Of a stretch of DNA of 64,000 nt, positions 1-64,000 are shown in pieces. Every line of letters starts with the position of its first letter. Positions within the stretch are counted from its first letter, which is position 1. Source of the DNA: Croceimicrobium hydrocarbonivorans (GTDB taxonomy: Bacteria > Bacteroidota > Bacteroidia > Flavobacteriales > Schleiferiaceae); assembly GCF_014524565.1 (NCBI RefSeq), contig NZ_CP060139.1, positions 1,867,501-1,931,500 of the forward strand. Reading direction: 5' to 3'. The notes beneath the pieces were generated by a model. The model searched no databases. It worked only from the letters and a program-made list of their open reading frames with translations, and was not told where the DNA came from. The position numbers were made by a program, and so were the translations under genes.

Positions 1-954
1 TTTACCTACCGAGGTTTCGCCACTGAGCATTACTGCATCTGCGCCATCTAAAACAGAATTGGCCACGTCGTTCACCTCTGCTCGGGTAGGAGTAAGGTTT
101 TCGATCATGCTTTCCATCATTTGGGTAGCAATTACCACTGGCTTGGCCATCAAATGACACTTGTTTACGATCATTTTTTGGATCAATGGAACGCCTTGCA
201 TAGGAACTTCTACACCAAGGTCGCCACGAGCCACCATAATACCATCAGAGGCCTCTATAATCTCATCAATCTCTACAACGGCCTCAGGCTTCTCAATCTT
301 GGAGATAATGTGACAGGGGGCGTTATTTTTCTGCAGGATATCGCGCAGCTGATAAACGTCATTAGGATTTCGCACGAAAGAAAGGGCCACCCATTCTGCA
401 CGGCATTCCATGGCTACTTCCAGATCTGCTAGGTCCTTTTCAGTTAAACAGGGTAAGGAAATGCGGGTATTAGGAAGGTTCACGCCTTTGCGCGATTTTA
501 AAGGACCACCTTGAATTACCTTGGCCTCTACTTCATCCTTGGAGTTGGTTTTGGTGGCTTCCAGTAATATTTTACCATCGTCAATCAGAATGCGATCCCC
601 GATTTTAACATCGGTTGCAAACTGCTGATAGGTCATAAAAACTTGTTCTGCAGAACCTTCTACTTCTTTATTGGTAAAGGTTAAGGTATCCCCAACTTTT
701 AAAACGGCACCTTCCTTTACGGTACCAATGCGCAGTTTTGGACCTTGAAGATCCGCTAAAACCGCAATATTGGTGTTCAATTCTGCATTGAGCTTGCGTA
801 CTTTATCTACAATTTCACGGGCGGCATCATGAGAGCTGTGCGAGAAATTAATGCGGAAAACATTAACGCCGGCTTTCACCATTTCTACCATTACCTCATA
901 GTCGCTGGAAGCGGGTCCGAGAGTAGCTACGATTTTTGCTTTGTTATAGGCCAT
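1..954 (-). CDS. pyk: Pyruvate kinase (3' part beyond window edge)
   Basis: Catalyses the last step of glycolysis, phosphoenolpyruvate + ADP to pyruvate + ATP, in the cytoplasm. The visible 318 codons, read from the ATG at 954, start [16 protein letters not shown] and contain the hallmark stretches [20 protein letters not shown], the catalytic-lysine region [11 protein letters not shown] and the metal/substrate region [12 protein letters not shown] followed by ATQMMESM. Roughly two thirds of a normal pyruvate kinase (about 475 residues) is present; the C-terminal domain lies off the left edge, so this is window truncation, not a broken gene. The start overlaps the end of the upstream IPExxxVDY gene by 11 nt, which suggests translational coupling at the end of the acpP-fabF-rnc operon. 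Confidence 0.97.
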
Positions 955-1444
955 GTGTGTATTTTATTGTTTTGTTGATTCGCGCCATTTCCTTTTCACT
1001 TAAGGCTTTCGCCTGATGGATTTTGGAGCAGGAGCGAAGACGTTTTTCCCAACTAAGTGTAAAATTTACATTTTCTTTATTTCCATCAAACCAAAGAAAA
1101 AAATTGAAACCTTCCTTATTTGGTAGCCAGTTTTTTTCAGCTTCGGGGCTTTCTTCAAAAAGGCCAATAGCTGCAGGGCTTTCGCCATCACTGCGATAGG
1201 AGCGATTTTCGACCATTTTTAAGTCCCATTCTTGATTTTCATCGTAAAAACCAAAGAGCCGAAAATAGAAACGCATACCCTTATGATCGCTATAAAGGTC
1301 TTCATTTAATCGTTTCAGCCGCAGCTCAGGAAGCTCAAGGTTAAGATGGTAACAAAGATTTAATGCGCCCTCCCGACTTAAAATGCCAAAGCCGGTATGA
1401 CTACCCGAATGAAATTCGTCGAGATCAAGTTTGAACTTCGCCAT
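944..1444 (-). CDS. IPExxxVDY family protein (conserved Bacteroidota protein)
   Basis: A 166-residue soluble protein of unknown function. Its N-terminal part ([19 protein letters not shown], then [13 protein letters not shown]) resembles the small Bacteroidota family that sits between rnc and pyk in many genomes. The family's C-terminal signature IPExxxVDY is diverged here to LPNKEGFNF followed by FLWF. It overlaps rnc by 20 nt upstream and pyk by 11 nt downstream, so it belongs to the same transcript. The family assignment rests on position and overall pattern; no catalytic motif is visible and no function should be inferred beyond association with the operon. Confidence 0.75.
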
Positions 1445-2168
1445 TCGGCAAATTTAAATGCAGAAAGGCGGATTTTGCTGCTTCCTCTTCCGCTTTCTTT
1501 TTGGTGGGGCCCTGTCCTTTTGCCACTTCTCTTTGTCCTAAAAGGCAGGCTACATGATAGATGGGATCATGACTTTTGCCCTCGGTTCGCACCAATTTAA
1601 ATTGCACGGACTTCTTTTCCTTTTGGCCCCATTCAAGTAAGGAGCTTTTATAGGAAGTCAAGCGCACGGCTAATTTCTCCAGGTCTAATTGCTGTAGTAC
1701 TCTTTTCTCTAAAAAGCGCTGACAGGCGGCATAACCATGGTCAATATAAAGGGCACCAATTAAGGCTTCAAAAGCATCGCCATTCAGCGATTTAGCGCGG
1801 GTTCCACGGGTGGGCGTATAGCGTAGAAGAGATTCCAGATTCATATTGGCACCTAGTTCATTAAGGTGCTTACGACTCACAATTTTACTGCGCAGACTGG
1901 TTAATTCTCCTTCCTCCTTAAGGGGGTAAATCCGGTAGAGGTAGTCCGTTATTATCGCTCCCAAAATAGCATCACCTAAAAACTCCAGACGCTCATTATT
2001 CATTTTGAGGCCCTTAGAGTTTTCTTTAGCCGCAGAACTATGGGTAAAGGCGAGTTCGTACAGATCGCTTTTTTGCGGTTTAAAGCCGGTTAAGTTTTCG
2101 ATCTGAAACAAAAAATTCCCGCCTTGTTTAGGGCGGGAATTCCATTTTTTTAAAAAAGATAACATCAA
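1425..2168 (-). CDS. rnc: Ribonuclease III
   Basis: Double-stranded-RNA endonuclease that processes rRNA precursors and structured mRNAs. The 247-residue protein has the RNase III signature ERLEFLGDAIL near residues 58-68 and the second acidic motif GDAFEALIGALY, supplying the catalytic Glu and Asp residues, followed by a C-terminal dsRNA-binding domain (about residues 175-243, ending with KKKAEEEAAKSA). It lies 12 nt after fabF and overlaps the next gene by 20 nt. Placement after acpP-fabF is the usual bacterial arrangement. Two adjacent ATG codons (2168 and 2165) could serve as the start. Confidence 0.97.
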   Translation of the reverse strand: MMLSFLKKWNSRPKQGGNFLFQIENLTGFKPQKSDLYELAFTHSSAAKENSKGLKMNNERLEFLGDAILGAIITDYLYRIYPLKEEGELTSLRSKIVSRKHLNELGANMNLESLLRYTPTRGTRAKSLNGDAFEALIGALYIDHGYAACQRFLEKRVLQQLDLEKLAVRLTSYKSSLLEWGQKEKKSVQFKLVRTEGKSHDPIYHVACLLGQREVAKGQGPTKKKAEEEAAKSAFLHLNLPNGEVQT

Positions 2169-2180
2169 GCGGTAGCGAGA

Positions 2181-3431
2181 TTAGCTTAGTTTACGGAACA
2201 TAACGGAGGCGTTATGACCGCCAAACCCGAAAGTGTTGCTAATTGCCACGCGTACTTCACGTTTTTGAGCTTTGTCGAAAGTCAAGTTCAATTTGGGATC
2301 AATCTCTGGATCATCGGTAAAGTGGTTGATGGTAGGAGGAATGATATCGTTTTGAATCGCTAAAATCGCGGCGATCGCTTCTACGGCTCCAGCCGCACCT
2401 AATAGGTGACCGGTCATGGATTTTGTAGAACTGATGTTTAAACGATAGGCATCTTCACCAAAAACCTCTTTAATTGCCTTTAATTCAGCAACATCTCCCA
2501 AAGGGGTGGAAGTTCCGTGTACATTGATATAATCAACGTCGGCAGGCTTCACACCAGACTCGTTTAGCACTTGTTGCATTACACCTTTAGCGCCCAGTCC
2601 TTCAGGATGTGGAGCTGTAATGTGGTGTGCGTCGGCGCTAATACCGGAACCAATCAGTTCGGCATAAATTTTAGCACCACGGGCTTTTGCGTGCTCATAG
2701 TCTTCCAGAATGATACATCCGGCACCCTCTCCCAATACAAATCCATCACGATCCTTATCAAAAGGACGGCTGGCTGTTTCTGGAGAATCATTACGGGTAC
2801 TTAAGGCGTGCATGGCATTAAAGCCACCCATTCCGGCTTCGTTAACGGCGGCTTCACTACCACCTGCAAGACATACATCAACTTTACCCAAACGGATAAA
2901 GTTAAAGGCGTCGATCAGGGAGTTGGTAGAAGAGGCACAAGCCGAAACTGTCGAATAATTTGGTCCGCGGAACCCGTACTTAATGCTGATATGACCGGGG
3001 GCCAGGTCCGCGATCATTTTAGGAATAAAGAACGGACTAAAGCGTGGCGTTCCGTCACCTTTGGCAAAATTTAAACACTCTTCCAGGAAGGTGTCTAAGC
3101 CGCCAATTCCAGAACCCCAAATCACCCCAACGCGGTCCGGATCCAGGTCTAAACCTTCCAAACCGCCATCTTTTACGGCTTGATCGGCAGTAACCAGTGC
3201 ATACTGGGTAAAGCGATCCATCCGTCGAGCTTCCTTGCGATCAATGAAGTCATTCACATTGAAATCCTTCAGCTCGCAAGCAAATTGGGTTTTGAACTTT
3301 TCAGGGTCAAAACGGGTGATTCGGGCCGCACCGCTTTTACCCGCCAGCAAATTTTGCCAGTAGGTTTCCACGTCGTTACCGATAGGAGTTAATGCTCCTA
3401 ATCCTGTTACTACAACCCTTCTCAGTTCCAT
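2181..3431 (-). CDS. fabF: Beta-ketoacyl-ACP synthase II
   Basis: Elongating condensing enzyme of type II fatty acid synthesis: adds malonyl-ACP to acyl-ACP. The 416-residue length is normal for FabF. The catalytic triad is visible: the nucleophile Cys in STVSACASSTNSL, a His in VHGTSTPLGD and a His in MTGHLLGAAGA. The start follows the acpP stop by 9 nt, so carrier protein and condensing enzyme are co-transcribed. Because the chain matches family members along its full length from MELRRVVVTGLGALTP, the start codon is well supported. Confidence 0.98.
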   Translation of the reverse strand: MELRRVVVTGLGALTPIGNDVETYWQNLLAGKSGAARITRFDPEKFKTQFACELKDFNVNDFIDRKEARRMDRFTQYALVTADQAVKDGGLEGLDLDPDRVGVIWGSGIGGLDTFLEECLNFAKGDGTPRFSPFFIPKMIADLAPGHISIKYGFRGPNYSTVSACASSTNSLIDAFNFIRLGKVDVCLAGGSEAAVNEAGMGGFNAMHALSTRNDSPETASRPFDKDRDGFVLGEGAGCIILEDYEHAKARGAKIYAELIGSGISADAHHITAPHPEGLGAKGVMQQVLNESGVKPADVDYINVHGTSTPLGDVAELKAIKEVFGEDAYRLNISSTKSMTGHLLGAAGAVEAIAAILAIQNDIIPPTINHFTDDPEIDPKLNLTFDKAQKREVRVAISNTFGFGGHNASVMFRKLS

Positions 3432-3440
3432 AAGAGGGAA

Positions 3441-3677
3441 TTATTTTTTAGCCTCTTCGATATAGGCAACCGCCTGACCAACGGTGGTAATGTTTTCTGC
3501 TTGGTCGTCTGGAATTTGAATGTCAAATTCTTTTTCGAATTCCATAATCAGCTCTACAGTGTCCAGAGAGTCTGCACCCAGATCATTGGTAAAGCTAGCT
3601 TCGTTGGTTACTTCGTTTTCGTCTACTCCTAGCTTATCTACGATGATAGCTTTTACTTTAGAAGCGATTTCTGACAT
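3441..3677 (-). CDS. acpP: Acyl carrier protein
   Basis: Carries growing acyl chains on a 4'-phosphopantetheine arm during fatty acid synthesis. The 78-residue acidic protein has the canonical attachment motif [10 protein letters not shown] with the modified Ser at about residue 36. It is the first gene of the minus-strand acpP-fabF-rnc-IPExxxVDY-pyk run and is divergent from purN, with a 111-nt shared upstream region. No clear TAnnTTTG element was found for acpP in that region. Confidence 0.98.
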
Positions 3678-3788
3678 GATAATTTGTTTAAAATTATAAG
3701 CTGCAAAGAAAGGAAATAAATCAAAATGCCACGGCTTATTTGTCTTTGGTTTGTTTGCTTTTGTATTTTCGTCGGGTAGACATTTGCC

Positions 3789-4355
3789 ATGAAGAAAATT
3801 GTTGTCCTTGCCTCTGGCTCAGGGACTAACGCAGAAAACATAGTGCGTTATTTCGAAGAAAGCGATCTGGCTAAGGTTGTTGCAATAATTACCAACAACC
3901 CAAAAGCTGGGGTTTTAGACAAGGCCCGGAAATTGGGAGTGCAGGCTACTGTGCTCACTAACAGTCAGATAGAAGACGGTACCCTGCAAGGGAAATTAGA
4001 GAACCTGCGTTGCGATTTAGTCGTTCTTGCTGGATTTCTCCGAAAAATTCCTGCCGAATTAATTCAAGCTTTCGAAAAAAGAATCATCAATATTCACCCT
4101 GCTTTATTGCCAGATTATGGCGGTCCGGGTATGTACGGAAAGTACGTTCATCAGGCCGTAGTGGAGAATGAAGATGAGATTTCCGGGATCACCATTCACT
4201 ATGTGGATGAAAATTATGACGAAGGAGAGATCATTTTTCAGGAAGAAGTGGAGATTGATTTTGAAGACAGTTGGGAAGACGTAGAGTACAAAGTGCGAGA
4301 GCTGGAATACCGCCATTACCCTTCTGTAATCGAATACCTGCTGCCTAATATTTAA
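3789..4355 (+). CDS. purN: Phosphoribosylglycinamide formyltransferase (GART)
   Basis: Transfers a formyl group from 10-formyl-tetrahydrofolate to GAR in purine synthesis. At 188 residues it is the usual size. The phosphate-binding loop [11 protein letters not shown] lies near the N terminus, the catalytic Asn-Ile-His region appears as [12 protein letters not shown], and the downstream [17 protein letters not shown] segment carries the conserved His and Asp. Its TAA stop shares one base with the rnhA ATG (4355), indicating translational coupling. It is divergent from acpP. Confidence 0.97.
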
Positions 4356-4816
4356 TGCAGATTCACCTTTACACAGACGGCGCGGCCAAGGGAAACCCTG
4401 GACCGGGCGGATACGGTATTGTCCTTGAAGCAGGGCCCCATCGCAAAGAATTGTCGGGCGGATTTCGTCGTACCACCAATAATCGCATGGAGCTCCTAGC
4501 GGTAATTGTAGGCTTGGAAGCCCTAAAAAATCCGGGTCAGCAAGTACGGGTGGTCTCCGATTCTAAATATGTGGTGGATGCCATTAATAAAGGCTGGCTG
4601 CGATCCTGGATTCAAAAAGGCTTTAAAGGCAAGAAAAATATTGACCTCTGGAAGCGCTTAATTCCGATGTTGCAGAAACATCAAGTGCAATTTCAATGGG
4701 TAAAGGGCCATAATGATCATCCGCAAAATGAACGCTGCGATCGTTTAGCTGTGGCGGCGAGCGAAGGTCAGGGCTTGCCGATTGACCATGGCTTTGAGAA
4801 TTTGGAAGGGCTTTAG
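4355..4816 (+). CDS. rnhA: Ribonuclease HI
   Basis: Degrades the RNA strand of RNA:DNA hybrids (primer removal, R-loop control). The 153-residue protein shows the acidic active site in order: Asp in [14 protein letters not shown], Glu in [10 protein letters not shown], Asp in [11 protein letters not shown] and the last Asp in NERCDRLAV, with the His loop KGHNDHPQN. It starts on the purN stop codon (1-nt overlap) and ends in a 4-nt stop-to-stop overlap (TTAG, 4813-4816) with the convergent M23 peptidase gene, leaving no room for a separate terminator. Confidence 0.97.
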
Positions 4817-5679
4817 AAGGAAATATATTCCTGCGGATCTACGGCATAACCATTATACCACAGCTCGAAATGCAGATGTGGACCAGAACTTAATTCGCCC
4901 GAATTACCAATAATGGCAATGGGCTCACCGGAAGAAACATCCTGCCCTTGAGCTTTTAATAAGGCTGAATTATGCTTGTACACCGAGATGAACTTCTCGG
5001 CGTGCTGGATAATCATTACATATCCGGTTTCTGCGGTCCATTCGGCAAAAATTACCCGACCATCCTGGGTTGCTTTAATCACCTCATTCTCTTTGGCTAC
5101 AATGTCAATTCCCAGGTGCTCCTCTTCGGGGTTAAAGGCTTGAGTTACTAATCCTTTGATCGGGATAAAGAAATTGAGGCTTTCTAAATTGAGACGTCGC
5201 CGACCTTCAACCGGAATATTAAACTGCTCTTCTTCCTCCACCATTTTGCGCAGCAGCGAATCATCTTTACTGATGGCAAGATTAATGCGGCTTTGGTTAA
5301 GACTATCTACCACTTGATCATCACTCAAATCCAGAGGCTCCTGTCCATTTATTACCCCTTGAATATTTTGCAAAAAGAGGGAATTGTAATTCAGTTGATT
5401 TTCGAGACTATCCGTAACCTGGGCCAACCGTATCGCATCGCGCTTAAGCGCAGTACTGGAATAACCAGGGATATATTCTCGTAAAGGAGTAAAGGCAATT
5501 AATAATGTAGTACCGGCAATTAGGAGGATTACCGATAAGCCTGAAACCACAAATACATTGAGCCGGCTGAGTTTAAAACTTAGCTTTTCCTCAAAAGTAT
5601 CATCGTTCAGGATCACCAGGCGATACTTATTTCGCAGCTTAGTGATGAGCTTTTTGGATTCTTTTTTCTCTGAAGCCAT
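4813..5679 (-). CDS. M23 (LytM) metallopeptidase, membrane-anchored, catalytically intact
   Basis: Likely peptidoglycan endopeptidase acting in the periplasm. Read from the ATG at 5679 it has 288 residues: a basic cytoplasmic start, one membrane segment ([19 protein letters not shown]), a spacer with coiled-coil character, and a C-terminal LytM domain. All zinc and catalytic residues are visible: HLGIDI, the His of VYKHNS, and GPHLHFEL. An upstream in-frame TTG at 5688 is less likely because the apparent -7 promoter element (5686-5693) overlaps it. Position before porW and the ATP synthase genes is commonly seen in flavobacteria. It converges on rnhA with a 4-nt overlap. Confidence 0.9.
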
Positions 5680-5685
5680 GTTTTG

Positions 5686-5693
5686 CAAATATC
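5686..5693 (-). promoter_or_regulatory. Putative -7 element (GATATTTG) of the M23 gene
   Basis: On the minus strand GATATTTG differs by one base from the Bacteroidota -7 consensus TAnnTTTG. Only 6 nt separate it from the ATG at 5679, so the transcript would be leaderless or nearly so. Inference from pattern and position. Confidence 0.45.
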
Positions 5694-5799
5694 AGAAAAT
5701 CCAAAGGCAAAGCGCTTTTTAGGCCTTGCGATTCTTAGGAAAGGAAAGATTAAAAGACTTAAAAGCGCAGGAATAGGGAACTTAGTATTGAGATTACAA

Positions 5800-5807
5800 T
5801 ATTTTTG
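5800..5807 (+). promoter_or_regulatory. Putative -7 element (TATTTTTG) upstream of porW
   Basis: Exact match to TAnnTTTG. It overlaps an upstream in-frame TTG at 5805, which argues that the true porW start lies downstream (TTG at 5853). No convincing TTG -33 element at ideal spacing was seen. Confidence 0.5.
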
Positions 5808-5852
5808 CGCAATAATTGTTATTTCACACCGAACCGACATCACGCGCGTCAC

Positions 5853-8453
5853 TTGAAATTATTACGCTATTCGACATTCATAATAGCCGCTCTGCTTATC
5901 CTGGGCGCCTGCTCTCGCACTAAAGATATTTTTACCGCGCGGACCTACCACCGTATGGTCAGCAAGTACAATATCCTTTTTAATGGCGAACAAGCCTTAT
6001 TAAAAGCTCGTACTCAGCTGAAAAAACAGCATGTTGACGATTACGATGACTTTTTATCCATTTACCGAGAAGGCACGGAAGAAACTATTAGTGGGGTTAA
6101 ACCCGATCTGGAGAAATCTCTGGAAAAGGGCAGTAAAACCATCCAGAACCACTCGATGCTTATCGATGGCAAGCAAAAGAACAACTATATAGATGATGCC
6201 TACCTATTAATGGGTAAGGCGCATTATTTTAAGCAAGACTATGCGGCGGCTCTGGAGACCTTCAACTATGTGATCCAAAAGTTTCGGGACGCGGAGATTA
6301 GAGCGGAAGCGGAACTTTGGGCGGCGAAAACTGAAACGGGAATGGAAAATTTTATTCCAGCTAAGGCGCGTTTCGAAAAACTATACAGCAATACCAGCTT
6401 GGCCAGACATCTTAATGCAGATGTTTTTGCCTCCTTCGCTCATCTCGAATTTGTTCAGGGACATTATGAGGAAGCCTATCAGCTTTTAATTCAAGCGGCG
6501 GAAAAAACAGAGGATAAGGAATTGGAAGTTCGCTGGCTTTATATCTGTGGTCAGCTTTTGGCAAAACAAGGTCAGGATTATGAGGCCAGCCAAATGTTTG
6601 ATCGGGTAATTCGCAAGGGACCGCCTTATGATTTGCTCTTTAATGCGCAATTAAATCAAGCCCGCAATTACGATATCGAATTAATGGATCCCAGCAAGGC
6701 CTACGATGACCTGGAAAAAATGCTGCGCGATGAAAAGAACTACGATAACCGCGATCAGATTTATTATGTGATGGCCGAAGTAGCCCAAAAGCTGGGTGAA
6801 GAGCTGGATCGTGATGATTACTTAAATAAATCGATCCGGGTAAGTACCCAAAATGACAAGCAAAAGGGCCTGAGTTACCTGTGGTTGGCGGAGATTCGAT
6901 TTGACGATAAAGAGTACGAAAAGAGCCAGGCTTATTACGATAGCTGCTATCAGTTTTTACCTAAAAACCACCCTAAGTATGCTCAGGTGGCGATGTTTAA
7001 AAAGAGCCTGGGTCGATTGGTAGCGAATCTGCAAACTATTGCCCTGCAAGATAGTTTGCAAGCCTTAGCGTCCTTGAGTGATGCGGATCAATTGAAAGCG
7101 ATTAATGAGATAATTGACCGAGTAAAAGAAGCTGACGAAGAAGCCTTGCGCGCTAAGGAGCGTGAAATGGATCAATTGGCTTTTAATTCAGGTACCAATA
7201 ATGGCAGTGGAATTGGCGGATTAGCCGGGGTTGGAAATGCCAACCAAAGCTTTTATTTCTATAATCCTTCTATTCGCTCATCCGGAGTATCCAGCTTTGT
7301 AGCCAAATGGGGCAATCGAAAATTGGAGGATAATTGGCGTCGGAAGGATAAGTCGGTGATATTGGAAGATCCCACCAATACTGAGGCGGGAGCCAATGGC
7401 GAGGGGGCTACGGGCGAAAAAGAACTGGATCCTAGGTATGATCCTCAAACTTATTTGGCACAAATCCCCAATGATTCTGCGGCGATGGATACCAGCCATA
7501 GTTTAATTCAAATGGCTCTCTTGGATAATGCCATCCTATATAAAGAGGATATTAAAGATTTATTGGCTGCCTCCGAAAGTGTACTCGAGCTTTTACAACG
7601 CTATCCAGACTATCAAGATCGCGCTCGGGCCTGGTATTTACTGTATCGTATTTACCTTTTAAAGGAGGATGAGGCCAATAGCACGAAATATAAGAACCTC
7701 ATTTTAAGTACTTATCCTAAATCCGAATACGCCTACCTGATCCTTAATGAAGGAAAAGATGTGAAGGATGTAGATGAGTCGGAAGCCAAACGAGCTTATG
7801 CTGCAGCTTATCAGGATTATGAATCCAAGCGTTATCGCCAAGCTTTAAGCGCGGCCAAGACTGGCTTCGAGGCCTATGAAGACAGTCGTTATGGTGCCCG
7901 CTTCCTCTTATTAACAGCCTATTGCGAGGCCGGCCTGCGTAAAATGGAGGAGCTTCGTACCAGCTTGGAAGAGGTACTAAAGCGTTTCCCACGAACCCCA
8001 GAATCTGCGGAAGCTCAAAAAATATTGAACGCCATGGGTCAGGATGCCAAGGCGGAGGGCGATGAAAAATCCGCTAAAAAGACTGCCACCTATCGCAGTG
8101 ACTTTAGTTCGCAGCATCGATATGTTTTATTAGTACCGAATGGAAAAGTAAGTGCCAATCAGGTACAGATTAACCTTTCGGACTTTAACAGTAAGTACTT
8201 CCCCAATAATCGCCTCTTGGTAAAGAGTATTTTAATGGGTACTGAATGGCAAGTCGTAATGGTAAGTGGCTTGGCCAATCAAAAACAAGCGCAGGAGTAC
8301 TATCGCACTTTGAACAGTGAAAAAGCGCTGGAGAAATTGTTGATCTCTGTGGATTTTAAACAATTTGTAATTTCGAACGCTAACTTTACAGATTTCTATA
8401 AAAATCAGGACATTAAAGGATACCAAGCCTTTTTTGACGAGAACTATAAATAG
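5853..8453 (+). CDS. porW: PorW/SprE-type T9SS lipoprotein with TPR repeats
   Basis: Outer-membrane-associated lipoprotein required for type IX secretion and, in gliding relatives, motility. Read from the TTG at 5853 it is 866 residues beginning MKLLRYSTF, with a hydrophobic segment ending in the lipobox LGAC. This gives a far better lipoprotein signal peptide than the earlier TTG at 5805, which overlaps the promoter element. The family hallmark TARTYHRMVSKYNILFNGE follows the lipid Cys. The middle holds several TPR-like helices (for example YLLMGKAHYFKQDYAAAL), and the C-terminal region (about residues 755-866) is the separate conserved end of the family. It precedes bactofilin and ATP synthase genes, a synteny known in flavobacteria. 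Confidence 0.92.
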   Translation: MKLLRYSTFIIAALLILGACSRTKDIFTARTYHRMVSKYNILFNGEQALLKARTQLKKQHVDDYDDFLSIYREGTEETISGVKPDLEKSLEKGSKTIQNHSMLIDGKQKNNYIDDAYLLMGKAHYFKQDYAAALETFNYVIQKFRDAEIRAEAELWAAKTETGMENFIPAKARFEKLYSNTSLARHLNADVFASFAHLEFVQGHYEEAYQLLIQAAEKTEDKELEVRWLYICGQLLAKQGQDYEASQMFDRVIRKGPPYDLLFNAQLNQARNYDIELMDPSKAYDDLEKMLRDEKNYDNRDQIYYVMAEVAQKLGEELDRDDYLNKSIRVSTQNDKQKGLSYLWLAEIRFDDKEYEKSQAYYDSCYQFLPKNHPKYAQVAMFKKSLGRLVANLQTIALQDSLQALASLSDADQLKAINEIIDRVKEADEEALRAKEREMDQLAFNSGTNNGSGIGGLAGVGNANQSFYFYNPSIRSSGVSSFVAKWGNRKLEDNWRRKDKSVILEDPTNTEAGANGEGATGEKELDPRYDPQTYLAQIPNDSAAMDTSHSLIQMALLDNAILYKEDIKDLLAASESVLELLQRYPDYQDRARAWYLLYRIYLLKEDEANSTKYKNLILSTYPKSEYAYLILNEGKDVKDVDESEAKRAYAAAYQDYESKRYRQALSAAKTGFEAYEDSRYGARFLLLTAYCEAGLRKMEELRTSLEEVLKRFPRTPESAEAQKILNAMGQDAKAEGDEKSAKKTATYRSDFSSQHRYVLLVPNGKVSANQVQINLSDFNSKYFPNNRLLVKSILMGTEWQVVMVSGLANQKQAQEYYRTLNSEKALEKLLISVDFKQFVISNANFTDFYKNQDIKGYQAFFDENYK

Positions 8454-8464
8454 GATAAGGGGAT

Positions 8465-8881
8465 ATGATTAAAAAAACGAAGGAAGTAAACGTCGCACCA
8501 AGCAGTAGCAACCGAATCCTACAAGGTACTTCTATTGAAGGAAATGTGCACTCTGAGGGCGACTTTCGGGTGGATGGTGAGATTGAAGGAAACATTAGTA
8601 TTTCTGGCAAACTGGTTATCGGAGAAAAAGGCCGAGTGAAGGGAGAGGTGAAGTGCGGATCTGCACGTATTTCCGGTCGCTTGGAAGGTACTATGGTGGT
8701 AGAAGACCTGCTTAATTTGGAAGCATCTGCCCGTGTAGAAGGCGATATCTTTACTATTAAATTGGCGATTGAACCCGGCGCAGAATTCAGTGGATCCTGT
8801 AAAATGGGAGCTGTGGTGCGCGATATCCATAAAAATGACTCCGCCCGAAAAGAAGAAAGACGATCTGAAAAGATCTCTTAA
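8465..8881 (+). CDS. Bactofilin (polymer-forming cytoskeletal protein)
   Basis: Small beta-helical protein that polymerises into filaments and scaffolds cell-shape or envelope functions. The 138-residue sequence has the typical core of short repeated hydrophobic turns: GTSIEGNVHSEGDFRVDGE, then GEIEGNISISGKLVIGEKG and KGEVKCGSARISGRLEG. Basic tails lie at both ends. It starts 11 nt after porW and its end overlaps atpZ by 47 nt, so it is part of the same transcription unit. Confidence 0.93.
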   Translation: MIKKTKEVNVAPSSSNRILQGTSIEGNVHSEGDFRVDGEIEGNISISGKLVIGEKGRVKGEVKCGSARISGRLEGTMVVEDLLNLEASARVEGDIFTIKLAIEPGAEFSGSCKMGAVVRDIHKNDSARKEERRSEKIS

Positions 8882-9074
8882 GTCCTATTCCAAGTATTCG
8901 GGACTGGGCTTGCAAATGGGTGCCTTGATATTTTTAGGGGCCTATGGTGGCAAGTGGCTGGATGCCCGATACGAATTCAACAAAGCCTGGTTTACTATGC
9001 TGGGCACTCTTATAGGTATGGGCTTGGGCCTTTATCTATTCTTAAAAGGAATTCAGTCCGATGATGATAAATGA
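8835..9074 (+). CDS. atpZ: AtpZ/AtpI-family small membrane protein
   Basis: Accessory protein commonly encoded at the head of F-type ATP synthase operons, thought to help F0 assembly or ion supply. The 79 residues from the ATG at 8835 (MTPPEKKKDDLKRS) show two transmembrane hairpin segments: GLGLQMGALIFLGAYGGKWL, typical of the family, and MLGTLIGMGLGLYLFL. A longer in-frame reading from 8769 would add residues that overlap the bactofilin coding region and do not resemble the family, so the internal ATG is preferred. It overlaps the next gene by 14 nt. Confidence 0.88.
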   Translation: MTPPEKKKDDLKRSLKSYSKYSGLGLQMGALIFLGAYGGKWLDARYEFNKAWFTMLGTLIGMGLGLYLFLKGIQSDDDK

Positions 9075-9453
9075 TCGCCTTTCGCAATATCCGCAGGCCG
9101 TTTTGCTCTTCATTTTAGCTCTGGCATTTGGTATACACTACGCCGTTTTAAACTATCTCCAGATACCCATCGGGGCCAGCCTTACCTGGCAAGCTTACCT
9201 TTTTAACCTCCTGGCCGCGCAAATTATACTAACGGTAATGCTGCGAATCGCCCAAAAGAAACAAGATTATTTGGGCTTTATATTCATGGCTGGCAGCCTT
9301 TTAAAGTTCCTGGTTTTCTTTTTGGCCTTTTACCCGGTGTATAAGGAAGACGGAGAAATCACTAGCCTCGAGTTCAGCTCATTTTTTGTTCCCTATCTTA
9401 TCTGTTTGGCCTTCAAATCATTCGTTTTATTACGCAGCTTAAATAAGGCCTGA
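9061..9453 (+). CDS. Small four-helix membrane protein between atpZ and atpB
   Basis: A 130-residue membrane protein with four predicted helices (around residues 12-30, 42-60, 70-90 and 108-125). It occupies the slot between atpZ and atpB where many flavobacteria encode a DUF6168-type protein; that assignment is a best guess from position and topology. No catalytic motif is visible. It overlaps atpZ by 14 nt and is followed by a 97-nt gap holding the putative atpB promoter. A role in ATP synthase assembly is inferred only from its neighbours. Confidence 0.75.
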   Translation: MMINDRLSQYPQAVLLFILALAFGIHYAVLNYLQIPIGASLTWQAYLFNLLAAQIILTVMLRIAQKKQDYLGFIFMAGSLLKFLVFFLAFYPVYKEDGEITSLEFSSFFVPYLICLAFKSFVLLRSLNKA

Positions 9454-9508
9454 AAATCTGCGAAAAAAAGAAGCTTTAAAAATTGGCAACTTGGAAAGCA
9501 AATATGTT

Positions 9509-9516
9509 TACTTTTG
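9509..9516 (+). promoter_or_regulatory. Putative promoter -7 element (TACTTTTG) of atpBEFHAG
   Basis: Exact TAnnTTTG match in the 97-nt gap before atpB, with TTG triplets at 9483 and 9491 as possible -33 elements (neither at ideal spacing). It would let the structural ATP synthase genes be transcribed independently of porW-bactofilin-atpZ. Confidence 0.5.
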
Positions 9517-9550
9517 CGCTGATTTTTAAACGACCTCTGAACGCCGAGTT

Positions 9551-10648
9551 ATGCAGATCAAAAGATTCGGATTCTTAGCCTTCCTCTTAGCCTTCTCATT
9601 TTCTTGGGCGGCTAATGCGAGCAATCAACATGGTGATGAACATGGACACCATGAGGAACAGGATGAGAAATCTATCAAAGAGCAGATTGCTGAAGTTAAA
9701 GAGCACCACCTCAAAGACAGTCACAGCTTTCACCTTTGGGGCGATCATGCCAGCGGAACCTCTGTAGAGTTTCCTTTACCCATAATCCTTTGGGATGAAG
9801 GCGAACTGCATTTCTTCATGTCTTCGGCCTTCCATCACAGTGAAAATCAAACCGTAGAAAGCAAAGGTTCTTACTTCCGTTTATACCATAGTAAGATTTA
9901 CAAAACCGATGCTGAAGGTACTATTCATTACGATGAGGAGCATCATGCGACCAACGCAAAACCCATCGACTTTTCCATTACCAAAACCGTATTCAGTACC
10001 ATTCTGGTAGGCATTTTATTGCTTTGGTTATTCGGAGCGGTGGCTAAAAAATACCGCAAAGACCCTGTACCACGTGGTATTGCAAAATTTATGGAGCCTT
10101 TGGTAATCCTCGTTCGCGATGATATTGCCAAGCCCAATATCGGGGAGAAGGACTACAAGCGCTTTATGCCTTACCTCCTTACCGTATTCTTCTTTATTTG
10201 GATGGCCAATATGATCGGTCAAACTCCATTGGGAATTAATATTACCGGTAACATTGCTGTTACTATGGGCCTGGCCTTAATTACTTTCTTCTTGACTCAA
10301 TTCTCTGGTAGAAAGGATTATTGGGCGCATATCTTTTGGATGCCAGGCGTGCCTTATTTGATGCGTGTAATCTTAATGCCAATTGAGATTTTGGGATTAT
10401 TTGTAAAGCCCTTCTCTCTGATGATTCGTTTGTATGCGAACATCCTGGCGGGACACGTAGTGATCATGAGTATCATTAGCTTGATCTTTATTTTCGGAAA
10501 TTGGTTCGCAACGGGAGCCTTTTTCGGATTAACCTTCTTCTTATCGATTATCGAATTACTGGTGGCCTTTTTACAGGCTTATATTTTCACCATGCTTTCT
10601 GCCCTTTACTTCGGTTCTGCGGTTGAGGTACATGATGAACACCACTAA
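9551..10648 (+). CDS. atpB: ATP synthase F0 subunit a
   Basis: Stator subunit forming the proton half-channels against the c-ring. At 365 residues it is long because it has an N-terminal signal-like segment (FGFLAFLLAFSFSWAANAS) and an acidic, His-rich extracytoplasmic region (NQHGDEHGHHEEQDEK) before the membrane helices, a Bacteroidota trait. The essential Arg is in MIRLYANILAGHVV. The C-terminal helix ends LYFGSAVEVHDEHH. It is first in the atpBEFHAG cluster, 30 nt before atpE. Confidence 0.96.
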   Translation: MQIKRFGFLAFLLAFSFSWAANASNQHGDEHGHHEEQDEKSIKEQIAEVKEHHLKDSHSFHLWGDHASGTSVEFPLPIILWDEGELHFFMSSAFHHSENQTVESKGSYFRLYHSKIYKTDAEGTIHYDEEHHATNAKPIDFSITKTVFSTILVGILLLWLFGAVAKKYRKDPVPRGIAKFMEPLVILVRDDIAKPNIGEKDYKRFMPYLLTVFFFIWMANMIGQTPLGINITGNIAVTMGLALITFFLTQFSGRKDYWAHIFWMPGVPYLMRVILMPIEILGLFVKPFSLMIRLYANILAGHVVIMSIISLIFIFGNWFATGAFFGLTFFLSIIELLVAFLQAYIFTMLSALYFGSAVEVHDEHH

Positions 10649-10666
10649 GATTTTTATTAATGCTAA

Positions 10667-10876
<210 letters not shown>

Positions 10877-10887
10877 GAAACTTAAAG

Positions 10888-10923
10888 ACCAAAGGTGAGC
10901 AGCGGTTGGCTGTCGCCTTTGGT
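10888..10923 (+). other. Intercistronic hairpin between atpE and atpF
   Basis: An 8-bp perfect stem (ACCAAAGG 10888-10895 with CCTTTGGT 10916-10923) encloses a second 4-bp stem (CAGC/GCTG) and a GGTTG loop. No proper T-tract follows, so it looks like an attenuator, processing or stability element rather than a full terminator. It is placed where c-subunit output (about ten copies or more) must exceed b-subunit output. Confidence 0.6.
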
Positions 10924-10961
10924 TCCCTGATTTTTGAACGAACCGAATAAAAGATTATAAA

Positions 10962-11459
10962 GTGGCATTATTAGAAGATTTTTCAGTTGGCCTGTTTTTT
11001 TGGCAACTTATTTTGTTCATTCTCCTGCTGTTTGTTTTACGCAAATTTGCCTGGAAACCCATCTTAGGTGCAGTAGAAGAGCGTGAAAAAAGCATTGAAG
11101 ATTCTTTGGCTTCCGCCGAAAAGGCCCGTGCCGAAATGGAGCTTCTTCAGTCTAACAATGAGCGTATCCTAGCCGAAGCCCGCGCAGAGCGTGATACTAT
11201 TTTGAAAGAAGCGCGTGAGATCAAAGACAAGATGATCAACGATGCTAAGTCTGAAGCTGGCGCCCAAGCCGAAAAGATTATTGCGAACGCCAAGGAGCAA
11301 ATTCAAAACGAAAAAATGGCGGCCGTTACCGATCTTAAAAACCAGGTGGCAGAAATGTCTATCGAAATCGCAGAGATGGTTTTACGTCGCGAACTCGATG
11401 ACAAAGCCAAGCAAGGTGATTTGGTAAAAGACCAGTTAGACAATTTTAAATTAAACTAA
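10962..11459 (+). CDS. atpF: ATP synthase F0 subunit b
   Basis: Peripheral stalk subunit linking F0 to F1. The 165-residue protein starts at a GTG (10962) and has one N-terminal membrane helix (FFWQLILFILLLFVL), the RKFAWKPI segment typical of subunit b, and a long charged coiled coil (EEREKSIEDSLASAEKARAE onward). There is no in-frame ATG before the membrane helix, so GTG is the convincing start. It ends 1 nt before atpH. Confidence 0.96.
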   Translation: MALLEDFSVGLFFWQLILFILLLFVLRKFAWKPILGAVEEREKSIEDSLASAEKARAEMELLQSNNERILAEARAERDTILKEAREIKDKMINDAKSEAGAQAEKIIANAKEQIQNEKMAAVTDLKNQVAEMSIEIAEMVLRRELDDKAKQGDLVKDQLDNFKLN

Positions 11460-11460
11460 C

Positions 11461-12018
11461 ATGGTAGTAACCAAGTTAGGTCGCGTATACGCCAAAGCCC
11501 TCATCGATCTGGCCAAAGAACAGGACCAGGTAGAAGCCATCCGCGAAGACATGCGTTTGGTTTCTGCTACTTTGAATGAGTCCCGCGAATTGACTAGCGT
11601 GATGAGTAGCCCCATCGTAAAAGGCGACAAAAAACAAGCAATTCTCCAAGAAATCTTCAAGGAGAAAATCAGCGATTTAAGCGCTCGTTTCCTGAACATT
11701 GTGGTAGATCACGGTCGTGAAGGTTCCCTGCGTGTAATCGCTCAGGCTTTTGAAAATATGTACCTTCAGCACAAAGGCATTGAAAAGGTAAGTGTAACCA
11801 CTGCCTATGCCCTTAGTGATGATGAGGTTAAAGCGGTTACCGAAAAAGCATCAGCTTATACTGGTAAGCAAGTAGAATTAGCCCAGAACGTGGATGAGAA
11901 AATCATCGGCGGTATGGTATTACGCGTTGGCGATAAACGCTACAACGGTAGTTTGGCGCATCAGTTGGAAACCCTGCGTCGCCAGTTTAAAGACAATCAC
12001 TACATCAAAGATTTTTAA
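11461..12018 (+). CDS. atpH: ATP synthase F1 subunit delta
   Basis: Caps the F1 alpha3beta3 head and joins it to the b stalk. The 185 residues fit the family: an N-terminal helical domain (VTKLGRVYAKALIDLAKEQ) and the conserved C-terminal stretch with DEKIIGGMVLRVGDKRYNGS. Spacing is 1 nt from atpF and 21 nt to atpA, consistent with one transcript. Confidence 0.96.
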   Translation: MVVTKLGRVYAKALIDLAKEQDQVEAIREDMRLVSATLNESRELTSVMSSPIVKGDKKQAILQEIFKEKISDLSARFLNIVVDHGREGSLRVIAQAFENMYLQHKGIEKVSVTTAYALSDDEVKAVTEKASAYTGKQVELAQNVDEKIIGGMVLRVGDKRYNGSLAHQLETLRRQFKDNHYIKDF

Positions 12019-12039
12019 GGATCAATAAGCTCAAGCAAC

Positions 12040-13614
12040 ATGGCTGAAGTAAAATCCGCTGAAGTATCAGCAATTCTGAGAAACCAACTTTCTGGTTTCA
12101 AAAGTGAAGCAGACCTCGAAGAAGTAGGAACCATCCTCCAGGTAGGTGACGGTATTGCCCGTGCCTATGGACTGAGCAATGCTCAGGCTGGTGAATTGGT
12201 AGAGTTCGATTCCGGATTACGCGGTATCGTACTGAACCTCGAGGAAGACAATGTGGGTATCGTATTGCTTGGTGCCGACGAAAATATTAAAGAAGGGTCT
12301 ACCGTAAAACGTACCGGACAAATTGCCTCTATCAATGTAGGTGAAGGAATGTTGGGTCGTGTGGTGGATACCTTAGGTAACCCAATCGACGGTAAAGGAC
12401 CAATCGAAGGTGAAACTTTCGAAATGCCTTTAGAGCGTAAAGCTCCGGGTGTAATCTACCGTCAACCAGTAAACGAACCTATGCAAACTGGTATCAAAGC
12501 GATCGACGCGATGATTCCTGTAGGTCGTGGTCAGCGTGAGTTGATTATTGGTGACCGTCAGACTGGTAAATCTACCGTTGCTCTGGATACCATCATTAAC
12601 CAGCGCGAATTTTACGATGCTGGCGAGCCTGTATTCTGTATCTATGTAGCGATTGGTCAAAAAGGTTCTACCGTAGCCGGTATTGCTAAAACCCTAGAAG
12701 AAAAAGGCGCTTTGGATTACACTGTAATCGTTGCGGCTAACGCTTCTGATCCTGCTCCAATGCAGTTCTATGCTCCATTTGCTGGTGCTGCGATTGGTGA
12801 GTACTTCCGCGATACAGGTCGTCCTGCTCTGATCGTATATGATGACCTTTCTAAACAAGCGGTAGCTTACCGTGAGGTATCTCTGCTTTTACGTCGTCCT
12901 CCAGGTCGTGAGGCCTATCCTGGTGACGTATTCTACCTTCACTCACGTTTATTAGAGCGTGCAGCTAAGGTGATCGCTGATGATAATGTAGCGAAGAACA
13001 TGAACGACCTTCCTGTGTCTTTAAAAGACAAGGTAAAAGGTGGTGGTTCTTTAACTGCATTGCCAATTATTGAAACTCAGGCGGGTGACGTATCTGCCTA
13101 TATTCCGACCAACGTAATTTCGATTACCGACGGACAGATCTTCTTGGAATCTGATCTCTTTAACTCGGGTGTACGTCCTGCGATTAACGTAGGTATCTCC
13201 GTATCTCGTGTAGGGGGTAACGCTCAGATTAAATCCATGAAAAAGATCTCTGGTACCCTTAAGCTTGATCAGGCTCAGTACCGCGAATTAGAGGCTTTCG
13301 CCAAATTCGGATCTGACCTTGATGCTGCTACCATGGCGGTAATTAATAAAGGTAAGCGTAACGTGGAAATCTTGAAGCAAGGTGTAAACAGCCCGCTTCC
13401 AGTAGAGAAACAAGCTGCGATTATTTACGTTGGAACCAAAGCTTTATTGAACAATGTACCGGTGGAGAAAATCCGCGAGTTCGAAGTAGAGTTCTTGGAT
13501 TTCATGGACAATAAGCATCGCGATGTTCTGGATCAATTGAAAGCCGGTAAACTTACCGACGAGATCACCGGAACTATCGAGAAAGTTGCTAAAGAACTGG
13601 CAGCTAAATATTAA
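12040..13614 (+). CDS. atpA: ATP synthase F1 subunit alpha
   Basis: Non-catalytic nucleotide-binding subunit of F1, 524 residues. The Walker A motif is GDRQTGKST, the Walker B region is [14 protein letters not shown], and the conserved arginine-finger region reads [17 protein letters not shown]. Lack of a neighbouring atpD/atpC is normal in Bacteroidota, where those two genes usually sit at another locus. A strong hairpin lies between this gene and atpG. Confidence 0.98.
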
Positions 13615-13628
13615 TAGCATTCTCTTTT

Positions 13629-13656
13629 CCGAGGCCTTCCATCAGGAGGGCTTCGG
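13629..13656 (+). other. Intercistronic hairpin between atpA and atpG
   Basis: CCGAGGCCTTCC (13629-13640) pairs with GGAGGGCTTCGG (13645-13656) over 12 bp with two G-T wobbles, leaving a 4-nt loop (ATCA). TTTT before the stem and TAAAA after it could extend pairing. No T-tract follows, so processing, mRNA stability or partial attenuation is more likely than termination. It separates alpha (three per complex) from gamma (one per complex). Confidence 0.6.
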
Positions 13657-13678
13657 TAAAAGCTTTAAGCCTTAAAAT

Positions 13679-14542
13679 ATGGCCAACTTAAAAGAACTAC
13701 GTAGTCGGATCACCTCGGTAGGTAGCACCATGCAGATTACCTCTGCCATGAAGATGGTATCTGCTGCTAAGCTCAAGCGAGCTCAGGATGCGATTACCCA
13801 ACTCCGTCCTTACGCGCAAAAGCTAGAAGAAATTCTGGTGAACGTAAGTGCGACTTTGGACTCTTCAGAAGGGCAGTACAGCCGCCAAACTGACGACGTT
13901 AAAAAGGTTTTATTGGTTGCCATTTCTTCGAACCGTGGTCTTTGTGGCGCTTTTAATGCCAACGTGGTAAAACGCGTAATGGCTTATCAAGCCGAAAGCA
14001 ATGCCCAGGTAGACACCTTCTTTATGGGTAAGAAGGCCGGAGAAATTCTGGTAAAACGTGGTTCCTCTGCTCCCATTGGTGAGCGTAACTCTATCTATGA
14101 AGATTTGAGCTACGACAATGCCAGTGAAGTAGCAGAAATGCTAATGCAGAAATTCCTTGATGGCGAATATGACCGCATCGAATTAGTGTATAACCGCTTT
14201 GTTAATGCTGCTACTCAGCGTGTACAATGTGAGCAGTTCTTACCTATTCGCGAGGTTAAAAGCGAGGGTACTGCTGCTGGTGAGTACATCTATGAGCCCG
14301 GCAAAGAAGAGATTTTGGAAGATTTGATTCCTAAGTCTTTAAAAACACAGCTTTTCAAAGCTTTATTGGATAGCAATGCCTCTGAACACGGAGCGCGTAT
14401 GACCGCTATGCATAAAGCAACAGACAACGCTCAGGAACTGAAACGTAACCTGAGTCTGGAATACAACAAAGCTCGTCAGGCGGCTATTACCAACGAAATT
14501 CTCGAGATCGTAGGTGGTGCCAATGCCCTGGCCGACGGCTAG
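13679..14542 (+). CDS. atpG: ATP synthase F1 subunit gamma
   Basis: Rotor shaft inside the alpha3beta3 head. The 287-residue protein begins with the conserved ANLKELRSRITSVGSTMQ and continues KMVSAAKLKRAQ; it ends with the matching C-terminal helix (KRNLSLEYNKARQAAITNEI). It is the last gene of the cluster and is followed within 25 nt by a rho-independent terminator. Confidence 0.97.
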   Translation: MANLKELRSRITSVGSTMQITSAMKMVSAAKLKRAQDAITQLRPYAQKLEEILVNVSATLDSSEGQYSRQTDDVKKVLLVAISSNRGLCGAFNANVVKRVMAYQAESNAQVDTFFMGKKAGEILVKRGSSAPIGERNSIYEDLSYDNASEVAEMLMQKFLDGEYDRIELVYNRFVNAATQRVQCEQFLPIREVKSEGTAAGEYIYEPGKEEILEDLIPKSLKTQLFKALLDSNASEHGARMTAMHKATDNAQELKRNLSLEYNKARQAAITNEILEIVGGANALADG

Positions 14543-14565
14543 AAATTCTTGTTATTGTTTAAAAG

Positions 14566-14594
14566 ACCCCGGCTTTTACAGTCGGGGTTTTTTT
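14566..14594 (+). terminator. Rho-independent terminator of the ATP synthase operon
   Basis: Stem ACCCCG (14566-14571) with CGGGGT (14583-14588), an 11-nt loop and a T7 run (14588-14594), preceded by an A-run. Located 24 nt after the atpG stop. Confidence 0.85.
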
Positions 14595-14673
14595 ATGCCT
14601 TAACTTTTGCCTTGGGAACTTTTAATGGGAAAATGTACATTTAAGAACCTCAACCTTTTTTATTACTGTATTG

Positions 14674-15216
14674 ATGCGAAACTTCCTTTGGCTTTTTCTA
14701 TTCAGCGTAGCAAGTCTGCAAGCGCAAAACTCGAAAGCCTGGCCATCCCTGACAGCAATTGAAATAGGCCTAAGTACTTTGGAAGTATTTTTTACAGATT
14801 ATCGAAGTCAATACAAGAATGGATATTCCTGCTATCTGGAACTCGAAATACGAAACCGGGGTAAACTTCAAACAATTGTGGGCTTTCAGTATCATCGCTG
14901 GTTTATGGAGGATCAATATGAGCCAATCAATCATGCCCGTAATTATGACTTTTATTTAGCACTCGCTAAGGAATTTCAATTTCAAAAGCATCGGTTTCAA
15001 TTACTTATGCCGTTGGGCCTAAGTGTTTTAGTTTCAGATAATGATTTTGAAGAATACCGTGGACACGCTCATGTGCCTTCGAAGTTCGGTCCATTTTTGG
15101 GCTTAAGGGCAAAGTATAGTTATGCTATCAACCAGCATATTTCTTCAGGGCTTTATGTGGGAGCTTTTACGACCGGCGCAATAACAATAGGAATTAGCAC
15201 GACATATAGCCTATGA
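14674..15216 (+). CDS. Small secreted beta-barrel-like protein
   Basis: Not assigned to a named family. From the ATG at 14674 (a TTG lies just before it) the 180-residue product has a signal peptide ending SLQAQ and alternating hydrophobic/polar segments ending in aromatic-rich strands (GLYVGAFTTGAITIG then STTYSL). This is what small Bacteroidota outer-membrane barrels look like. It overlaps the next gene by 4 nt (ATGA), and the partner has the same general design, so the two are probably made together. Function unknown. Confidence 0.7.
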   Translation: MRNFLWLFLFSVASLQAQNSKAWPSLTAIEIGLSTLEVFFTDYRSQYKNGYSCYLELEIRNRGKLQTIVGFQYHRWFMEDQYEPINHARNYDFYLALAKEFQFQKHRFQLLMPLGLSVLVSDNDFEEYRGHAHVPSKFGPFLGLRAKYSYAINQHISSGLYVGAFTTGAITIGISTTYSL

Positions 15217-15893
15217 AGTTTTTGATTTTTAAAATTTTCGTACTCCTTATCAGCCTAAATGTTACAGGCCAAAGTTCTTTATCATTAAATATCGGGGCTG
15301 GCATATTAAGCGAATCTTATAGTCCGCATTATAAATCCTTTGCAGAGTACCTAAATGATAAGGCCCTGCCTCGCCAACAATTGCTGGCCGGCCTTCAGTT
15401 TAATTGGCAAATAAAAGATCACTCCAGTTTATGGCTTGCAGGAGCCTACGTATTCCGAGATATTCAGTATCAAGATTTGCAGATCAAGAGTCAGAATAAT
15501 GATCCCGCAGAATATCAATCGGATGTGCTTCGCTATTTAGACTTTTCTTTGGCTTATGGCTATAGACTGCGTTGGAGTCGCAGCTTTAGCATTTACCCAA
15601 AATTAGGTCTCTTTAGCTTTCTGCCGGTAGTAAGTAAGCCAAACTTATTGTATTCTGGAGGCTGGACAGGCTCTCAAGTTCAGATCAACTACGATAAACA
15701 CGGAGGTTTAGGTGCATTGGCGGAGCTTTACCTCGAATGGAACCCCTGGTCTAAAAGCAAGTGGGGATTGCACCTAGCCATTCCTTATCAATGGTATTGG
15801 TTCCTAAATACGGTCGAAAGACGCGATCCTTTTTACTCGCTTTCCTTGCAAATGGGACTGCATTATAATTTAGGTCGCGGGCGGCCTTATTGA
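15213..15893 (+). CDS. Outer-membrane beta-barrel-like protein
   Basis: A 226-residue product with a signal peptide (MKFLIFKIFVLLISLNVTGQ) and repeated amphipathic strand patterns such as WLAGAYVFRDIQY, LDFSLAYGYRLRW and FSIYPKLGLFSF, ending GLHYNLGRGRPY. Coupled to the preceding gene by an ATGA overlap. Both are predicted outer-membrane or surface proteins of unknown role; they share design more than recognisable sequence. No Cys-type lipobox is present. Confidence 0.7.
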   Translation: MKFLIFKIFVLLISLNVTGQSSLSLNIGAGILSESYSPHYKSFAEYLNDKALPRQQLLAGLQFNWQIKDHSSLWLAGAYVFRDIQYQDLQIKSQNNDPAEYQSDVLRYLDFSLAYGYRLRWSRSFSIYPKLGLFSFLPVVSKPNLLYSGGWTGSQVQINYDKHGGLGALAELYLEWNPWSKSKWGLHLAIPYQWYWFLNTVERRDPFYSLSLQMGLHYNLGRGRPY

Positions 15894-15940
15894 TTTTTTA
15901 GAATCAAGTTTTCCGGCCCGCATTTTGCTAACTTCCCCAC

Positions 15941-17404
15941 GTGATCAACAGGAGCTGGATACCCTTTACCCTTAGAGGACGCATCTTTTTTTCGATGCTG
16001 CTTATCCTCGCCATTTCATTCCTCTTAACCGGAACCATTTCCTTCTATCACTTTAAACAAGAAAATGAGCAATACCACGAAGAACGCCTCAAACGTAAGG
16101 AGTTCGCAGTATTGGAATCCATTAACTTTTTCTTGCGCGATCAAGAGCTCATCAACAATACCGATAGCATTGTAAGCCTCTTTGATACCAAGGTTTGTGA
16201 TCTTGCGCAGATCAATGGTTTGGATATCAATATCTATGGGCTTAACGGGAATTTGCTCATCGCCTCTACACCCCATCTCCACGAAAGTGGCATTATTCCG
16301 ACCAAGATTGATCCCGACCTGATGGAGCGTCTTTACCAAACCGCCGATCAGGTATTACGTCGTTATAAAACCGATTCGGTAGACTTCCTCTCCACTTTCG
16401 ATTTTATCCGGAATTACCAGGGCAAGCCAGTGGCGATTATTAACCTGCCCTATTTCGATGCGGAGGACCTCAGCAGAGAGGATTTAAGGAACTTTCTCTG
16501 GCGATTAACGGAAATATACTTCCTACTCTTTTTAGGGGCTAGTTTGATGGCCTATTTCCTTTCCAATTACATCACCGGTTCCTTGCAACTCATTGGTGAG
16601 CACATAAAAAACACCCGACTCAAAGGAGGAAATTATCAACTGGAATGGAAATACCAGGATGAGATTGGGACTCTGGTGGCGGAATACAACCGCATGCTTC
16701 AAGAGCTGGAGGCCTCCGCTGCTAAATTGGCTCAAACCGAAAGGGAAAGTGCCTGGCGTGAAATGGCCAAACAAGTGGCGCATGAAATTAAAAATCCGCT
16801 TACGCCTATGCGACTCAATGTGCAATACCTCGAAAAGAGCCTGCGCACTGATGACCCTGAGAAACTGCGTGAGTTTTCGGAAAGCATGATTGATCAGATC
16901 GACACTCTGAGCAATATCGCCGCTGCTTTCTCTCGCTTTGCCTCTATGCCCGAACTACGCTTAAAACTCTTCCCCGTAAGGGAATTGGTACGTAGGGTGG
17001 CTATGTTATATCCAGAGCATAATGTGCAGTTTAAGGCAGAAGATGAGGATCTGCAGATTTATGCTGATCCGGATCAGCTTATTCGAGTAATGAATAACCT
17101 CATCAACAATGCCTTGCAATCCGTGCCCGAGGGTAGAAAGGAGCAGGTGGTAGTTTCGCTTTCGCGGAAGGGAGAACAGGCCCTTATTGAAGTTTGCGAC
17201 AATGGCAGTGGAATTCCGGAATCGCAGCATACCAAGATTTTTGAACCTCGCTTTACCACCAAATCCAGTGGAATGGGCTTAGGCCTGGCTTTGGTAAAAC
17301 GAATTGTAGATGGCTTTTCCGGGCGCATCGAATTCGAAACCAAATTGGGTGAAGGAACTTGTTTTCGAGTATACCTGCCTCTATCCGCGCAAAGCGAGGA
17401 CTAG
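15941..17404 (+). CDS. Membrane sensor histidine kinase, NtrY-like
   Basis: Orphan two-component sensor kinase of 487 residues with a GTG start (15941). Order: first membrane helix (FSMLLILAISFLLTG), an extracytoplasmic sensor region to about residue 180, a second helix (FLLFLGASLMAYFLSNYITG), a HAMP-like linker (EYNRMLQELE), the His-phosphorylation box VAHEIKNPLTPMRLN, and the ATPase domain with N box NLINNALQSVPEG, G1 DNGSGIPES and G2 GMGLGLALVKRIV. Motifs match the NtrY/AtoS class. No response regulator gene is adjacent, so its partner must be elsewhere. Confidence 0.93.
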   Translation: MINRSWIPFTLRGRIFFSMLLILAISFLLTGTISFYHFKQENEQYHEERLKRKEFAVLESINFFLRDQELINNTDSIVSLFDTKVCDLAQINGLDINIYGLNGNLLIASTPHLHESGIIPTKIDPDLMERLYQTADQVLRRYKTDSVDFLSTFDFIRNYQGKPVAIINLPYFDAEDLSREDLRNFLWRLTEIYFLLFLGASLMAYFLSNYITGSLQLIGEHIKNTRLKGGNYQLEWKYQDEIGTLVAEYNRMLQELEASAAKLAQTERESAWREMAKQVAHEIKNPLTPMRLNVQYLEKSLRTDDPEKLREFSESMIDQIDTLSNIAAAFSRFASMPELRLKLFPVRELVRRVAMLYPEHNVQFKAEDEDLQIYADPDQLIRVMNNLINNALQSVPEGRKEQVVVSLSRKGEQALIEVCDNGSGIPESQHTKIFEPRFTTKSSGMGLGLALVKRIVDGFSGRIEFETKLGEGTCFRVYLPLSAQSED

Positions 17405-17461
17405 GAAGTTTTTAAATCCGAGGGAATTCATTTCTTTTGCAGGGCACCCAATGAAACAATC

Positions 17462-18235
17462 ATGGAATTCAACAATCTGCTACTGGAAATAAGCGATTCA
17501 ATTGCGGTAATTACCCTTAATCGCCCTAAGCAACTTAATGCCTTAAATAAAGAAACTATCGCCGAATTGCATCAGGCCCTCGAAGGACTGAAAAATGATG
17601 CTGAAGTTCGGGTGGTGATCTTAACGGGAAGTGGCGAAAAGTCCTTTGTGGCTGGCGCCGATATTAAAGAATTTGCCAATTTCTCCGTAACCGAAGGAAC
17701 CGAATTAGCGGCCTTAGGGCAGACGAGTCTTTTCGACTATATCGAGAACTATAGTAAGCCCGTAATCGCTGCCGTAAATGGCTTTGCTTTGGGAGGTGGT
17801 TTGGAATTAGCGATGAGTGCACATATTCGCATCGCCTCCAACAATGCCAAATTAGGCTTACCTGAAGTTACTCTGGGCTTGATTCCAGGATATGGCGGTA
17901 CCCAGCGTTTAGCTCAATTAGTAGGCAAGGGCCGAGCCCTGGAAATGATTCTCAGCGCCCAAATGATCAAGGCCGATCGTGCCTATGAAATGGGTCTGGT
18001 AAATCACCTTACTGAATTAGACGAATTGCTTCCTACGGCCAAAGGCTTAGCGGCTAAAATTGCCCAAAATTCACCCAATGCTATTCACAGTGCAATTAAG
18101 TGTGTGAATGCCGGTTATACCGATGGCATGAATGGCTTTAAGGTGGAAATTGAAGAATTTGGAAAATGCTTCGGCACCGAAGATTTTACTGAAGGGACCA
18201 CCGCCTTTTTAGAAAAACGCAAACCTCAGTTTTGA
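17462..18235 (+). CDS. Enoyl-CoA hydratase/isomerase family protein
   Basis: Crotonase-fold enzyme of 257 residues, probably short-chain enoyl-CoA hydratase in fatty acid or branched-chain amino acid breakdown. The oxyanion-hole segments are FVAGADIKEF and FALGGGLELAM. The catalytic Glu positions are in LELAMSAH and GLPEVTLGLIPGYGGTQRL, both kept, which favours true hydratase activity. It overlaps the following hydrolase gene (TTGA), so the two are coupled. The exact substrate cannot be set from sequence alone. Confidence 0.92.
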   Translation: MEFNNLLLEISDSIAVITLNRPKQLNALNKETIAELHQALEGLKNDAEVRVVILTGSGEKSFVAGADIKEFANFSVTEGTELAALGQTSLFDYIENYSKPVIAAVNGFALGGGLELAMSAHIRIASNNAKLGLPEVTLGLIPGYGGTQRLAQLVGKGRALEMILSAQMIKADRAYEMGLVNHLTELDELLPTAKGLAAKIAQNSPNAIHSAIKCVNAGYTDGMNGFKVEIEEFGKCFGTEDFTEGTTAFLEKRKPQF

Positions 18236-18900
18236 GCATTCGCAAAGACTTTAAAATAGAACGCACGGCTCGCTACTACCTCAGTAACGAGCCGTCGTCT
18301 TTACAGCCCTATCTCTGCTTTGTTCTGCATGGATATGGGCAGCATCCGGAATTCTTCCTGCGCAAGTTTGAAAAGGCGCAGCGCTCCGATATTCTGTTTG
18401 TGGCACCCGAAGGATTGCATCGCTTTTATTTACAAGGATCTTCGGGCCGAGTTGGCTCCAGTTGGATGACTAAGGAAGATCGCCTCAATGATATTGATGA
18501 CTATTGCCGAATGTTAGATCAAGTGGCGGCGATGATAATGGAGTACCAGCGCTTTGAAAAGGTGGCCATATTTGGTTTTTCGCAGGGCGTAGCTACCGCT
18601 TGCCGATGGGCCAATAGCACCAAATTAAAATTCGAAACCTTGATAAATTGGGCCGGAGCCTTTCCTCCCGATCTCGATTTTGAAGCGGCCCTCGAAAACT
18701 TTCGCCCCAAGGAATTACATATGCTTTGCGGCGATGATGATGAATTTATTAGTGAGGAACGACTAGAGGAGCATTTAAACTTTTTGAAGGAAAAGGGTCT
18801 TCATCCCGACCTTCATCGTTTTGAAGGGAAGCATGATATTTATAACGCGCCTTTAAAGGCCTTGTTGGAGGAGGTTTTTCCTACTCATCCACATCCATAA
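18232..18900 (+). CDS. Alpha/beta hydrolase, carboxylesterase-phospholipase type
   Basis: A 222-residue cytoplasmic serine hydrolase of the family of short-chain carboxylesterases and lysophospholipases. The oxyanion region is FVLHGYGQHPEFF, the nucleophile elbow is GFSQGVATA, the Asp is in LCGDDDEFI, and the His is in EGKHDIYNAP, completing a Ser-Asp-His triad. The TTG start at 18232 overlaps the upstream TGA; the chain starts MSIRKDFKIERT. Its 3' end runs 20 nt into the convergent Hsp15-like gene. Confidence 0.86.
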   Translation: MSIRKDFKIERTARYYLSNEPSSLQPYLCFVLHGYGQHPEFFLRKFEKAQRSDILFVAPEGLHRFYLQGSSGRVGSSWMTKEDRLNDIDDYCRMLDQVAAMIMEYQRFEKVAIFGFSQGVATACRWANSTKLKFETLINWAGAFPPDLDFEAALENFRPKELHMLCGDDDEFISEERLEEHLNFLKEKGLHPDLHRFEGKHDIYNAPLKALLEEVFPTHPHP

Positions 18901-19252
18901 AGTCATTAAGATCCCGACGCTCCTTTTTGGTGGGTCTACCGGTGCCACGAGGTCGGCTCAGCTTATGCATCATATTGATGAATTGCTGCTTTTCGAGCTC
19001 TTCAGCCGTGGTGATATCTCTGATTAAATCTGGAACTAATTTGGCGCCCACCCGCGATTTTGGAATGTCCAAAACTTCAACCTGGTAAAGCACACCATCC
19101 TTACGGAAACCAATTCTATCGCCCACCTTCACTTCTCGTGAGGCTTTGGCCGGCTCATCATTAATAATTACCCGCGACTTTTTTAGGGCATCTGTAGCCA
19201 GGCTGCGGGTTTTGTATTTGCGAACACACCAGAGGTACTTATCTATACGCAT
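18881..19252 (-). CDS. hslR: S4-domain RNA-binding protein, Hsp15 family
   Basis: The E. coli relative binds stalled 50S subunits carrying nascent chains and helps recycle them after heat shock. The 123-residue protein opens with the S4 signature MRIDKYLWCVRKYKTRSLA and VIINDEPAKASREVKVGDRI, followed by a basic C-terminal tail (RGTGRPTKKERRD). It converges on the hydrolase with a 20-nt overlap. A TATTTTTG promoter element ends 4 nt before its ATG, so the mRNA may be leaderless. Confidence 0.9.
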   Translation of the reverse strand: MRIDKYLWCVRKYKTRSLATDALKKSRVIINDEPAKASREVKVGDRIGFRKDGVLYQVEVLDIPKSRVGAKLVPDLIRDITTAEELEKQQFINMMHKLSRPRGTGRPTKKERRDLNDFMDVDE

Positions 19253-19256
19253 GGGC

Positions 19257-19264
19257 CAAAAATA
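19257..19264 (-). promoter_or_regulatory. Putative -7 element (TATTTTTG) of hslR
   Basis: Exact TAnnTTTG match on the minus strand, 4 nt before the hslR ATG. It is formed by the T-rich tail of the terminator of the gene upstream, so the same bases could serve termination and initiation. Confidence 0.45.
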
Positions 19265-19293
19265 AAGAATCCCGGCAGCGTACTGCGCGGGAT
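19261..19293 (-). terminator. Terminator (distal copy) of the T9SS cargo gene
   Basis: Minus-strand hairpin: ATCCCG (19288-19293) with CGGGAT (19269-19274), plus an inner GCAG/CTGC stem, followed by TCTTTATTTTT. It lies inside the duplicated unit described at 19289-19321. Confidence 0.7.
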
Positions 19294-19321
19294 CCTTTGG
19301 ATATAGAGGGGGTATTTACAC
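19289..19321 (-). repeat. Direct repeat copy 1 (33 nt)
   Basis: Matches 19366-19398 at 31 of 33 positions, including the run GGATATAGAGGGGGTA. Each copy is joined to a hairpin whose CGGG arm reads into the repeat. The same module therefore appears twice, 77 nt apart, between the T9SS cargo gene and hslR. Confidence 0.9.
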
Positions 19322-19365
19322 GTTATAATTTCTCTGCTGAAAAAGGAAGCCCGACAGTGGGTGCC

Positions 19366-19398
19366 GGGATCCTTCGGATATAGAGGGGGTAATTACAC
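19366..19398 (-). repeat. Direct repeat copy 2 (33 nt), touching the cargo-gene stop codon
   Basis: Second copy of the unit at 19289-19321 with two substitutions. Its attached hairpin (CCCG 19350-19353 with CGGG 19365-19368, then CTTCCTTTTT on the minus strand) is weaker than the one in copy 1. The repeat ends on the first base of the stop codon (19398-19400). Confidence 0.9.
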
Positions 19399-22300
19399 TA
19401 TTTACGGTACACCACTTTTTGGGTGTAGCTACGGTTATCAGTGATCACCTTCATCAGGTAAACACCTTCCAGTAATTCGGCTTGAGGTTGGTAAACCATG
19501 GTGTTGGTTCCTTTAAATTGGAAGCCTAAAGCTGCCTGATCTACCATCTTACCGCTTAAGTCGTAAAGCTCTACGCGCACATCGCTGCTATTGTCTAAGT
19601 GCAAGTCAATTTGAGCAGCACCGCTAAATGGATTAGGATAAACATTCAATCCATTTTGTACTTGTCCGTACTCGGCAGTGCTTACAGGGTTGCCATTGCC
19701 ATTGAATTCTACATTGGCGATGTCGAAGCTTACCGGAACGAAGTTGTTATAGTCACCAACAAGTGAGAAAGTCACGTTTAAGATATTGCTCAGGTCAAGC
19801 GGGGTGTTTCCGGCAGAAACCAAGTCGGCAAAATCAATGCTGTATGTTCCCATAGCGGCATTTTGCACTGGCACAGTGATACGGTATTGCTCGCTCCAGT
19901 TAGTGATATTGCCACTTACCAAGGTTACAATAATCTCGTTCAATCCGCTTAAGCTGGCTTCAAAGGTCATTTGGTTGTAGGCACTTAAGTCTACAGATTT
20001 GTGACCAGGACGCAACATGCGGTAAATGCTCACATAGTTCTTTAAGTTACCGGTGAACTGTACATCGCGCTCTAAGTGTTTTTTAGAGTTATCGAAGGTA
20101 TAGCCACTCTCAGTAAGGGTATTGAAGTTAGTGCTGTTGGCACCTACTACGCGCTCGAAGTCAATTCCCCAAGCACCATCGGCTAAGTACAATACATCGC
20201 GACCACCACCGATATCGTTCAAGATTTCGAATCCAGAGTCGAATAAGTATCCGGTGTTCCAAACTACAGTTTCTTCACGTTTAGCAGGATCAAGGCTGAT
20301 CAATTCACCAAACTGAGTACGGGTAGCTTGCTCGTTGATAGTACGGTTAGCCATGATGTTAATCTCGCTGGCACCTACAGTGTTTACCATAGTAAGGAAG
20401 ATTTTACCATCCTTATAGTGACCGGTTTTAACATAGGCAGTAGGTACTGCAACGTTGCTGCTGGTTAAGCTGCTTACCGGACCATCCATTTCCATTAAAG
20501 TAAGGATGTCTTCTACCAATTGGCGAGTTAAGCTTTCAGATACAGACCAAACCTGGAAGTTGTATACTTTATCAGAAGGCTGGATATCATATTCTTGTTG
20601 GTTCCAACGAGCATCGATTTCAATAGTGCCATTGGCTTTCTTGTAGGCTACAAAGGTTACAGCCATGTCTACCAAACCTTCACCTTGATCTAAGTGAGAA
20701 AGGATAAAGGTGTGACCCTTGATATTGATCAATTTAATATTCTCTAAAGTGGCACCGTTTAAGCGGTCGCAAATCACTTTGGTGTGGTTATACACCTCAT
20801 TCTGAGTTTCGATGGCCAGGATGCTTCCTAAACGGTTCTGAGCAGTGTTTAAGTAATCTACAGAGAATACGTTTAAGGCATTGGTGATACCAATTAGATC
20901 GGTTGGAGTAGCAATTACCGCAGGAGCGTTTTGAGGACCTACCGCAGGTAAGTAGTCGCTTAAAGCTCCGGTTTTACCTAATTGCTGACTTTGCATATCA
21001 CTCAAAGTAGGTTGCTGAGCAATGCGATCGTAGAAAGTATGCTGTCCGCGGATGATACGCTCGTAGTTACGGGCGGCAATTAAACGGGCCATTGAACCTT
21101 CACTTTCGATACCACCGTTATTGGAACCTGAAGAACCAGTAGCACAGTTTTCACTAGCACTGTTGTTGCTGCTTACAGGATCGGGTTGATTTTGACTCAA
21201 TACAGAGGCAGTGTTGCTACCATTTCCGTTTACCTGAACGGTAACTTGTAAGCTTTGACCAGTACCACAAACCACTTCAGGAATAGTCCATAAACCAGTT
21301 CCGGCATTGTAAGTTCCGCTGCTAGGTCCGGCATGACTTACATAAGTGAAGTTCGCATCAATAACATATTGAATCTGTACGGCAGTAGCAGGTACACCGC
21401 AAGTAAGGTTGTCGATGTGGATGGTAAAGGTTACCAAATCACCAACATTAGGAGTGTTATTAGTAACGGTTTGAGTAACCTGCAAGTCGGCAGGACAACG
21501 AACACTGTTAATGTCTGCTGTAACAGTAGTTCCATCCAAGTACCAGCTCAAAGCGCTGATAGAAGGGAAGGTAACTGTAAACTCGTTGCTGTGGGTACCG
21601 GCAATAAAGCTGGTGTTTTGGCCACGACCTTGTGGAGATGGGCTAAAGCTATTATTAGCTCCAACAGGAATGTTTACAGTAAAGTTATTAGGGTTGTGGT
21701 AACCGAATTTAGCCACCACGTCATTGTTCACGTCGATATAAACACAGTTCAATTCTGGGTTTACATTTAAGGTTCCGCTTCCGTTTACAGCGGTGAAAGC
21801 ACCACAGAATTCAGAAGTACCATTGGCAGTAAGGAAAGAGGTAGCAGTGATAGCATCTCCAGCTACAAAGCCAGCAGGAACAGGAACGGTAAACTCGAAA
21901 CGGTTGGCATTGCTTTCAGTACCCTGTGCAATTCCATTTACTAAACCAGGACCATAAGATCCGGTGCTGGCATCCATATCATCGCCACTACCTTCAACTT
22001 TAGAGAAAAGGAAGCTTTTACCTTGAGGCATATAAGCACCAGTATACTCATCAGCTTCGAAGAATTCTACGGTAGCACCGGCAGGAGCAAATCCTTTTAC
22101 AGTAAGGTTAGCACCGTTAATGATTACCGCATCGATAATAGGGAAGTTCTGCAATTGGTTACCTCCGGCATCAACATCATTGTTGTCGTTTAAAGTAACA
22201 TAGGTACCGGTTCCCTTGCGATGGTTATCGCTAGAGCTTAATAAGTCAATACCTAATTGCTTGGAAGTAGTTAAAGGAGCAACAGCAGGAATAACGTTTC

Positions 22301-23354
22301 CATTGTTGTAAATGCAGTTTTGAGTAATATGGTGTTTTTCAGCCGCGCTGGTAACCAGGATACCGGCACCCACATTGTCATAAATAAGGTTCTTAACGAT
22401 AGTGTCGCCGTAAGTTCCATAGATACGCATACCGGAAGTTTCGTTACCTAAGCGACCGTTATTGTAAGAAGTGTTGTTCTCAATTTGGTGACCACCGTGA
22501 GAGTTGTAGGTATCCAAACCGTTGGCACCATTGTTACGGAAAAGGTTTTCTTTAACTACACAGTTTTCAGTGAAATCAGCTACATCTAAACCATCGGTAA
22601 TTTGATCTACCAAACCATTGTGGGCAAAGTCGTTTTGATAAACTTCCCAGTCGGCACAACCGGTGCGAAGGAAGCCACCCATGGTAGATCCATAAGCCAC
22701 ATAGTTGTGGTGGAATTTACCATCGTCAACGCCTAAAGCTTGGAAGTTAGGAGCACCATTGATATCGCTTCCGGCAGGAGCCATATCCTGATGAGCTTCA
22801 GAACCCAAAACCATATTAAAGGCTTCGAAGTAGCCACCGCCACCGCGAACCAAAAGGTTGGCATTGTCATAGATGAACCATCCGTTACCGAAGCTGTGGA
22901 TAGCCAGGTCGTTAATAGTAATGTAACGCTCGGTAGCTTGTAATCCCCACTTCAAGTTACCGGCACCGTCAACGATCTCAATTTCGGGACCGTCTACCTG
23001 CGCTAAAGCCACGGCATCACAACCTACAGTACCACCGGCTCCGAAGATGGTGGTATTGGTGTTACCAGTGAAAGCAGTTTGAGTGCTGCCATCGATGGTT
23101 AAAACACGGTTGTTAATGCTGGGCAACTCAGCGGAAGTTACCAGAATGGTGAATACTCCGGTGCTGGCATTGTAACCGGCGTCGGAAGTAGGAATGTTAA
23201 ACTCGATACGATCGATGCTCCAGTTTGCATTGGCATCGGTGATTGCTTGACGTAGCGAACCGGGACCCGAATCATTCGTGTTGGTCACGGTTAAAACTTG
23301 ACCTTGTAAGCTTAAGGCCAACGCTACAAAAAATGTAATACCCCAGAATTTCAT
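19398..23354 (-). CDS. Large T9SS-sorted surface protein with beta-helix and DUF11-like domains
   Basis: A 1318-residue cell-surface or secreted protein. From the ATG at 23354 it has a signal peptide (MKFWGITFFVALALSLQGQ). A TTG at 23402 gives a poor N terminus and lies upstream of the apparent promoter. Order: a TNTNDSGPGSLRQAI motif typical of Bacteroidota surface proteins; a right-handed parallel beta-helix (about residues 130-370, with many NN and GN turns); a DUF11-like domain (LQVTQTVTNNTPNVGD); a long middle region without a known motif; a possible carbohydrate-binding sandwich before residue 1230; and the type A T9SS sorting domain (GLNVYPNPF ... VYLMKVIT ... QKVVYRK). It would be exported by the T9SS that PorW serves. 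Confidence 0.9.
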   Translation of the reverse strand: MKFWGITFFVALALSLQGQVLTVTNTNDSGPGSLRQAITDANANWSIDRIEFNIPTSDAGYNASTGVFTILVTSAELPSINNRVLTIDGSTQTAFTGNTNTTIFGAGGTVGCDAVALAQVDGPEIEIVDGAGNLKWGLQATERYITINDLAIHSFGNGWFIYDNANLLVRGGGGYFEAFNMVLGSEAHQDMAPAGSDINGAPNFQALGVDDGKFHHNYVAYGSTMGGFLRTGCADWEVYQNDFAHNGLVDQITDGLDVADFTENCVVKENLFRNNGANGLDTYNSHGGHQIENNTSYNNGRLGNETSGMRIYGTYGDTIVKNLIYDNVGAGILVTSAAEKHHITQNCIYNNGNVIPAVAPLTTSKQLGIDLLSSSDNHRKGTGTYVTLNDNNDVDAGGNQLQNFPIIDAVIINGANLTVKGFAPAGATVEFFEADEYTGAYMPQGKSFLFSKVEGSGDDMDASTGSYGPGLVNGIAQGTESNANRFEFTVPVPAGFVAGDAITATSFLTANGTSEFCGAFTAVNGSGTLNVNPELNCVYIDVNNDVVAKFGYHNPNNFTVNIPVGANNSFSPSPQGRGQNTSFIAGTHSNEFTVTFPSISALSWYLDGTTVTADINSVRCPADLQVTQTVTNNTPNVGDLVTFTIHIDNLTCGVPATAVQIQYVIDANFTYVSHAGPSSGTYNAGTGLWTIPEVVCGTGQSLQVTVQVNGNGSNTASVLSQNQPDPVSSNNSASENCATGSSGSNNGGIESEGSMARLIAARNYERIIRGQHTFYDRIAQQPTLSDMQSQQLGKTGALSDYLPAVGPQNAPAVIATPTDLIGITNALNVFSVDYLNTAQNRLGSILAIETQNEVYNHTKVICDRLNGATLENIKLINIKGHTFILSHLDQGEGLVDMAVTFVAYKKANGTIEIDARWNQQEYDIQPSDKVYNFQVWSVSESLTRQLVEDILTLMEMDGPVSSLTSSNVAVPTAYVKTGHYKDGKIFLTMVNTVGASEINIMANRTINEQATRTQFGELISLDPAKREETVVWNTGYLFDSGFEILNDIGGGRDVLYLADGAWGIDFERVVGANSTNFNTLTESGYTFDNSKKHLERDVQFTGNLKNYVSIYRMLRPGHKSVDLSAYNQMTFEASLSGLNEIIVTLVSGNITNWSEQYRITVPVQNAAMGTYSIDFADLVSAGNTPLDLSNILNVTFSLVGDYNNFVPVSFDIANVEFNGNGNPVSTAEYGQVQNGLNVYPNPFSGAAQIDLHLDNSSDVRVELYDLSGKMVDQAALGFQFKGTNTMVYQPQAELLEGVYLMKVITDNRSYTQKVVYRK

Positions 23355-23378
23355 AGCTGTAATAATTGAATTACCCAG

Positions 23379-23386
23379 CAAACCTA
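23379..23386 (-). promoter_or_regulatory. Putative -7 element (TAGGTTTG) of the T9SS cargo gene
   Basis: Exact TAnnTTTG match, 24 nt before the ATG at 23354. The palindrome at 23395-23413 lies just upstream, over the spacer and -33 region. Confidence 0.55.
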
Positions 23387-23394
23387 ATCTCCTT

Positions 23395-23413
23395 ATTAAC
23401 AAGGCCTGTTAAT
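23395..23413. promoter_or_regulatory. 19-bp palindrome upstream of the T9SS cargo gene
   Basis: ATTAACA-AGGCC-TGTTAAT, perfect 7-bp arms with a 5-bp centre. Its position beside the -7 element suggests an operator. It is not the tandem direct-repeat form usually bound by LytTR regulators. Confidence 0.45.
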
Positions 23414-23582
23414 TATTAGATGAACTGCAAAATGTGTCGATAAGTGGTTGAAAGAAAGCCTGAAACGAATAAAAAGAAACAAGCTCAAAGGCTTGTGGGG
23501 CAAGGCTTAAGCGCTAAAATAGAGGAATTCTTGCGTACTATACATTTTAGAGCCATTTTTGTTAAGAATTCATTCCTCTCAC

Positions 23583-24266
23583 ATGAAGTGTATTGTTGTT
23601 GATGATGACCCCATTCAAAGGGAAGCGATAAAGTCATGCATCTCAAAAGTTAGCGACCTTGAATTGGTAGGTGTATATCCTAATGCCATTGAGGCACGTA
23701 TCGCTTTGCAAAAGAGGGAGGTAGACCTGATCTTTCTAGATGTTGAAATGCCCGAAATGAGTGGCATTGAATTTCTCGCTAGCTTTAAAGAAGTTCCTCA
23801 AGTTATTATGGTAACCGCTAAAAAGCACTACGCTTTTGAAGCTTTTGAATACGATGTTACCGACTATATTTCTAAGCCCATCGACATGGATCGCTTTTCA
23901 TCGGCGGTGCAAAGAGCCCGTTATTATGAAGAAAACCTGAAAAGACAAGAAATTGAAAATTCACTTTTCATTAAATCAGACGGTGTTTTAGTGAAGTTAA
24001 GCGTGGATGATATTTCTTTTGTAGAGGCCTTGGGTGACTATATTAAAGTGGTTACTGAGGAGAAGCGCTACATCGTGCATAGTACCATGAAAGCCTTTGT
24101 TGCGAAGCTTCCGGATAATTTTTTACGTGTGCATAAATCACATATTATAAACCTCGATAAGATTCAGAAGCTGGAGGAAAACACGGTCTTTTTAGCGGGT
24201 CAGGAAATTCCTGTTAGCCGGAATAATAAAAAGATTCTGATCGATCGAATTTCAGAGTCTAAATAG
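23583..24266 (+). CDS. LytTR-family response regulator (orphan)
   Basis: Cytoplasmic two-component regulator of 227 residues from the ATG at 23583; a TTG at 23559 would add eight atypical residues. The receiver domain (CIVVDDDPIQREA, phosphoacceptor Asp in LIFLDVEMPEMSG, TAKKHYAFEAF, conserved Lys in ISKPID) fills residues 1-120, and the LytTR DNA-binding domain (LFIKSDGVLVKLSVDDI, FLRVHKSHIINLDKI, IPVSRN) the rest. No histidine kinase is adjacent. It is divergent from the T9SS cargo gene, which makes that gene a possible target, but this is inference. Confidence 0.93.
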   Translation: MKCIVVDDDPIQREAIKSCISKVSDLELVGVYPNAIEARIALQKREVDLIFLDVEMPEMSGIEFLASFKEVPQVIMVTAKKHYAFEAFEYDVTDYISKPIDMDRFSSAVQRARYYEENLKRQEIENSLFIKSDGVLVKLSVDDISFVEALGDYIKVVTEEKRYIVHSTMKAFVAKLPDNFLRVHKSHIINLDKIQKLEENTVFLAGQEIPVSRNNKKILIDRISESK

Positions 24267-24303
24267 CTAGGGACCCAAAACATTAGGGCCCTATAAAAAT
24301 ATT

Positions 24304-24341
24304 AAGCCCCGTCTTTCTGCTGAGAGACGGGGCTTATTTTT
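24304..24341. terminator. Bidirectional terminator between the LytTR gene and sodA
   Basis: Perfect 11-bp stem AAGCCCCGTCT (24304-24314) with AGACGGGGCTT (24325-24335), followed by ATTTTT on the plus strand and preceded by an A/T-rich segment on the other. It sits between convergent genes, 38 nt after the LytTR stop. Confidence 0.85.
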
Positions 24342-24378
24342 CTAATCCCTTAAAGGGATTTCGAAGTCAGAAATTAAA

Positions 24379-24987
24379 TTATTTCGCAGCAGCGTAATTA
24401 GCAGCTACAGCGTCCCAGTTAATTACATTGAAGAAAGCTTCGATATAGTCGGGACGACGGTTTTGATACTTTAAATAGTAAGCGTGTTCCCAAACGTCTA
24501 AACCTAAGATGGGAGTACCTTTTACTTCGGCCACATCCATTAAAGGATTATCTTGATTGGCAGTGCTGCTTACTTGAAGCTTACCATTGCCATCTACTGA
24601 TAACCAGGCCCAACCTGAACCGAATTGAGTAGCAGCGGCATTAGCGAAAGCGTCTTTAAAAGCTTCGAATGAACCGAAAGCTTCGTCGATAGCAGAGGCT
24701 AATTCACCTGAAGGGTTTCCACCTCCATTAGGACCCATTACAGTCCAAAATAAGCTGTGGTTGTAGAAGCCACCACCATTATTACGAACGGCACCGCCAT
24801 GCTTGGAAACATTAGCAAGGATGTCTTCGATAGATTGGTTTGCCAAATCACTGCCTTCGATAGCGGCGTTTAATTTGGTGGTATAGCCAGCATGGTGTTT
24901 ACCGTGGTGGATTTCCATGGTTTGCTGGTCAATATGTGGTTCTAAAGCGTTGTGAGCATAAGGTAATGCTGGTAATTCAAAAGCCAT
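24379..24987 (-). CDS. sodA: Superoxide dismutase, manganese type
   Basis: Dismutates superoxide to oxygen and hydrogen peroxide. The 202-residue chain has the metal ligands in [23 protein letters not shown] and [12 protein letters not shown]. The active-site Gln lies in STANQDNPL and the preceding [10 protein letters not shown] has a Gly where Fe-type enzymes carry Gln; both features point to the Mn-type subfamily, although cambialistic behaviour cannot be excluded. There is no signal peptide, so it is cytoplasmic. A near-ideal promoter (TTTG-N19-TAGATTTG) lies upstream. Confidence 0.95.
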
Positions 24988-25025
24988 GTTTGATATTTTT
25001 TAGTTGATACTTTATGTAATCGAAA

Positions 25026-25056
25026 CAAATCTATCGCTAAGAAAGTTTGTCCCAAA
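25026..25056 (-). promoter_or_regulatory. Promoter of sodA (TTTG-N19-TAGATTTG)
   Basis: Minus strand: TTTG at 25056-25053, 19-nt spacer, TAGATTTG at 25033-25026, 38 nt before the sodA ATG. This is the best match to the Bacteroidota -33/-7 promoter in the window. Confidence 0.75.
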
Positions 25057-25162
25057 CTTCAACAGGAATTATTCTTTGTTGAAGCGGCATCAAAATTACT
25101 TATTAAAAAATAGAATTGCTTAGTTTTTGACTATGAATAGATTTCCTGAGTCGATATAAGCT

Positions 25163-25960
25163 TTAACGAACACGGGCCTTGCCAATAATTTTTCTAAAAA
25201 GGCCTGGGAAAAAACGAAAGAGCTGAACGCCCCAAACCTCTTTCCCGCCAATTAGTGCCACGGCTTTGTTGTTTTGAATGGCTTTTAAAGCTTTTTTGGC
25301 AAAGACTTCTGCGGGCATCCCATTGGCTTGGGCTTGATCCATCTCACCCAAGGCCTCATTGTTTCCGGTGAGGGCATTTACTGATACTTGAGTGTGAATG
25401 AATCCCGGACAGATCAAGTTTACCTTAATATGGGGTTCTTCTGCACGCAGGCTTTCGTAAAATCCATGCAGGGCATGTTTGGCGGCGGCGTAACCCGAGC
25501 GATAGGGAGTGGGGATTTTACCTACCAGACTGGAGATGACGACCACTTGCCCTTGTCCATTTTGCCAGCGGTCCATAAAGGCTTTGCTGAGTTCTACATT
25601 GGCCAAATAGTCAACTTCCATTAAACGGCGGTACACTTTTAATTCTGTGTCTCTAATTAAGGAGCGCTGTGATAGGCCTCCAGATAGGATGAGAATATCG
25701 GGTGCCGACCAAATTTTTTGCAATTCGGCAAGAGCATTTTGGCGCTCCGCTTCCTTTTCTAAATCAAAAGGCAACACTTCTACCTGCTGAGCTCCAAAGA
25801 CTAAAAGTTCCTTAGCCAATTGCATTAAAACTTCTTTGCGACGTCCGCTAATAACCAGCTTGGCTCCCTTTTTGGCTAGCTCTTCAGCCATGGCTTTGCC
25901 AATTCCGGAACTGGCTCCGGTTATCCAGGTTTTCTTGTTTTCAAAGTAATTTGCCGCCAT
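25163..25960 (-). CDS. SDR-family oxidoreductase
   Basis: NAD(P)-dependent short-chain dehydrogenase of 265 residues. The Rossmann motif is TGASSGIGKAMAEE, the structural segment is ILSGGLSQR, the catalytic Ser is in VVISSLVGKIP, and the YxxxK pair is in YRSGYAAAKHALHGF. The pattern is that of the DltE/DHRS7-like group acting on lipophilic or unknown substrates; the substrate is not predictable. It is divergent from the AddA gene, and the two starts are separated by 37 nt containing a symmetric -7-like element. Confidence 0.9.
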   Translation of the reverse strand: MAANYFENKKTWITGASSGIGKAMAEELAKKGAKLVISGRRKEVLMQLAKELLVFGAQQVEVLPFDLEKEAERQNALAELQKIWSAPDILILSGGLSQRSLIRDTELKVYRRLMEVDYLANVELSKAFMDRWQNGQGQVVVISSLVGKIPTPYRSGYAAAKHALHGFYESLRAEEPHIKVNLICPGFIHTQVSVNALTGNNEALGEMDQAQANGMPAEVFAKKALKAIQNNKAVALIGGKEVWGVQLFRFFPGLFRKIIGKARVR

Positions 25961-25982
25961 CCTTTAGACCTTTTCTTATTTG

Positions 25983-25991
25983 CTAATTTAG
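25983..25991. promoter_or_regulatory. Symmetric -7-like element (CTAATTTAG) between SDR and AddA genes
   Basis: On the plus strand TAATTTAG lies 6 nt before the AddA ATG; on the minus strand the same bases read TAAATTAG, 22 nt before the SDR ATG. Both are TAnnTTAG, a one-base variant of TAnnTTTG seen upstream of several genes here. Confidence 0.4.
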
Positions 25992-25997
25992 GCTCAA

Positions 25998-28900
25998 ATG
26001 TCCTCCATGCACGAACGCTTCCTTATTTACAATGCCTCAGCCGGTTCGGGAAAAACCTTTCAACTGGTGCGCAATTACTTAAAGCGTTGTTTGAGTACTA
26101 AAGATGCAAAGCGCTTCATGCATATCCTGGCCATCACCTTTACTAAAAAGGCCGCTGGTGAGATGAAAGTTCGCCTCATCAAGCAATTAAAGCTCTTAAA
26201 GTCCTATCCGGATATTGAAGCAGGAGATCGGGCTTATGCCGAGGAATTAGCCGCTGAACTAGCGATTGATCCCATCGAGTTAAAACACCGAGCTAGTGCT
26301 GCCTTATCGGGCATCCTGCATCATTATGCGGCCTTTAATGTGTCTACCATCGACAGTTTTACCAATCGCCTGATTCGCAGCTTTAGCAAGGACCTTAATA
26401 TTAATGGTCATTTTCAAGTAGAGCTGGATAATGACCGCATCCTGGAAGAGGCGGTAGATCGTCTTTTGGATGAATTGGAAGAGGAAGGTCCTTTTACGGA
26501 AGTATTGCGACGTTATATCCGCCAACAGCTTGATGATGAAAGCGCATTTGACAGTCGCAGGCTTTTGATAAATCGCGGAAAGGAACTGTTTCAAGAGCGG
26601 GCCTTTCCCTATTTGGAAGCTCTCAAAGAATTAGACCCTGAAACTTTGCTGAACATTGAAGCAGCACTGCGGGGACGGTTAAATCAGTTAAGGGGATCTT
26701 TTCAAAAAGAGGCTTCTGACTTTTTACAGCGATGCGAGGAATTGGATCTAGCTGGGGAGGATTTTAGAAGAGGAGGCTTATATTCTTGGGTTCAGGCGAT
26801 AAGCCAAGCGGACTTCAAGCCATTTAATAAGACTCAGATTGAAACTTTCGAAGAGAAAGGGCCTGAGCATATCCCATCTACCAAGGGGAAAAAGAAGCCG
26901 GCTTTAAATGATGCCAATATACTCCAGGATCTTTATGAAAGAGCTAAGAAAATCAAAGACTTAGAGGAAGGTAGTTTCGAAGAATATTGGATTTTAGATC
27001 GAGTTCTCAAAGGAATTCATGCTTTAGCCCTATTAGGGGAAATCGAAGTACGAATAGACCAGATAAAGGAGGAAAGTGGCCGAATGCCCATTGGCGATTT
27101 CAACAAGATTATCTCTAAAGAACTACGAGAGCAACCAGCGCCCTTCCTTTACGAACGTTTAGGGGATCGTTTTCAAGACTTTTTTATTGACGAGTTTCAG
27201 GATACCTCTCGCCTGCAGTGGGAAAACCTCTTACCCCTTTTAAATAATGCTCTGGCATCTGAAGGCAGTAGCACTATGATTGTGGGAGATGCCAAACAAA
27301 GTATATATCGCTTTAGAGGAGGCGATCTGCAATTGTTTGTGGACCTTTTTAGTGATAAAGATGCTAGTAATAAAGTCGCTGGTCGGGAGCTCTACCAAAG
27401 AAAGGTAGTTCCGATGGAGCATAATTGGCGCTCGCGCTCAGGCCTGGTGGATTTTAATAACCGCTTTTTTGAAACCTTAAGTGCAGAGTTGCCCAATGCC
27501 GAGTACCGTGAGATTTATAAACAGGGTAAACAAGTACCCGCAAAGGCAGAAGGAGGCTATATAAGTCTGGAGCTTTTAGACAATAGGCCCAGCCCGGAAA
27601 TGGAGGACGAGGCCTTACTAAACAGGATAAACGATTTGCTCCAAGCTGGTTATCGGCAAAGGGATATCTGTCTTTTGTCGAGAAGCAATAAAACCGGACG
27701 TAGAGCCGCCAAATTTCTTTTGGAACAAGAGGCAAATTTGGACTTAGCTCCCGGAGAGGCCCTGCAAATTCTTTCTGCCGATAGCCTTTTAATTGGCGCT
27801 TCCGCTGAAGTGCAGGCTATTATTTCCTTTTTGGAGATGTCGGAATTCCCAAAAGATAAAGAACGTCGTCGGGCTTGGCTAGCTTTGTTTGCGGAGCGTT
27901 TCTGCCCTTTTGGTCAAGACCCACATGATTTTAGAAAGGCCTGGTCTGAAAAGAACTTGAAGGAGATTGGGGAGGGATTAAACAGCTTGTTTGGTTCCTT
28001 TGATTTTGACCAATGGCAGGCCCAGGAGCTTTTGGAAAAATGCTATCAATTAATGCAGCTTTTCGAAATGCCCTGGCAAAATGATCCCTATTTGCAATTC
28101 TTCTTGGATCAGATTCAGGAGTACCAAAGCCATAGTCGCCCAGTAACCGCGGAGTTTTTGCAATGGTGGCAAGAAACCGGATCTGAAAAAAGTTTGAGCA
28201 TCCCGGAAGACACCAATGCCATTCAAGTTATGAGTGTGCATAAAGCGAAGGGCCTCGAATTTCCGGTGGTGATTTATCTATCGGCTTATGGCGCCCTGCA
28301 AAGCGGTGGTGGCTCTACTAATCCTCGCGCTTGGGTAGATTTGGATCCGGATAGCTTTGGCCTCTCTTTTAGCTTTATTGATTTGGTAAAACCACCAATC
28401 CCCGAATTTCAACCGCAGTATACAGCTTGGTATGAGGAGGAGCTTTCGAGGATAATGATGGATAACCTTAATATCTATTATGTGGCTTTTACCCGTGCGG
28501 AACAGGAGCTGCATATTATCAGCCAAATGCCGTCCAAGACTGGTAATCAGCAAAGCTTCGAATCTTTCTTAAGCCGCTATTTCGAAGCAGAAGAACCGGG
28601 TATATATGAGATCGGAAGCCGCCAGGGGCCAGTTAAGGAAGAGGCAGAACAGTTTGGTTTCGAACCCCAAAGCTTTAAGGCTTTGCCCTGGATGGAAAAA
28701 CTGGAACTTATAAGCAATGTGCCTAGGCACTGGCAACACGATAAACTGGCAGATGCCCGTTGGGGAACCAAGATGCATCAATTACTAGCGCAAATCCGCA
28801 AGTCTAGTGACCTTGATCAGGTATTAAAAAGAGCTCAAAATGAATCCTGGTTGGATGAAGAGGACTTGATTCAGCTGAAACCTCAGCTTAATAATTTATT

Positions 28901-29180
28901 GAATCACAAAGATTTGGCGGAACTCTACCACCCTGATGGCCGGGTTTATAATGAAAGAAGCTTATTGGTACCTGGACAAGGAAAGCGGATTCCCGATCGT
29001 TTGGTGTCTTTAAATGATCGGTGGTACCTAGCCGATTACAAGACTGGGGTTGAGTTAGCGGCGCATCAGCAACAGCTGCAAGACTATGCCCAACTTCTTA
29101 AAGAAGCCGGCATAGAATTACAAAAAGCGGTACTAATTTATTTAGGGGAGGAGCTAAAGGTGGTAAAGCTAAAGCTCTGA
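25998..29180 (+). CDS. addA: UvrD/AddA-type helicase with C-terminal nuclease domain
   Basis: Probably the AddA/RecB-like subunit that resects double-strand DNA ends for recombination. The 1060-residue protein carries the SF1 helicase motifs in order: Walker A SAGSGKTFQLV, ITFTKKAAGEM, FIDEFQDTSRLQW, VGDAKQSIYRFRGGD, VMSVHKAKGLEFPVVI, and YYVAFTRAEQELHI. The C terminus has a PD-(D/E)XK nuclease pattern (RIPDRLV ... WYLADYKTG). No AddB gene is adjacent, although Bacteroidota often keep the two together; the partner must be elsewhere, or the protein works alone. The start is 6 nt after a -7-like element, so the mRNA may be leaderless. Confidence 0.92.
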   Translation: MSSMHERFLIYNASAGSGKTFQLVRNYLKRCLSTKDAKRFMHILAITFTKKAAGEMKVRLIKQLKLLKSYPDIEAGDRAYAEELAAELAIDPIELKHRASAALSGILHHYAAFNVSTIDSFTNRLIRSFSKDLNINGHFQVELDNDRILEEAVDRLLDELEEEGPFTEVLRRYIRQQLDDESAFDSRRLLINRGKELFQERAFPYLEALKELDPETLLNIEAALRGRLNQLRGSFQKEASDFLQRCEELDLAGEDFRRGGLYSWVQAISQADFKPFNKTQIETFEEKGPEHIPSTKGKKKPALNDANILQDLYERAKKIKDLEEGSFEEYWILDRVLKGIHALALLGEIEVRIDQIKEESGRMPIGDFNKIISKELREQPAPFLYERLGDRFQDFFIDEFQDTSRLQWENLLPLLNNALASEGSSTMIVGDAKQSIYRFRGGDLQLFVDLFSDKDASNKVAGRELYQRKVVPMEHNWRSRSGLVDFNNRFFETLSAELPNAEYREIYKQGKQVPAKAEGGYISLELLDNRPSPEMEDEALLNRINDLLQAGYRQRDICLLSRSNKTGRRAAKFLLEQEANLDLAPGEALQILSADSLLIGASAEVQAIISFLEMSEFPKDKERRRAWLALFAERFCPFGQDPHDFRKAWSEKNLKEIGEGLNSLFGSFDFDQWQAQELLEKCYQLMQLFEMPWQNDPYLQFFLDQIQEYQSHSRPVTAEFLQWWQETGSEKSLSIPEDTNAIQVMSVHKAKGLEFPVVIYLSAYGALQSGGGSTNPRAWVDLDPDSFGLSFSFIDLVKPPIPEFQPQYTAWYEEELSRIMMDNLNIYYVAFTRAEQELHIISQMPSKTGNQQSFESFLSRYFEAEEPGIYEIGSRQGPVKEEAEQFGFEPQSFKALPWMEKLELISNVPRHWQHDKLADARWGTKMHQLLAQIRKSSDLDQVLKRAQNESWLDEEDLIQLKPQLNNLLNHKDLAELYHPDGRVYNERSLLVPGQGKRIPDRLVSLNDRWYLADYKTGVELAAHQQQLQDYAQLLKEAGIELQKAVLIYLGEELKVVKLKL

Positions 29181-29183
29181 TAA

Positions 29184-30377
29184 TCATTTTAAAACTCCAA
29201 GCTCCTTACCTACTTTGGTAAAGGCGGCAATGGCGCGATCTAAATGTTCTTGTTCGTGGGCGGCACTTAATTGTACACGAATCCGGGCTTGACCCTTTGG
29301 TACAACGGGGTAGAAGAAGCCAATCACATAGATGCCTTCCTTAAGAAGTGCATCGGCAAATTGTTGTGAAAGGGCGGCATCATAAAGCATAATGGGAACA
29401 ATAGCAGAGTCTCCGTCTTTAATATCGAAACCTGCTTCGCGAATTCCTTTTTTGAAGTAATTCACATTATTCTCCAGCTTATCACGTAATTCGGTGGTTT
29501 CGCTTAAAAGGTCAAATACCGCGATAGAGGCACCTACAATAGCTGGGGCCAAGGAATTAGAGAATAAGTAGGGACGAGAGCGCTGACGCAGTAAGTCGAT
29601 AATTTCTTTTCGACCGGTGGTAAAGCCACCCATGGCGCCACCAAGAGCTTTTCCTAAGGTTCCGGTAATAATATCTACTCGACCCATTACATTATTAAGA
29701 TCATGGGTACCACGTCCGGTTTTACCGATAAAGCCGGTAGCATGGCATTCGTCTACCATTACCAGCGCATCGTATTTTTCGGCCAGGTCGCAAATTTTGT
29801 CCAATTGTGCCACATAGCCGTCCATGCTAAATACTCCATCGGTCACAATAATTTTGAAACGAGCGGTTTCGGAAGCGGCCTGCAATTGTTTTTCCAGGTC
29901 TTCCATATTATTGTTCTCGTAGCGATAGCGCGCGGCTTTACATAAGCGAACTCCATCGATAATGGAAGCATGGTTGAGGCTATCCGAGATAATGGCATCT
30001 TCGGCACCTAAAAGCGGTTCAAATACACCACCATTGGCATCGAAGGCTGCAGCATAAAGGATGGTATCCTCTGTTCCGAGGAAGTCGGCGATCTTTTGCT
30101 CCAGTGTCTTATGAATATCTTGAGTTCCGCAAATAAAGCGCACGGACGACATGCCAAAACCATGAGTATCCAAACTTGCTTTGGCTGCTTCAATTACTTT
30201 AGGATGTGAAGAAAGACCGAGGTAATTATTGCTGCAGAAATTGAGCACTTTTTGCCCACCCTGCACGGTAATTTCGGCGCCTTGTTCGCCGGTGATAATG
30301 CGTTCGCGCTTATAAAGTCCGTCAGCTTCAATTTGTTGAAGTTCTGATTGTAAGTGCGCTTGTAGTTTACCGTACAT
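29184..30377 (-). CDS. kbl: Glycine C-acetyltransferase (2-amino-3-ketobutyrate CoA ligase)
   Basis: PLP enzyme that joins glycine and acetyl-CoA to form 2-amino-3-ketobutyrate, or the reverse in threonine breakdown. It has 397 residues, the family length. The PLP lysine is in [14 protein letters not shown], the cofactor His/Asp region is in [16 protein letters not shown], and [16 protein letters not shown] is the signature of the alpha-oxoamine synthase family. It ends 3 nt from the convergent AddA stop. No threonine dehydrogenase gene is adjacent. A TATCTTTG promoter element lies 23 nt upstream. Confidence 0.94.
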
Positions 30378-30400
30378 AGTTTTTCATTTAGGTGAGGCCA

Positions 30401-30408
30401 CAAAGATA
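30401..30408 (-). promoter_or_regulatory. Putative -7 element (TATCTTTG) of kbl
   Basis: Exact TAnnTTTG match on the minus strand in the 75-nt divergent region between kbl and the PLD-like gene. Confidence 0.5.
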
Positions 30409-30440
30409 AAAAGCATGCCCAATGACCGCACGCTTTCTGC

Positions 30441-30448
30441 TAATTTAG
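30441..30448 (+). promoter_or_regulatory. Putative -7-like element (TAATTTAG) of the PLD-like gene
   Basis: Same TAATTTAG with the same flanking GC (CTAATTTAGGC) as before the AddA gene, here 4 nt before the ATG at 30453, consistent with a leaderless mRNA. Confidence 0.4.
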
Positions 30449-30452
30449 GCGC

Positions 30453-31142
30453 ATGAATAGCCACCTTAAGAATCTGGAGCAAGAGCTATTGCTCAGTCTG
30501 GAAGATCTGATTTTATCGCGCAGTGAAAAACGCAGCCTTAAAGCCTTACTAGCTGAACATGAATTAAACGCTCAACAGCGGGACTGGCTGCTTAGTAGAG
30601 TGCGAGATTTCGCGATGGATCGGGTAGAGGGAGCTAAAACCGAATTGATCTTGGGCTGGTTTTACGAATGTGTGAAGCTTTTAAAGGAACCGGCAGGTTC
30701 GGAATCTACGCATGGCCGGGCCTATTTTAGTCCGGGAGAGGATTGTCGAGATGCTATTCTAAGTCAGTTGCGATCTGCCGCCCACAGTATCGATATCTGT
30801 GTATTTACCATTAGCGACGATATTATCCGTGATGCCATAGTTTCGGCCTACAAAGTAGGAAAGCGGGTGCGCATTATTAGCGATAATGACAAGAGTGAAG
30901 ATATGGGCTCGGATATCGATTTTTTACACCGAATTGGGATTCCTATTCTTTTGGATAAAACCGAGGATCACATGCATCATAAATTCGCCCTCTTTGATGA
31001 TAAGGTATTGCTAACGGGCAGTTATAATTGGACCCGTTCGGCGGCGGAGCGCAATTATGAGAACCTTGTATTAAGCGAAGACCCTGTATTGCTGAGGGCC
31101 TTCCGCTTAGAGTTTGATCGTATTTGGGAGCATTTGGATTAG
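30453..31142 (+). CDS. Phospholipase-D-like protein with a single HKD motif
   Basis: A 229-residue cytoplasmic protein of the PLDc_2/Nuc type. The N-terminal 85 residues are helical, and the rest is a PLD domain with the catalytic HxKxxxxD in HMHHKFALFDDKVLLTGSYNW. Only one HKD motif is present, so activity would need a homodimer, as in bacterial Nuc endonuclease. Possible jobs are phosphodiesterase or nuclease activity on DNA, RNA or lipid; sequence alone does not decide. Its stop overlaps the Fur-family gene's stop by 4 nt (TTAG). Confidence 0.85.
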   Translation: MNSHLKNLEQELLLSLEDLILSRSEKRSLKALLAEHELNAQQRDWLLSRVRDFAMDRVEGAKTELILGWFYECVKLLKEPAGSESTHGRAYFSPGEDCRDAILSQLRSAAHSIDICVFTISDDIIRDAIVSAYKVGKRVRIISDNDKSEDMGSDIDFLHRIGIPILLDKTEDHMHHKFALFDDKVLLTGSYNWTRSAAERNYENLVLSEDPVLLRAFRLEFDRIWEHLD

Positions 31143-31555
31143 GCGCAAGCCCGGCAAATACCATGAATTAAAACCTCCGTGCTTTCTGGGATAAAACCCT
31201 CTGGCACAGCAATTTTAGGTAAGGTGTTTTCCTCCAAACAATAGGTTTGATCGCAATTGTGGCATTTGAAATGTAAATGCGAATCATGATGATGCTCCGG
31301 AGAGCAAGAACCGTGGCAATAGGCGTATTTCACCGAAACCACATCATCCGGAACCTTGTGAATAAGACCCTGCTGTTCGAAATCTTGTAAAGTGCGGTAT
31401 AAGCTGGCCCGGTCGAGTTTTCCTTCAAAGGCCTGACTGAGTTCGCTATGTGAAACAGCGGCTTTTTGCTGCATCACAAAATGGAGTACTTGAATACGGC
31501 CCAGCGTTCTGCGCAGGCCATGGGAGCGTAAGATTTCTTCAGCTGTATCTGTCAT
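31139..31555 (-). CDS. Fur-family transcriptional regulator (Zur-like)
   Basis: Metal-responsive repressor of 138 residues. It has the winged-helix N terminus (TDTAEEILRSHGLRRT, DRASLYRTLQDFEQQGL), a His-rich hinge (CSPEHHHDSHLHFKC), and the two CxxC pairs of a structural zinc site (CHNC and CRAC). Position at the end of a TonB receptor and His-rich lipoprotein run, and the 17-bp palindrome in front of that run, fit a zinc-type regulator (Zur) better than Fur or PerR, but the metal cannot be fixed from sequence. Its ATG shares one base with the preceding stop (31555). Confidence 0.88.
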   Translation of the reverse strand: MTDTAEEILRSHGLRRTLGRIQVLHFVMQQKAAVSHSELSQAFEGKLDRASLYRTLQDFEQQGLIHKVPDDVVSVKYAYCHGSCSPEHHHDSHLHFKCHNCDQTYCLEENTLPKIAVPEGFIPESTEVLIHGICRACA

Positions 31556-32325
31556 TAAATCACTTCAATTTCGGCGGTATAAATACCGTAGTTTCCTTCT
31601 GAATCTTTGGCGCTAATGTACAATTCATAATGTCCAATCTCGGCTGTAGAAGGAATGCTGATACTAAGGCTTCCTAAATCAAAGCTGAGGTCGGAGCCTC
31701 CATCCAAATCCTTATCAAAGGAGAAAATGGTGCTGGAATAGCTTTTATGGCTGTGTTCAGATTCTTCGCGCACTTGAATTACTATTTCGGCCAGATCGAT
31801 ATTGTCGGTCACGCTACCAGTAAGATTAAAGCTTTGACCTTTAGTAATCTGGAAACCTTGAGAGAAATCAGGGTCGGTAATACTAATTTGAGGTTCGCTG
31901 CCATTGCGAAGGACAAAGTCGAGTTCGGTGAATTCAGATTCATTTCCAGCCGCATCCAATAGCCTTAAGATGAGGTGGTGGGGACCGGCGGTTACCGGAT
32001 CGGGCACTTGCAGACTTTCCTTAAAAGTAGTTTGGCTACCGCTTAAATTATAAACTTCACTAAGGGTCCAGGTGCTGGAAAGTTTACCATGACTATGGCC
32101 ATCGAATTGATCGTGCAAATCAAGCTTTAATTGACCCAAGGCCTCATTGTCTGAAACCTCTACCGCCAGGTTAATGGCTTCTCCAGCATTGAATTCTAAA
32201 TCATGATCTTCTCCGTTTAAAGTAGCAGAAAGGATCACTGGCGCGTCCAGATCCTGATTGTCAGAGTCATTAGAGCAAGCAGAGCCAAGAGCTAAAACAG
32301 ATAGAAAGAGAGCAGTTTTACGCAT
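31555..32325 (-). CDS. DUF4625-type lipoprotein, His-rich, with the metal-uptake locus
   Basis: Predicted lipoprotein of 256 residues: signal peptide with lipobox SACS at residues 14-17, then two beta-sandwich-like segments (DAPVILSATLN ... and EPQISITDP ...). His clusters DGHSHGK and EHSHKSY could bind a metal such as zinc. DUF4625-like proteins occur beside TonB receptors in Bacteroidota. It is encoded just behind a Fur/Zur-type operator and immediately before the regulator, and its stop shares one base with the regulator's ATG. Exact role unknown; metal capture at the surface or in the periplasm is a reasonable guess. Confidence 0.8.
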   Translation of the reverse strand: MRKTALFLSVLALGSACSNDSDNQDLDAPVILSATLNGEDHDLEFNAGEAINLAVEVSDNEALGQLKLDLHDQFDGHSHGKLSSTWTLSEVYNLSGSQTTFKESLQVPDPVTAGPHHLILRLLDAAGNESEFTELDFVLRNGSEPQISITDPDFSQGFQITKGQSFNLTGSVTDNIDLAEIVIQVREESEHSHKSYSSTIFSFDKDLDGGSDLSFDLGSLSISIPSTAEIGHYELYISAKDSEGNYGIYTAEIEVI

Positions 32326-32341
32326 GTGTTTTTCTTTTGCG

Positions 32342-32349
32342 CAAACATA
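32342..32349 (-). promoter_or_regulatory. Promoter -7 element (TATGTTTG) of the DUF4625-Fur unit
   Basis: Exact TAnnTTTG match on the minus strand, 16 nt before the ATG at 32325. A TTG 20 nt upstream, inside the palindrome at 32356-32372, is the candidate -33 element, so repressor binding would block RNA polymerase. Confidence 0.65.
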
Positions 32350-32355
32350 TTGCTT

Positions 32356-32372
32356 TTACAACAATGTTGCAA
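32356..32372. promoter_or_regulatory. Fur/Zur-type operator (17-bp palindrome)
   Basis: On the minus strand TTGCAACA-T-TGTTGTAA: 8-bp arms around one central base, 7 of 8 positions paired. This is the size and shape of Fur-family operators. It begins right after the TonB receptor stop codon (32373-32375) and covers the -33 region of the promoter for the lipoprotein and regulator, implying autoregulation. Confidence 0.75.
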
Positions 32373-34709
32373 TTAAAAAGAGTAAGAAATGCCGGCCACT
32401 ATATTTCGACCTTGTTCCGGCAGGTTTAATATGCGGTAACGGGAAAGATGCCGTAGATAGAAAGTATCAAAGAGATTGTGCACGGCAATATGTACCTGCA
32501 GTTGTTGATCGGCCCATTTCAATTTATAGGCGGCTTGGAGTCCAAATAGATGATAAGCAGGACTGGCCTTTTCATTGCGATCGGTACGGTTTTGAGCGAA
32601 GGTATAGCGCCAATCCGCCGAAAGGTACCAGCTATTCGCCTCCCATTTTAAAGTACTAAGGTTAGACCAGGGTGGACTAAAGGGAAGAGGCAATTGGGTA
32701 TTGAGATTTCGATTGACCAGTAATTCACTGGCATTACTCCAATGCAATTGTTTCCAGGGATGCCAGTCCCAATAAAGTTCGGCCCCGCCTTGTAGAGCGG
32801 GTGCTTGCTGATACTCATACACCTGGCCAGCTTCTGGCAAATTGGAAAATCGCGCGGTGGGCCGCAGGAAGAGCATATTCTCGAAATAGTAGAAATAAGG
32901 GCTTAGTCGAATTAACCATTCTTCATTCTGATATTCGACCAGGCCATCTACTTGCCAAGCGATTTCTGGATTAAGTTGGGCATCGCCTACTTCATGTCTA
33001 AAAGTACCATGATGCACACCATTGGAGCTTAACTCAGCAATATTTGGCGCTCGGAAGCTACGGGCCAGATGCAATTTCAATTGCCAGGATTCGCGTAGGA
33101 TATAGGAGAGACCAAATGCAGCAGCCAGATTAGAAAATTGGCGATCTATCGCCGGAGAGCGCAGCACCAGGCTATCAATATTATTCCACCAACGAGTTAT
33201 ACCTTGGGGAGATTGATGTTGGCGGTATTCCCAACGCAAGCCGCCATCCCAAAAGAGATTGCTTTGAAATTTACCCTTGCTCAGTACATATAGCCCGGAT
33301 TGATAGGCTCCATATTCCGGGATTAAAAATTCGAATCCACTTTGATGATTGCGTTGATATTGCTGGGCGATTCCTGCGACGAAATCTTGCTCTAGCCAAT
33401 GGAAACGATAGCGCGCATTGGCCTGTAAGCTGTGGAGTTTAAGTCCCAGCGCGAGATAGTCATTACTGTCGAGTTCAGCAAAGCCATGAGCGTGGGGCAA
33501 GCTTTTTTCGGCCCGGTCATTAAATTGATAACCGGCTTCGATTTCCAACCAATGATCCTGAATTTTAATGTTTTGCAGGGTATAGGCTTTGTAATGCTGA
33601 ATTTCCTGGCGTGGCAAATCAATATTGCGGGTTTCCCCGATATTGCCCACATCAAATGCCCGAGGAATGCCGGTTGCTCCGGGATACATTCCTTGCTTCT
33701 GATCATAAACAGAGAAGCTATAACGCGCCCGGTATTGATTGCTGTTCCAGTTAATATTCCACTGCGCAGATTGTTGTTCGCCAGCAGTGTTTTTTAAAGT
33801 GTGATCGGTAATGGGTAGGATATAGCCATTATAAGTAAAGCTTTCAGCGGGTACCCTAAAGTCGCTGTAGCGCTTGCGGCTAAGGCGTAGGCTAGTGCTG
33901 AATTTATCTTTTCGATAGGCAGCATGTACCGAATTTCCCCAAGCCTGATTATTGCTATGATAAACGCTTTGCAGTCCGCCAGACCAGGTTCTTTCCGGTA
34001 GATCCTCCGCCAATAGTCTCAGGGCACCAGCCAGGGCATCACTTCCGTACTGAAGCGCGGCCGGTCCTTTGATCAGTTCCATACCTTGCACTTGGAAAGG
34101 GTCGATTTCTAAACCATGATCCAAGCCCCATTGCTGACCTTCTTGCTTAATTCCTTGATCGATAACCGCTACCCGATTTCCCATAAAACCGCGAATAACA
34201 GGTTTCGAAATACCCTGGCCTGTATTGAGGGCATTAATCCCGGGCATTCTTTCCAGTATTGAAGCCAAATCAATTTGGGAGGCTTGCTCTTCCTCTTTGG
34301 GATGCAGAATGAGCATTTCCTGAGAATACTTTTTTCGACTTTGATTGAGCATTCCATCTTCAATGAGAAGCTCATCTAGCTCAATCCTACTGGGGATCAT
34401 GGCCAGAATAAGGCTCTTCTCTTCGGGAAAATGTAGATCCCTTTCTTCGGCCAGGTAGCCTTCTTTTTCGAAATGCAAATGATAGTGGCCCGGCAGTAAA
34501 CTCATCCGGATAAAACCACTGCTGTCGCTAAAGCTGGATTGCTCCGTTTCGTGAATGGTAAGACGCACCCCTGCTAAGGCCTCTCCTTTGTAAAGGTCTT
34601 TGAGCTGTACTTCTAAGGTAGCTTCCTGGGCATAGGAGTTCCAGCCCCAAAGGAGGAAAAAAACTAAGCCTAGCGCTCTATTTAAATAAGCCGAGGATAT
34701 CGTTACCAT
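32373..34709 (-). CDS. TonB-dependent receptor, probable metal/metallophore importer
   Basis: Outer-membrane active transporter of 778 residues: signal peptide (ALGLVFFLLWGWNSYAQ), an N-terminal carboxypeptidase-regulatory-like fold (about 27-110), a plug (SRKKYSQEMLILHP, MPGINALNTGQGISKPVIRG, QEGQQWGLDHGLEID) and a 22-strand-type barrel ending ILNLPEQGRNIVAGISYSF. His-containing loops (LPHAHGFAEL) recall zinc-importing receptors of the ZnuD group. It overlaps the rseP 3' end by 32 nt, so it may be read from the rseP promoter; the Fur-type operator is downstream, not upstream. Zinc as the substrate is inference from context. Confidence 0.88.
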   Translation of the reverse strand: MVTISSAYLNRALGLVFFLLWGWNSYAQEATLEVQLKDLYKGEALAGVRLTIHETEQSSFSDSSGFIRMSLLPGHYHLHFEKEGYLAEERDLHFPEEKSLILAMIPSRIELDELLIEDGMLNQSRKKYSQEMLILHPKEEEQASQIDLASILERMPGINALNTGQGISKPVIRGFMGNRVAVIDQGIKQEGQQWGLDHGLEIDPFQVQGMELIKGPAALQYGSDALAGALRLLAEDLPERTWSGGLQSVYHSNNQAWGNSVHAAYRKDKFSTSLRLSRKRYSDFRVPAESFTYNGYILPITDHTLKNTAGEQQSAQWNINWNSNQYRARYSFSVYDQKQGMYPGATGIPRAFDVGNIGETRNIDLPRQEIQHYKAYTLQNIKIQDHWLEIEAGYQFNDRAEKSLPHAHGFAELDSNDYLALGLKLHSLQANARYRFHWLEQDFVAGIAQQYQRNHQSGFEFLIPEYGAYQSGLYVLSKGKFQSNLFWDGGLRWEYRQHQSPQGITRWWNNIDSLVLRSPAIDRQFSNLAAAFGLSYILRESWQLKLHLARSFRAPNIAELSSNGVHHGTFRHEVGDAQLNPEIAWQVDGLVEYQNEEWLIRLSPYFYYFENMLFLRPTARFSNLPEAGQVYEYQQAPALQGGAELYWDWHPWKQLHWSNASELLVNRNLNTQLPLPFSPPWSNLSTLKWEANSWYLSADWRYTFAQNRTDRNEKASPAYHLFGLQAAYKLKWADQQLQVHIAVHNLFDTFYLRHLSRYRILNLPEQGRNIVAGISYSF

Positions 34710-36003
34710 TGGCCAGTACGATTAGCGCCAATAAGATGAAAAAGCCTACCATTTGCGCATATTCGAGCACCTTATCTGATGGTTTGCGGCCGGTAATCAT
34801 TTCAATTAAAACGAATACCACATGGCCTCCATCCAGGGCCGGGATAGGCAATATGTTTAAGAAGGCGAGCATAATGCTTAGGAAGGCAGTAATGCCCCAG
34901 AACCATTCCCAATCCCATTCATTAGGGAATTGAGATGCAATTGCGATAAAACCACCCACTTTCTTATACGCACCGGTGCTGGGGGTGAAAATCATTTTTA
35001 ATTGACGGATATAATCCTTTAAAACACCAGTTGTCTTGTTCCATCCTGCGGGAATAGCTTCTGCCAGGGTGAATTTTTGACTTTCTAATTGGAAGTATTT
35101 TTTCAGCTCAATTTTATTCTGAGGCGCGATGCCAATTTTCCCACTCTCGGGCACAGCTACAGAGATATTCAGATATTCATCACCACGTAAAAGACCTAAT
35201 TGAATGGTATCGCCAGCATATTCGGGGATAATGTCATGGATCATATCAGCCGTAAGGTTCTCTTGATCATTTACAGCTTTAATCCAATCCCCAACTTCAA
35301 CCCCTGCATCTTTAGCAGAAGAAGTATCGCCAAATGCTTCAATTACAAAGGGAAAACGCAGTTGAACGATGGCGCCATCTCCTTCTAAAAGTTTGGCTTT
35401 ATCTTCTGGATTAACCTGAATTTCCATGGCTTCACCATTGCGGATAATACCAATGCTGTTTTCACTTAAAACTAGCTCTTTATTGATTTCCGAATAACGG
35501 GCAATGGCTTTACCATCAACACTAGTAACCAAATCACCGGTTTCCAGGCCAATAGCTTTACCTTTTTCACCTACCATCAGGCCGTTTTCGATATTATCTA
35601 TCGGAAGGTATGCTTCACCATAGTACATGAACATTCCGATATAAATCACAATCGCCAAGATCACATTCACGGTTACCCCACCTACCATAATAATCAATCG
35701 CTGCCAGGCCGGCTTTGAACGAAATTCCCAGGGTTTGGGTTCTTCCTTCATCTGGTCGGTATCCATGCTCTCATCGATCATCCCGGCAATCTTCACATAG
35801 CCGCCCAGGGGAATCCAGCCAATGCCATAAACCGTTTCTCCAATCTTCTTTTTAAAGAGCGAGAACTTATAATCAAAGAAGAGGTAGAATTTTTCCACCT
35901 TGGTTTTAAAAATCTTAGCCGGAATAAAGTGTCCGAGCTCATGCAGAATAATGAGCAGGGATAAGGAGAGTAAAAACTGGGAGGCCTGTATAATGATTTC
36001 CAT
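34678..36003 (-). CDS. rseP: RIP metalloprotease RseP
   Basis: Site-2 intramembrane protease that cleaves membrane anti-sigma factors and leftover signal peptides. The 441-residue protein has the zinc motif LHELGHFIPA near the N terminus, the second catalytic motif ALDGGHVVF near residue 393, PDZ-like regions between, and membrane helices at both ends. A predicted promoter (TAGATTTG) lies in the 50-nt gap upstream. It shares the window with an ECF sigma factor that has a membrane-anchored partner protein; a functional link is possible but not shown. Confidence 0.94.
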   Translation of the reverse strand: MEIIIQASQFLLSLSLLIILHELGHFIPAKIFKTKVEKFYLFFDYKFSLFKKKIGETVYGIGWIPLGGYVKIAGMIDESMDTDQMKEEPKPWEFRSKPAWQRLIIMVGGVTVNVILAIVIYIGMFMYYGEAYLPIDNIENGLMVGEKGKAIGLETGDLVTSVDGKAIARYSEINKELVLSENSIGIIRNGEAMEIQVNPEDKAKLLEGDGAIVQLRFPFVIEAFGDTSSAKDAGVEVGDWIKAVNDQENLTADMIHDIIPEYAGDTIQLGLLRGDEYLNISVAVPESGKIGIAPQNKIELKKYFQLESQKFTLAEAIPAGWNKTTGVLKDYIRQLKMIFTPSTGAYKKVGGFIAIASQFPNEWDWEWFWGITAFLSIMLAFLNILPIPALDGGHVVFVLIEMITGRKPSDKVLEYAQMVGFFILLALIVLANGNDILGLFK

Positions 36004-36030
36004 CGAGTATCTTCAAAATTTCGGAAGCAG

Positions 36031-36038
36031 CAAATCTA
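36031..36038 (-). promoter_or_regulatory. Putative -7 element (TAGATTTG) of rseP
   Basis: Exact TAnnTTTG match on the minus strand, 27 nt before the rseP ATG, in the short gap after the M1-like gene. Confidence 0.5.
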
Positions 36039-36053
36039 CCAATTCCTTATGGT

Positions 36054-37721
36054 TCAAGGTTCCATTTCGAGCAAGAGCTCTTGGGCCTTTTGCTTCAATT
36101 TAACATCCGCTTCATCTTGGGCCATAGCTTCAAGGCTGGAGCGCAATCTATTTTTGCCATCCGGCCTTAGGGACGAGAACTTTTCCAGCCCCAGTTTTCG
36201 GAGTTCTGGATCTTCGCTATCCAGCGCTACACCTACTACGGTAGTTAGCAATTTGGGCTGTGCACTTTCCAATAATTTAAGCAAAGCCTGGCGTCGAATT
36301 TCAGGATTAGGACCCTGAGATAGGTCATAAAGTAAATAGGTTAAAGGACGGTTTTCGCGCCAGCTAATTAAACCCCATGGGTCTGGATCAAGATACAAGC
36401 TTCGGGGAGCTTCCGCAATTTCAATAAAGAGGGTATCCTGCTGCTTCAAGTTTGCTTTTATATCAAAGCTTTGACTATCTGCTTGAAAGCTCAGCTGACC
36501 TGTTATTTCAGTTGGCAGGATTATACTATCGGCAATTTCAGTGTAGAGATAAAGCCGATTTTCGCGGGCCATCAAGCGGTAGTTAATATCAACAATCAAG
36601 GCTTTTCGTGATTTTCGAAAATAGCCTGCTTTCGCAATTTCGAGAGAATCCTGTGGGCTAATAACCTGGTTGGTGTCTGCCCAGCTTAATCCTTTGCTTT
36701 CCAGATAAAAGGCTAGGTAGTAGTGCCAAAACAATGGATTTTCATTTCCTTCTGCTTTGTATTTGCGAAGCATTTCCTGCCAATCAGTATCGCTCATTTG
36801 CCCTTTCCAGTATTGCGCCCAATGCTGCTGCCAATCCTCACTAAAAAACTCTTCCAAAATGGCAATTTGGATAGCCAGATGATTGGCACTTCCCTTGAGA
36901 TCCTCTTTCTTGGGAAAGCTTGGAACTGCGGTGGAAGCTTCTATGCCGGATAGACCCAATAAGCCTTCGCGGGTAAACATCCAGTCTTTTTCACGTGCTA
37001 TATAATTGATCAAATTTTGATGTCGACCCTGAAAATCCTCAATCTTTTGATCTTCCAGAATCATGTTTTGATCGGCAATGTTTTCTTGTACATCATCAAG
37101 ATCAAAATGCCGAAAATCGCCGATGGCCAGGTAAAAGTCGCTCATGCGAAGGGCCTGCTCAGATTTTAAAAAGTGTGAAAGTTGTTTTTCCTGAACTACT
37201 TCAAATTCTGCCTTTAAAGGAGATTCCAAGCGTAGCTTTTCAGGAAGTGACAGGTTTAAGCGAATATGTTGTTTGTCTCCATCTGCAGGTGCAGGAAAAA
37301 GTTGACCCGCATCTCCATTGGCGGAAGGCGCTTCTACATTTAACGCATTGAGAACAAATCCCGGTTCGAGCAAGGCGATAAAGGCAGAAGATTCCATACT
37401 GGACCAGTCAATTCGATATCGGATATAAGCTCTGGCTTTAGTATCGGCTTCCGCCGGAAGGCGAAAACAAAGGCGATCTTCCTCATATTGATAAGGCAGC
37501 AATTCTTTTAAACGACCTTCGCTAAGCCTTACTTCCTCAATAATTGCAGAGCGCAGAATATAACAGGATTCTCCACGATCGGCCGGATGAATCCAGGCTT
37601 CTATGGTTTGACTTTGGCCTTCCTGATAATGCCAGTTTATTTCAAGGCTGCCTTGCTGGGCGCTAAGGCTTGATGCGTAAAAGAGAATGAATAAAAGGGC
37701 CCAAAAAGCAGATCGATGCAT
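36054..37721 (-). CDS. M1-aminopeptidase-like protein lacking the catalytic motifs (pseudoenzyme)
   Basis: A 555-residue secreted protein (signal peptide SAFWALLFILFYASSLSAQ). Its C-terminal half looks like the end of Bacteroidota M1 peptidases: the PRSLYLDPDPWGLISW segment (the usual phrase is similar to VLVDPDNELL) followed by HEAT-like helices (NPEIRRQALLKLLES). The N-terminal half is beta-rich, with a late segment (FYLAIGDFRHFD) like the M1 domain. No GAMEN or HExxH motif is present anywhere, so it cannot be an ordinary aminopeptidase. It is upstream of rseP with its own start 40 nt from the divergent biotinyl-carrier gene. Assignment is by pattern, moderate confidence. Confidence 0.6.
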   Translation of the reverse strand: MHRSAFWALLFILFYASSLSAQQGSLEINWHYQEGQSQTIEAWIHPADRGESCYILRSAIIEEVRLSEGRLKELLPYQYEEDRLCFRLPAEADTKARAYIRYRIDWSSMESSAFIALLEPGFVLNALNVEAPSANGDAGQLFPAPADGDKQHIRLNLSLPEKLRLESPLKAEFEVVQEKQLSHFLKSEQALRMSDFYLAIGDFRHFDLDDVQENIADQNMILEDQKIEDFQGRHQNLINYIAREKDWMFTREGLLGLSGIEASTAVPSFPKKEDLKGSANHLAIQIAILEEFFSEDWQQHWAQYWKGQMSDTDWQEMLRKYKAEGNENPLFWHYYLAFYLESKGLSWADTNQVISPQDSLEIAKAGYFRKSRKALIVDINYRLMARENRLYLYTEIADSIILPTEITGQLSFQADSQSFDIKANLKQQDTLFIEIAEAPRSLYLDPDPWGLISWRENRPLTYLLYDLSQGPNPEIRRQALLKLLESAQPKLLTTVVGVALDSEDPELRKLGLEKFSSLRPDGKNRLRSSLEAMAQDEADVKLKQKAQELLLEMEP

Positions 37722-37731
37722 GGCTTATGCT

Positions 37732-37739
37732 TAATTTAG
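37732..37739 (+). promoter_or_regulatory. Putative -7-like element (TAATTTAG) of the biotinyl-carrier gene
   Basis: TAATTTAG, the same octamer as before the AddA and PLD-like genes, 21 nt before the ATG at 37761 and close to the divergent M1-like gene start. Confidence 0.35.
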
Positions 37740-37760
37740 CTGTTGCAAAAGTAGGCGATC

Positions 37761-38279
37761 ATGGCTAGTGAAAAGTATCAAGTTAAAGTCAATGACCAGG
37801 ATTATAAGGTTGAGGTAGTTCCCAATAGTGGTGAAATCCGCATGAATGGATTGCCTTTGGAGCTAGACCTGAAGGGCGATGCCCGCAAAGGTTTCCACCT
37901 TTTAAAAGATCAAAAGAGCTACCAAATTCAAATTTTGGAAGCGGACTATGACAGCAAAGAATTCTTAATTGAGGTAAATGGTGAGGCTTACCCCGTAAAA
38001 GGAGCTGACCGTTTCGACCTCTTGCTTAAGGATTTGGGCATGGAGCACTTAGCTAATGCTGCGGTTAATGATTTGAAAGCGCCTATGCCAGGCTTGGTAT
38101 TGGAAATTAAGGTACAGCCCGGAGATAGCATCAAAAAAGGCCAGGCTTTATTAGTACTGGAAGCCATGAAAATGGAGAATGTTCTTAAAGCTGAAAGTGA
38201 TGCCGTGGTAAAAGAAATACGCTGCGAAACCGGCCAAGCGGTAGAAAAGAATCAGATCTTAATTGAGTTCGAAGCCTAG
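37761..38279 (+). CDS. Biotinyl/lipoyl carrier protein (acyl-CoA carboxylase type), orphan
   Basis: Carries biotin for a carboxylase complex. The 172-residue protein has a C-terminal biotinyl domain with the attachment Lys in LEAMKMENVLK and the preceding APMPGLVLEIKVQPGD. The N-terminal half has no recognised domain. The usual carboxylase partners are not adjacent, which is unusual for this subtype in Bacteroidota, where propionyl-CoA-type subunits normally cluster. Its stop overlaps the convergent lipoprotein gene (CTAG, both reading TAG). Confidence 0.88.
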   Translation: MASEKYQVKVNDQDYKVEVVPNSGEIRMNGLPLELDLKGDARKGFHLLKDQKSYQIQILEADYDSKEFLIEVNGEAYPVKGADRFDLLLKDLGMEHLANAAVNDLKAPMPGLVLEIKVQPGDSIKKGQALLVLEAMKMENVLKAESDAVVKEIRCETGQAVEKNQILIEFEA

Positions 38280-39394
38280 GGATAGGCTACTGCGAAACTT
38301 CCGAAGATATTATTTACCTGCAAGGTAGATCCATCGGCACTTTTTAAGATGGCATCACCCAAGAAGCTAAAGCGTTTATGTTTGTGGCTGGATGCGGCGG
38401 CATCTAAGTATTCACCCAAAGATTCAATTTCGAAATAGCCCTGAGCATTGGGGTAGGCACTGCTGTACATCTTACCATTCTGGTCGAAGTATTGCAATTC
38501 TACCGTGGCTAAATTGTGTGCATTGGGAACCCGGTGACCTTGTTTACGGTAATCGATATTGATATCACAAGTAGGGCTACCCGGAAGTACTACTTTTTCG
38601 ATTATCTCTATTCCTCCCGATTCAAACTCAATCTCCGCTTTTACGCGGTAACCTGGCTGAAAGCCAATCACAGAATGATTTACCATGGTTCCGCTTCCTG
38701 CATTTTGACCGGCGATTTGCCAGTTTACATTTTTCACATTGCCAATTCGACTTTGAACCTCCGCTTGTAATTCGGAGTTGGTGCTCTTTAAAATATAAAC
38801 CTGGGCTTTATCGCTCTGGCCGGTGTAAATGGTGTGCTTAACCGAGGGGGTGCAGGATAAGGGCCCTTGGCTTTGCATTTCTACGCTGAAGCTATTGTAA
38901 TTCTCCTGATTAATTCCAATAAGGCTACAGCTGTCGCCATAATAGCTACTATTGGGCGTCTTCCACATCAATGGAATATGTCCGTTGATAGTATCAGCCG
39001 CAAAGAAATAATCGTAATAACCAGGTTGTACGGTACTTCCACTAGGGTCGCTATAGGGCAATGGTCCTTGTTGAAGGGCCGTTCCTGGATCGGGTGAGCT
39101 GCTATTAGCGATGATTTCCGATCCCCGGATCACGATGCATAATGCTCTTTTAAGTTGAGGGGTATCTACCGCGAGGATGCCTTTCATCTTTAGAACAGAA
39201 TCTTGCACCTCATAACTGGTATACATCTGATAACCACTTTCTCCGGCCCTTAAGTTTAGGGGTAGTCCATCTACGGTGGCGTTGATGTAGAAGCGAGGAC
39301 TTTCGATAAAGCTGGTTTGACCCATGCCATCATCATCCTTACAGCTGGATAAAAGAAGCGCTGTAATACCAAGGAGTCCAAATACCTTTTTCAT
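38276..39394 (-). CDS. Predicted lipoprotein, third gene of the sigma-factor operon
   Basis: Unknown 372-residue lipoprotein: signal peptide with lipobox (LLLSSCKDDDG), then a beta-rich body that repeats YY and GY turns and two Cys pairs. Sequence motifs point to no function. Its ATG shares one base with the stop of the sigma-linked membrane protein (39394), so it is translated with that protein and probably controlled by the same sigma factor. A surface- or periplasm-exposed partner of the barrel protein is a plausible role, inferred from context only. Confidence 0.7.
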   Translation of the reverse strand: MKKVFGLLGITALLLSSCKDDDGMGQTSFIESPRFYINATVDGLPLNLRAGESGYQMYTSYEVQDSVLKMKGILAVDTPQLKRALCIVIRGSEIIANSSSPDPGTALQQGPLPYSDPSGSTVQPGYYDYFFAADTINGHIPLMWKTPNSSYYGDSCSLIGINQENYNSFSVEMQSQGPLSCTPSVKHTIYTGQSDKAQVYILKSTNSELQAEVQSRIGNVKNVNWQIAGQNAGSGTMVNHSVIGFQPGYRVKAEIEFESGGIEIIEKVVLPGSPTCDINIDYRKQGHRVPNAHNLATVELQYFDQNGKMYSSAYPNAQGYFEIESLGEYLDAAASSHKHKRFSFLGDAILKSADGSTLQVNNIFGSFAVAYP

Positions 39395-40842
39395 TAGTTC
39401 TTGAATAAGAGGTATCGTAGTTGGAGGTTGGCCTGACCCGGACGGTGGTCAGCGGCAAAATTTTGAGCTTGGTCTTGGGTAATATCGTTGAGCGGCAAAG
39501 CATAGCTTAAGGCAAAGCTCAAACGTTCGGAGTATTGAAATTCGTAGCTCAGGCTGGCAGAGAAGTTCACCGGAGCAAAGCTGTTCATGGATTGATTGTA
39601 TTCTTTATGCTCAACCTTTGGATCTTGCTTAAATACGGTGGTGGTTTTGGTTTCATCCATTCGCACTGAAAGGAGGACATCTGTATTAAGACCTAATCCA
39701 AAGCTGTGCTGTGAGTTCAGTTTATACTGATAGGCTACAGGAATGCGAATACTTTGCAAGCTCTTATAATGGCGTTGCGTTTGTACCTCGGTACGGCCCA
39801 AGCCGAAGAAGGTGCTATCGTGCATGGTTTCCAAACCTATATCACCAGTCTGAGTATAGATAATTCCTGTGCGGATAGACGAGATTTTGTTCCATCCATA
39901 TTCATACTCTAAACCGGCACTAAAGCCTGGGCCGCCCATTTTGCCGTTTAAAGCTTGGCTAATAACAGGGCCGCCACTAGCGTAAACTTTAGAATAGGCT
40001 TGCGGAATATAAGGTTCGATTACTGGCTCTGACGATGGAAGATCCTGTATTACAAAATGGCGGGGGGCTAATTCAGCATCCAGATTTACATTGATAGGAT
40101 GCAAATCACTCGCCTGTAAATTGGGATTTGGTTCAATGTACAATGCTTGAACAGCTGGACTGCTTTCCCTTGGACGAGCACCTATTACTACCGCACTATT
40201 ATCCTGAACATAAGCCAAATCCTGACTTTCAATTCCGTTGCCAGTAGTTGAGGCATCATTGCTGCTTAAGGCCGGACTATTGTTCTCAACAGTTTCGGAG
40301 CTTTGGCTGACAGGCATTTCCACAGTTTCGGCTGCTACCGGGCTTTTCGCGGCAGGAGCAGTTTCCACAATATTTTGCTGAGGTACTGCTATTTCTACAG
40401 GCCCAAATTGATTCGCCTGATTTTGGAAAAGCAATAGGCTACTAATTCCGGCAGCGGCTAAAATAGCGGCGGCACTGCGCCAGTAGAAAGCCAATGGTTT
40501 GCGTCCTCTCTGGTCGAGAATGGCCTCCATTCGCGCCCAGTTATCGGGATTATAGGCAAACTGTGACTGATTAATCTTTTTGTCGAAGAGTGTTTGTAGC
40601 TCAGAATCGGACATACCATGTTCTGGGCCCATCTCTTCTTCCAGAGCGTCCCAGTTAGCAGGATTAAAGGGGAAGGAGGCTTGAGCCATTTTGTCGCGGA
40701 AGAGCTTTTTAAACTCTTGCTCAGACATAGGCTCGCCGGGGTCAGACATTTGTTCAAATGCTTCCCAATTGGCCTCATTGAACTCAAAGTTCTGGCCTTC
40801 CAGCTTATCTTCAAACAGCTTTTTTAGATCCTTTTCGGTCAT
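39394..40842 (-). CDS. Sigma-associated membrane protein with three N-terminal repeats and a C-terminal beta-barrel
   Basis: A 482-residue protein of unknown function beside an ECF sigma factor. Residues 6-109 are three repeats with an exact 38-residue period: LF at 9, 47 and 85, and NW at 25, 63 and 101, followed by an acidic patch. Residues about 119-138 form one membrane helix (RSAAAILAAAGISSLLLF). A Pro/Ser-rich periplasmic linker follows, and residues about 290-482 look like a PorT-type outer-membrane barrel (GFSAGLEYEYGW, SIRIPVAYQYKL, LSFALSYALPL, ANLQLRYLLF). The topology suggests cytoplasmic repeats, an inner-membrane helix and an outer-membrane barrel in one chain. An anti-sigma-like role for the repeats is inferred. 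Confidence 0.8.
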   Translation of the reverse strand: MTEKDLKKLFEDKLEGQNFEFNEANWEAFEQMSDPGEPMSEQEFKKLFRDKMAQASFPFNPANWDALEEEMGPEHGMSDSELQTLFDKKINQSQFAYNPDNWARMEAILDQRGRKPLAFYWRSAAAILAAAGISSLLLFQNQANQFGPVEIAVPQQNIVETAPAAKSPVAAETVEMPVSQSSETVENNSPALSSNDASTTGNGIESQDLAYVQDNSAVVIGARPRESSPAVQALYIEPNPNLQASDLHPINVNLDAELAPRHFVIQDLPSSEPVIEPYIPQAYSKVYASGGPVISQALNGKMGGPGFSAGLEYEYGWNKISSIRTGIIYTQTGDIGLETMHDSTFFGLGRTEVQTQRHYKSLQSIRIPVAYQYKLNSQHSFGLGLNTDVLLSVRMDETKTTTVFKQDPKVEHKEYNQSMNSFAPVNFSASLSYEFQYSERLSFALSYALPLNDITQDQAQNFAADHRPGQANLQLRYLLFKN

Positions 40843-40850
40843 TACTGCTC

Positions 40851-41402
40851 TTAGGCTACGTTGTCCATTAAGTTACGCATCATCTCTTGCAATTTCTTGC
40901 GGGCACTGCTGAGGTGCCATTTGCTGGTTCCTTCACTCATTCCCAGCTTTTCAGCAATTTCTTTATGGTTGTATCCGTCAATGATATAGAGGTTAAAAAC
41001 CTTCTGACTCACTGGCGGAAGCTTTTGCACCAGGGCTAATAATTCCTCGGCGTCAAAGCGTTTTTCTGCTTCATTGTAGTCCATTTCACTGAGCGAAGCC
41101 AGCTGCATGGGTTCTTCTACATAATCCACTTTCGAGCGTTGATTCTTTCGATATTCATCAATTGCTGTATTGATGGTAATCCTCCGAATCCAAGCCTCGA
41201 AAGGCACAGAGCTGGAGTAAGACTCCAGATTATTTAAAATTTTCAGGAAGGCCTTATTCAACAGAAACTCAGCATCTTCCTTATTCCTTTCATATCGAAA
41301 GCACACAGCCATAAGTATCCCGTAGCAGAGCTTGTAGAGCTCATACTGGGCCTTCCGCTCACCGCGGATGCAACCTTCCAGCAAATGCTTTTCGATGTTC
41401 AT
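40851..41402 (-). CDS. ECF RNA polymerase sigma factor
   Basis: Group 4 sigma-70 family factor. From the ATG at 41402 it is 183 residues: region 2 (YELYKLCYGILMAVCFRYERNKEDAEF, then WIRRITINTAIDEYRKNQ), and region 4 with the helix-turn-helix DGYNHKEIAEKLGMSEGTSKWHLSSARKKL. An in-frame TTG at 41411 is less likely than this ATG. It starts the three-gene run sigma, repeat-barrel protein, lipoprotein; the gap to the next gene is 8 nt. A TAAATTAG element lies 18 nt upstream. Confidence 0.93.
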   Translation of the reverse strand: MNIEKHLLEGCIRGERKAQYELYKLCYGILMAVCFRYERNKEDAEFLLNKAFLKILNNLESYSSSVPFEAWIRRITINTAIDEYRKNQRSKVDYVEEPMQLASLSEMDYNEAEKRFDAEELLALVQKLPPVSQKVFNLYIIDGYNHKEIAEKLGMSEGTSKWHLSSARKKLQEMMRNLMDNVA

Positions 41403-41420
41403 GGATCCCAATTCTTCCGG

Positions 41421-41428
41421 CTAATTTA
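41421..41428 (-). promoter_or_regulatory. Putative -7-like element (TAAATTAG) of the ECF sigma operon
   Basis: Minus-strand TAAATTAG (TAnnTTAG type), 18 nt before the sigma ATG at 41402. Confidence 0.3.
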
Positions 41429-41460
41429 TTGAATTTAAAGGGTTTTGCCCTCGGTTCAAT

Positions 41461-41495
41461 AAAAAACGCCATTCCCCGGGAAAAGAATGACGTTT
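41461..41495 (-). terminator. Terminator after the PfkB kinase gene
   Basis: On the minus strand AAACGTCATTC (41495-41485) pairs with GAATGGCGTTT (41474-41464) over 11 bp with one G-T wobble, followed by a run of T. It is 34 nt after the kinase stop and before the sigma operon, insulating the two. Confidence 0.8.
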
Positions 41496-41529
41496 AATCT
41501 TGTTGATAAGTTGGGTAAGATTCTAAGAA

Positions 41530-42453
41530 TTAAGACATTTTCATGTCGAAATCTGTCAAACTGATGAATCGCATCACCCGATCGTGAAGATCTCCGCGGT
41601 CTAAATCGCGCAATTTATGGGTGCCAAACTCTTCTACACAGAAGGAAGCTAAGGCAGATCCGTAAATAATTCCGCGCTTCATACTCTCGAAACTTACTTC
41701 ATCCGAATCGCAAACATGACCAATAAAACCGCCGGCAAAAGTGTCGCCCGCACCGGTAGGATCATATACTTCTTCCAGAGGAAGGGCTGGTGCATAGAAT
41801 AATTCTTTACCATGGAACAATAGAGCGCCGTGTTCCCCTTTCTTAATGATCAGGTATTTAGGGCCCATTTCAAAAATCTTAGCGGCGGCTTTCACCAAAG
41901 AATATTCGCCACTTAATTGGCGGGCCTCCTCATCATTAATGGTAAGCAGATCTACTTCCTTTAATACCTCTTTTAATTCGGGCATGGCAATATCCATCCA
42001 GAAGTTCATAGTATCCATAACCACTAACTTCGGACGTTGCTTCATTTGCTTTAATACCTTCATCTGGATGGCCGGGGTTAAATTTCCCAGCATCAGGTAT
42101 TCGGCCTCGCGCGCTTTTTCGGGTAAAATCGGATCGAAATCTGCTAAGACATTTAATTCGGTCGCTAAGGAGTCGCGAGAGTTCATATCATTATGATATT
42201 TACCCTTCCAGAAAAAGGTTTTGCCTCCTTCTACGCGTTTTATTCCTTCGGTATCGATGCCCTTGGAACGCATTAAGGCTAATTTTTCTTCCGGAAAATC
42301 TTCTCCGATGATGGAAACGATCGAAATATCTTTACAAAGATTAGAAGCAGATAGAGAGGCGTAAGTCGCTGATCCTCCGATAATTCTGCCAGACTCTCCG
42401 AAGGGAGTGATTAATTCGTCAAAGGCAACTGTGCCTACGATTAAAAGACTCAT
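41530..42453 (-). CDS. PfkB-family carbohydrate/nucleoside kinase
   Basis: Ribokinase-fold sugar or nucleoside kinase of 307 residues. It has the N-terminal motif IVGTVAFDELITPFGES, the GGSATYASLSASNL segment and the PfkB signature DPTGAGDTFAGGFIG with the catalytic Asp, preceded by IIKKGEHGAL. Adenosine-kinase-like or ribokinase-like substrates are both possible. It stands alone between the sigma operon and tRNA-Asn, with its own terminator. Confidence 0.9.
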   Translation of the reverse strand: MSLLIVGTVAFDELITPFGESGRIIGGSATYASLSASNLCKDISIVSIIGEDFPEEKLALMRSKGIDTEGIKRVEGGKTFFWKGKYHNDMNSRDSLATELNVLADFDPILPEKAREAEYLMLGNLTPAIQMKVLKQMKQRPKLVVMDTMNFWMDIAMPELKEVLKEVDLLTINDEEARQLSGEYSLVKAAAKIFEMGPKYLIIKKGEHGALLFHGKELFYAPALPLEEVYDPTGAGDTFAGGFIGHVCDSDEVSFESMKRGIIYGSALASFCVEEFGTHKLRDLDRGDLHDRVMRFISLTDFDMKMS

Positions 42454-42544
42454 AAAAGAAGGCTTAAAAATTTTGCCGCAAATATTGTGTAATTTATCGG
42501 AAGGTGCTAATATTGCAGCCCTTTTATGAGGGATTCACAACAAT

Positions 42545-42618
42545 GCTTCCTTAGCTCAGTTGGTTAGAGCATCTGACTGTTAATCAGAGGGTCCTTGGTT
42601 CGAGCCCAAGAGGGAGCG
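42545..42618 (+). tRNA. tRNA-Asn (anticodon GTT)
   Basis: Complete cloverleaf: acceptor GCTTCCT/AGGGAGC (7 bp with one T-G pair), D arm GCTC/GAGC, anticodon stem TCTGA/TCAGA with loop CTGTTAA (anticodon GTT), T arm CTTGG/CCAAG with loop TTCGAGC, discriminator G. CCA is not encoded. A near-consensus -7 element (TAATATTG) lies about 25 nt upstream. Confidence 0.97.
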
Positions 42619-42630
42619 CAAAAACAGCGA

Positions 42631-42658
42631 AGGCGTCTAGAAATAGACGCCTTTTTTT
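42631..42658 (+). terminator. Terminator after tRNA-Asn
   Basis: Perfect 9-bp stem AGGCGTCTA (42631-42639) with TAGACGCCT (42644-42652), GAAA loop, then T7. It is 12 nt after the tRNA. Confidence 0.9.
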
Positions 42659-42730
42659 ATGTCTTGATTTTCAGGCGCCTCCTTTATTTCCTCAGTCAAA
42701 ATTCAGGCTGCAAGGATTGTAAGCATTACC

Positions 42731-42738
42731 TATCTTCG
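42731..42738 (+). promoter_or_regulatory. Putative -7-like element (TATCTTCG) of the LpxH-like gene
   Basis: One base from TAnnTTTG, and only 5 nt before the ATG at 42744, so the mRNA would be leaderless. Confidence 0.35.
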
Positions 42739-42743
42739 CTGCC

Positions 42744-43553
42744 ATGCAATTAGAGCCCGGCAAAAAGATATACTTCGCCAGTGATTTGCACCTGGGTGTG
42801 CCCGATTATGCTTCGAGCTTGGAGCGTGAAAAGCATTTTGTGCAGTGGCTCGACCATATTAAGTCGGATGCAGCCGAGCTCTTTCTGGTAGGCGATGTTT
42901 TCGATTTTTGGTTCGAATACCGCAAGGCTGTGCCACGAGGATTTGTACGCCTCTTAGGCAAACTGGCGGAACTCAGTGATGCCGGAATACCTATCCACCT
43001 TTTTACCGGAAACCACGATATGTGGATTTTTGATTACTTGCCGAAGGAGATTGGTTTAAAACTCTATCGGGAGCCGCAAGAAAGAGAATGGAACCAAAAG
43101 CGCTTTTATATAGGTCATGGTGATGGCTTAGGCCCGGGAGACCATGGCTATAAGTTCATCAAGAAAATATTTAAGAATCCCTTCTTGCAGTGGGCTTTCG
43201 CCCGATTGCATCCCAATTTTGGCATCGGTCTAGCCGATTATTTCTCGCGCAGTTCCAGAGCAAAAAGCGGGCATAAAGATGCAGTTTTCTTAGGTGAGGA
43301 TGATGAATGGTTGGCGATCTACGCCAAAGAAATGCTGCAAGAGGCTTATAGAGATTATTTCATTTTTGGCCATCGTCACCTGCCCTTGGATATACAGCTT
43401 AATGAGGCTGGCAGTCGCTACATTAATCTCGGCGACTGGATTCAATATTTCACCTATGGGGTTTTCGATGGTGAACAAATGCAGTTGATGGAGTACCCGC
43501 TTAAGGGAGGAAGTCCAGTTTTATGGACAGATAATAAGTCCGCGGTACAATAG
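42744..43553 (+). CDS. lpxH: UDP-2,3-diacylglucosamine diphosphatase (LpxH-like)
   Basis: Lipid A pathway enzyme splitting UDP-2,3-diacylglucosamine to lipid X and UMP. The 269-residue calcineurin-type phosphoesterase has the metal motifs ASDLHLG, VGDVFDF, TGNHDMW, GHGDGLG and FGHRH, as in LpxH. Its last 53 nt overlap the convergent TonB receptor gene, so the C-terminal extension after YPLKGG should be treated cautiously. Cytoplasmic or membrane-associated. Confidence 0.88.
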   Translation: MQLEPGKKIYFASDLHLGVPDYASSLEREKHFVQWLDHIKSDAAELFLVGDVFDFWFEYRKAVPRGFVRLLGKLAELSDAGIPIHLFTGNHDMWIFDYLPKEIGLKLYREPQEREWNQKRFYIGHGDGLGPGDHGYKFIKKIFKNPFLQWAFARLHPNFGIGLADYFSRSSRAKSGHKDAVFLGEDDEWLAIYAKEMLQEAYRDYFIFGHRHLPLDIQLNEAGSRYINLGDWIQYFTYGVFDGEQMQLMEYPLKGGSPVLWTDNKSAVQ

Positions 43554-45858
43554 GTCCGTATATATAAGAGGCGTCCCGTTCTGGACCATAGGGCAAATCA
43601 TCCTGATAAGCATTCATTAGATTTTTAATTCCTGCTTTAATAGAAGTCTTCCATTTTTTGCTGCGGAGGATTTTAAACTCGGCCGCTATTTGCCAATCAA
43701 GGAAATCCTCGCTCTGTAGTATTTCCAACTCTTCAGAAACTGGATTTACCAATCTACTTAGATACATAGGTCCTGTATAATTAAGAGCAGAGCTTAAGGT
43801 CCAGTTTGGATTGAGGTCATAAGCCAAACTTAGATAGCCATAGAGATTGGGGCTACGCAGAAAATATTTGCTCCCTACCGAATTGGCTTCGCTTTCTTCA
43901 TCTTGCCAAAGAAGTTGCTCTTTGGTATACAAAGATTGCTGTGCTGTGAAGGAAGCCTGCCACTGCCATCCACTGCGCAAGGCTCCCTGATATTCCAGGT
44001 TGAGGCCTTTTACCACCGCTCCATCACCATTGGTTTTGGTTTGAACCGCGGTGCCATTGGCTAAGGCCTGTCGATTGCTTAACACAAAGGGGTCCAAAAG
44101 TAAGGTGTAAAATCCCGAAAATAATAGCTTATGTTCTCCAAAGATATTGATAATCAAATATTCCGAGGATGCAGTAAAGCTATGACTTTCTTCAGATTTT
44201 AGATTTTCATCCAACTGAATAAAGAGAGCGGCTCCACCAACAGTTTCAATGTGTAAATCCTCATTAAAAGCTTGTGGTATGCGAAAACCTCTGGCATAGG
44301 AACCTCGAAATTGCCAATCTTCATTAAGTATATATTGGAGGTTAAACCTTGGTGACCAATTAATGAATTGGCTATTTTGATTGAAATTAGTGGAAGACAG
44401 TTGATAGATTCCATTAAGATTGCTGATATCCAAACGAATACCGGCATGTAGTTTCCAGCGTTCATTTAGTTCAAATTGACTTTGTAAATAGCTGCCCCAG
44501 GTATTTAAGCTTTGATCAATGCTCCGCTGATAACCCGGCATTTGCTCCTTCACCTTATTGTTTTGGTATTCACTTCCCAGGCTTATTTGCCACTGTTCGT
44601 CTAGTTTTTGATTGATAAGGAAGCCACCAATTAAAGTATAATCCAGGGCGTCGCCATAGGCATTAAGCGCCAGTAGATCGCTTTCGCGGATGCTATCACC
44701 AGCGGGAATAATCCGTCCACCAGCACCATAATAGCTATTTCGCTGGGTATTTTGAGCAGAGCTGTAAATGGAGATTTGTCGGCTGGCATCTTTGGAAAGT
44801 TGCTCCCAGGCCAGTCCTCCACCAAGGATCTGATGTTCCAATTGCTCGGCAATTCGACTTTGATGGGCTTGAAGATCAAAATCGCTGCCTCCTCGACGAA
44901 ATTCAGAAATATGAAAGAGGTCAAGCGACAATTTGCTCCGAGCTTTAGGTTTCCAGAAGGCATTAAGACCCAAGGTTTGATTTCGAAGCCGGGTTATTTC
45001 CGAGAACTCATCGGCATTGGCATCCCAGTCTTGTCGATTTCGATTAAAGGCAAATAGGTTAAAACCGTAACTCAAGTCATCGGCAGCGTAGCTGGTACCT
45101 AAGCTATGACTCTGTTCCCAGGCCTCTGCGTTTATAGCTTGAACCTGGCTTTGCAAATGAAAGCCGTTTTCGGTGGCTTCTTTAGTAATGATATTTACCG
45201 TTCCACCAATAGCGTTTCCGCCGTAGAGAGCAGATCCACCACCACGTACAACCTCCACTTTTTCGATCATGGAGGCCGGAATCATTTCCAAACCATAAAC
45301 CGCCATAAGACTGGAGAAAATGGGACGGGAGTTGAGTAAGACCTGGGAGTAAGCTCCATCTAAACCGTTAATTCTAAGCTGGGTAAAGCCGCAGTTTTGA
45401 CAATTGTTCTCCACTCTTAAGCCCGGGCTAAAGGAAAGCCCTTCGGCTAAACTCAATGCCGATACACGTTCAAAAAGTTTATTGTTTATGGTTTCAACTA
45501 TCACAGGTGATTGATGACGCTTAATCGCTTGCCGGCTACCACTCACCACTACTTCTTCCAGACCTAAATGGTCTTCTTGCAATTGGATATCCAAATGATG
45601 GTTTCCAGGCTTAAGCTTAAGACTCTGACTTAAATAGCCCACATGGCTAAACTCGATGATTAGCCCTTGAGCCGGGATTTTCAAATCTAAATGATAGTGC
45701 CCTTCTGCATCGGAGCTAGTACCGATCCCTAGCGATTTTACCTGAACATTTACCTTTTCTAGGGCTTGGCCGGAACTGGTGTGAATATGTCCACTTATAC
45801 CTTGAGCACTTATGCCTAAGGTCCAAAAAATTAATAATGAGGAAATTGCTGTTCGCAA
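43501..45858 (-). CDS. TonB-dependent receptor divergent from the Mn/Zn transporter operon
   Basis: Outer-membrane receptor. The best start is the TTG at 45858 (MRTAISSLLIFWTLGISAQ, a good signal peptide), giving 785 residues; an in-frame TTG at 45876 lies inside the apparent -7 element. A CarboxypepD-like N-terminal domain (GISGHIHTSSGQALEKVNV) precedes the plug, where ENNCQNCGFTQLRINGLDG carries two Cys two residues apart. The barrel ends YYLSIKLDFLP. The divergent DtxR-type regulator and Tro-type ABC genes, with an operator between, make a metal or metal-chelate substrate likely. Confidence 0.88.
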   Translation of the reverse strand: MRTAISSLLIFWTLGISAQGISGHIHTSSGQALEKVNVQVKSLGIGTSSDAEGHYHLDLKIPAQGLIIEFSHVGYLSQSLKLKPGNHHLDIQLQEDHLGLEEVVVSGSRQAIKRHQSPVIVETINNKLFERVSALSLAEGLSFSPGLRVENNCQNCGFTQLRINGLDGAYSQVLLNSRPIFSSLMAVYGLEMIPASMIEKVEVVRGGGSALYGGNAIGGTVNIITKEATENGFHLQSQVQAINAEAWEQSHSLGTSYAADDLSYGFNLFAFNRNRQDWDANADEFSEITRLRNQTLGLNAFWKPKARSKLSLDLFHISEFRRGGSDFDLQAHQSRIAEQLEHQILGGGLAWEQLSKDASRQISIYSSAQNTQRNSYYGAGGRIIPAGDSIRESDLLALNAYGDALDYTLIGGFLINQKLDEQWQISLGSEYQNNKVKEQMPGYQRSIDQSLNTWGSYLQSQFELNERWKLHAGIRLDISNLNGIYQLSSTNFNQNSQFINWSPRFNLQYILNEDWQFRGSYARGFRIPQAFNEDLHIETVGGAALFIQLDENLKSEESHSFTASSEYLIINIFGEHKLLFSGFYTLLLDPFVLSNRQALANGTAVQTKTNGDGAVVKGLNLEYQGALRSGWQWQASFTAQQSLYTKEQLLWQDEESEANSVGSKYFLRSPNLYGYLSLAYDLNPNWTLSSALNYTGPMYLSRLVNPVSEELEILQSEDFLDWQIAAEFKILRSKKWKTSIKAGIKNLMNAYQDDLPYGPERDASYIYGPIVPRTYYLSIKLDFLP

Positions 45859-45866
45859 AAGAAAAA

Positions 45867-45884
45867 TTTTAGGCAAATCTAAAA
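45867..45884. promoter_or_regulatory. DtxR/MntR-type operator (18 bp) between divergent metal genes
   Basis: TTTTAG-GCAAAT-CTAAAA: perfect 6-bp arms around a 6-bp centre, the architecture of DtxR/IdeR boxes (TTAGG...CCTAA spacing). It covers the TAGATTTG -7 element of the TonB receptor and the -33 area of the regulator/ABC promoter, so one site could control both. Confidence 0.75.
45874..45881 (-). promoter_or_regulatory. Putative -7 element (TAGATTTG) of the TonB receptor
   Basis: Exact TAnnTTTG match on the minus strand, 15 nt before the TTG start at 45858; fully inside the operator. Confidence 0.55.
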
Positions 45885-45894
45885 ATGATTTTTA

Positions 45895-45902
45895 TACTTT
45901 TG
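45895..45902 (+). promoter_or_regulatory. Putative -7 element (TACTTTTG) of the regulator/ABC operon
   Basis: Exact TAnnTTTG match, 19 nt before the TTG start at 45922, with the operator lying at its -33 region. Confidence 0.55.
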
Positions 45903-45921
45903 AAAAAATTCTAGATTCCCT

Positions 45922-46587
45922 TTGAAATTGGAAATAAGCTTAACCGAGGAGAATTATCTCAAAGCCATATTTTTTATCAGTGGTATGGAAGGCAATTTGG
46001 TAAACACCAATGCTATTGCGGAGCGCTTGGATACCAAGGCGGCAACGGTAACAGACATGTTGCGAAAACTCAAGCAAAAGGAGCTTATCCATTATCAACC
46101 TTATAAGGGTAGTCGCTTAAGTGAAGAAGGTCAAGTTTTGGCGATTCGCATTTTACGAAAGCATCGACTTTGGGAAACTTTCCTGGTAGACAAACTAGGT
46201 TTCGGCTGGGAGGAAGTGCATGAAATTGCAGAGCAGCTGGAACATGTGCGCTCTCAGAAATTAACCGAGCGCCTATCTCAATATTTAGGTAATCCCCAAT
46301 TCGATCCACATGGAGATCCTATTCCGGATGAAAGAGGAATTTTTCCCATGCGCGAAAATCTTACTCTCGATAAGGCCAGTGCCGGAGAACAGGTTTTGGT
46401 AAAGGGCGTAAAAGATAGCTCGCCCGACTTTTTGAGCTATGTCGCAAAGCTGGGTATTCGATTGGGGGATGAAATGAAGGTGATTCATATTGAGCCATTC
46501 GATTCCAGTGTTTTAGTAAGTCATCAAGGTGAGGAGTTTCGTCTTTCGGCCATGGCCTGTTCTAATATTTATATTTCCAGGATATGA
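45922..46587 (+). CDS. DtxR/MntR-family metal-dependent regulator
   Basis: Manganese- or iron-responsive repressor of 221 residues with a TTG start. Order: winged helix (TEENYLKAIFFISGMEG, TKAATVTDMLRKLKQKELI), metal-binding/dimerisation domain (RKHRLWETFLVDKL, EIAEQLEHVRS, DPHGDPIP), and a C-terminal FeoA-like SH3 domain (LGIRLGDEMKVIHIEP). The ExxEH and His positions of the metal site are present. Its stop overlaps the solute-binding protein gene by 4 nt (ATGA), so regulator and transporter are one operon. Mn versus Fe cannot be decided. Confidence 0.9.
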   Translation: MKLEISLTEENYLKAIFFISGMEGNLVNTNAIAERLDTKAATVTDMLRKLKQKELIHYQPYKGSRLSEEGQVLAIRILRKHRLWETFLVDKLGFGWEEVHEIAEQLEHVRSQKLTERLSQYLGNPQFDPHGDPIPDERGIFPMRENLTLDKASAGEQVLVKGVKDSSPDFLSYVAKLGIRLGDEMKVIHIEPFDSSVLVSHQGEEFRLSAMACSNIYISRI

Positions 46588-47489
46588 GAATCTGGTGGTC
46601 TTTGCTCCTGGTCGCTTTTCTCATTTCCTGCGAGGAAGCTCCCAATAGCGATAAATATCAGATCGTTTGCACCACAGGTATGTTGGCTGATATGACTAGC
46701 GCCCTTTGCCAGGGAATAGATTCTCTAGAAATTCAATCTTTAATGGGTCCGGGAACCGACCCTCATTTATACAAAGCCAGTCAGGCTGATGTTTTTGCCT
46801 TAAGTAGAGCCGACCTCATTGTTTTTAATGGCCTACACCTCGAAGGTAAAATGGCCAAGCTCTTTCACAAGCTCCCGGAAGGGCGTGTTTATCCTGCGGC
46901 CGAGGTGCTTTCCGGAAATGATTTAATAAATGCTAGCGCCTATCAGCAGGCCTATGATCCGCATGTGTGGTTTGATTTGACTTTATGGTCAAAAATCTGT
47001 TTAGGCCTGGAGCTTAAACTGCAGGAGAAGCTACTAGATCATAAAGATTTAATCGCAAATAATGCCGAAAGATACCGTAAGAGATTAGCAAATCTACACA
47101 ATTGGGCTTTAAAAGAATTGTCACAAATACCTGAAAAACAAAGAGTATTGGTAACTGCGCATGATGCTTTTAAGTATTTCGGCAGAGCTTATCAAGTGGA
47201 GGTAAAGGGCTTACAAGGAATCTCAACAACGGCTGAATTTGGCCTGCGCGATATTAGTGATCTAGCCGAATTCATCAGCTCACGAAAGGTCAAGGCCGTA
47301 TTTGTTGAAAGCTCTGTATCGCCCCGTGCCATTGAGGCTGTGCGTGAAGCGGTAAAAAGAAGGGGATGGGATTTACAGATTGGAGGTGAATTGTACTCCG
47401 ATGCCATGGGGCCGCCTCAAAGTGGAGCCGATCATTTCTATGGAATGTTCCGATCTAATGTTGAAACCATTCTTAGTGCATTAAAATGA
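46584..47489 (+). CDS. Metal ABC transporter, substrate-binding lipoprotein (TroA/ZnuA type)
   Basis: Captures a transition metal in the periplasm. The 301-residue protein starts MRIWWSLLLVAFLISCEEA, a lipobox signal. The four metal ligands read His (GTDPHLY), His (YDPHVWF), His (VTAHDAFKYF) and Asp (LYSDAMG): the His-His-His-Asp set of TroA-like proteins, not the His-His-Glu-Asp set of PsaA/MntA-type ones. This allows Zn or Mn. It overlaps the regulator and the ATPase genes by 4 nt each. Confidence 0.92.
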   Translation: MRIWWSLLLVAFLISCEEAPNSDKYQIVCTTGMLADMTSALCQGIDSLEIQSLMGPGTDPHLYKASQADVFALSRADLIVFNGLHLEGKMAKLFHKLPEGRVYPAAEVLSGNDLINASAYQQAYDPHVWFDLTLWSKICLGLELKLQEKLLDHKDLIANNAERYRKRLANLHNWALKELSQIPEKQRVLVTAHDAFKYFGRAYQVEVKGLQGISTTAEFGLRDISDLAEFISSRKVKAVFVESSVSPRAIEAVREAVKRRGWDLQIGGELYSDAMGPPQSGADHFYGMFRSNVETILSALK

Positions 47490-48325
47490 AGTCTGAAAAT
47501 CAATTAGATAAAGACACGGTATTAGAGGTGCATAATTTAAGCGCCAGTTATAATCGCAAGCCGGTTTTATGGGATATTGACTTTCGCCTAAAGGGTGGTC
47601 AATTGATCGGAATTGTGGGACCGAATGGCAGCGGTAAAACCACTTTGCTCCGCAATATCATGGGCTTAATGGAAGCCGATAGTGGTTATGTGCGCTTATT
47701 TGGCCAGGACTTAAATAAGGTACGCCAGAGGGTTAGTTATGTGCCGCAGCGGGAGTCGGTAGATTGGAATTTTCCGGTTTCGGTGCGTGAGGTAGTGGAA
47801 ATGGGGCGTTATCGACCTTCTAACTTGATGCGTCGCCTGCACAGCGCAGATCAGGACTTGGTAGACTTGGCCCTTGAGAAAGTGGGGATGTTGGAATATG
47901 CAGCTCGACAAATAAGCCAGCTTTCAGGTGGGCAGCAGCAAAGGGTTTTTCTGGCACGATCGCTGGCTCAAAATGCCGATCTCTATTTAATGGATGAGCC
48001 TTTTGTGGGAGTAGACGCTGCTACGGAAGATGCCATTTTAAAGGTACTCTCCGAGCTGCGCGATGCAGGAAAAACGGTGGTGATTGTGCATCATGATTTA
48101 CAAACTGCCTATCAGTACTTTGATGCCATGGTTTTGCTCAATACGCGTTTGGTGGCCTATGGTGCCAAAGACGATGTTTTTACCCGGGAGAATTTACAAG
48201 AAGCCTACGGTGGTCGTTTAACCGTTTTGTCCAAACTGTCTGATTTAATTGCTCGCTCTGAGTTTCCCGTGCGAGAAAAGGGCTTTAAAGAAAAAAGTGG
48301 GGAGGGCGATGCAGCAAGCAAGTAG
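47486..48325 (+). CDS. Metal ABC transporter, ATP-binding protein
   Basis: Energises metal import. The 279-residue protein has Walker A GPNGSGKTTLLRN, the Q-loop VSYVPQRESVDWNFP, the ABC signature LSGGQQQRVFLARSLAQ, Walker B LYLMDEPFVGVD and the His switch VIVHHDL. The QRESVDWNFPVSV stretch is typical of the Mn/Zn/Fe importer subfamily. It overlaps the substrate-binding gene by 4 nt and the first permease by 17 nt. Confidence 0.94.
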   Translation: MKSENQLDKDTVLEVHNLSASYNRKPVLWDIDFRLKGGQLIGIVGPNGSGKTTLLRNIMGLMEADSGYVRLFGQDLNKVRQRVSYVPQRESVDWNFPVSVREVVEMGRYRPSNLMRRLHSADQDLVDLALEKVGMLEYAARQISQLSGGQQQRVFLARSLAQNADLYLMDEPFVGVDAATEDAILKVLSELRDAGKTVVIVHHDLQTAYQYFDAMVLLNTRLVAYGAKDDVFTRENLQEAYGGRLTVLSKLSDLIARSEFPVREKGFKEKSGEGDAASK

Positions 48326-49595
48326 CTGGATATTGGATAGTAGCCTAATACTGGTGGCCGCCGGAACTTTTCTTTTAGCGGTATCGGCTGCCGTGGTGGG
48401 CTCTTTTACCTTTCTCCAAAAGCGTTCTCTGGTGGGCGATGCAGTAGCGCACTCCATCTTACCCGGGGTGGCAGCGGCATTTTTATTTTCCGGAATCAAA
48501 GATCCTTGGTGGTTAATGCTAGGGGCCTTAATTAGCGGTTGGCTTTCATTAAGCTTAATGGACTTCCTAAGCAGAAAGACCAAATTGAGTCAGGATACGG
48601 CAATTGCTACCGTGCTCAGTGTCTTTTTCGGGATAGGCATTTTACTACTCACCTATATTCAACATTTGGAGAGTGGTCATCAAAGTGGTTTAGATCAATT
48701 TCTTTTTGGTCAGGCGGCAGCCATGAAAAGTCGTGAGCTTTGGATTTATGGAGGGCTGGCCCTTGTGTTAATTCTGTGCACGCTGATCTTCTTTAAGGAA
48801 TTTAAACTGCTAAGCTTTAATCCAGACTTCGCTCAAACTCTGGGATTGCCGGTGCGGGGATTACGAATTTTAATGAACAGCCTAATGGTATTGGCTATCG
48901 CTTTAGGAATTCAGGCAGTGGGCGTGGTTTTAATGGCAGCTCTATTGATTACGCCTTCTGCGGCAGCCCGAAATTTTACTGATCGCCTCAAGGCCATGAT
49001 AGTCATTGCGGCTTTAATCGCCGGCTTCTCTGCCTTATTAGGTAGTGCAATTAGCTTTAGTGCGAAGGGAATGCCCACCGGACCCTGGATTGTGATGTGC
49101 CTATCCATCCTTGCCCTCTTATCCCTCTTTTTAGCTCCTAAAAAAGGTATGTTGGCTCGGATGCTTTTGCAGAAGCGCCATCAGCAAAAGATCAATGATG
49201 AAAACTTACTCAAGGCCTTTTACCACTATGGTGAACGCCATGCCAACCTTGCTCAATGGATTCAATTAAAGGATTTGGAGGAAGTGCGCGATTTTGCCGA
49301 GGAAGATCAGTCTAAAGTTTTGAAACGCCTTATCCATAAGGGCCATTTACTGCGAAAGGGAGAGGCCTTTCAATTTAGTCGGGCAGGTTTGGATGAAGCG
49401 CGAAGGGTAGTTCGCCTGCATCGTCTTTGGGAAATGTATCTCAGTCAGCGATTACGCTTAAAGTCCGATCATATCCATCCCAATGCCGAAACCATGGAGC
49501 ATATCATCTCTCCAGAGATTGAAGCGCAATTGTTGGAAGAGTTGGATTATCCCGATAAGGATCCGCATCAAAGCCCAATACCCTACCGCTCATGA
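48309..49595 (+). CDS. Metal ABC permease with C-terminal DtxR-like sensor domain
   Basis: A 428-residue fusion from the ATG at 48309; a longer in-frame reading from 48249 lies in the ATPase gene and is not family-like. Residues 1-280 are an ABC-3 permease (GDAVAHSILPGVAAAFL; MAALLITPSAAARNFTDRL). Residues about 300-428 resemble the DtxR/MntR metal-binding and dimerisation region: RLHRLWEMYL against RKHRLWETFL in the regulator encoded next door, NAETMEHII against IAEQLEHVR, and DPHQSPIP against DPHGDPIP. The ExxEH and His ligands are kept, but the FeoA-like SH3 domain is missing. It overlaps the second permease by 4 nt. Confidence 0.85.
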   Translation: MQQASSWILDSSLILVAAGTFLLAVSAAVVGSFTFLQKRSLVGDAVAHSILPGVAAAFLFSGIKDPWWLMLGALISGWLSLSLMDFLSRKTKLSQDTAIATVLSVFFGIGILLLTYIQHLESGHQSGLDQFLFGQAAAMKSRELWIYGGLALVLILCTLIFFKEFKLLSFNPDFAQTLGLPVRGLRILMNSLMVLAIALGIQAVGVVLMAALLITPSAAARNFTDRLKAMIVIAALIAGFSALLGSAISFSAKGMPTGPWIVMCLSILALLSLFLAPKKGMLARMLLQKRHQQKINDENLLKAFYHYGERHANLAQWIQLKDLEEVRDFAEEDQSKVLKRLIHKGHLLRKGEAFQFSRAGLDEARRVVRLHRLWEMYLSQRLRLKSDHIHPNAETMEHIISPEIEAQLLEELDYPDKDPHQSPIPYRS

Positions 49596-50443
49596 GTATC
49601 GAAGCCTTTTACATCATCTTAACCGGAGCTTTGGTAGCGGCGAGCTCCGCATTATTGGGGAGCTTTTTGGTGCTTCGAAGAATGGCTATGTTGGGCGATG
49701 CTATATCCCATGCGGTTTTACCGGGAATTGTAATTGCCTTCTTGATTTCGGGACATCGCGAAAGCTTAAGCCTCTTAATTGGTGCAGCGGCCAGTGGGCT
49801 GTTGGCGACCTTTTTAATTGAACTCTTGCATCGCAAAGCCCGCTTACAAGAAGATGCCTCCATCGGCATTAGCTTTACCTGGCTTTTTGCCATTGGGGTA
49901 TTGCTCATTAGTGCTTATACGGGCCAGGTAGATTTGGATCAGGAGTGTGTTCTCTACGGCGAAATTGCCTACGTTCCTTTAGATCAGATAAGCTTTGGAG
50001 GCTTGTGGACCGGGCCTCGTCCGGTATTGATATCCGCTACTTTGTTTGTGTTGACGCTTGCCTATATTATCATCTCATTTAAGGGCTTAAAGCTTCTTTC
50101 TTTTAATGAAGACCATGCGAAGTCCTTGGGGATACGCACTCAAGTTTGGCATTTCAGCTTTATGGCCATGGTTTCTTTGGTTACCGTATTGGCTTTTGAA
50201 ATTGTAGGCGCCATTTTAATCGTTGCTTTATTGGTGGTGCCGGCAGCAACGGCCTTCCTTTGGACGCGATCTTTAGTTCCGATGCTCATCCTGGCCGTGG
50301 TTCTGGGCATTGCTGCTTCGGCGGGAGGTTATTATTTGGCCCTGGGTTTAAATGGTAGCATTGCCGGAGCGATGGTAAGCGTGGCAGGAATCTTTTTAGC
50401 GATCACCGTTTTGCTAAAAGTACTGGTTCAGAAGAAGGCTTGA
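49592..50443 (+). CDS. Metal ABC transporter, second permease
   Basis: ABC-3 permease of 283 residues with about eight membrane helices and the family segments MLGDAISHAVLPGIVIAFL and LIVALLVVPAATAFLW. It overlaps the sensor-fused permease by 4 nt (ATGA) and has no fused domain itself, so the transporter probably works as a heterodimer of a plain and a sensor-bearing permease. Last gene of the operon. Confidence 0.92.
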   Translation: MSIEAFYIILTGALVAASSALLGSFLVLRRMAMLGDAISHAVLPGIVIAFLISGHRESLSLLIGAAASGLLATFLIELLHRKARLQEDASIGISFTWLFAIGVLLISAYTGQVDLDQECVLYGEIAYVPLDQISFGGLWTGPRPVLISATLFVLTLAYIIISFKGLKLLSFNEDHAKSLGIRTQVWHFSFMAMVSLVTVLAFEIVGAILIVALLVVPAATAFLWTRSLVPMLILAVVLGIAASAGGYYLALGLNGSIAGAMVSVAGIFLAITVLLKVLVQKKA

Positions 50444-50501
50444 AATTAGTGCTCTGATTTGCAGTAAATTGCTCTTCCATTTTAGGGCCTTTATTTTTTA
50501 T

Positions 50502-50520
50502 ATGCCTTTGTTTAAGGCAT
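50502..50520. promoter_or_regulatory. Inverted repeat (7-5-7) upstream of the 2OG oxygenase
   Basis: ATGCCTT-TGTTT-AAGGCAT, perfect 7-bp arms, lying 12 nt upstream of the TATATTTG -7 element and over its likely -33 region. No T-tract follows, so an operator is more likely than a terminator. Confidence 0.45.
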
Positions 50521-50532
50521 ACATTACCGAAT

Positions 50533-50540
50533 TATATTTG
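50533..50540 (+). promoter_or_regulatory. Putative -7 element (TATATTTG) of the 2OG oxygenase gene
   Basis: Exact TAnnTTTG match, 20 nt before the ATG at 50561. Confidence 0.55.
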
Positions 50541-50560
50541 CCCGCTTTTTTTGGGATTGA

Positions 50561-51187
50561 ATGAACTATGTGCAATCCTCTCTGGAGGAGATAGCCGATG
50601 CTCTCGCTGAGCAGGAGCTGGTGATTTTAGATCAGTTTTTAAGTCAGCAGGAGGTAGACGCTCTACTCCGGGCTTTCGATTACCATGCCCAAGAGGAAGA
50701 CTTTAAAGCGGCGGGCATTGGTAATACCTATCTATACACTCAGGATAAAAGCATTCGCTCGGATCGGATTATGTGGCTTTCGGATAATCCCGATAAAGAT
50801 GCTTTATCCGATTTCAAAAAGCGAATTGAAGCCTTGATGGCCGATTTAAATCCCTTGCTTTTCTTAAGCTTGAGGGATGTTGAAATGCATTTGGCGGAAT
50901 ACACACCGGGGGCTTTTTATGAAAAACATGTGGATCAGTTTAAAAAGAATGGCCACCGCATATTATCCTTTGCTTGCTATTTAAATAGGGGCTGGCAAGA
51001 TGGGGATGGCGGCGAACTGCGCATTTTTAAGGAGGGAGGTCATTTTGATGTGGAACCACTAGCGGGTCGATTGGCTTTATTCCGAAGCGACACCGTAGAG
51101 CATGCGGTTCGTCCAGCAAAGGTTTTACGACGCAGTATTACGGGCTGGATGCTGGACAGACCGATAGATTTTCCCATTCAAGATTAA
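50561..51187 (+). CDS. 2OG-Fe(II) oxygenase (prolyl-4-hydroxylase-like)
   Basis: Iron- and 2-oxoglutarate-dependent dioxygenase of 208 residues. The iron facial triad is His and Asp in YEKHVDQF and the distal His in TVEHAVRPA, and the 2-oxoglutarate Arg is in LRRSITGWML. The fold resembles the P4H/PKHD class. The substrate is unknown; hydroxylation of a protein residue is one option. It has a separate promoter, with an inverted repeat, after the metal ABC operon, and lies 181 nt before the acidic small protein. Confidence 0.88.
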   Translation: MNYVQSSLEEIADALAEQELVILDQFLSQQEVDALLRAFDYHAQEEDFKAAGIGNTYLYTQDKSIRSDRIMWLSDNPDKDALSDFKKRIEALMADLNPLLFLSLRDVEMHLAEYTPGAFYEKHVDQFKKNGHRILSFACYLNRGWQDGDGGELRIFKEGGHFDVEPLAGRLALFRSDTVEHAVRPAKVLRRSITGWMLDRPIDFPIQD

Positions 51188-51367
51188 TCCCAGCTTTTTT
51201 ATACCTTGTCTAAGTGCTTAATGATCAGTCTGCTATAAAGGCTGATCTACTAGCCGAAAAAAATCGAGTAGAGGGCCATTTTTTCCTTGTTTGAAAACCT
51301 CGATAATGCATATTTGTAGTCACGAAACAGAATATACCCACTAAATAAAATTTTAAAAATCGATACT

Positions 51368-51697
51368 ATGTCTGTCTCTAAAGGATCCGATGCTAAACGA
51401 CGCGTAATCGTAGATTACAAGAATGTAACCAACGAAATTTTGGATCTGTTTACAGACCGTTACCCCTATGGTTATGACGATGGCGATATTATTCGCTTTA
51501 AGAATGCCAAGGGAGAAATGGTAAAAGCTGTGCCCTTCGAAACAGCAGATACTAAGTACCTGGTGAAGGTGAGTGTTCAAATGGATCAGCAGATCGAAGC
51601 CTTCCTAGAGGATGATGACGATGACAATGATGATGTTGGTGAAAACGATGGCACCGCCGACATGGATGATGTGGAATCGGATGATTTAGACGATTAA
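51368..51697 (+). CDS. Small acidic-tailed conserved protein
   Basis: Unknown 109-residue protein. Residues 1-78 look folded (KRRVIVDYKNVTNEILDLF, then DGDIIRFKNAKGEM, then KYLVKVSVQMDQQI), and the last 30 residues are nearly all Asp, Asn and Glu. Basic head and acidic tail suggest a nucleic-acid or divalent-cation interaction, which is inference. The stop at 51695-51697 is followed at once by the ATG of the next gene. A CATATTTG element about 55 nt upstream is one base from the promoter consensus. Confidence 0.75.
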   Translation: MSVSKGSDAKRRVIVDYKNVTNEILDLFTDRYPYGYDDGDIIRFKNAKGEMVKAVPFETADTKYLVKVSVQMDQQIEAFLEDDDDDNDDVGENDGTADMDDVESDDLDD

Positions 51698-52171
51698 ATG
51701 CCTTTAAAAGCCCTTGACTACTTCTTAGTAAGCCTGCAAGGGCTTCTTTTTATCCTGTTTTTTATACCGGTGGATTGGTTCAGTGAAGTGCAAATCCCCG
51801 ACCTTATGCTTTGGCCCGCTCAATTAGCCATGATCATTGGCATCATTGAAGTGGTTTGGGCCTTGAAGCAAATGGGTAGATACCTAAGCCCTTTTCCCAA
51901 ACCAAAGGCCGATGCCGAGCTTATTACCTGGGGCGTATTTGGCTTGGTGCGTCACCCTATTTACAGTGGAATTATTCTTTTTGCTGCTGGATATGGCATC
52001 TACTTCAGAGATCCATTTCAAATCTTAATGGCTGGAGTCCTTGCCCTCTTTTTCTACCTTAAAAGTCGCTACGAGGAAAAGAACCTCAGAGCCTATTTTC
52101 CCAATTACGCCTCCTATCAAAAAATGACGGGGCGTTTCATTCCCAATCTATTTACTGCTAAGCCAAAGTAG
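51698..52171 (+). CDS. Isoprenylcysteine carboxyl methyltransferase (ICMT/PEMT) family membrane protein
   Basis: A 157-residue membrane protein with about four helices and the family signature in TWGVFGLVRHPIYSGIILF, followed by EEKNLRAYFPNYASYQKMTGR, where the SAM and substrate residues lie in this group. Bacterial members are membrane methyltransferases whose substrates are mostly unknown. Directly abuts the preceding gene and overlaps the convergent EnvC-like gene by 24 nt. Confidence 0.85.
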   Translation: MPLKALDYFLVSLQGLLFILFFIPVDWFSEVQIPDLMLWPAQLAMIIGIIEVVWALKQMGRYLSPFPKPKADAELITWGVFGLVRHPIYSGIILFAAGYGIYFRDPFQILMAGVLALFFYLKSRYEEKNLRAYFPNYASYQKMTGRFIPNLFTAKPK

Positions 52172-53503
52172 AGGGTTTACCGCCTGATTGTCTTTCCAAA
52201 CCTGGAAGTGCAACATGGTTTGTGAGTTGATAGGATTGGTATAAGTGATACCAATTTGCTGCCCTGCTTTTACCACATCGTCCTGATCTACACTGGCCTC
52301 TTTAAAACCCAGGTAAACGGTAAAATAATTTCCATGTGAGATTACTACCGCTAATTGACCGTTAGGTAGGCGCCAACGACGGGTCACAGTTCCGCCAAAT
52401 ACTGCTTTAACAGGCGTATTTCCTTCGGTGGTGATGTCGATGCCCTTGCTATCGATAATAACCGATTTAACCACCGGGTGTCGCTGCGGACCAAAGTTTC
52501 CGGTTACCAAACCGCGTTCTACCGGCCAGGGCAGGCGTTTTTGGTTGGCCTCAAAATTAGCAGCCAGAGTGCGGGCGGCCGGAGTTAATTCAAAGCTTTC
52601 TGGCTTGGCAATAGCCGGTTTATTTTCAGCGGCTCTAGCTTTTACCGCGGCATCTATTAACTCTTCTAAGCGGCTGTTGGTGGTGTTGCTACTAAAATCT
52701 TTTCCGCGAATTAAGCCTAAGTCAATCGCTCGGTCTTCTAGGGCTTTGCGGGCTGCTAAAGCACGGGCCTTGGCTATTTCTTCGGCAATAACTTTTTCAA
52801 TTTGCGCTTCTACCTTGGCGGCTTCCTTGAGCTTTTCCTTGAGCTTTTTCTCCAGGTCCTTCTCCATGGCGGCATAGGTTTTAATCGCCTCTTCCTGACT
52901 CAATTTTTCATTGCTCAGTTTGCGGTTTTCCTCCTGTAATTGACCACGCACAGCGTTTTTGCGCACTTTTTGAACCCGTAATCGCTCCATAGCTTCTCCT
53001 AGCTCGAGTTCCTGCTTTTCAATTTCCTTGATCTTTTGCTGGCGATAAGCGCTGTATTGCTTTAAGTATTCGATACGGCGCATGGCTTGGTTAAAATCCT
53101 CGGAGGAGAGGATAAACATTAAGCGACTGGAATTTTTTCGGCTCTTATAGGCCTGTTGGATCATGTGAGCGTACTGCGCCTTTTGCTTCTCCACTCGAAC
53201 CCTTAGGGTGTCGATTTCGCGCTGCATTTCGGCTTCCTCTTCTTCCATTAACTCCACCTCGCGATCGAGGGTGCGAATGAGTTTTTCGCGTAGCTTGATT
53301 TTTTGCTGTACTGTTTCAATGGTACCTAGGGTATTGCTGCGATCTTTCTTGGTTTCTGCCAGGATACGGTTAGCCAGTTCAATCTCGTCCATAATGCGCA
53401 CTTTGCGCGCTTCCAATTCCTGTCGCTTTTTACTTTGCGCCATTGTCCCTTGGCTCCAAAGGAGGGCGAAAACCAGAAGACCTATGTACTTAAAGTTGCT
53501 CAT
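52148..53503 (-). CDS. EnvC-like murein hydrolase activator with degenerate LytM domain
   Basis: Periplasmic protein of 451 residues that probably activates N-acetylmuramoyl-L-alanine amidases at division rather than cutting peptidoglycan itself. A signal peptide (LVFALLWSQGTMAQ) is followed by a long coiled coil (about 25-260) and a LytM domain. There the catalytic residues are lost: IDSKGIDI lacks the first His of HxxxD, VYLGF stands where active enzymes have YxHL, and TMLHFQV replaces HLHFEV. It overlaps the ICMT-like gene by 24 nt and the DUF4292 gene by 14 nt. Confidence 0.9.
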   Translation of the reverse strand: MSNFKYIGLLVFALLWSQGTMAQSKKRQELEARKVRIMDEIELANRILAETKKDRSNTLGTIETVQQKIKLREKLIRTLDREVELMEEEEAEMQREIDTLRVRVEKQKAQYAHMIQQAYKSRKNSSRLMFILSSEDFNQAMRRIEYLKQYSAYRQQKIKEIEKQELELGEAMERLRVQKVRKNAVRGQLQEENRKLSNEKLSQEEAIKTYAAMEKDLEKKLKEKLKEAAKVEAQIEKVIAEEIAKARALAARKALEDRAIDLGLIRGKDFSSNTTNSRLEELIDAAVKARAAENKPAIAKPESFELTPAARTLAANFEANQKRLPWPVERGLVTGNFGPQRHPVVKSVIIDSKGIDITTEGNTPVKAVFGGTVTRRWRLPNGQLAVVISHGNYFTVYLGFKEASVDQDDVVKAGQQIGITYTNPINSQTMLHFQVWKDNQAVNPLLWLSSK

Positions 53504-54272
53504 AATTGCCAGGGATGCGGAAGGGATAACTTAGGCTTTCATTACGTTTAAGATCAGTGATTTCCAAGTCGATGATAATCTCAGACTTTTCCAGGTACTC
53601 AAAATGCATTTGTGCCGGAAATAAGATCTCGCCGAAGTTTTGATAACTATCGAGGCGGATTACTAGGTTTTGACCTTCCTGAGGTCTCTGAAAGCGGAAG
53701 CTGGATGGACGATAGCTCTTGGCTGAGAAGCTTTGCGTCATTAAGGGATATTCCGGAGAAGGGGGAATTTGATCAGCGTTTAGGGGATAATTCACCAATT
53801 GATAAACTCCGGGTTGATAATCCTGATACCAGTTTTGATTCCAATCCAGGAAACTGGCACTTAAAACTGACATTAAAGGTTGAAAGTCGAAGCGAAAGCC
53901 AATCTTTTGGGCGATTTCGGAGCTGGAGCCTTTTTGATAGTTGCGTTCTAAACGATTGTAATAGGCAACTTCCTCCTGACTAATCAGGCCTCGAGCCACT
54001 TTTAAACCTAAAAAAGGATCGGCCAGATCTACCCAGATCAAACTGTCTTTGGCAATGCGCATTTCGAAGCGAAAACTTTGCTTGCTACTACCGCTTTGAT
54101 AGCGGCCTTTACCCTCCAGTACTAAGGTTTCGAAAGGCAGGCTTTCGGCCTTCACTTTTTCGATGAGGTCCTTGGTTTTAAGATAGGCGGGAGCACCTTC
54201 AGGTAGTTTTACCTTTGGCTTACATGAGGCTACAAAAAGTAGCATCAATAGCATGATCCCAATTTTGCGCAT
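53490..54272 (-). CDS. DUF4292 lipoprotein
   Basis: Predicted lipoprotein of 260 residues: signal peptide with lipobox VASC (MRKIGIMLLMLLFVASC) and a beta-rich body of the DUF4292 type, resembling the LolB/LolA-like fold used for lipid binding. No direct function is known; an envelope role is likely since it sits between a TPR protein and an EnvC-like protein in a conserved Bacteroidota gene order. Overlaps both neighbours (14 nt and 1 nt). Confidence 0.88.
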   Translation of the reverse strand: MRKIGIMLLMLLFVASCKPKVKLPEGAPAYLKTKDLIEKVKAESLPFETLVLEGKGRYQSGSSKQSFRFEMRIAKDSLIWVDLADPFLGLKVARGLISQEEVAYYNRLERNYQKGSSSEIAQKIGFRFDFQPLMSVLSASFLDWNQNWYQDYQPGVYQLVNYPLNADQIPPSPEYPLMTQSFSAKSYRPSSFRFQRPQEGQNLVIRLDSYQNFGEILFPAQMHFEYLEKSEIIIDLEITDLKRNESLSYPFRIPGNYEQL

Positions 54273-55972
54273 TAGGGTAGAGCTTTAATTTTCGCTTTCA
54301 AGCTTGGGCTCGATTGCAGGCCATTGGCCAATTCATATTGCTTGCGAGCCAATTCTTTTTCACCCAGTCCTAAAAGGATATCGCCATAGTGTTCCGCTAA
54401 TTCGGGTTCTGGCTTGGCCAATAGACTCAAGGCTTTTTCAATTACCTCCCGTGCCTCTTCATCGCGACCCAATTGATGCAAAACCCAGGCTTGGGTATCG
54501 AGGTAAACGGGATTTGAAGGGCTAATGGTATTGGCATCGGTACTCATACGCAGAGCGTCTTTTAAACGCTCATTGCGGAGGGAGAGGTAATAGGCATAAT
54601 TGTTAAGGGCACCTGCATGTTTGGGGTTTACACTGAGCACCGCATCAAAATATTGATCGCTTTCCAGGTGCTGACCCATTTCATGACTAACCTCTGCCAA
54701 ATGCAAATTGAACTCGGTTTGCAAGCGGGCATTATTGAAAACATAAACTTGACCGTCTTCTAAATAGTCGCGTGCCTTGCTGTACTCTTTAGACTCTTTA
54801 AAGGCAATACCTGCCAATAGATAGGGGAGAGGTTGATTAGGAAAACTTTCTAAGGCCAGGGGTGCATCTTGCTTTAAAGCCTCGAATTTTCGATTCTGAA
54901 TTTCGATGAGGAGGATTTGCTCCCATATTTGAAATTTCTCACCGTATTCCAGGGCTTTCTTATAGTATGTGAGGGCTTCATCATCACGACCTTCACGGGA
55001 AAGATAATCGCCGTACATGGCGTAGATTCTGGCATCGGCAGGTTCCTGACTTACAATTTCATCAAGCAGTTCAAAGCTCTTGGCGGTGAGAAGGCTGTCG
55101 GAACGAGAGGCATCAAAGAGACTCAATAAAACCGCGATTTTACGTTCCATATCGAGCTGCTTGCTGCTCATCGCCTTTTTAAGATGATATAGAGATTGAT
55201 GGAACTCGCCCTTTTGCTGATAGTAATTGGCTAAATCCAAATGGGGTCTGGGGTCTAAGGAGTCGATGGCCAACATGTCTTGATAAACCTCAAAGGCCTT
55301 TTCATCCAGATTATTGGCCTGATACAATTGCCCCAGGGAGCCACGATAATCTAAGTTTTTAGGATAGATTTCAATGAGCTTTTGCAATTCTGCAATGGCC
55401 CCTTCGAGATTACCCATTTCGAGGTAAATGCTCTTTTTTTGATTGGATATTTCCTCGTGAGGACCACTAATCGCCTCCAGCTTATTGAGGCTTTCTATGG
55501 CTTTTTCGGCTTGGCCATTGCGGTAATAGGCTTCAGCCATTTGGAAGAGTAGATCTTCATCCTGTGGATGTTTCTCAGTGGCTTCTTCCAGACTTTTAAT
55601 GAGGAGCTCCGATTTCCCAAACTGCCCATACACTGCCAGTTTTAGGCGGAAGTACCAGGGGTTTTCGGGCTCAATTTCACAGGCCTTTTCTGCATAAAAA
55701 AGGGCATCTTGCTCCTCTTCTTCGCGGGCATAAAGCTGGGCCAGTTCATAACAAACCAAGGCGCTCTCCGGGTCTTTTTGATAAAGGGCTTCGAATATTA
55801 CGAGGGCCTTATCATACTCCTCCCGCAGCTTCGCATTTTCGGCTGCAAAAAATTGCTCATTAAAAAGCCGCAGCCTTTCGCCCTCAATTTTCGATTGAGC
55901 GGAAAGGCTGAGACTGCCTAATAAGATACAGATTGAGGCGATATATTTATTCCAATACGCTATAGTCACCAA
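54272..55972 (-). CDS. TPR-repeat protein of the envelope operon
   Basis: A secreted or periplasmic protein of 566 residues with a signal-like N terminus (CILLGSLSLSAQ) and TPR repeats along most of its length (for example ALVCYELAQLYAREEEEQDALFYAEKACE and RIYAMYGDYLSREGRDDEALTYYKKALEY segments). TPR arrays bind partner proteins; here they probably scaffold envelope proteins of the operon. It overlaps the nucleotidyltransferase gene by 26 nt. Confidence 0.88.
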   Translation of the reverse strand: MVTIAYWNKYIASICILLGSLSLSAQSKIEGERLRLFNEQFFAAENAKLREEYDKALVIFEALYQKDPESALVCYELAQLYAREEEEQDALFYAEKACEIEPENPWYFRLKLAVYGQFGKSELLIKSLEEATEKHPQDEDLLFQMAEAYYRNGQAEKAIESLNKLEAISGPHEEISNQKKSIYLEMGNLEGAIAELQKLIEIYPKNLDYRGSLGQLYQANNLDEKAFEVYQDMLAIDSLDPRPHLDLANYYQQKGEFHQSLYHLKKAMSSKQLDMERKIAVLLSLFDASRSDSLLTAKSFELLDEIVSQEPADARIYAMYGDYLSREGRDDEALTYYKKALEYGEKFQIWEQILLIEIQNRKFEALKQDAPLALESFPNQPLPYLLAGIAFKESKEYSKARDYLEDGQVYVFNNARLQTEFNLHLAEVSHEMGQHLESDQYFDAVLSVNPKHAGALNNYAYYLSLRNERLKDALRMSTDANTISPSNPVYLDTQAWVLHQLGRDEEAREVIEKALSLLAKPEPELAEHYGDILLGLGEKELARKQYELANGLQSSPSLKAKIKALP

Positions 55973-56951
55973 TGGAGATTTCGCTAAAGTTACCGTCGAA
56001 TTTAGCTTTATTTCCGATCATTGAATTACTCAGATTAGCATTTAAAACCTGGCTGTCTTCTTGAATGAGGACATCGCTAAGCTTGCTATTCTCTACTACA
56101 GTTCCGGCGCCAATACTTACGCGGGGACCAATGGTACTGTTGCTTACTTTGGCTCCCGGTCCGATAAATACCGGAGCGATGATTTCGCAATTATCAAGCT
56201 TGGCCTCAGGGCTAATCAGCTCTTCCTCGCCATCAATAAAGCCTAAAATCTTACCGTTGGTTTCAACGGTTACATTTTTATTTCCGCAGTCCATCCACTC
56301 GTTTACAGTTCCACTGGTAAACTGACTGCCTTTGTTTTTCATGTTTTCCAGGGCATTGGTAAGCTGGTACTCACCTTTGTCGCGGATATCATTATCGAGG
56401 AGGTATTGCAGTTCATCACGCAAGAACTCTCCGTCTTTGAAATAGTAAATACCGATAATCGCTTCGTCGGAAACAAAGGTTTCGGGTTTTTCTACGAAGT
56501 CGGTAATCACCCCTTCTGTGTTTTTCTTTACTACGCCAAAGGCTTTAGGGTTTTCCACTCTTTTGGTCCAGATAACGCCATCACTGGCAGTATCCAAACT
56601 AAAATCGGCACGGAAAAGAGTGTCGGCAAAAGCGACTACCAAATTGCCTTGCATGCTTTCTTTAGCACACAAAATGGCATGGGCGGTACCCAATGGTTCA
56701 TCTTGATAATAGATGCTTCCTTTAGCACCTAAACCTTCGGCGATGGACTTTAGGTTTGCTTCTACTTCTTTACCAAAGTCGCCAATGATAAAGGCGATCT
56801 CATCTACCTTTTCTCCGGCTACTTTAACAATATCTTCTACCAATCGTTGAACGATAGGTTTACCAGCAATAGGAATCAGGGGCTTGGGAATGGTGAGGGT
56901 GTGGGGGCGAAGCCGGCTTCCTCTTCCGGCCATAGGAACGATAATTTTCAT
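55947..56951 (-). CDS. Sugar-phosphate nucleotidyltransferase with left-handed beta-helix tail
   Basis: Activates a sugar 1-phosphate by transfer from an NTP (glucose-1-phosphate thymidylyl-/uridylyltransferase class). The N-terminal part has the nucleotide-binding motif PMAGRGSRLRPHTLTIPKPL and DTLFRADF-type residues. The last 90 residues show hexapeptide-like repeats (VFIGPGAKVSNSTIGPRVSIGAG). The 334-residue length and combination fit the enzymes often found with a flippase and dut in Bacteroidota. The product sugar cannot be fixed from sequence. Confidence 0.88.
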   Translation of the reverse strand: MKIIVPMAGRGSRLRPHTLTIPKPLIPIAGKPIVQRLVEDIVKVAGEKVDEIAFIIGDFGKEVEANLKSIAEGLGAKGSIYYQDEPLGTAHAILCAKESMQGNLVVAFADTLFRADFSLDTASDGVIWTKRVENPKAFGVVKKNTEGVITDFVEKPETFVSDEAIIGIYYFKDGEFLRDELQYLLDNDIRDKGEYQLTNALENMKNKGSQFTSGTVNEWMDCGNKNVTVETNGKILGFIDGEEELISPEAKLDNCEIIAPVFIGPGAKVSNSTIGPRVSIGAGTVVENSKLSDVLIQEDSQVLNANLSNSMIGNKAKFDGNFSEISIGDYSVLE

Positions 56952-57034
56952 TCTGATGGTTTGTTATAGGGGCAATGATACTTACAAAAATAGCTTTTGC
57001 CTAATATTCATGGGATTATCTTAGTCTTAATTCT

Positions 57035-57469
57035 TTAGCTACCTGTGCTGCCGAAACCCCCGCTGCCACGTTGGGTTTCATCCAATTCGTCTACTTCATT
57101 CCAGACAATATTTTCGTAGCGCGCCAGCACTAATTGGGCGATGCGTTCACCGGGTTCGATAAGCACATTTTCATTGGAGAGATTCACTAAAATCACGCCC
57201 ACCTCGCCACGGTAATCGGCATCAATAGTTCCAGGGCTATTTAGTACCGACAAGCCCTTTTTTAAGGCCAATCCACTGCGAGGGCGAACCTGGGCTTCGG
57301 TACCGGGCTCCAGGGCCATGAATAATCCGGTTTTAATTAAGCTGCGCTCCAGAGGTTTTAGCTCCAGGGTTTCATCTAATACGGCTCTTAAATCCAATCC
57401 TGCCGAATTCTCGGTTTGATATTCGGGTAAGGGATAAGGAGAGCGGTTAATGATATTTACTTTACTCAT
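57035..57469 (-). CDS. dut: dUTP pyrophosphatase
   Basis: Hydrolyses dUTP to dUMP, keeping uracil out of DNA. The 144-residue trimeric-type enzyme shows all five motifs in order: [42 protein letters not shown] and [10 protein letters not shown]. It overlaps the flippase gene by 4 nt and lies in the same minus-strand operon, although its role is unrelated to envelope synthesis; this arrangement is usual in the phylum. Confidence 0.97.
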
Positions 57470-58929
57470 CGACGTTTGAGGAGTTTAAGTTGTGGCCATT
57501 CCAGCCATAAAATTAAGCTGCTATAAGCGCTGAATATAATCAGGCTGTAGAGCCAATAATGATCTAAAAGGTAAAAGCTAACAATACTTCCAATCAAAGA
57601 AAGTCCCAGGTAAAAACTGATCGCCCGTAAGGGATACGCGGTAGGCTGATGTTTTTGATTGAGGTAATAGGAATAAGCCGTCATGGCTGCATAGCTAATG
57701 AGGGTTGCCAAGGCTGCGCCGGTATAATTAAATAGGGGAACCAGGAGCAGGTTGGCCAAAACGGTGAAAATCAAACCAAAAAAATTGATATAAATACCCA
57801 TGCTGGTTTTGTTCTCGAGCTTATACCAAATATTGAGGTTGAAATTGATTCCAAGTAAGAGGTTCGCAAAAAGCAAAATGGGTACGATATGCCAGCCTTC
57901 CCAATATTTGGGATGGATAAAGTGAGTCCACTGCAGAAAATCAGTAAAGCAGACCAATCCCAAGAATATCAAGCTTTGGATCAACACGAAATAGCGCATT
58001 ACCTGAGCCATTTTCGATTTGAAATCACCTTCCCCACTAAAGAAGAAGGGCTCTGCCGCAAAACGGAAGGCCTGTATAAAGAGCATCATAAAGGTGGCGA
58101 TCTTCATCATAGCGCCGAAAATTCCCATAGAAACTGTGTTGATTTCCAATGGTAATAAGTACTTCATGAACTGATACTGGGCCTTTTCATTGGCGATGCC
58201 CGCTAAACCACCAATCACCAGCGGGCTGGAGTAAATCAGCATTTTCTTCAGTAAATCCTGATTGATCTTAAAGCGGATTTTGAGAAGCTCCGGCAAAAAG
58301 AGAAGCATCATAAAAGCATTGCCAATCAGGTTGAAGAGGAAAACGTAAATCACGCCGTTTTCGGCATTGTAAACACTAAATACCCAGGAGTCTGTACTGG
58401 CATCTTCGGCCAATTTAGGTAAGAGCCAGAAATAAATGAGGTTGAGTAAAACCATCAAACCGATGGTGCCCAAGCGAATTACTAAAAATCGTATCGGTTT
58501 ATTATCGGCGCGCAAGCGGGCAAAAGGAACCGCGGCAATCGCATCCATGGCCACAATGCCCATCATCCAAATTAGTAGGAAAGGACGCTCTTCGTACTGC
58601 AGCAGGCTAGCCAGGGAATCGCGAAAAATAAAGCTGAGGCTGATTAAAAGTCCGCTACTAAAGAGGGTAAAGAGCAAGGCATGACTAAATACTGTATCCG
58701 GATCATAGCGTTTATCGCGATTAAAACGGAAAAAGGCGGTCTCCATACCAAAGGTTAAAATCACCATTAAGAAGGCAATCATGGAGTATAAATCGTTCAC
58801 CACCCCATAATCCGCTTTATCGATTTGACCGGTATGCAGCGGCGTAAGGGCGAAATTGAGCAAGCGCGCTAAAATGGTGGTTAAACCATAGATAACCGTT
58901 TGCGAGGCTAAATTTCGAAGTGAAGACAT
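57466..58929 (-). CDS. Lipid-linked oligosaccharide/polysaccharide flippase (MOP family)
   Basis: Multi-spanning membrane protein of 487 residues with about 14 helices, of the Wzx/MurJ-like polysaccharide transporter family. The N terminus ([27 protein letters not shown]) is typical of these flippases. It probably moves lipid-linked sugars or O-unit precursors across the inner membrane. First gene of the minus-strand operon; a TAnnTTAG-type element lies 11 nt upstream of the ATG. Confidence 0.9.
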
Positions 58930-58940
58930 AGTGCAGGGAG

Positions 58941-58948
58941 CTAAAATA
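58941..58948 (-). promoter_or_regulatory. Putative -7-like element (TATTTTAG) of the flippase operon
   Basis: Minus strand TATTTTAG (TAnnTTAG type), 11 nt before the flippase ATG at 58929. Confidence 0.35.
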
Positions 58949-59027
58949 CGGTGTCGCTCTAAACGCTGCCGCTAAAATCAAGCGGATTTCTACACGGCAC
59001 TATTAACAACGCGCCCTTTGCAATCTT

Positions 59028-59035
59028 TATATTTG
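59028..59035 (+). promoter_or_regulatory. Putative -7 element (TATATTTG) of the M28 peptidase gene
   Basis: Exact TAnnTTTG match, 19 nt before the ATG at 59055. Confidence 0.5.
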
Positions 59036-59054
59036 AGGCCCTAATAATGGAACA

Positions 59055-60734
59055 ATGATTCGCAAAATACTAGTACTCTCTTTCTGGGCCCCCCTACTCT
59101 GGGCTCAGGGCAATGTTTCCAGCTGTTACGAGTTTCCTCGGGATGCGGTAGAGCAAATTCGTCAGGATGTAGCTTACCTCGCTTCGGATGAATTAGGTGG
59201 CCGTAAACCCGGCAGCGACGGAGATGAACTGAGCCGAGAATACATCATGGCGCAGTTTAGAAACCATGGAGTTGAACCTTATTTTAAAGAAACCTATTTA
59301 CAGGAATTTAGTGTCCCCAATCGGGTAGATCGTCCTGCGGATGGTAATTATTTCCGCTTTAAGGGAGATGCCCTCAAATTGGATGAAGCTTATTATCCGG
59401 TGATGTATTCTGGCAATGGCAGCTTTAAGGGCGAAACAGAATACGTTTCATTTGGTATTGAAAGCCAGAAATTGGATCGGGATGATCTCGATGATGAAGA
59501 TTTGAAAGGCGCCATCGCCGTAATGGAAATTAGCTCCCCCGACGGTATTCATCCCCATTCGAAATTCAAGGACTGGCACGATATCGCCAAGCGTATTCGA
59601 CTTCTAAAAACTAAGGGCGCCAAAGCCGTTATTCTGGTGCATACCAAGGGCAACGCAAACAGCCCTAAAAGTGAGTTTAAAAGTTTGGAGAGTATCGGGA
59701 TTCCGGTGATTTACGTGAGTGATCCTAAGATTGCTAAAAAGCTTCGTCGTAGTCGTGAAGTGGAAGGCTCCGTTTCCTTGCATGCCATTGAGGACGTGAC
59801 CTATAATGTTGCAGGAATGATAAATAATGGCCAAAGAAGAACCATTATTATAGGCGCTCATTACGATCACTTGGGATTTGGTGGGGAAAGCTCACGCTAT
59901 ACTGGCGAGGAACCTATGGTTCACAATGGAGCAGATGATAATGCCAGTGGAGTAGCCGGTTTATTAGGCATGGCTCGTTTCCTTTCTAAAACTCAGGATC
60001 CGGTTATGCGTCGCTTCAACTACCTTTTAGTAGCCTTTTCGGGCGAAGAAATGGGCCTCTTAGGTTCGAAAGCCTTTGTAGAGCGCACCGCCACCCGCCA
60101 GGAAAGTTGGTACTATATGTTTAATATGGATATGATTGGTCGCATGGAAGATGATCGCCTTGCGGTGAATGGCATGGGTACCTCTCCCCAATGGCGCGAT
60201 TTGGTTGAGCCGATTGAATGTGGCTTAAACTTCGAGTTTGGCGAAAGCGGAGTAGGGCCCAGTGACCATACCAGTTTTTACTATGCCAGCGTACCAGCCC
60301 TGCATTTCTTTACCGGAACTCATCCTGATTACCATAAGCCTAGTGATGATGCAGATAAAATCAATGTAGTAGGAATTTATCGGGTTTTAGGTTTGATGAG
60401 TTCAATTATTCGCAATACTCCTCAGGGAGGAGATTTTGTTTTTACTACTACCAAGATTGAAAGTACCAAAGCCCCTAAATTCTCTGTTACCTTAGGCGTA
60501 ATGCCCGACTATCTCTACAGCGGCAATGGAATGAAAATCGACGGGGTTAGTCCCGATAAGCCTGCCGCCAAAGCCGGATTAAAAGCCGGGGATATTGTCA
60601 CTCAATTGGGCGAAGTACAGGTAAGTGATATGCAGAGCTATATGCAGGCCCTGGCGCAGTTTAATCAAGGCGATAAAGCCACCTTATTGTATCAGCGGGA
60701 AGGCAAAGTAGAAAAAGCTCAAATTCAGTTTTAG
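59055..60734 (+). CDS. M28 metallopeptidase with PA and PDZ domains
   Basis: Secreted aminopeptidase-type enzyme of 559 residues: signal peptide (LVLSFWAPLLWAQG), an inserted PA domain (about 110-225), the M28 catalytic domain, and a C-terminal PDZ domain (about 480-559, YSGNGMKIDGVSPDKPAAKAG). All zinc and catalytic residues are visible: GAHYDHLGF, GADDNASGVAG, SGEEMGLLG, NMDMIGR and GPSDHTSFY. No T9SS sorting tail. It is followed after 1 nt by gpsA. Confidence 0.93.
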   Translation: MIRKILVLSFWAPLLWAQGNVSSCYEFPRDAVEQIRQDVAYLASDELGGRKPGSDGDELSREYIMAQFRNHGVEPYFKETYLQEFSVPNRVDRPADGNYFRFKGDALKLDEAYYPVMYSGNGSFKGETEYVSFGIESQKLDRDDLDDEDLKGAIAVMEISSPDGIHPHSKFKDWHDIAKRIRLLKTKGAKAVILVHTKGNANSPKSEFKSLESIGIPVIYVSDPKIAKKLRRSREVEGSVSLHAIEDVTYNVAGMINNGQRRTIIIGAHYDHLGFGGESSRYTGEEPMVHNGADDNASGVAGLLGMARFLSKTQDPVMRRFNYLLVAFSGEEMGLLGSKAFVERTATRQESWYYMFNMDMIGRMEDDRLAVNGMGTSPQWRDLVEPIECGLNFEFGESGVGPSDHTSFYYASVPALHFFTGTHPDYHKPSDDADKINVVGIYRVLGLMSSIIRNTPQGGDFVFTTTKIESTKAPKFSVTLGVMPDYLYSGNGMKIDGVSPDKPAAKAGLKAGDIVTQLGEVQVSDMQSYMQALAQFNQGDKATLLYQREGKVEKAQIQF

Positions 60735-60735
60735 G

Positions 60736-61719
60736 ATGAATATTGCAGTAATTGGCGGCGGCAGCTGGGCCACAGCGATTGTAAAAATATTAACCGAGAA
60801 CAACGACTATGTAGGTTGGTGGATGCGGGATGAGGAGAATGTGATGCATATTAAGAAGTATCACAATAACCTTAAATATTTGAGCTCCGTGGAATTGGCT
60901 ACCGAGCGTATCGACATTTCGAATGATCTCAACCATATCGTTAGTAATGCCGACTGCCTGATTTTCGCTATTCCCTCGGCCTTCTTGAAATCTGCTCTTT
61001 CCGGATTGGAAGTAGATATAAAAGACAAGCATGTATTTAGCGCTATTAAAGGGATTGTACCAGATGAGAACCTGATTGTAGGCGAGTACTTTAATCAGAA
61101 TCTGGGGGTGCCTCTGGATCAGATTGGAGTAATTACCGGTCCTTGTCATGCGGAAGAGGTAGCCCTAGAACGCTTGAGCTATTTAACCGTGGCTAGCACC
61201 AATGCCGACATGGCCAAAAAGGTAGCCAAGAACCTCACTTGCGATTATATTCTTACCAAAACTTCAGATGATATTTACGGTACTGAGTATGCAGCGGTAT
61301 TAAAGAACATTTATGCTTTAGCCGCCGGTATTTTCCATGGCTTAGGATATGGCGATAACTTTCAGGCGGTATTGGTGAGTAATGGGATTCGGGAGATGAA
61401 GAAGTTCATAAAATCTGTTCATCCTATCAAGCGCGATATTAATGGATCAGCCTATTTGGGGGATTTATTGGTAACGGCCTATTCGCAGTTTTCCCGCAAT
61501 CGCACCTTTGGGAATATGATCGGTAAGGGTTATACGATTCGCAGTGCCATGTTAGAAATGAATATGGTGGCCGAGGGTTATTATGCCGCCCGATTGATTC
61601 GTGAAGTGCGCAAAGAAAATGAGGTTAAAATGCCCATTGCCGATGCCGTTTATAAGATTCTTTACGAAAATCGGAACCCTAAAAAGGTAATGGCCAAATT
61701 GGCCCTTAAACTTTCTTAG
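60736..61719 (+). CDS. gpsA: Glycerol-3-phosphate dehydrogenase [NAD(P)+]
   Basis: Makes sn-glycerol 3-phosphate from dihydroxyacetone phosphate for phospholipid synthesis. The 327-residue protein has the Rossmann motif IAVIGGGSWATAIVKIL and the catalytic Lys in GTEYAAVLKNIYALAAGI, with ITGPCHAEEV and FGNMIGKGY typical of the family. It follows the M28 gene by 1 nt; metabolic link between the two is not obvious. A perfect 9-bp hairpin lies 14 nt downstream. Confidence 0.95.
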   Translation: MNIAVIGGGSWATAIVKILTENNDYVGWWMRDEENVMHIKKYHNNLKYLSSVELATERIDISNDLNHIVSNADCLIFAIPSAFLKSALSGLEVDIKDKHVFSAIKGIVPDENLIVGEYFNQNLGVPLDQIGVITGPCHAEEVALERLSYLTVASTNADMAKKVAKNLTCDYILTKTSDDIYGTEYAAVLKNIYALAAGIFHGLGYGDNFQAVLVSNGIREMKKFIKSVHPIKRDINGSAYLGDLLVTAYSQFSRNRTFGNMIGKGYTIRSAMLEMNMVAEGYYAARLIREVRKENEVKMPIADAVYKILYENRNPKKVMAKLALKLS

Positions 61720-61733
61720 GTCCTTAAACGGGA

Positions 61734-61754
61734 GGACCTGCCAAGGGCAGGTCC
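61734..61754 (+). terminator. Perfect hairpin after gpsA
   Basis: GGACCTGCC (61734-61742) pairs with GGCAGGTCC (61746-61754) with a 3-nt AAG loop. No T-tract follows, so it may protect or end the mRNA by another route; termination is only a possibility. Confidence 0.5.
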
Positions 61755-61795
61755 AGGGGGAGAGAATAAAAAACATTGTTTTTTCGAACAACACT

Positions 61796-61819
61796 CTAAT
61801 GTACTAAAAAATACATTAG
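61796..61819. promoter_or_regulatory. Perfect inverted repeat (8-8-8) upstream of the nitroreductase
   Basis: CTAATGTA (61796-61803), an 8-nt CTAAAAAA centre and TACATTAG (61812-61819), followed by TTTGC. The position, 44 nt before the ATG at 61863 and abutting a TTAGTTTG promoter-like element, suggests an operator for the nitroreductase gene. Confidence 0.55.
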
Positions 61820-61862
61820 TTTGCTTGTTTCGAGGAGTTTGCACTCAGATCTCTTTTGTACT

Positions 61863-62534
61863 ATGGCCAAAGAATACCCCTTTATTCCCCTGTCTTTTAG
61901 CGTTAAACACGAAGGTGAAGCCTTGCTCAATGCCGCGGATCAATTGCAGGCAGAAATCTTGCAACGTCGCAGTTGCCGTGATTATTCTGATCGGGATATT
62001 CCAGAGGCTGTTGTTAAGAACCTCCTGCAAATTGCTGCCTCTGCACCTAGCGGTGCCAATAAGCAACCCTGGCATTTTGTGGCCGTTCGCAATCCCGAAA
62101 TTAAGGCCCGTATTCGCGAAGCCGCCGAAGCGGAGGAAAAACTCTTTTACGAAGAGCGCGCTCCCAAGGAGTGGCTGGAGGATTTAGCTCCTCTGGGAAC
62201 CGATTGGCAAAAGCCTTTCCTCACCACTGCGCCATGGTTGTTAGTAGTGTTTAAGGAAATCTACGGTCAGGATGAAAATGGCAGCAAAAACAAGCACTAT
62301 TATGTGAATGAGTCGGTGGGCATTGCTTCGGGCTTTTTAATTGCCGCGATTCATCTATTAGGCTTGGCGACTTTAACGCATACACCTAGCCCGATGAATT
62401 TCCTCTCGGAGATTTTAGAGCGACCCTCACATCAAAAGCCATTTTTGCTTTTGCCCCTTGGCTATCCGGCGGAGGATGCTCAGGTTCCAGAGCTTCGCAA
62501 AAAGAGCTTCGAGGAGCATAGTTCTATACTCTAA
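61863..62534 (+). CDS. Nitroreductase-family flavoprotein
   Basis: FMN-dependent NAD(P)H oxidoreductase of 223 residues from the ATG at 61863; an upstream TTG would add an unlikely N terminus. Signature segments are ILQRRSCRDYSDRDIP, IAASAPSGANKQPWHFVAV and the C-terminal LLLPLGYPAEDAQVP. Substrates may be quinones, nitroaromatics or a specific metabolite. The inverted repeat in front of the gene suggests regulation by an inducer-responsive repressor, which is inference. It lies 143 nt after gpsA. Confidence 0.9.
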   Translation: MAKEYPFIPLSFSVKHEGEALLNAADQLQAEILQRRSCRDYSDRDIPEAVVKNLLQIAASAPSGANKQPWHFVAVRNPEIKARIREAAEAEEKLFYEERAPKEWLEDLAPLGTDWQKPFLTTAPWLLVVFKEIYGQDENGSKNKHYYVNESVGIASGFLIAAIHLLGLATLTHTPSPMNFLSEILERPSHQKPFLLLPLGYPAEDAQVPELRKKSFEEHSSIL

Positions 62535-62640
62535 AAATCTAAACCTTAGCCGTTCATCGTGTGAATGGCGCTTCTAATCGAAAGATTCAGAGCCCTTTAA
62601 TAGGTCTGTTACACATTTGTATCGGATAAGATTTAGGGTA

Positions 62641-64000
62641 ATGACAATCATCGACAGAATTAAAGTTCCATTCTTTTTAATCATTGTGGCCGTGGCCTCG
62701 GTGATTGGAATTAATCAATACCATTTTGGGATGTGGAATCAATTTATTTCCCTTCCCTGGTTGTACGAATTGATTGATCCTTCCAATTACCCTCACGATC
62801 TTTTAGTGGAGCAATACAGCAATTCGCCCACTTTCTTCCTATTCCTCTTAAAGTGGGCCTTGCCCTTCTTTGGGGAGAATGTGCCCTTGCTTTTCTTTAG
62901 CTTTTACTTGATATGCCTGGCTCTTACTATTTATAGTTTTTATCGCTTAGGTCAGGAGATCTTTAATTCTAAAGAAGCCGGGGTTTTGGCCGTGGTGCTA
63001 TTAAGTTTTGCCTTTCCCGTAATTGGTGATGTAAGTATTTGGGATACGCTTTTAATGGAGCGTACCATTACCTACCCCATTTTGCTATTATCGATTTTAC
63101 ACCTCTATAAGGGTCGCTTGTGGTATGCCATTTTATTGCTGGGCTTAGCCTTCAATATCCACCCACTTTCCGCGATATATGTGATTGCCGCCTCTGGTTT
63201 AGCCGTTCTATTGAATGAAGGGCTGAAGAAAGAACACATTTGGCAAGGCTTCTTCTTACTGTTAATGGTAAGCCCGGTATTACTGCTTAAGTTTAGCAAT
63301 ACCAGTGGTGAATCTTCTTTAAGCTTTTCGGAAACCTGGATGGAGGTAATGCGCTTGCGTAATGGACATCATACCTTCCCTAGTGAATTTCCACCTAGCA
63401 TTTTCCTGAAAACAGCATTGATCATCCTTTCCTACTATGTGATTTTAGCTAAAGGGAATTTTGCTCCTAAGGCCAAGGTTTTCTTACATGCTTTTGGTGG
63501 AAGTATCTTATTTATGATGCTATTAGGAACAGTTTTTACCGAGTTCTATCCGGTGAAATTGATCATCCAATTTCAGTTTTATCGCGCCTTCCTTTTTATG
63601 GGCACCTTAAGCTTAATCTTGTGGGCCGGTATGTTGGTGAAAAACCCGAAACCGATATTCTACCTATTGGCAATTCCTTTCCTGGCACAATACGCTTATG
63701 GAGAGTGGGCTAAAACCATTTCGGCTTTAAGCCTGATAGGCCTGGCCTGGTTTGTTATTCGTTATTTCGGCTTTAAACGCAAAGCCAGTTTAGGACTTTC
63801 TTTTGCCTATCTAAGCTTAGGATTGATTGCGATGTTGATGAGAGGTGGTCTCGAAATTCATCAGGGTAACCAGGAAAAAGATTGGTATGAGGTGCAGGAT
63901 TGGTTCCGCGAGAATACCGCTCAGGATGCTTTGGCTATCGTGCCTCCAGCCGAATTAGGCTTTAGAGTGCGTAGTTTGAGAACTTCTTATGGTGATTGGT
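62641..64000 (+). CDS. Large polytopic membrane protein (right end beyond window)
   Basis: At least 453 residues from the ATG at 62641, running off the right edge. There are about 11 membrane helices, a soluble patch with HHTFPSEFPPS, and a C-terminal soluble start (DWYEVQDWFRENTAQDALAIVPPAELGFRVRS) resembling the DUF6798-type tails of GT-C-like membrane glycosyltransferases. Pattern and topology suggest an enzyme acting on lipid-linked sugars or a surface polysaccharide; the missing end prevents a firm call. Confidence 0.65.
   Translation, partial: MTIIDRIKVPFFLIIVAVASVIGINQYHFGMWNQFISLPWLYELIDPSNYPHDLLVEQYSNSPTFFLFLLKWALPFFGENVPLLFFSFYLICLALTIYSFYRLGQEIFNSKEAGVLAVVLLSFAFPVIGDVSIWDTLLMERTITYPILLLSILHLYKGRLWYAILLLGLAFNIHPLSAIYVIAASGLAVLLNEGLKKEHIWQGFFLLLMVSPVLLLKFSNTSGESSLSFSETWMEVMRLRNGHHTFPSEFPPSIFLKTALIILSYYVILAKGNFAPKAKVFLHAFGGSILFMMLLGTVFTEFYPVKLIIQFQFYRAFLFMGTLSLILWAGMLVKNPKPIFYLLAIPFLAQYAYGEWAKTISALSLIGLAWFVIRYFGFKRKASLGLSFAYLSLGLIAMLMRGGLEIHQGNQEKDWYEVQDWFRENTAQDALAIVPPAELGFRVRSLRTSYGDW

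Follow-up and report, generated by a model that had tools for sequence, protein, structure and literature searches.

How is an ECF sigma factor controlled when the gene behind it encodes a protein with a threefold N-terminal repeat, a membrane helix and a C-terminal barrel, and what would the repetition add? This question is raised by a three-gene operon in the window, i.e., the stretch of 64,000 nucleotides from Croceimicrobium hydrocarbonivorans that was analysed here. Most ECF sigma factors of the Bacteroidota lack the usual anti-sigma domain neighbour (PMC7406223). The reading favoured here, at a probability of roughly 70%, is an overall Dma-type mechanism with duplicated modules, carried by the product of the second gene (hereafter, the partner).

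Organization of the operon

The minus strand carries, in order, the genes for the ECF sigma factor, the partner and a lipoprotein (Table 1); the open reading frames are as the initial annotation had described them. The sigma factor is matched by Pfam Sigma70_r2 (E = 2e-12) and r4_2 (E = 9e-15), and is 65-72% identical to the sigma factors from other genera of the family. Its start is placed at the ATG at 41402, with an in-frame TTG at 41411 as a possible alternative. The partner ORF begins 8 nt past the end of the sigma gene, and the ATG of the lipoprotein gene overlaps the partner stop codon (TAATG at 39394).

Upstream of the operon, the inverted repeat listed in Table 1 occupies the same place as a hairpin found in other genera (L012, L014-L018, L010, L020, L021), to which it is unrelated. 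That hairpin, which has a run of T, stands 10-20 nt upstream of the start codon of the sigma gene, its arms covary (double change at 9 of 14 pairs in 10 sequences), and its 3′ half holds TAAATTAG, a promoter-like box. An attenuator or an operator are candidate roles for either element. Immediately ahead of the sigma operon is a pfkB-family sugar kinase gene (41530-42453), a synteny kept in most of the family, and this gene is followed by a conserved ACCCAACC.

Table 1. Features of the operon, with positions counted from the first letter of the window
Feature	Position	Strand	Basis or remarks
Inverted repeat TTTATTGAA / TTCAATAAA, candidate element, present in the genus	41425..41463	-	Just upstream of sigma start
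ECF sigma factor, 183 aa from ATG	40851..41402	-	Pfam Sigma70_r2/r4_2, NCBIfam sigma70-ECF
Very probable Dma-type anti-sigma partner, 482 aa	39394..40842	-	Module + TM + tether + barrel; module profile matches dma2-type proteins too
Module copy 1, residues 1-38	40729..40842	-	Self-alignment; hmmsearch 1e-11
Module copy 2, residues 39-76	40615..40728	-	Self-alignment; hmmsearch 6e-10
Module copy 3, residues 77-111, ancestral by comparison, adjoins membrane helix	40510..40614	-	BLAST starts, repeat tree
Membrane helix region, residues 115-142	40417..40500	-	Hydropathy, charge bias; model helix 116-145
Disordered tether, residues 143-275	40018..40416	-	pLDDT mostly <50; 62% P/S/T/N/Q/E/A; dN
C-terminal beta barrel, residues 276-482	39397..40017	-	Pfam OMP_b-brl_2; model strands 283-450
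Lipoprotein, 372 aa, SSC-KDDD	38276..39394	-	Invariant C18, conserved in 17 loci

Architecture of the partner protein

The first 111 residues of the partner are built of a short repeated module, with LF at positions 9, 47 and 85 and NW at positions 25, 63 and 101. Aligned with itself at a period of 38, the protein scores 158, whereas no period from 10 to 59 exceeded 22 in 2000 shuffles; the triple repeat of the initial annotation is thereby confirmed, and chance periodicity was rejected. The module consensus, LF..K.....F.FNP.NW...E..LD, corresponds to two helices. Residues L9, F10, K13 and W26 are invariant across the 23 repeats of the genus, and the 38-residue spacing is preserved at every junction but one. 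The repeats had been described as a block standing before the membrane helix: their number is correct, but the block is not separate, as the repeats run straight into the helix.

A single membrane helix is also well founded. The hydropathy peak at residues 121-139 reaches 1.56, just below the usual threshold of 1.6, and the flanking charges (+3 N-terminal and -2 C-terminal to the helix) follow the positive-inside rule. Beyond the helix, the tether is the fastest-evolving segment of the protein. The C-terminal domain matches Pfam OMP_b-brl_2 with 27.7 bits (cut-off 27); 18 of 19 aligned relatives match the family too. The protein ends in LRYLLF-KN, with LRYRLF or VILRYRLY in relatives; such a C-terminal aromatic beta-signal is typical of outer-membrane proteins.

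Structure models were built on shallow sets of 5 and 9 sequences (the window and four near relatives), and the single-protein locus search returned four loci, all from closely related genomes whose partners have three or four repeats. The model of the partner has a mean pLDDT of 45.7, with 67 residues of the barrel at or above 70 and the remainder below. Each module is modelled as a helix pair; a further helix spans 116-145, the stretch 146-280 is largely without structure, and long strands run between 283 and 450. The closest folds in the PDB are, with few exceptions, outer-membrane barrels, at E-values of 0.015 or worse, none of them significant. Between a barrel and a soluble periplasmic fold, the model strands, the Pfam match and the nearest folds all fall on the barrel side. 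The sigma factor was co-folded with three repeats by reading through, as glycine, the in-frame stop codon that separates these genes in a relative (L074); this read-through model, again from a shallow alignment, has a mean pLDDT of 46.2 and no usable interface. The low confidence of both models (pLDDT about 46) is attributable to the shallow alignments. A PDB sequence search with the repeat module gave no matches.

Searched against Pfam, the partner has no FecR match at E ≤ 1, and neither Pfam nor NCBIfam places an anti-sigma domain (ASDI/zf-HC2/RseA) in it. There is no cysteine in the protein, and hence no ZAS-type zinc site. Filing the partner under FecR, or under the class I anti-sigma proteins, was rejected for want of the corresponding Pfam domain. 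The general layout, in which cytoplasmic repeats next to the sigma factor are followed by an inner-membrane helix, a tether and a predicted outer-membrane barrel, is supported.

The module accompanies ECF sigma factors

In a sample of 297 genomes of the phylum, a profile of the module and helix finds matches in 81. At each of the 89 module loci fetched, the module gene stands immediately behind an ECF sigma gene, and the end of the sigma-profile match lies in a range that extends from 62 nt ahead of the first position of the module match to 58 nt beyond it. These loci are best matches that include near-duplicates, so the figure speaks for a strong association of sigma factor and module rather than for an unbiased census. 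The short sigma-linked module thus offers a compact search tool for an alternative to the usual anti-sigma domain.

Only one other protein of the same genome carries the module, once. It is a 239-aa partner encoded in a second operon (L002; G000:C1, about 1805000; locus positions 1084-2368) directly behind an ECF sigma factor that is 40% identical to that of the window. This protein lacks the barrel, as do other module proteins, and a barrel is therefore not required of every module protein. Two small proteins follow the 239-aa partner, at least one of them with a signal-like N-terminus. Short module partners, in frames of 220-300 aa, are common in the phylum. At two further loci, the module lies behind an ECF sigma factor and is fused to C-terminal parts of more than 700 aa (L071, 1-2123) and 907 aa (L072, 964-3687), apparently another class of module-bearing partner.

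Relation to the Dma family

The Dma family of anti-sigma factors and its architecture are reportedly set out by Pardue in the main Dma1 paper (PNAS, 2024). According to the excerpted 2026 account of Dma2 (Pardue; PMC13088901), the Bacteroides thetaiotaomicron protein begins with a sigma-binding domain, which is followed by a transmembrane helix, a long disordered tether and, at the C-terminus, a barrel; its gene is the middle one of the operon das2-dma2-BT_1557, flanked by das2, which encodes the sigma factor, and by a DUF4943 gene. Used as a marker, DUF4943 (PF16301) pointed to four genomes. The module profile matches a gene between an ECF sigma gene and a DUF4943 gene in one of them (G369, E = 9.7e-7) and a gene directly before a DUF4943 gene in another (G361, E = 0.0056), both being labelled dma2-type by gene order and architecture, not via the BT_1558 sequence. 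The window sigma factor is 31% identical to the sigma factor of the dma2-type operon, and the window barrel aligns only weakly with the dma2-type barrel, a point against the favoured reading.

The match of the module to genes in the dma2 layout, the sigma gene ahead of the module at all 89 loci and the shared architecture together make it very likely that the partner is a Dma-type anti-sigma factor. By homology to Dma1 and Dma2, we infer that the partner would bind and inhibit its sigma factor; its barrel would be inserted in the outer membrane and serve in sensing. In other systems, some ECF partners are needed for activity (FecR-type), and with this precedent the partner could be a positive co-factor, or a membrane tether, that the sigma factor needs. 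Such a role is very improbable here, since Dma1 and Dma2 genetically repress their sigma factors, Das1 and Das2, in the excerpted account (PMC13088901). The trans-envelope path unlike that of FecR, suggested in the initial annotation, thus holds in outline but is not new, as it is the Dma architecture already published in that account.

Copy number and selection

In the genus of the window, the partner has three modules in five of the seven genomes and four in the other two (G017, G019), while the complete relatives in the family's other genera all have a single one. Most BLAST matches from other genera start near residue 77 of the window protein, i.e., at module 3. On sequence comparison, module 3 together with the membrane helix is the ancestral unit. 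In a tree of the repeats, the copies group largely by position across species (the sequences are short and several nodes weakly supported), which dates the duplications as old within the genus. Values of dN range from 0.01 to 0.44 in the repeats and from 0.10 to 1.25 in the tether of the same pairs, and in every pair the repeats diverge much less than the tether; dN/dS ratios are not quoted, as synonymous sites are saturated in distant pairs. The added copies, r1 and r2, are constrained about as much as the ancestral last copy, or more, and, by the same comparisons, purifying selection acts on every module copy of the genus. Low dN in each copy led to the rejection of decaying duplicates.

Module 1 differs from its neighbourhood when compared with G014 (L003): its synonymous divergence is 0.11, versus 0.35-1.03 in the adjoining segments, although few sites are involved. 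This might perhaps reflect constraint on the gene start or a recent conversion.

Tandem modules also occur in the genus of G205 (61 genomes), where paired matches count two-module proteins in at least 16 genomes; one example (L068, 775-1884) has no barrel. This being a separate two-module genus, tandem modules probably arose at least twice.

Taken together, copy-number history and conservation make sigma binding by each repeat, as suggested in the initial annotation, plausible, and it is somewhat favoured that the extra modules do bind sigma. How they would do so is less certain, and less than even odds are given to several sigma molecules being held at once rather than one more tightly. The extra repeats might instead act jointly on a single sigma factor, with copies touching regions 2 and 4, so that affinity would rise by avidity at unchanged stoichiometry. 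The copies have indeed diverged into position-specific types kept across the genus, which would fit different partners or surfaces, and the nearly constant 38-residue spacing points the same way; against this, all copies share the same core of L9, F10, K13 and W26, and one module is enough in all other genera of the family. A joint grip is accordingly a possibility to be taken seriously, at less than even odds. It is also conceivable that sigma binding falls to one module alone, the added copies serving as a spacer or as binding sites for a different cytoplasmic protein, e.g., a further sigma factor. The other operon of the genome, with a 40% identical sigma factor and a single module, and the differences between copy types would suit this explanation, but the core residues and low dN kept in every copy argue against a mere spacer, and it is considered improbable. 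Natural proteins with one, two, three and four modules provide a ready series for testing anti-sigma valency against response, with no need for protein design.

The lipoprotein

As had been noted, a lipoprotein is encoded behind the partner, with an overlapping start and an invariant lipobox cysteine (17 relatives). No Pfam family is matched by it. In Capnocytophaga, K-(D/E)2 is a surface export signal in which the lysine is commoner at +3 than at +2 (PMC5080379). The KDDD after C18 fits this signal, with its lysine at +2, and the lipoprotein may therefore be located at the surface, where it could act together with the barrel; alternatively, it may be a target of the sigma factor. Most of the family has its gene next after that of the partner, but two genomes (L010, L011) do not, hence the lipoprotein is regarded as accessory. 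A search of 60 genomes of the order gave no PF16301, and the lipoprotein has no Pfam match, so the third gene is no recognisable relative of DUF4943.

Proposed mechanism

These elements can be assembled into a model in which the short N-terminal module would hold the sigma factor at the inner membrane, while the signal-anchor helix and some 130 residues of tether would join the module to the small outer-membrane barrel. The trigger could be stress at the outer membrane, a barrel that fails to assemble or a ligand carried by the lipoprotein; it would break or alter the connection between the two membranes and release the sigma factor. In the genus of the window, the module would have been duplicated in tandem, from one to three copies and to four in two genomes, and the extra modules would allow the anchor to hold more than one sigma factor, or one more tightly. 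With more sigma, or sigma more tightly held, the dose and threshold of the switch would change. A bolder version, which we regard as unlikely though worth stating, is that each tandem module holds its own sigma factor, one outer-membrane event frees three or four at once, and lineages tune the gain of the stress response by tandem duplication. If true, module copy number would be a gain control of the stress response.

Comparison with known systems

Like FecR/FecI, the window operon would control an ECF sigma factor across the envelope. It has neither a FecR domain nor a TonB-dependent receptor, and the partner unites the barrel and the putative sigma-binding part on one polypeptide. The class I anti-sigma proteins (ASDI/ZAS, RseA- or RsiW-like) resemble the partner, as predicted, in being inner-membrane proteins with a cytoplasmic sigma-binding N-terminus, yet the partner has no Pfam anti-sigma domain there. 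An ASDI neighbour stands beside only 6% of Bacteroidetes ECF sigma factors (PMC7406223), which leaves room for another module. The C-terminal domain belongs to the same Pfam family, PF13568, as PorT and other OMP_b-brl_2 small barrels; unlike these, the barrel of the partner is part of a longer protein that also has a cytoplasmic module and a membrane helix, and orthology with PorT is not claimed.

The closest likeness is to the Dma proteins, with which the partner shares an adjoining ECF sigma gene, a predicted sigma-binding N-terminus, a membrane helix, a tether and a barrel. The dma2 operon also has a third gene, as does that of the window, but it encodes DUF4943 there and an unrelated lipoprotein here. 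Repeats are not mentioned in the excerpted account of Dma2 (PMC13088901). Dma has one module and is found in Bacteroides thetaiotaomicron, whereas the window-type partner, with three modules (four in relatives), is found in Flavobacteriales genomes. What is new here is the multiplication of the module on a Dma-type architecture.
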